DNA of 13,933 bases. Source: Chloroflexota bacterium (GTDB taxonomy: Bacteria; Chloroflexota; Anaerolineae; 4572-78; J111). Position 1 is the stretch's first letter; the number at the start of each line of letters is the position of its first letter. The notes under the pieces were generated by a model that did not search any database, was not told where the DNA came from, and saw only the letters and a list, made by a program, of their open reading frames with translations. Below, in pieces: positions 1 through 13,933 of the stretch. The stretch spans positions 1 to 13,933 of the forward strand of contig RFJF01000022.1 in the NCBI GenBank assembly GCA_003695455.1. The letters are read 5' to 3'. A program made the position numbers and the translations under genes.

Positions 1-28
1 CAATCCCTTGGGGCTTTTTTATTTTTGG
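1..28 (+). terminator. Distal half of a probable terminator cut by the window edge
   Basis: The window opens with CCTTGGGGC followed by an almost pure T-run (positions 14-28), the usual right arm and U-tract of an intrinsic terminator on the + strand. Read on the - strand, the same bases form an A-run plus GCCCC, the ascending arm of a bidirectional terminator lying just after the stop codon of the cyclase gene. The other arm would lie left of position 1, so the stem cannot be confirmed. Confidence 0.35.
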
Positions 29-35
29 GTGGGGG

Positions 36-2438
36 TTAATCCAGGTCGTACATCAACCGGATTTCGGCGTTGATTTGCGGCAAAAGGTCGGGGTTGTTTT
101 GGGCCAGATTTTGCGCATACTGGTAACTGGTGGCGGCGGCTTCAATGTTTCCCTGATAAAAATTCAGCCGGCCGGTTCTGTAGTACAACTTTATCAATTC
201 TTCCGGATTATTTTTGACCATTTCCCACACCATTTTGTAACAACTGGCTGCCCGGTCAAAATTTCCGGTAAAGGTGCTGGCGTCGCCCAGCCCGTTGGCA
301 ACCTGCAACCAGGTGTCCGGGTCCGGGTTTTCAATCTCTTTCAGCGCATTGAGTGCAACTTCAAGGTGCTGGCAGGCGTCTTCAAAATTATACGTTTCCA
401 GCGCCCGCTGGCCCACCAGCCAGTTGTAAATCACCTTCTTTTCTTCCTGATCACCCGCCATGTAGTGCCGCGCCAGCGATTCAACGCTTTCGGTGTCGTA
501 TTCGGCGGCCGGTTTGTTGGTTTCTGTGAGGGCGGCAATTTTATCGTGCAGTTCGCGCCGGGTTTTGCGCAGCATAGTACGGTAAGCAACTTCACGGACC
601 ACCATTTGAGAAAAGCTGTAAACCAGGTCGTCGGTGGTTTCATCAGTGGGGGTAACGTTTTTGATGAGCGCCCGCTGTTCCAGGTCTTCAATGGCAGCTT
701 GCAAGTTTTTTACCGGCGTAATGGCGGCCAGTAGCCGGTAGCTGAACGTCATCCCAATAACCGACGCGTGCTGCAACACAATGCGGCTGGTTTCATCCAG
801 CACATCCAGGTGAGCCATTACCTGCCCTTCAACGCTGTGCGGAATGTAAATGTCTTCAATGGGACGGGTGAGCCGCCATTTGCCTTTGTCGCGGACGAGC
901 TGTTCAGATTGAATCAGGCCGCGGGCGGCCTCTTCCAGATAAAACGGGTTGCCGCCGGATTCGTTGACCAGCCGGTCAACCAGCGAGGTGGGCAGTTCGC
1001 CGCCGGGCAGCAGGCTGGAGATTAAATCCCGGCGGGCATGGTTGCTGAGCGGAGGCAGCGAAATAACTTCATCGGGGTTGAGGGCGGTGAGCGGTATTTC
1101 CAGTTGGGGGCGGGTAGCGGTGACCACCAGCAAATCATGCGCGTGTTGCTGCCGGGCGGCGTTTGTTTTTTCTGCGCCCAGCAATTGCAACCACATCAAA
1201 GAATTAGAATCTGCCCATTGCAGGTTGTCAATGAGAACCAGAGTGGGCCGGCGGGTAGCTTGTTTGAAAATGGCAGAAACAGCCGTGGTTGCGGCAGATT
1301 TTTGGAGTTGTTCAACATTTTGTTCAAGGTTGCTCAACCGTTGGTCATCCTGATACCAACCCAGCAGATACCCCATCAGCGGCACAAAGTCTCGCTGGGT
1401 CATGCCCAAAATGCGCCCCCGGTCCTCTATTTTCCGTTGCTGCACCAAACGGGAATCATCGCTTTTAATATCAAACAACTGGCTCAAAATTTCGGCAACG
1501 GGCGAGTACGGCTCGCTGGTTCCGCCGCCGCCGTATGCCTGAAGTATTGTGGGGGTTTTTTTAAATTTGTACGTTTGCAGTTGCGTGGCAAATTCATCAA
1601 GCAGACGGCTTTTGCCCATGCCGGCTTCACCCGTTAGCACCACAAATCGGCTTTTGCCGGTAACGGCAAATGACAGGTTGTTGTGCAGCGCCTGCAACTC
1701 CTGGTCCCGTTCAACCAGCGGAGCGCTGCGCTCTTTTGAGCTTTGGCTGGCCCTAAAACTCCGCTTGGGTCTGAGGGGGGTATAAATGGGTACCGGGTTG
1801 CTCTTTCCTTTTACCCGAATAGGCTCCAGAATTTCGTAATCAAAGTAACGCCGGGTCAGCGAGTACACCACATCTGATACAATAATTTGGCCGTTGGTGG
1901 CGTAATGTTCAAGCCGGCTGGCCAGGTTTACGTCATCGCCAATAACGGTGGCGGCTGTTCTGCCGGCCGGCCCCATACGCCCCCAAACCACAATTCCGGT
2001 ATTAATGCCAATGTTTAATTTAAAGGCGTGGCCTATTTTTTCTCGCATGGTTGGCGCCATTTCTTTCATGGCGGCTTGCATGCCCAGCGCCGCCCGCACG
2101 GCTCTTACGGGGTCATCCTCATGGGCGCGGGGCGCGCCAAACAGCACCATCAGTTGGTCCCCCACAGTTTTATCCAGATAGCCGCCTTCGCGGTCATACT
2201 CTACGGCCAGCCGGGTAAATACCTGGTTAAGAATATCAATGACGTCTTCGGGGTCGGTGTTTTCGCTGGTGGCGGTAAAAGAAGCCAGGTCTGCAAATAA
2301 AATTGTCACCAGTCGCCGGTCCCCCATCCACAACTGGCCGGTTTTGCCAATCTGTGGATGCCCGCAGTGGTGGCAATAGGCAACTCCAAATGGCAGTGGT
2401 TTTGTACAGCGAGGGCAAACAATGGGAGATTCGGTCAT
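36..2438 (-). CDS. Zinc-ribbon / class III adenylate cyclase / AAA ATPase / TPR protein (800 aa)
   Basis: Probable signalling protein that makes a cyclic nucleotide, most likely cAMP. Domains in order: an N-terminal zinc ribbon with CxxC pairs at C8/C11 and C22/C25; a class III nucleotidyl cyclase domain (about 40-220); a STAND/AAA-type ATPase (about 240-560) with Walker A GEAGMGKS at 270-277 and a Walker B-like LVLIDNLQWAD around 400-410; then a helical, TPR-like C-terminus. The cyclase residues look complete: metal ligands D50 (LFADLASFT) and D94 (VGDQLMVLFG), K90, T164 in the purine-selecting position, and N171/R175 (NLASRLE). K plus T fits ATP better than GTP. At 800 aa it is shorter than many relatives, which carry longer TPR tails. 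The start lies 2 nt after the stop of the upstream HD-GYP gene, so the two are very likely co-transcribed and perhaps translationally coupled. No strong Shine-Dalgarno is visible. Domain calls are firm; the ligand and the partner are unknown. Confidence 0.9.
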   Translation of the reverse strand: MTESPIVCPRCTKPLPFGVAYCHHCGHPQIGKTGQLWMGDRRLVTILFADLASFTATSENTDPEDVIDILNQVFTRLAVEYDREGGYLDKTVGDQLMVLFGAPRAHEDDPVRAVRAALGMQAAMKEMAPTMREKIGHAFKLNIGINTGIVVWGRMGPAGRTAATVIGDDVNLASRLEHYATNGQIIVSDVVYSLTRRYFDYEILEPIRVKGKSNPVPIYTPLRPKRSFRASQSSKERSAPLVERDQELQALHNNLSFAVTGKSRFVVLTGEAGMGKSRLLDEFATQLQTYKFKKTPTILQAYGGGGTSEPYSPVAEILSQLFDIKSDDSRLVQQRKIEDRGRILGMTQRDFVPLMGYLLGWYQDDQRLSNLEQNVEQLQKSAATTAVSAIFKQATRRPTLVLIDNLQWADSNSLMWLQLLGAEKTNAARQQHAHDLLVVTATRPQLEIPLTALNPDEVISLPPLSNHARRDLISSLLPGGELPTSLVDRLVNESGGNPFYLEEAARGLIQSEQLVRDKGKWRLTRPIEDIYIPHSVEGQVMAHLDVLDETSRIVLQHASVIGMTFSYRLLAAITPVKNLQAAIEDLEQRALIKNVTPTDETTDDLVYSFSQMVVREVAYRTMLRKTRRELHDKIAALTETNKPAAEYDTESVESLARHYMAGDQEEKKVIYNWLVGQRALETYNFEDACQHLEVALNALKEIENPDPDTWLQVANGLGDASTFTGNFDRAASCYKMVWEMVKNNPEELIKLYYRTGRLNFYQGNIEAAATSYQYAQNLAQNNPDLLPQINAEIRLMYDLD

Positions 2439-2440
2439 AG

Positions 2441-3619
2441 TTACAGGGTTGCCTCAACAATCATGTCTTCTTTTTGTGCCAAATTAAGGTTGATGGGCGA
2501 AACCCTGTTACCCAGCGGGTTGAATAGCAGCCTGATAACCGGGCGTTGGGGGTGCTGTGGATTGTGTTCAATGACTACCCCTTTGTAATTGGCATAGCGC
2601 CCGGCCCGAACCACAATGTTGATTCCTTTGGGCAACAGCGGCATGGCCGATAAAAAGATTTCAACCAGTTCTTTGTTTAAAAACGTGCCGGCCAATTGCT
2701 GCAATGTTTGCGCAATTTGTTTGGGAGACAGGGCGGGGCGTTGGGGGGCGGCGTTACTGAGAATATCAAACGTATCTGCCAGCGTGGTAATTTCTGTGAT
2801 GAGCATAATGTTATCACGCGAGAAGCGGGCCCGCTCGATGGTGTTGGTGCCGCGCAGTCCGCGCGGATACCCTTTGCCGTCTTGCCGCTCATGGTGTTCA
2901 AGGGCAACGTGGTTGACCATGACATTTTCCGGGTCGCGCTTGCGGAGCAGCTCGTAGCCCAGCCGGGTGTGGTCCCTTATTTTTAGCATTTGTGCCGGGT
3001 TGGGAGGTTGGCCGTTAACGTGCAGCAGGGTGGGGTGAAAAAAAATCTTGCCAATATCGTGTAGCATGCAGGCGGTACCCAGCCTGATTAAATCAGTTTC
3101 AGAAAGGTGCAGCAGTTTGCCAACAAACATGCCCACCGCTGCCACGTTGACCGCGTGCGCAAACTGCAGGTCGCTGCGTCGCCTTATCTGGCTCAGATTT
3201 GCCACCGTTTTTTTATCTGCCACGTCTGCCAGCAGCGCCAGCACAGCCGGTTCCAGCTGATTAAATTCTGCACTGCTGCGCAACGCCTCTGCCACCCCGC
3301 TATCCGCTGTTACTTCTTCTGCAGAAATGTCATTGGCCCCGGCAGATGGGGCGGCAATGTTGCAAACAAAATCGAACACAGCGGCCAGCTTTTGACGGGC
3401 AAATGTGTGTGTGTTTTCAGTTACAAAGCTGTCAATGACAATGTCAGATGTGTCTTCGGCGGCAATAAACGCGTTTGTCAGGTCTCGTTGTTTGAGCACC
3501 GAGATATATTCATCGGTCAGCGTGATGCCCTGCCGCAAGAGGGTGCGTCCACGATCATCTGTAATTGGTTTTGCCAGAGTCATCCCCGGCTGAAGAATAT
3601 CGATCGGTAGTTTCAGCAT
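2441..3619 (-). CDS. HD-GYP domain protein, probable cyclic-di-GMP phosphodiesterase (392 aa)
   Basis: Likely hydrolyses c-di-GMP in the cytoplasm. An N-terminal domain of about 85 residues (DILQPGMTLAKPITDDRGR) resembles the accessory domain often preceding HD-GYP units, and a variable linker follows. The HD-GYP domain spans about 145-310 with an early ligand-type histidine (H155), HDIGK at 187-191, HHER at 242-245 and DGKGYP at 247-252, then the late ADTFD at 281-285. All hallmark HD-GYP residues are therefore present, which argues for an active enzyme. The C-terminus (about 330-392) is a beta-rich extension seen in relatives. No membrane segment or receiver domain is visible, so the input signal is unknown. 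It is the first gene of the - strand operon with the cyclase. Two sigma-28-like promoters precede it, placing it under probable flagellar control. The start has no good Shine-Dalgarno, but the N-terminus aligns well with the family. Confidence 0.92.
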   Translation of the reverse strand: MLKLPIDILQPGMTLAKPITDDRGRTLLRQGITLTDEYISVLKQRDLTNAFIAAEDTSDIVIDSFVTENTHTFARQKLAAVFDFVCNIAAPSAGANDISAEEVTADSGVAEALRSSAEFNQLEPAVLALLADVADKKTVANLSQIRRRSDLQFAHAVNVAAVGMFVGKLLHLSETDLIRLGTACMLHDIGKIFFHPTLLHVNGQPPNPAQMLKIRDHTRLGYELLRKRDPENVMVNHVALEHHERQDGKGYPRGLRGTNTIERARFSRDNIMLITEITTLADTFDILSNAAPQRPALSPKQIAQTLQQLAGTFLNKELVEIFLSAMPLLPKGINIVVRAGRYANYKGVVIEHNPQHPQRPVIRLLFNPLGNRVSPINLNLAQKEDMIVEATL

Positions 3620-3676
3620 AACTTTTAGACGGTAAGGTGCAAAAATACCTCTGCAAATAGTGTGCTCGCAATGAAG

Positions 3677-3703
3677 TTGTCGGCAGATTGCAGTTTGTCT
3701 TTA
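3677..3703 (-). promoter_or_regulatory. Proximal sigma-28 (FliA/SigD) promoter for the HD-GYP/cyclase operon
   Basis: Read on the - strand, the -35 element TAAAGACA (3703-3696) is followed by exactly 11 bases and the -10 element GCCGACAA (3684-3677). The enterobacterial FliA consensus is TAAAGTTT-N11-GCCGATAA: the -10 matches 7 of 8 bases, the -35 matches 5 of 8 including the TAAA core, and the spacing is exact. Transcription would start near 3670, giving a leader of about 50 nt before the HD-GYP start. The matching sigma factor gene is in this window. Confidence 0.66.
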
Positions 3704-3718
3704 GGCTCTTTACGCTAA

Positions 3719-3745
3719 TTTTATGCCCTCTTGATACGAACTTTA
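3719..3745 (-). promoter_or_regulatory. Distal sigma-28-like promoter, tandem with the proximal one
   Basis: Read on the - strand, TAAAGTTC (3745-3738) is followed by exactly 11 bases and GCATAAAA (3726-3719). The -35 matches the FliA consensus at 7 of 8 bases. The -10 is poorer (5 of 8, lacking the central CGAT), so alone this would be weak. It lies 42 bp upstream of the proximal site and points the same way. The -10 could also serve as an A/T-rich housekeeping -10. Confidence 0.4.
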
Positions 3746-3765
3746 CAGACACAAAACTTACCATG

Positions 3766-3774
3766 TGATATAAA
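3766..3774 (+). promoter_or_regulatory. Extended -10 promoter for the fliR operon
   Basis: TGATATAAA contains TATAAA (3769-3774) preceded by the extended -10 TG motif at 3766-3767. No good -35 lies at 16-18 bp; TTTACA at 3742-3747 is 21 bp away. Transcription would start near 3781, giving a leader of about 90 nt with the hairpin at 3832-3856. The ten bases ATGTGATATA recur exactly before the LPXTG gene at 13084-13093, which supports the call. Confidence 0.45.
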
Positions 3775-3831
3775 TGAAGTGTGCTCAAAACTGGCAATTT
3801 TTGTATCAATTTCTGCAAATAGTGCGCTGGC

Positions 3832-3856
3832 CTGCCGGTACTGCAAATACCGGCAG
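3832..3856 (+). promoter_or_regulatory. Perfect 9-bp hairpin just upstream of fliR
   Basis: CTGCCGGTA (3832-3840) and TACCGGCAG (3848-3856) form a perfect 9-bp stem with a 7-nt loop, CTGCAAA. It ends 14 nt before the fliR ATG. No T-run follows, so it is not an intrinsic terminator. fliR has no visible Shine-Dalgarno, and the hairpin lies where one is normally flanked, so it may control translation or act as a DNA operator. Confidence 0.6.
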
Positions 3857-3870
3857 CCTGAACGATAACA

Positions 3871-4644
3871 ATGCCCAACACGTTGCAACTTCTCAACCTA
3901 TTTCTGATTTTTGTCAGAGTTTTGGCCGTGCTGATGACAGCCCCAATGTTCAGCAACCGGGGCGTGCCAACCATCACCAAAATTGGATTTGCGGCGTTGC
4001 TGTCTGTTGTGATTGTACCGTTACCCGGCGCCGGAATTGGCTCAAACGCCGGGCATATCCCCACCGATTTTTTGCCGTTTGTGCTGGCTGTAGCCCAGGA
4101 AATTCTGGTTGGCGTGCTGATTGGATTTGTGACCAACCTGATTTTTGTGGCCGTAGGCATTGCCGCCAATATGATGGGCGTGCAGGCCGGCTTCCGCGCG
4201 GCCAGTTTATTCAATCCCTTCACCAACGTCTCATCATCGGCGCTGGATCAATTTTATACCCTGATGGCCATTGCCCTGTTTCTGGTAATCAATGGTCATC
4301 ACTGGTTGATTGCCGCGCTGGCCCGCACATTTGAAGTTGTGCCGGTGGGCAGTTTTGTTTTTGCCAACGTCACCATGGAGCGATTGATTTTTCTGTTTAA
4401 CCAGACGTTTGTAATCGGCGTAACGCTGGCGCTGCCGGTGGTGGGCACGTTGCTCATTACCGATGTGGGTTTGGGGTTGCTGGCGCGGGCCGTTCCCCAA
4501 ATTCAGGTATTTTTTGTGGGGCTGCCGTTAAAAATGGGGCTGGGCTTTTTAACGCTGGCGCTCACTGTTCCCATCACCCTGCCGGTTATCAAAGATTTGT
4601 TTACCCACATTGCCGCCAACATCTCTGCCATTTTGGTGCCGTAA
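3871..4644 (+). CDS. fliR: Flagellar biosynthetic protein FliR (257 aa)
   Basis: Integral membrane component of the flagellar type III export gate, where FliP, FliQ and FliR form the substrate channel. The protein is almost wholly hydrophobic, with about six predicted membrane helices. It has the family pattern near the N-terminus (FVRVLAVLMTAPMFSNRGVP, then KIGFAALLSVV) and the central GVQAGFRAASLFNPF region typical of FliR. Its length matches the usual 250-265 residues. An in-frame TGA at 3859-3861 makes ATG 3871 the first usable start. No Shine-Dalgarno is visible and a hairpin precedes the start. It is the first gene of a long + strand operon; the usual partners fliP and fliQ do not precede it. 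A 20-nt gap separates it from flhB. Confidence 0.95.
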   Translation: MPNTLQLLNLFLIFVRVLAVLMTAPMFSNRGVPTITKIGFAALLSVVIVPLPGAGIGSNAGHIPTDFLPFVLAVAQEILVGVLIGFVTNLIFVAVGIAANMMGVQAGFRAASLFNPFTNVSSSALDQFYTLMAIALFLVINGHHWLIAALARTFEVVPVGSFVFANVTMERLIFLFNQTFVIGVTLALPVVGTLLITDVGLGLLARAVPQIQVFFVGLPLKMGLGFLTLALTVPITLPVIKDLFTHIAANISAILVP

Positions 4645-4664
4645 ATTGCTGAGAAAATTACGTT

Positions 4665-5741
4665 ATGGATGACAGGACCGAAGCCCCAACCGCAAAAAGA
4701 CGCAGCGAAGCCCGTCAAAAGGGCCAGGTTGCCAAAAGCGTCGAAGTAAATACCGCGCTGCTGGTGCTGATGGCCTTTTGGTTGCTGAATATTTCCGGCG
4801 GCCGTTTTTACCAGGGCATCAGCCTGGTGATGCACCGCACGTTTAGCCAACTGCCAACCATAGAATTTACGCCCGAAGTGCTGTTTTCCGGAATGCAGGA
4901 TTTGGCGGCGGCCTTTTTGTGGATACTGGCGCCCTTTGCCCTGCCACTGATGCTGGCCGGTGTGGTGGCTAACGTTATTCAAACCGGGTTATTTTTCAGC
5001 GGCAAGGTTTTAAAGCCGGAAGCCAGCAAAATCAACCCGGTCAACGGCTTTAAAAAAATCTTCTCTACCCGCGGGATGGCCGATTTGCTGAAATCAATCA
5101 TCAAAGTGTTGGTGGTGGGCAGCGTCATTTACATTACCGTCAGAGATAATTTTGGCGTCATTCTGGCCTCAAGTCGCATGGATTTATCGGCCGGGGTCAG
5201 TGCAATGGCCGGGCTGACCATTGAAATCGGTTTTCGGGTGGCGGCAATTATGGTTGTGCTGGCCTTTATTGACTACTTTTACCAAAAATATGAGCACGAA
5301 AAAAGCCTGAAAATGACCAAGCAGGAAGTGCGCGAAGAGGCCAAACAGCAGGAAAACCCCCAACTCAAAGGCCGCATCCGTTCGCGCCAGCGCCAACTGG
5401 CTATGAGCCGCATGATGGCCGCCATTCCGGAAGCCGACGTGGTGATTACCAACCCCACCCATTATGCCGTAGCACTCAAATACGAGCAGGGAACATCGCA
5501 GGCGCCGGTGGTGTTGGCCAAAGGGCAGCGGCTGGTGGCCCAGCGCATAAAAAACCGCGCCCGCGAAAACAATGTGCCGCTGGTTGAAAACAAACCACTG
5601 GCCCGGTCGCTGTTTAAATCGGTTGAGGTGGGGCAGGCCATCCCTGTGGAATTGTACAAAGCTGTGGCCGAAGTGCTGGCGTTTGTGTACCGGCTGAAAC
5701 CAAAAGGCCGCAAACTCGCCACAGGCAGGAGGGAAGCATGA
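4665..5741 (+). CDS. flhB: Flagellar biosynthetic protein FlhB (358 aa)
   Basis: Export-gate membrane protein that switches substrate class from rod/hook to filament after autocleavage. The N-terminus carries the family signature (RTEAPTAKRRSEARQKGQVAKS), followed by four membrane segments between about 28 and 205. A charged linker and the cytoplasmic domain follow. The self-cleavage motif NPTH is at 263-266, within VVITNPTHYAVALKY, and the following PLVENKPLARSLF region is intact. Its length is normal, and this gene should make a fully functional autoprotease. The Shine-Dalgarno before ATG 4665 is weak. The 3' end overlaps the HDOD gene start by 4 nt (ATGA), suggesting coupled translation. 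Confidence 0.96.
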   Translation: MDDRTEAPTAKRRSEARQKGQVAKSVEVNTALLVLMAFWLLNISGGRFYQGISLVMHRTFSQLPTIEFTPEVLFSGMQDLAAAFLWILAPFALPLMLAGVVANVIQTGLFFSGKVLKPEASKINPVNGFKKIFSTRGMADLLKSIIKVLVVGSVIYITVRDNFGVILASSRMDLSAGVSAMAGLTIEIGFRVAAIMVVLAFIDYFYQKYEHEKSLKMTKQEVREEAKQQENPQLKGRIRSRQRQLAMSRMMAAIPEADVVITNPTHYAVALKYEQGTSQAPVVLAKGQRLVAQRIKNRARENNVPLVENKPLARSLFKSVEVGQAIPVELYKAVAEVLAFVYRLKPKGRKLATGRREA

Positions 5742-6622
5742 CAGCCATCAAAACCACACCGGCCCAAATGCAAAAGGTTCTGGCCTGTGTGGATGACCTG
5801 AAAGCGTTGCCCACTACCATTGTCAGAGCATTGCAGCTACTGGATGAACCGGGCGTTTCTGTGAACGAGATTGTTTCGGTGTTGTCGGTAGACCAGGCCA
5901 TTACCGCCCGGCTGCTCAAGCTGGCAAATTCGGCGTACTACGGCACGCGCTACCGGGCCAGCACCCTGCATGAAGCCGTGATGCGGTTGGGTTTTAAGCG
6001 CACCAAAAACCTGTTGTTTGCACTTTCTTACTCTACGCTGCTCTCGCGGCGGGTGGCCGGTTACAACCTGGGCCGCGGCGAATTGTGGAGACATTCGGTG
6101 GCGGTGGCTTTAACCGCCCAGCGCCTGTCTGAACGGGTGGCCTACGCCGCCCCGGATGAAGCATACGTGGCCGGCTTGCTGCACGATATTGGCAAATTAA
6201 TGCTCGATCAATATTTCACCATGGATTGGGACGCTCTGTTAGCCAGCGTGCGCAGCCACAACCAAACACTGATTGAGGCCGAAGAAAGTTGGTGGGGCAT
6301 GAACCACGCGCAGGTAGGTGCAGAACTGGCCCGCAAATGGGATTTGCCCGCCGTGCTGGTTGACGCAATTGAGTTTCACCACACCCCGCAGCAGGCAGAC
6401 CAAAACCAGAAGCTGGCAGCCATTGTGAATTTGGCAAACATTATCTGCCTTGAGTTAGGCATTGGCCTGGCAGACCCGGAACTGCTCACCGATTCAAAAG
6501 AAGAGGCGCTCCAAATCCTCTCTCTTTCTGTGGAAGATGTGGAAGAACTGCGAGAAAATTACCGTGAAATGCTGGAGTATTCGCTGGGCAGTAACAACGA
6601 ATTGATGCCGGCAAACGGCTGA
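5738..6622 (+). CDS. HDOD domain protein inside the flagellar export operon (294 aa)
   Basis: HDOD proteins are HD-related, usually non-enzymatic signalling domains linked to chemotaxis, motility and c-di-GMP control. The domain spans about 13-215: the opening LKALPTTIVRALQLL and the LANSAYYG segment (62-69) are typical HDOD motifs. HD-type residues are better kept than in many HDOD proteins: H119, H149-D150 in LLHDIGK, H190 and H214/H215 are present, while the last expected aspartate appears as N234 in NLANII. Phosphohydrolase activity is therefore uncertain. There is no membrane segment or attached receiver domain. The start overlaps flhB by ATGA, with a strong AGGAGG just upstream. It ends 17 nt before flhA. 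Its position between flhB and flhA implies a role in flagellar assembly or its regulation, but the target is unknown. Confidence 0.9.
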   Translation: MTAIKTTPAQMQKVLACVDDLKALPTTIVRALQLLDEPGVSVNEIVSVLSVDQAITARLLKLANSAYYGTRYRASTLHEAVMRLGFKRTKNLLFALSYSTLLSRRVAGYNLGRGELWRHSVAVALTAQRLSERVAYAAPDEAYVAGLLHDIGKLMLDQYFTMDWDALLASVRSHNQTLIEAEESWWGMNHAQVGAELARKWDLPAVLVDAIEFHHTPQQADQNQKLAAIVNLANIICLELGIGLADPELLTDSKEEALQILSLSVEDVEELRENYREMLEYSLGSNNELMPANG

Positions 6623-6639
6623 CCCCGGAGAGATGCTGG

Positions 6640-8790
6640 ATGACCGTTAACACCTCGGTAGCAACAAAAGACGGATTGCGCAGAATTCTGGACAACAGCG
6701 ACGTTGTGCTGGCGGTGGCCGTAATTGCCATTGTGGCTATGATGGTCATCCCCATGCCCACGGCCATGTTGGATTTGATGCTGGCATTCAACATTGCTCT
6801 GGCCGTCACCATCACCCTGGTATCGCTGTACATTCAAAAACCGCTTGATTTTTCGGTGTTCCCCTCGCTGCTGCTCATTCTCACCCTGTTCCGGCTGGCA
6901 CTCAATGTTTCAAGCACGCGGCTCATTCTGCTCACGGCCAACGCGGGCAGCATTATCAACGCCTTTGGTAATTTTGTGGTAGGCGGCAACTACGTGGTCG
7001 GCGTGGTGGTCTTTCTCATTTTAATGGCCATTCAATTTATTGTGATCACCAACGGCGCCGGCCGCGTGGCCGAAGTTGCCGCCCGCTTCACCCTTGACGC
7101 CATGCCCGGCAAGCAAATGAGCATTGATGCCGACCTGAACGCCGGGCTAATCACCGAAGACCAGGCGCGCGCCCGCCGCAAAGAAATTGAGCACGAAGCA
7201 GATTTTTACGGCGCAATGGATGGGGCCAGCAAATTTGTTAAGGGCGATGCCATTGCCGGCGTGGTGATTGTGCTGGTCAACATTATTGGCGGGTTCATCA
7301 TTGGAATGTTCCAACTGAATATGACGCTGATGGAAGCGCTGCAAACCTACACCCTGCTCACCGTGGGCGATGGTCTGGTATCGCAAATTCCGGCGCTGCT
7401 CATCAGCACCGCCACCGGCATCATTGTAACCCGCACCGCCGCCGATGACACAATGGGCGGCGACGTGGTCAAACAGATTACCGGCAATCACCGGGCACTG
7501 ATGATTGTGGCGGCCATGCTGTTTGGCTTTGCGCTGGTACCCGGCCTGCCCAAAATCCCCTTTATTGTGATGGGCATTGTTGCCGGGGCCGCCGGCTATT
7601 TTGTGCGCCGCGAAAAACAAACCAGCCAAATCATTCAATCGCAGGTGGCCGAAGAACAGCAAGCCAAACAACCCGCCGCCGATGCCGACTCGGTGACGGC
7701 GCTGTTGCAGGTAGACACGCTTGAACTGGAAATTGGCTACGGCTTGATTCCGCTGGTAGAAAGCGGAAACAGCGCCAGCCTGCTGGACAGAATTACAATG
7801 ATCCGGCGGCAGGTGGCCATGGAAATGGGCTTTATTCTGCCCAAAATCCGCATCCGCGATAACCTGCAACTGCCGCCCAACGTGTACGCCATCAAACTGC
7901 GTGGCGCCGAGGTGGCCCGCGGCAGTCTGATGCCCGGCCAATATATGGCCATGGCCGCCGGCCCGGTTGTTGAGCAGATTCCCGGCGTGTCTACCACCGA
8001 ACCCGCCTTTGGCCTGCCCGCCGTCTGGATTGACGCCACCCACAAAGAACGCGCCGAAACATTGGGGTACACCGTTGTTGACCCGGCTTCGGTGGTGGCT
8101 ACTCACCTGACAGAAGTGGTCAAAATGCACGCCCCGGAAATTGTGAGCCGGCAGGATGTGCGCAACCTGCTTGATAACCTCAAAGAAATCCAGCCGGCGC
8201 TGGTTGAAGACCTGATTCCCGGTGTGATGAGCCTGAGCGATGTGCACGATGTGCTGAAAAACCTGCTGCGCGAACGGGTGTCAATCCGTGATCTGGTTAC
8301 CATTATGGAAACTATCAGCGCTCTGGCTCCCAGTGTGAAAGACCCGGACCTGCTGGCCGAAGCCACCCGGCAAAAACTGGCGCGCTCCATTTCAAACCAG
8401 AATCAGGCCGCCGACGGCGCTATCCACGTGGTCACGCTCAGCCCCCGGGTTGAACGGATGTTGAGCCAGGCCATGGGTGACCTGAGCAACGGCATCAGTC
8501 TGAATATGGAGCCGGGCATTGCCCAGCAACTGCTCGAAGCCACCGCCCAGCAAATGGAAGGACTGGCCGCGCAGGGGTACATGCCGGTTGTGCTGTGCAG
8601 CGCCACTATTCGGCTGGCGTTCAAACGGCTTACCGAACGGGCGTTGCCTAACCTGTCGGTGCTGTCTTACAGCGAGATTGCTTCCGGCGTTGATGTTCAC
8701 GCCGAAGGCATGGTTGATGTGCCAATTCAGTCTGGCCTGGCCGGCGAAAACGCAGCCGCGCAGACTGCCGGCCGAACGGCCAACTCATAA
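6640..8790 (+). CDS. flhA: Flagellar biosynthesis protein FlhA (716 aa)
   Basis: Largest export-gate protein; it forms a nonameric ring and couples the proton motive force to protein export. The N-terminal half has about eight membrane helices. The cytoplasmic FHIPEP signature region is clear at about 149-203: RFTLDAMPGKQMSIDADLNA, then the ARRKEIEHEADFYGAMDGA stretch and KFVKGDAIAGV. The C-terminal cytoplasmic domain (about 360-690), which docks chaperone-substrate complexes, is complete. Length and motifs match the family, and nothing looks broken. GGAGAG about ten bases upstream supports ATG 6640. The gene follows the HDOD gene by 17 nt and precedes flhF by 26 nt. Confidence 0.97.
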   Translation: MTVNTSVATKDGLRRILDNSDVVLAVAVIAIVAMMVIPMPTAMLDLMLAFNIALAVTITLVSLYIQKPLDFSVFPSLLLILTLFRLALNVSSTRLILLTANAGSIINAFGNFVVGGNYVVGVVVFLILMAIQFIVITNGAGRVAEVAARFTLDAMPGKQMSIDADLNAGLITEDQARARRKEIEHEADFYGAMDGASKFVKGDAIAGVVIVLVNIIGGFIIGMFQLNMTLMEALQTYTLLTVGDGLVSQIPALLISTATGIIVTRTAADDTMGGDVVKQITGNHRALMIVAAMLFGFALVPGLPKIPFIVMGIVAGAAGYFVRREKQTSQIIQSQVAEEQQAKQPAADADSVTALLQVDTLELEIGYGLIPLVESGNSASLLDRITMIRRQVAMEMGFILPKIRIRDNLQLPPNVYAIKLRGAEVARGSLMPGQYMAMAAGPVVEQIPGVSTTEPAFGLPAVWIDATHKERAETLGYTVVDPASVVATHLTEVVKMHAPEIVSRQDVRNLLDNLKEIQPALVEDLIPGVMSLSDVHDVLKNLLRERVSIRDLVTIMETISALAPSVKDPDLLAEATRQKLARSISNQNQAADGAIHVVTLSPRVERMLSQAMGDLSNGISLNMEPGIAQQLLEATAQQMEGLAAQGYMPVVLCSATIRLAFKRLTERALPNLSVLSYSEIASGVDVHAEGMVDVPIQSGLAGENAAAQTAGRTANS

Positions 8791-8796
8791 AAAACC

Positions 8797-8826
8797 GCAC
8801 AATGTGAGTAAGCACAATGCGAGTAA
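8797..8826 (+). repeat. 15-bp tandem duplication over the flhF start, with an ATG-TGA start-stop
   Basis: GCACAATGTGAGTAA (8797-8811) is followed directly by GCACAATGCGAGTAA (8812-8826), differing at one base. The second copy contains the flhF ATG (8817). The first contains an in-frame ATG at 8802 followed at once by TGA, a one-codon start-stop 15 nt upstream. The single C/T difference turns CGA into TGA. No Shine-Dalgarno precedes either ATG. Confidence 0.85.
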
Positions 8827-9989
8827 AAAAGTATCTGGTAAAAAATATGCCCGAAGCGATGGAGCTGATTAAGCTGGAGTTAGGCCCCAACGCTGTGATT
8901 CTTCACTCTGAAAAGGTGCGGAAAGGTGGGGTGTTTGGCTTGTTTGCACGCCCCAAATTTGAGGTGGTGGCTGCCGTAGATACAGATTTGCAGGATTTTC
9001 CGCAGCACAACAGCCACGGCGACCCATCAATCCAGGCCATGCGCGACGAGTTGAAAAACCTGCGGGTTGCCATTAGCCAGGTTGCCGCCCGGCCCCAACC
9101 CGTACCCAACTCTGTGCCGCGAGTTGCCAGTCTTGAAAGCTGGTATCAGCGGCTCATTGACCAGGGTGTGGCCCAACATCTGGCGCACCAAACCATTCAG
9201 CGGGTTGCCAACGAACTGAGCCGCTGGACGTTGGACAATCAGGGCGTGCTCAACGAACATCTGCACTGGTATCTTGGCCGCCAGTTGCCGCCGCCGGTGC
9301 AACTCAATCTGAACCCGGCCGGCCCGCAGGTTTTCTTTGTGGTTGGCCCCACCGGCGTGGGCAAAACCACCACACTGGCAAAACTTGCCGCCAAATTTGC
9401 CCACACGCCCTACAAGAAAAACCGGGTGCTGATGATTACCACCGATACATTTCGGGTGGCGGCCATTCCCCAGATTTCTGCCTTTGGCGAGATTTTGGGC
9501 GTGCCGGTAGAAGTGGCCTACACCCCGGACGACCTGCTGGCGCTCATCAAATCTAACGCCGACAAAGACCTGATCCTGATTGACACCCCCGGCCGCAGCC
9601 AGCGCGCTGCCAGCGAGGTTGCCGCCCTGAGCGATTACCTGGCCGCCGTTCCGGAAAAAATTGTTCATCTGGCTATCAATGCCGGCACAAAATATGAGGA
9701 TATGCACCAGATTATAGAAGCCTTCAGCGCCATGCCGCTTGACGGCCTCATTTTTACCAAAATTGATGAAACCAGCTCGCTGGGGGCCGCTTACTCTGTG
9801 GCCTGTGAGCGAGCTTTGCCGCTGAGTTACCTGACCAACGGGCAGCGCGTACCGGAAGACATAGAAGTAGCCACCGCCGATTATGTGGTAGATTTGCTGG
9901 TTGGCCCCGTCCCCGACGGTATTCGAAGTACCCGCAACGGAAATTCACACCAAACCATGCCCGGTGTCAGGCAGGAGGTAACCGTATGA
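8817..9989 (+). CDS. flhF: Flagellar GTPase FlhF (390 aa)
   Basis: SRP-type GTPase that helps set where and how many flagella are built. The N-terminal basic domain is typical (MRVKKYLVKNMPEAMELIK, then ELGPNAVILHSEKV). A variable linker (about 55-105), an N domain and a G domain (about 165-370) follow. G-domain motifs: P-loop GPTGVGKTT at 177-185, TTDTFRVAA at 208-216, DTPGRSQ at 256-262 (the family usually has DTAGRS) and TKIDE at 314-318. The A-to-P change in DTAG is unusual but not clearly disabling. ATG 8817 is chosen because the family N-terminus begins there; the upstream copy of the start is stopped by TGA. The 3' end overlaps flhG by 4 nt (ATGA). Confidence 0.95.
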   Translation: MRVKKYLVKNMPEAMELIKLELGPNAVILHSEKVRKGGVFGLFARPKFEVVAAVDTDLQDFPQHNSHGDPSIQAMRDELKNLRVAISQVAARPQPVPNSVPRVASLESWYQRLIDQGVAQHLAHQTIQRVANELSRWTLDNQGVLNEHLHWYLGRQLPPPVQLNLNPAGPQVFFVVGPTGVGKTTTLAKLAAKFAHTPYKKNRVLMITTDTFRVAAIPQISAFGEILGVPVEVAYTPDDLLALIKSNADKDLILIDTPGRSQRAASEVAALSDYLAAVPEKIVHLAINAGTKYEDMHQIIEAFSAMPLDGLIFTKIDETSSLGAAYSVACERALPLSYLTNGQRVPEDIEVATADYVVDLLVGPVPDGIRSTRNGNSHQTMPGVRQEVTV

Positions 9990-10861
9990 TGCTTGATGTG
10001 CAAGCCCTGTCCGAACTGGACTACCTGGCCTATCCCAAGTACCAGAGCCGGGTCATTGCCATTGCCAGCGGAAAAGGCGGCGTGGGCAAAACTAACCTGG
10101 CCGTCAATCTGGGGTTAACGCTGGCCCGCAGAAACCTGCGGGTGGCGTTGCTCGATGCAGACCTGGGTACGGCCAACGCCGATATTCTGCTGGGGCTGCA
10201 ACCCAGGTTTCACCTGCACCACGTAGTGACCGGCCAGAAAAAATTACCGGAAATCATTGTAGAAGCCCAACACGGGCTAAAAGTGATTCCCGGCGCATCG
10301 GGGCTGCCGGAACTGGCCGACTTGCCGGAACGCCAGCGGCACAGTCTGCTGCACAGCCTGCTGGTTCTTGACGGCACAGTAGATTTGCTGCTCATTGATA
10401 CCGGAGCCGGGGTTGGCAGCAACGTGCTGCAATTTGTGCGGGCCGCCGGCGAGGTGCTGGTGGTGACTACGCCCGAACCCACCGCCATTACCGACGCGTA
10501 CGCGCTGATCAAATCCATCAGTCACTACCAGATTCCCATTACTACCCGGGTGGTCATCAACAACGTGCGCAAAAAAGGCGAAGGTGACATTGCCGGGCAA
10601 AAACTGGCTAAAGTAGCGCATCAATTTTTGGGCAAACAGATTGAATTGCTGGGCGTTCTGCCCTACGACGACATGGTGCAGCGGGCCGTGCGGGCGCAAA
10701 CGCCGCTGGTTGAAAGTTATCCCCGCTCACCGGCGGCCGTGGCTATTAATACCCTCGCCGAACATCTGTGGGCCGGCACGCCCCTGACCGCCGGTACATC
10801 GGGCGGCGTCAAAGAATTTCTGAAACGAATTCTCTCTCTTCGTGTAGAAACAGCATTTTAG
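9986..10861 (+). CDS. flhG: Flagellar number regulator FlhG (MinD-like ATPase, 291 aa)
   Basis: MinD/ParA-type ATPase, also called FleN or YlxH, that works with FlhF to control flagellar number. The deviant Walker A GKGGVGKT is at 29-36, the switch motif DADLGTAN at 57-64 and DTGAG at 138-142. A C-terminal basic/amphipathic segment (KEFLKRILSLRVE) fits membrane targeting. FlhG normally carries an N-terminal DQAxxLR motif that stimulates FlhF; here the N-terminus reads LDVQALSEL, at best a degenerate version. A perfect AGGAGGT (9973-9979) sits 6 nt before ATG 9986. A second ATG follows immediately, so the true start could be 9989. The gene is coupled to flhF by overlap. Confidence 0.94.
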   Translation: MMLDVQALSELDYLAYPKYQSRVIAIASGKGGVGKTNLAVNLGLTLARRNLRVALLDADLGTANADILLGLQPRFHLHHVVTGQKKLPEIIVEAQHGLKVIPGASGLPELADLPERQRHSLLHSLLVLDGTVDLLLIDTGAGVGSNVLQFVRAAGEVLVVTTPEPTAITDAYALIKSISHYQIPITTRVVINNVRKKGEGDIAGQKLAKVAHQFLGKQIELLGVLPYDDMVQRAVRAQTPLVESYPRSPAAVAINTLAEHLWAGTPLTAGTSGGVKEFLKRILSLRVETAF

Positions 10862-10872
10862 GGGAAAACGCG

Positions 10873-11217
10873 ATGACCAACTATCAACCCGACTGGATTT
10901 TTAACATTGCCCTTAAACTGGCCGTTGCTATCTGTCTGGGAACGCTGGCGACGGCCCTGTATGTAGGTGTGACGCCGCTGACCGCCGTTTTCAGAAGCGG
11001 CGCTGCATTTACCGTATTTGCCACATTGGGGTGGGCGGCGGCTTTAATGTGGCAGGTTCCTCAGGTGGAAGAGGAAACAGAAGAGACTGAATCGGACACA
11101 GACCCGGCAGAGGACGGGGCCGGGCAAGAGAGCGCCCCGGCAGAAGACGGGCCGTTGCCCGATAGTACACAACCCACACCGGCGGCAAAAGAAACGCCCA
11201 TTCCGGCGGTGGAATAG
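10873..11217 (+). CDS. Small two-helix membrane protein with acidic Pro/Glu tail (114 aa)
   Basis: I do not recognise the family. Two predicted membrane helices lie at about 10-35 and 41-59, with a short loop between them. The remaining half (about 62-114) is low complexity, rich in Glu, Asp, Pro and Thr (EEETEETESD, then PAEDG repeats), probably cytoplasmic and disordered. The reading frame extends further upstream inside flhG, but ATG 10873 is preferred: AGGGG lies about 9 nt upstream, it follows the flhG stop by 11 nt, and the helix pattern begins right after it. The position between flhG and the sigma factor suggests a flagellar function, but nothing in the sequence shows which. Confidence 0.75.
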   Translation: MTNYQPDWIFNIALKLAVAICLGTLATALYVGVTPLTAVFRSGAAFTVFATLGWAAALMWQVPQVEEETEETESDTDPAEDGAGQESAPAEDGPLPDSTQPTPAAKETPIPAVE

Positions 11218-11263
11218 GAACCAATTTTGAGGCAGCCTGGAACAGCCTTTATTGCCCCAAACC

Positions 11264-11268
11264 AAGGA
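11264..11268 (+). promoter_or_regulatory. Ribosome binding site deciding the fliA start
   Basis: AAGGA lies 10 nt before ATG 11279 and supports that start over the upstream TTG at 11252, which has no such site. The spacer carries the 10-bp palindrome ACGTTAACGT (11268-11277). Confidence 0.5.
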
Positions 11269-11278
11269 CGTTAACGTT

Positions 11279-12091
11279 ATGGACGAAGTAGCAGAACTCT
11301 GGCAACGACATGTAAAAGAAAAAGACCGAGCCGCCCGCGAGGAGCTAATCCTTCACTACTCCAAGCTGGTCAAATATGTGGTTGGACGGTTAGCCATTGG
11401 GCTGCCCCCCAGCTTGCAGTACGAAGACCTGATTGGCTACGGAACGTTGGGGCTGATTGAGGCAGTGGACCGCTTTGACCCGGACCACGGCGTAAAATTT
11501 GCCACGTACGCCGTTACCCGCATCCGCGGGCAAATCATCGATTCTCTGCGCTCAATGGATTTACTGCCCCGCTCGGTTTACCGGCACAACCGGGAAATTG
11601 AAAACGCTTTTGCCAACCTCAGCCAAAAACTGGGCCGCGCACCAAATAATGAAGAAGTGGCCGAGTTCCTGAACATCAGCCCGGAGCAGTATCAAAACTG
11701 GCTGGCCGACATCAATTTTGCCATTATTTCACTTGATCAAACCCAAATTTTTGACAACGGCGAGCAGGCCAATCTGTACGGTTCGCTGGAGGATTCGCAC
11801 ATGCCAACACCCCAACAACAAATGGACGACAAAGAACTGAAGTCCGAACTTGTGGCCGCTATCCGTGAATTACCGGAGCGCGAACAGTTGATGATTTCGC
11901 TCTACTACAACGATGGCCTGACCATGAAAGAAATTGGCAAAGTGCTGGAGGTTTCAGAATCCAGAGTCAGCCAGATTCATGCCAGAACCATGCTCACGCT
12001 GCGCAGCCTGATAAAAAACCGCGCCGAACCCAACCCGGTTATTTACAGCAGGAGAGGACGCTATGCTTCAGTATTTGCCGCTGCTTCTTAG
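11279..12091 (+). CDS. fliA: Flagellar sigma factor FliA / SigD (sigma-28, 270 aa)
   Basis: Alternative sigma factor for late flagellar and chemotaxis genes. Region 1.2/2 starts AELWQRHVKEKD and contains VKYVVGRLAIGLPP, DLIGYGTLGLIEAVDRFDP and VKFATYAVTRIRGQIIDSLR, with LLPRSVYR closing the -10 recognition region. Region 3 covers about 104-140, and region 4 about 195-247 with a clear helix-turn-helix (MKEIGKVLEVSESRVSQIHA). These features are those of the FliA/SigD/WhiG group rather than other sigma-70 members. ATG 11279 is chosen because family members begin at this point (MDEVAELWQRH). The last 29 nt overlap the next gene, as with Bacillus sigD and swrB, which are adjacent. No FlgM-like anti-sigma gene is in the window. 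Probable targets include the promoters at 3677-3745. Confidence 0.95.
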   Translation: MDEVAELWQRHVKEKDRAAREELILHYSKLVKYVVGRLAIGLPPSLQYEDLIGYGTLGLIEAVDRFDPDHGVKFATYAVTRIRGQIIDSLRSMDLLPRSVYRHNREIENAFANLSQKLGRAPNNEEVAEFLNISPEQYQNWLADINFAIISLDQTQIFDNGEQANLYGSLEDSHMPTPQQQMDDKELKSELVAAIRELPEREQLMISLYYNDGLTMKEIGKVLEVSESRVSQIHARTMLTLRSLIKNRAEPNPVIYSRRGRYASVFAAAS

Positions 12092-13070
12092 TTTAATTAT
12101 TTTGGGCGCCACCGCCTACCTCTATTTGATGACGCGTAAAATGATTGATGACGCGCCCACTGCTGCTACGGCCCCGCTGCCGCCGCCGGCCTGGGTACAG
12201 GATCACGCCTCGGTTACCAAAATGGCGCAGGATGTGGCCGAACTGGTTACCGAATTGCAAGCCGTGGCCGATGTTACCCGCCACGGAGCGCACGCGCAAC
12301 GTGATGAATTGCAGGCTATGTTGCAGCAGGTTGAAACCGCCGCCACCGAGTTACGCAGCCTGCTGGCTCGCGCCGAAGCCTTGACGACGGCTCCGGCGTC
12401 TGCCCCGGAACCAACACCGATTTCCACAGCGCCCGCGGCGTCAAGTCAACCGGCCCCGGAGGATGAGCCGCTGGTGCCGCTTGAGCTGGTTTACTCGCCC
12501 TCAAATTTTGGCGAATATTTGCGCATCAGTGGTTGCGGCCACGATGTAGTGAGCGTTGCCGTTGAACACGCGCAGGAATTTGTCATCTGGTACACCAACC
12601 AGTTTAACGACCAGACTCCGCCCGGCCCCATCGAGGCCCAACATCTGGAAGATTACCTGCAAAATATGGAATCGCTGGGCTACGACCCCGATACCATCAA
12701 GCGCCGCTTTATTGCCCTGAAAGCATACATTAGCTGGGTCAACAATATTCTGGAAGCCGAAGAGACTCCGGTTGCCCAAAGTCAGCATCAGCCCCAGCCT
12801 GCCGCCCCGCCCACGCCGCCGGTTGACGATACAGACACCACGTTGCAAGCCAAAACCATGTTGCTTGGCGATGCCGATTCTGCCCAATCGCCCGCAGCTG
12901 AAACTGCGGGCAGTGCCAATCGGCCTGCCGACAAGTTCAGCAAAGTGTTCTCATTGGCCGATGAAGGGCTGGACCAGTTGGCTATTGCCGCCCGCACCGG
13001 GCTGGAACAGGAAGCGGTGCGTATGTTGCTGGCAATGGGTCGCTCGGCGTTTGCCGGCCCCGGAATTTAA
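12063..13070 (+). CDS. SwrB-like membrane protein with coiled coil, SAM-like domain and C-terminal HTH (335 aa)
   Basis: Candidate flagellar assembly factor. Layout: one N-terminal membrane helix (about 3-23); a predicted coiled coil (about 50-105); a Pro/Ala-rich linker; a compact helical domain (about 146-232); a second low-complexity linker; and a short helix-turn-helix-like motif (about 292-326: FSLADEGLDQLAIAARTG, then EAVRMLLAM). Membrane helix, coiled coil and this last motif, directly after the sigma factor gene, match SwrB of Bacillus subtilis, which sits just after sigD and promotes basal-body maturation. The middle domain is extra: its pattern (SNFGEYLRISG, HLEDYLQNMESLG, TIKRRFIALKAYISWV) resembles the SAM-like DNA-binding N-terminal domain of tyrosine recombinases, but no catalytic domain follows. 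The start overlaps fliA by 29 nt and is set by AGGAGAGG about 6 nt upstream. Orthology to SwrB is inferred from architecture and position. Confidence 0.72.
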   Translation: MLQYLPLLLSLIILGATAYLYLMTRKMIDDAPTAATAPLPPPAWVQDHASVTKMAQDVAELVTELQAVADVTRHGAHAQRDELQAMLQQVETAATELRSLLARAEALTTAPASAPEPTPISTAPAASSQPAPEDEPLVPLELVYSPSNFGEYLRISGCGHDVVSVAVEHAQEFVIWYTNQFNDQTPPGPIEAQHLEDYLQNMESLGYDPDTIKRRFIALKAYISWVNNILEAEETPVAQSQHQPQPAAPPTPPVDDTDTTLQAKTMLLGDADSAQSPAAETAGSANRPADKFSKVFSLADEGLDQLAIAARTGLEQEAVRMLLAMGRSAFAGPGI

Positions 13071-13083
13071 AGATTACCGCCGG

Positions 13084-13095
13084 ATGTGATATAGT
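13084..13095 (+). promoter_or_regulatory. Extended -10 promoter with flanking inverted repeat, before the LPXTG gene
   Basis: ATGTGATATAGT contains TATAGT (13090-13095) with TG at 13087-13088, and shares ten bases with the fliR promoter. TTAAAG (13067-13072) lies 17 bp upstream as a poor -35. A perfect 8-bp inverted repeat, GATGTGAT (13083-13090) and ATCACATC (13110-13117), flanks the likely start. A sigma-28 reading is possible from TAAAGATT at 13068, but the -10 and spacing are poor. Confidence 0.45.
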
Positions 13096-13130
13096 GGCAG
13101 CCATTCCAAATCACATCTCTGGAGGATGGT

Positions 13131-13763
13131 ATGAAATTGTTCAAATGGCTCTTTTCTGTAATATTTTTTGCGGCGGCGCTCACGGTGGCTTCAGCCCCGG
13201 CAGCCGCCAACGGCGCGCCGGTTAAAATATTTCTCAATTATTTACCGGAACTGTCTAATTACGGCGCTACCAGCGCCAGCGGCGTGGCGCAGGTCAGCAT
13301 TGGCGAAGCCTGGGTAGACCTGCAAGCCGAAGGGCTGCCCCAACTGGCGGGCGTGCAGTACGAAGCCTGGCTGGTCACGTCGGACGAGCAAATGATTAGC
13401 CTGGGCACCTTCAACAGTGATGCCGATGGCCGCGTGGATTACTATGCCGAATTTGACGATATCCCGGTGCTGGATTACCGCTTTTTTGTTATCAGCGTTG
13501 AATCTGTGCCGGACACCAACCCCGACGAGGCCGACCCCCGCCGTTCCATCGCCGGCGTTTTTCCCAATGCCCGGCTGGAAATTGTGAGCGGCACACCCAC
13601 GGCCACGCTGGAGCCGGGTATTACGGCTACCCCCGGAGCGCCCGCCGGGCTGCCGGTCACCGGCAACGCCAACGCATCGGCGGTGGCGGCGGCAATCTGG
13701 CTGGCGCTGGGGTTGTTGCTGGTGGCAGTTGGGCTGGCGCTGAAAAAGCGCCGCTTTGAATGA
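13131..13763 (+). CDS. LPXTG sortase-anchored surface protein with RskA-like domain (210 aa)
   Basis: Secreted protein predicted to be covalently attached to the cell wall. It has a signal peptide (about 1-26, cleavage near APAAAN) and an extracellular domain (about 30-150). A Thr/Pro linker (TPTATLEPGITATPGAP) follows, then LPVTG at 174-178, a membrane helix (about 184-204) and a KKRR tail: a textbook sortase sorting signal. The globular part has the pattern YEAWLVTSDEQMISLGTF, then DADGR, resembling the extracytoplasmic domain of anti-sigma-K (RskA) proteins, but there is no cytoplasmic sigma-binding domain. GGAGG (13121-13125) sits 5 nt before the ATG. The gene has its own probable promoter and lies between swrB-like and rod genes. 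A sortase is not encoded in the window. The sorting signal is clear; the function is not known. Confidence 0.85.
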   Translation: MKLFKWLFSVIFFAAALTVASAPAAANGAPVKIFLNYLPELSNYGATSASGVAQVSIGEAWVDLQAEGLPQLAGVQYEAWLVTSDEQMISLGTFNSDADGRVDYYAEFDDIPVLDYRFFVISVESVPDTNPDEADPRRSIAGVFPNARLEIVSGTPTATLEPGITATPGAPAGLPVTGNANASAVAAAIWLALGLLLVAVGLALKKRRFE

Positions 13764-13818
13764 CGCAATTTACAGGTAGATTTCTGAATCCGGCCTGTCC
13801 GGGTTAGGAGGACGTTCA

Positions 13819-13933
13819 ATGATTAGAGGGTTGTACACCGCCGCCGCCGGAATGCTGACCGGCCTGCTGCGCCACGAAAGCATTGTGCAAAATCTGGCAA
13901 ACGTGCGCACGGTGGGTTACAAAGCCGACCGCG
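13819..13933 (+). CDS. Flagellar rod/hook protein, FlgF/FlgG family (5' part only)
   Basis: The first 38 codons of a rod-hook family protein, cut off by the window edge. The N-terminus MIRGLYTAAAGMLTG, then QNLANVRTVGYKADR, fits the flagellar basal-body rod motif (NNLANxxTxGYK-like) of FlgF/FlgG. The variant VQNLANVRT, in place of the usual NNLANVNT, is notable but within family range. AGGAGG (13806-13811) gives a strong start. The choice between FlgF and FlgG cannot be made from this fragment. Confidence 0.88.
   Translation, partial: MIRGLYTAAAGMLTGLLRHESIVQNLANVRTVGYKADR

Follow-up and report, generated by a model that had tools for sequence, protein, structure and literature searches.

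The E. coli gene yhjH, which encodes a c-di-GMP phosphodiesterase, depends on FliA for its expression, according to the available part of the report (PMC4183435), and a late flagellar role for c-di-GMP breakdown is thus already on record. The locus analysed here resembles it in placing a predicted sigma28 promoter before a predicted cyclic-di-GMP phosphodiesterase gene, an arrangement by which it would be a late flagellar gene, and differs in that yhjH, as far as the available text goes, has no cyclase partner, does not lie beside fliR and has a near-consensus promoter (PMC4183435). The E. coli aer promoter, TAAAGATA-n11-GCCGACAT, needs both FliA and CRP, and the accessible portion of that study gives 223 Miller units with both proteins present, 53 without CRP and 12 without FliA (PMC2859248). 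Its sigma28 sequence is nearly the same as the one considered here, and an activator binds immediately upstream, at a site with its centre at -49.5; however, the activator of aer is CRP and its site is palindromic, whereas our locus has direct repeats and a putative activation (PMC2859248, same portion). Finally, in Rhodobacter two divergent flagellar promoters share one CtrA site, and the half-sites of CtrA in alphaproteobacteria are spaced by 11 bp (TTAA-N7-TTAA) near the -35 of flagellar operons, as in the array described below; the CtrA site has two half-sites of the sequence TTAA, while the array has four units of TTTACG/TTCACG (PMC6180460, in the part available).

Full-text searches, judged from titles and the starts of abstracts, turned up no description of this array and, among the papers listed, none on FliA-type promoters of Chloroflexota, a field little described in the searchable literature.

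The window, by which we mean the whole stretch of 13,933 nt that was analysed, is an entire contig (C640) of a 4.38-Mb genome in 929 contigs that is 87% complete; its features are collected in Table 1. The sequence-only reading had placed a cognate sigma factor gene in the same locus as the HD-GYP gene, and this stood: the product scored 254.3 bits with the FliA/WhiG family model TIGR02479 against an NCBIfam cut-off of 189.6, and it matched the solved structures 6pfv and FliA 6pmi. The start given for that gene did not stand, the ATG being internal to a frame that opens with TTG. The order flhB-flhA-flhF-flhG was the same in four other genomes (G001, G013, G015 and G004), the HDOD gene excepted. 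That gene (5738-6622 in the window) lies between flhB and flhA, as it also does in G017, and no match to it was found between flhB and flhA in the same four genomes. Two genes that follow fliA, at 12063-13070 and 13131-13763, were conserved in G001 with 48% and 73% identity; one has no Pfam match and the other a sub-cut-off match to RskA_C (27.5 bits, cut-off 29.4).

Table 1. Positions, strands and supporting evidence for the features of the window.
Feature	Positions	Strand	Basis
Class III nucleotide cyclase (predicted) with AAA_16 ATPase region	36..2438	-	PF00211 2.3e-29, PF13191 9.7e-19
HD-GYP domain protein, predicted cyclic dinucleotide phosphodiesterase	2441..3619	-	PF13487 HD_5 2.2e-14
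Predicted sigma28 (FliA) promoter of the putative HD-GYP–cyclase operon	3677..3703	-	TAAAGACA-N11-GCCGACAA; consensus match and conservation
Four 11-bp direct repeats, candidate operator	3709..3745		TAAA-N7-TCAA-N7-TAAA-N5-CG-TAAA on -; zero mismatches
Predicted sigmaA-type fliR promoter	3746..3774	+	CAGACA, 17-nt spacer, extended -10 TGATATAAA; -10 hexamer 3769-3774
fliR, first gene of the putative early operon	3871..4644	+	TIGR01400 above cut-off
flhB, HDOD protein, flhA, flhF and flhG-like genes	4665..10861	+	tight spacing, single strand; family matches
fliA, sigma28 gene, same gene run	11252-12091 (TTG start; inner ATG 11279)	+	TIGR02479

Direct reading of 3703..3677 on the minus strand gave TAAAGACA-AACTGCAATCT-GCCGACAA. 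As the sequence-only reading had claimed, this agrees with the FliA consensus TAAAGTTT-N11-GCCGATAA at 12 of 16 positions (5/8 and 7/8) with the exact gap of 11 nt; against TAAA-N15-GCCGATAA it agrees at 11 of 12, the boxes being 15 nt apart where the norm for sigma28 is 15-16 nt. The distance to the HD-GYP start, put at about 55 nt, was borne out as well, the ATG (3619) lying 57 nt past the end of the -10.

The same reading had called the promoter strong, and that was overstated. With a clade matrix built from nine fliC and flgM promoters of the clade the site scored 10.2 (maximum 28.6), second in the window to a best of 10.3, and 24 of 40 random 13.9-kb sequences had a site as good as that best. 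We also used an E. coli matrix of 15 FliA sites, picked from a published table for flagellar or clearly FliA-responsive genes, a choice of our own that excluded the fliAYZ site although it is also FliA-responsive. With this matrix the site scored 17.6, the highest in the window, none of 40 random windows did better, and the estimated chance of such a score in a single strand of 251 bp was about 1 in 2000; the E. coli FliA sites themselves scored 6.2 to 25.4 when left out in turn. Taken by itself, then, the single match is arguable.

Counting of patterns was of little help in finding further sites. The loose pattern TAAA-N14-16-GCCGANAA was not enriched genome-wide and was discarded as evidence, since its 14 matches fell below the 18 of its reversed control. 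A tighter FliA pattern gave 42 matches in eight genomes against 46 for the reversed control (summed), so that pattern counts alone fail to find the sigma28 regulon, and it was useful only where a match preceded flgM. A scan of contig C236 for sigma28-like sites found none between genes. One gene behind a sigma28-like site, on contig C531 of G000, was considered as a chemoreceptor and excluded as a target; its first 468 residues match HAMP and the sensor domain of histidine kinases, and Cache only below cut-off.

The sigma28 system of the clade could be followed at individual genes. Sigma28 sites precede flgM in five genomes (G001, G004, G013, G015 and G017), a number that is not a hit rate given that these promoters were located mostly via sigma28 matches or cluster scans; FlgM was identified by Pfam in G004, G013 and G015 and by resemblance in the other two. 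A site was also present at four of the five flagellin genes with readable upstream DNA (G000, G001, G004 and G017), the fifth, in G013, being the latter of two tandem copies of which the first begins at the contig edge. Likewise, four of six flbD/mot regions have one (G004, G013, G015 and G023; absent in G001 and G017), with FlbD checked by Pfam in G001 and G013, MotA in G004, and the other regions assigned by matching array sequences. The FlgM genes and the sites at flgM, fliC and flbD/mot point to a FlgM–FliA system of a working kind in this clade, as far as genes and promoters can tell.

Divergent fliR and HD-GYP genes are common to six loci (G000, G001, G004, G013, G015 and G017), and a seventh (G023) is truncated within HD-GYP. 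The cyclase gene lies 3' of HD-GYP on the same strand in all seven loci that show it, with spacing from a 4-bp overlap to a gap of about 45 bp, which makes an HD-GYP–cyclase operon plausible. Conservation of the sigma28 site before HD-GYP orthologues, which had been proposed as a check on the claim, was found: TAAAG is kept in all six promoters and GCCGA in five, at a spacing of 15 or 16, and G004, the sixth, combines an intact -35 with a degenerate -10 (TGTCGAAAC). The end of the -10 lies 45-99 nt before the HD-GYP start in those five loci (G000, G001, G013, G015 and G017). No -10 column is invariant in the DNA alignment, G017 being offset by one base and G004 divergent, and the six promoters are orthologous and hence not independent. 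Position and conservation together indicate that the site is more than chance.

Among 25 genomes of the order, several of them incomplete, an HD-GYP orthologue (E at most 1e-25) was found in 7 of the 8 that bear FliA and in none of the 17 without it; the FliA-bearing genome in which none was found at this threshold is G007. Three HD-GYP relatives from outside the order (L052, L053 and L054) had neither a sigma28 site nor the array within 300 bp, their best sigma28 scores being 3.6, 0.1 and 3.2 and their best array matches having 5, 8 and 9 mismatches of 17, respectively. In the first of these, from a more distant Chloroflexota MAG (L052:2003-5605), the HD-GYP–cyclase pair is nevertheless retained (38% and 37% identity), and the pair can therefore exist without such a control region.

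The proteins encoded by the pair have the sequence features of their predicted families. In the HD-GYP protein, Pfam HD_5 and HD both scored above cut-off, the HD, HDxGK and HHExxDGxGYP motifs are retained in all six orthologues, and the protein resembles the solved HD-GYP chains 5z7c (a 3'3'-cGAMP phosphodiesterase), 4r8z and 4mcw. It is thus predicted by its motifs to be a phosphodiesterase, while the cyclic dinucleotide that it would cleave is predicted without confidence. The yhjH enzyme is of the EAL type, unlike this one. The cyclase domain has as its closest solved chain the adenylate cyclase 2w01 and is followed by the AAA_16 region; in the alignment the window protein and its orthologues share the Asp, Lys/Thr, Asn and Arg, of which we take the Asp to be the metal ligand and the Lys and Thr to be the base-reading positions. 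These are the residues of a class III adenylyl cyclase, and production of cAMP is predicted.

The sequence-only reading had confined itself to the sigma28 site and overlooked a larger feature beside it, which is also the more novel of the two. The block next to the sigma28 site is the most conserved intergenic DNA of the locus, with four TNAA units at an 11-bp period that read TAAA-N7-TNAA-N7-TAAA-N5-CG-TAAA on the HD-GYP strand, and this array is present in all six orthologous intergenic regions. It sits between the two predicted divergent promoters, and its fliR-side end runs into the predicted -35/extended -10 promoter of fliR.

With at most one mismatch allowed, the array was found in 63 of 396 genomes of the class. 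In total, the eight FliA-bearing genomes of the order hold 52 matches and no reversed-control match, and the other 388 genomes, of which G216, G082 and G109 are also FliA-bearing, hold 89 against 36 for reversed controls. The pattern was derived from the hdgyp region and the first-seen sites, so that matches there are not independent, and flanks were fetched for only some of the 141 places. Where flanks were available, and the fliR orthologues apart, 48 of 51 arrays were intergenic by a simple in-house ORF caller. The array fronts the fliR orthologues in six of six, and adjacent gene starts elsewhere include fliW (4 genomes), fliK (5), a FliI-type ATPase (3), flbD (2), motA (1), fliA (G007, G082 and G109) and, in G216, a fliR that belongs to a different family. 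Scanning covered 40 of the 90 flanking proteins, and some neighbours are non-flagellar by annotation, among them carbamoyltransferases, PrkA, a TPR protein, enzymes that modify sugars, and a cytochrome.

The distance from array to promoter proved to be fixed. A gap of exactly 23 nt separates the last repeat from the best -10 in 41 of 54 arrays, against a mean of 1.6 and a maximum of 6 over 500 rounds of shuffled tails; these comprise all six fliR orthologues and 35 of the 48 others. The 54 were drawn from 57 arrays, with L274 (inside an ORF), L276 and L278 omitted and L287-L292 not added. On the TTTA strand, 37 of these 54 arrays have a last repeat that continues into CTGA or CAGA. Read in this way, the 23-nt arrangement is that of a predicted sigmaA-type promoter with a 17-nt spacer and the candidate operator abutting the -35, which the window fliR promoter, CAGACA-N17-TATAAA (3746-3774), fits exactly.

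Direct repeats of 11-bp period placed at or before the -35 mark the operators of the OmpR/PhoB family, and the array has both properties. PhoB and PhoP boxes, which belong to this family, are 11-bp direct repeats, with the repeat period and the position relative to the -35 seen in the array, and with a sequence and target genes unlike those of the array. We rejected the idea, suggested by this geometry, that the array is a phosphate (PHO) box, since there was no phosphate-uptake gene among the flanking proteins scanned (40 of 90). An OmpR-type response regulator (L279:764-1570; PF00072 and PF00486, Trans_reg_C) is encoded near the flagellar cluster of G001, and as the reader of the array it is only a candidate. 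It was also conceivable that the repeats are not an operator at all, and act as UP-type A-tract elements that bind the alpha subunit of RNA polymerase, given that the units are A-rich, fall on one helical face and lie close to the -35 of both sigma28 and sigmaA-type promoters. However, the last TAAA follows a CG at each of the six hdgyp promoters and the four fliC promoters with a site, the distance from array to -10 is fixed, and there are few arrays per genome; we consider UP-type elements very improbable.

Another alternative is that a general regulator, such as an OmpR-family member of the phosphate or stress type, uses the array, with flagellar genes as one branch of its many targets. The excess over reversed controls in the 388 genomes outside the FliA-bearing eight speaks for this, as do the arrays beside genes for carbamoyltransferase, PrkA, TPR and sugar-modifying proteins. 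That arrays also occur in genomes not known as flagellated counts against the mechanism proposed below. On the other hand, the density of arrays is highest in the FliA-bearing genomes of the order, in three of the outside genomes examined (G216, G082 and G109) the array is found at fliR or fliA within flagellar clusters, and the lack of phosphate-uptake genes in the scanned flanks also speaks against a phosphate-type regulator. We regard a general regulator as a serious possibility, short of a probable one.

Two further arrangements of the array were observed. Facing pairs of arrays, each with its own outward extended -10, lie between a long gene and the flbD/mot genes at L246:2337-2419 (G001), L250:2514-2649 (G013), L255:2502-2709 (G004) and L252:2525-2607 (G017). 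Arrays also precede ornithine/aspartate carbamoyltransferase genes in two genomes of the order, by 545 bp in L257 (G016) and 336 bp in L275 (G018), and FliA was not found in either genome.

Given that array and sigma28 site adjoin at the HD-GYP locus, it was reasonable to consider that the whole block serves fliR only, with TAAAG at 3703 an outlying repeat, the GCCGA-like bases due to chance and the HD-GYP promoter located elsewhere. The invariance of the -35-like TAAAG beside a variable -10, and the low score of the site under the clade matrix, are consistent with this. To see whether the site merely copies the array, we scored the far side within 25 nt for 39 arrays from FliA-bearing genomes. 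The six HD-GYP flanks gave E. coli-matrix scores of 22.7, 21.2, 17.6, 17.1, 13.5 and 7.6, whereas only two of the 33 others exceeded 6.1, at flbD of G013 (18.0) and at a lipoprotein-like gene of G001 (16.1), both possibly late genes; a mot site of G004 (21.2) lies one base beyond the 25-nt limit. The sigma28 unit is therefore a separate feature of the HD-GYP region and not a copy of part of the array. Moreover, the G017 site lies about nine bases farther from the array and is still near-consensus (TAAAGTTC, GCCGAAAA), as is the G013 site. A block serving fliR alone is in our view unlikely. The converse, that the array is only a part of FliA recognition, was rejected because a sigma28 site is absent from most arrays, which stand before sigmaA-type promoters.

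The two elements do recur together. Ahead of sigma28 sites at fliC and flbD/mot there is likewise a partial array. For the four fliC sites it consists of two repeats with 11-bp spacing, 19 bp before the -35 (start to start); at HD-GYP, five loci have the repeat 9-10 bp from the -35, and G017 has it at 19 bp. The orientation of the array relative to sigma28 promoters is opposite to that at sigmaA-type promoters. The flgM promoters of the clade have no array. A composite of array and sigma28 site gave 11 matches in 7 of 396 genomes and none for reversed controls, at hdgyp (6), fliC (3), the lipoprotein-like gene (1) and elsewhere (1); since the hdgyp and fliC sites had served to build the pattern, it adds only its rarity and the matches at the lipoprotein-like gene and elsewhere. 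The lipoprotein-like gene itself (L182:655-1482 / L248:1621-2448; G001 C11:311320-312147) encodes a proline-rich protein without a Pfam match, lies near the flagellar cluster and has upstream of it the array and a sigma28 site, TCAAGTTT-N11-GTCGAAAA.

Because the array lies directly upstream, the sigma28 site may not be the whole control of the HD-GYP–cyclase genes, and the aer and CtrA precedents make help from an activator plausible; the reversed orientation of the array and its absence from the flgM promoters speak against such help. The reading of these genes as a late operon thus held in part: the site is conserved and the spacing makes co-transcription plausible, while the promoter is not strong and possibly not sufficient. 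We think it likely that the late-gene reading is right, with a modest site that would be one half of a two-way control region.

We consider it probable that the gap between fliR and HD-GYP is such a region, with an early sigmaA-type promoter for fliR…fliA and a late sigma28 promoter for hdgyp–cyclase. In the mechanism that we propose, these 250 bp would act as a two-way flagellar control region in which a regulator would bind the array (3709-3745), probably one of the OmpR/PhoB type given that its target would be four direct repeats facing the same side of the helix. The bound regulator would activate the sigmaA-type extended -10 promoter and with it fliR-flhB-HDOD-flhA-flhF-flhG…fliA, and these early genes would supply FliA. 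FliA, once freed from FlgM, would then read the weak sigma28 promoter (3703-3677) and transcribe HD-GYP and cyclase as a late operon, in the manner of fliC, flgM and flbD/mot. A fall in c-di-GMP and a rise in cAMP are predicted to follow completion of the hook and basal body.

A broader proposal, which we put forward tentatively and would sooner doubt than assert, is that flagellated members of the class share a master-regulator code. At fliR, fliW, fliK, fliI, flbD/mot and fliA the TTTACG/TTCACG array would stand upstream of an extended -10 by a fixed 23 nt, and in reversed orientation it would boost the sigma28 promoters of fliC, flbD/mot and the HD-GYP–cyclase operon. One array would in this way time both early and late transcription and couple completion of the flagellum to removal of c-di-GMP and synthesis of cAMP.

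The array is a concrete cis-element with a list of genes attached, and offers a way to search with a single DNA bait for the regulator that would bind it. If the HD-GYP and cyclase genes do form a late operon, this would extend the principle known from yhjH to another phylum and another enzyme family, with a cyclase added.
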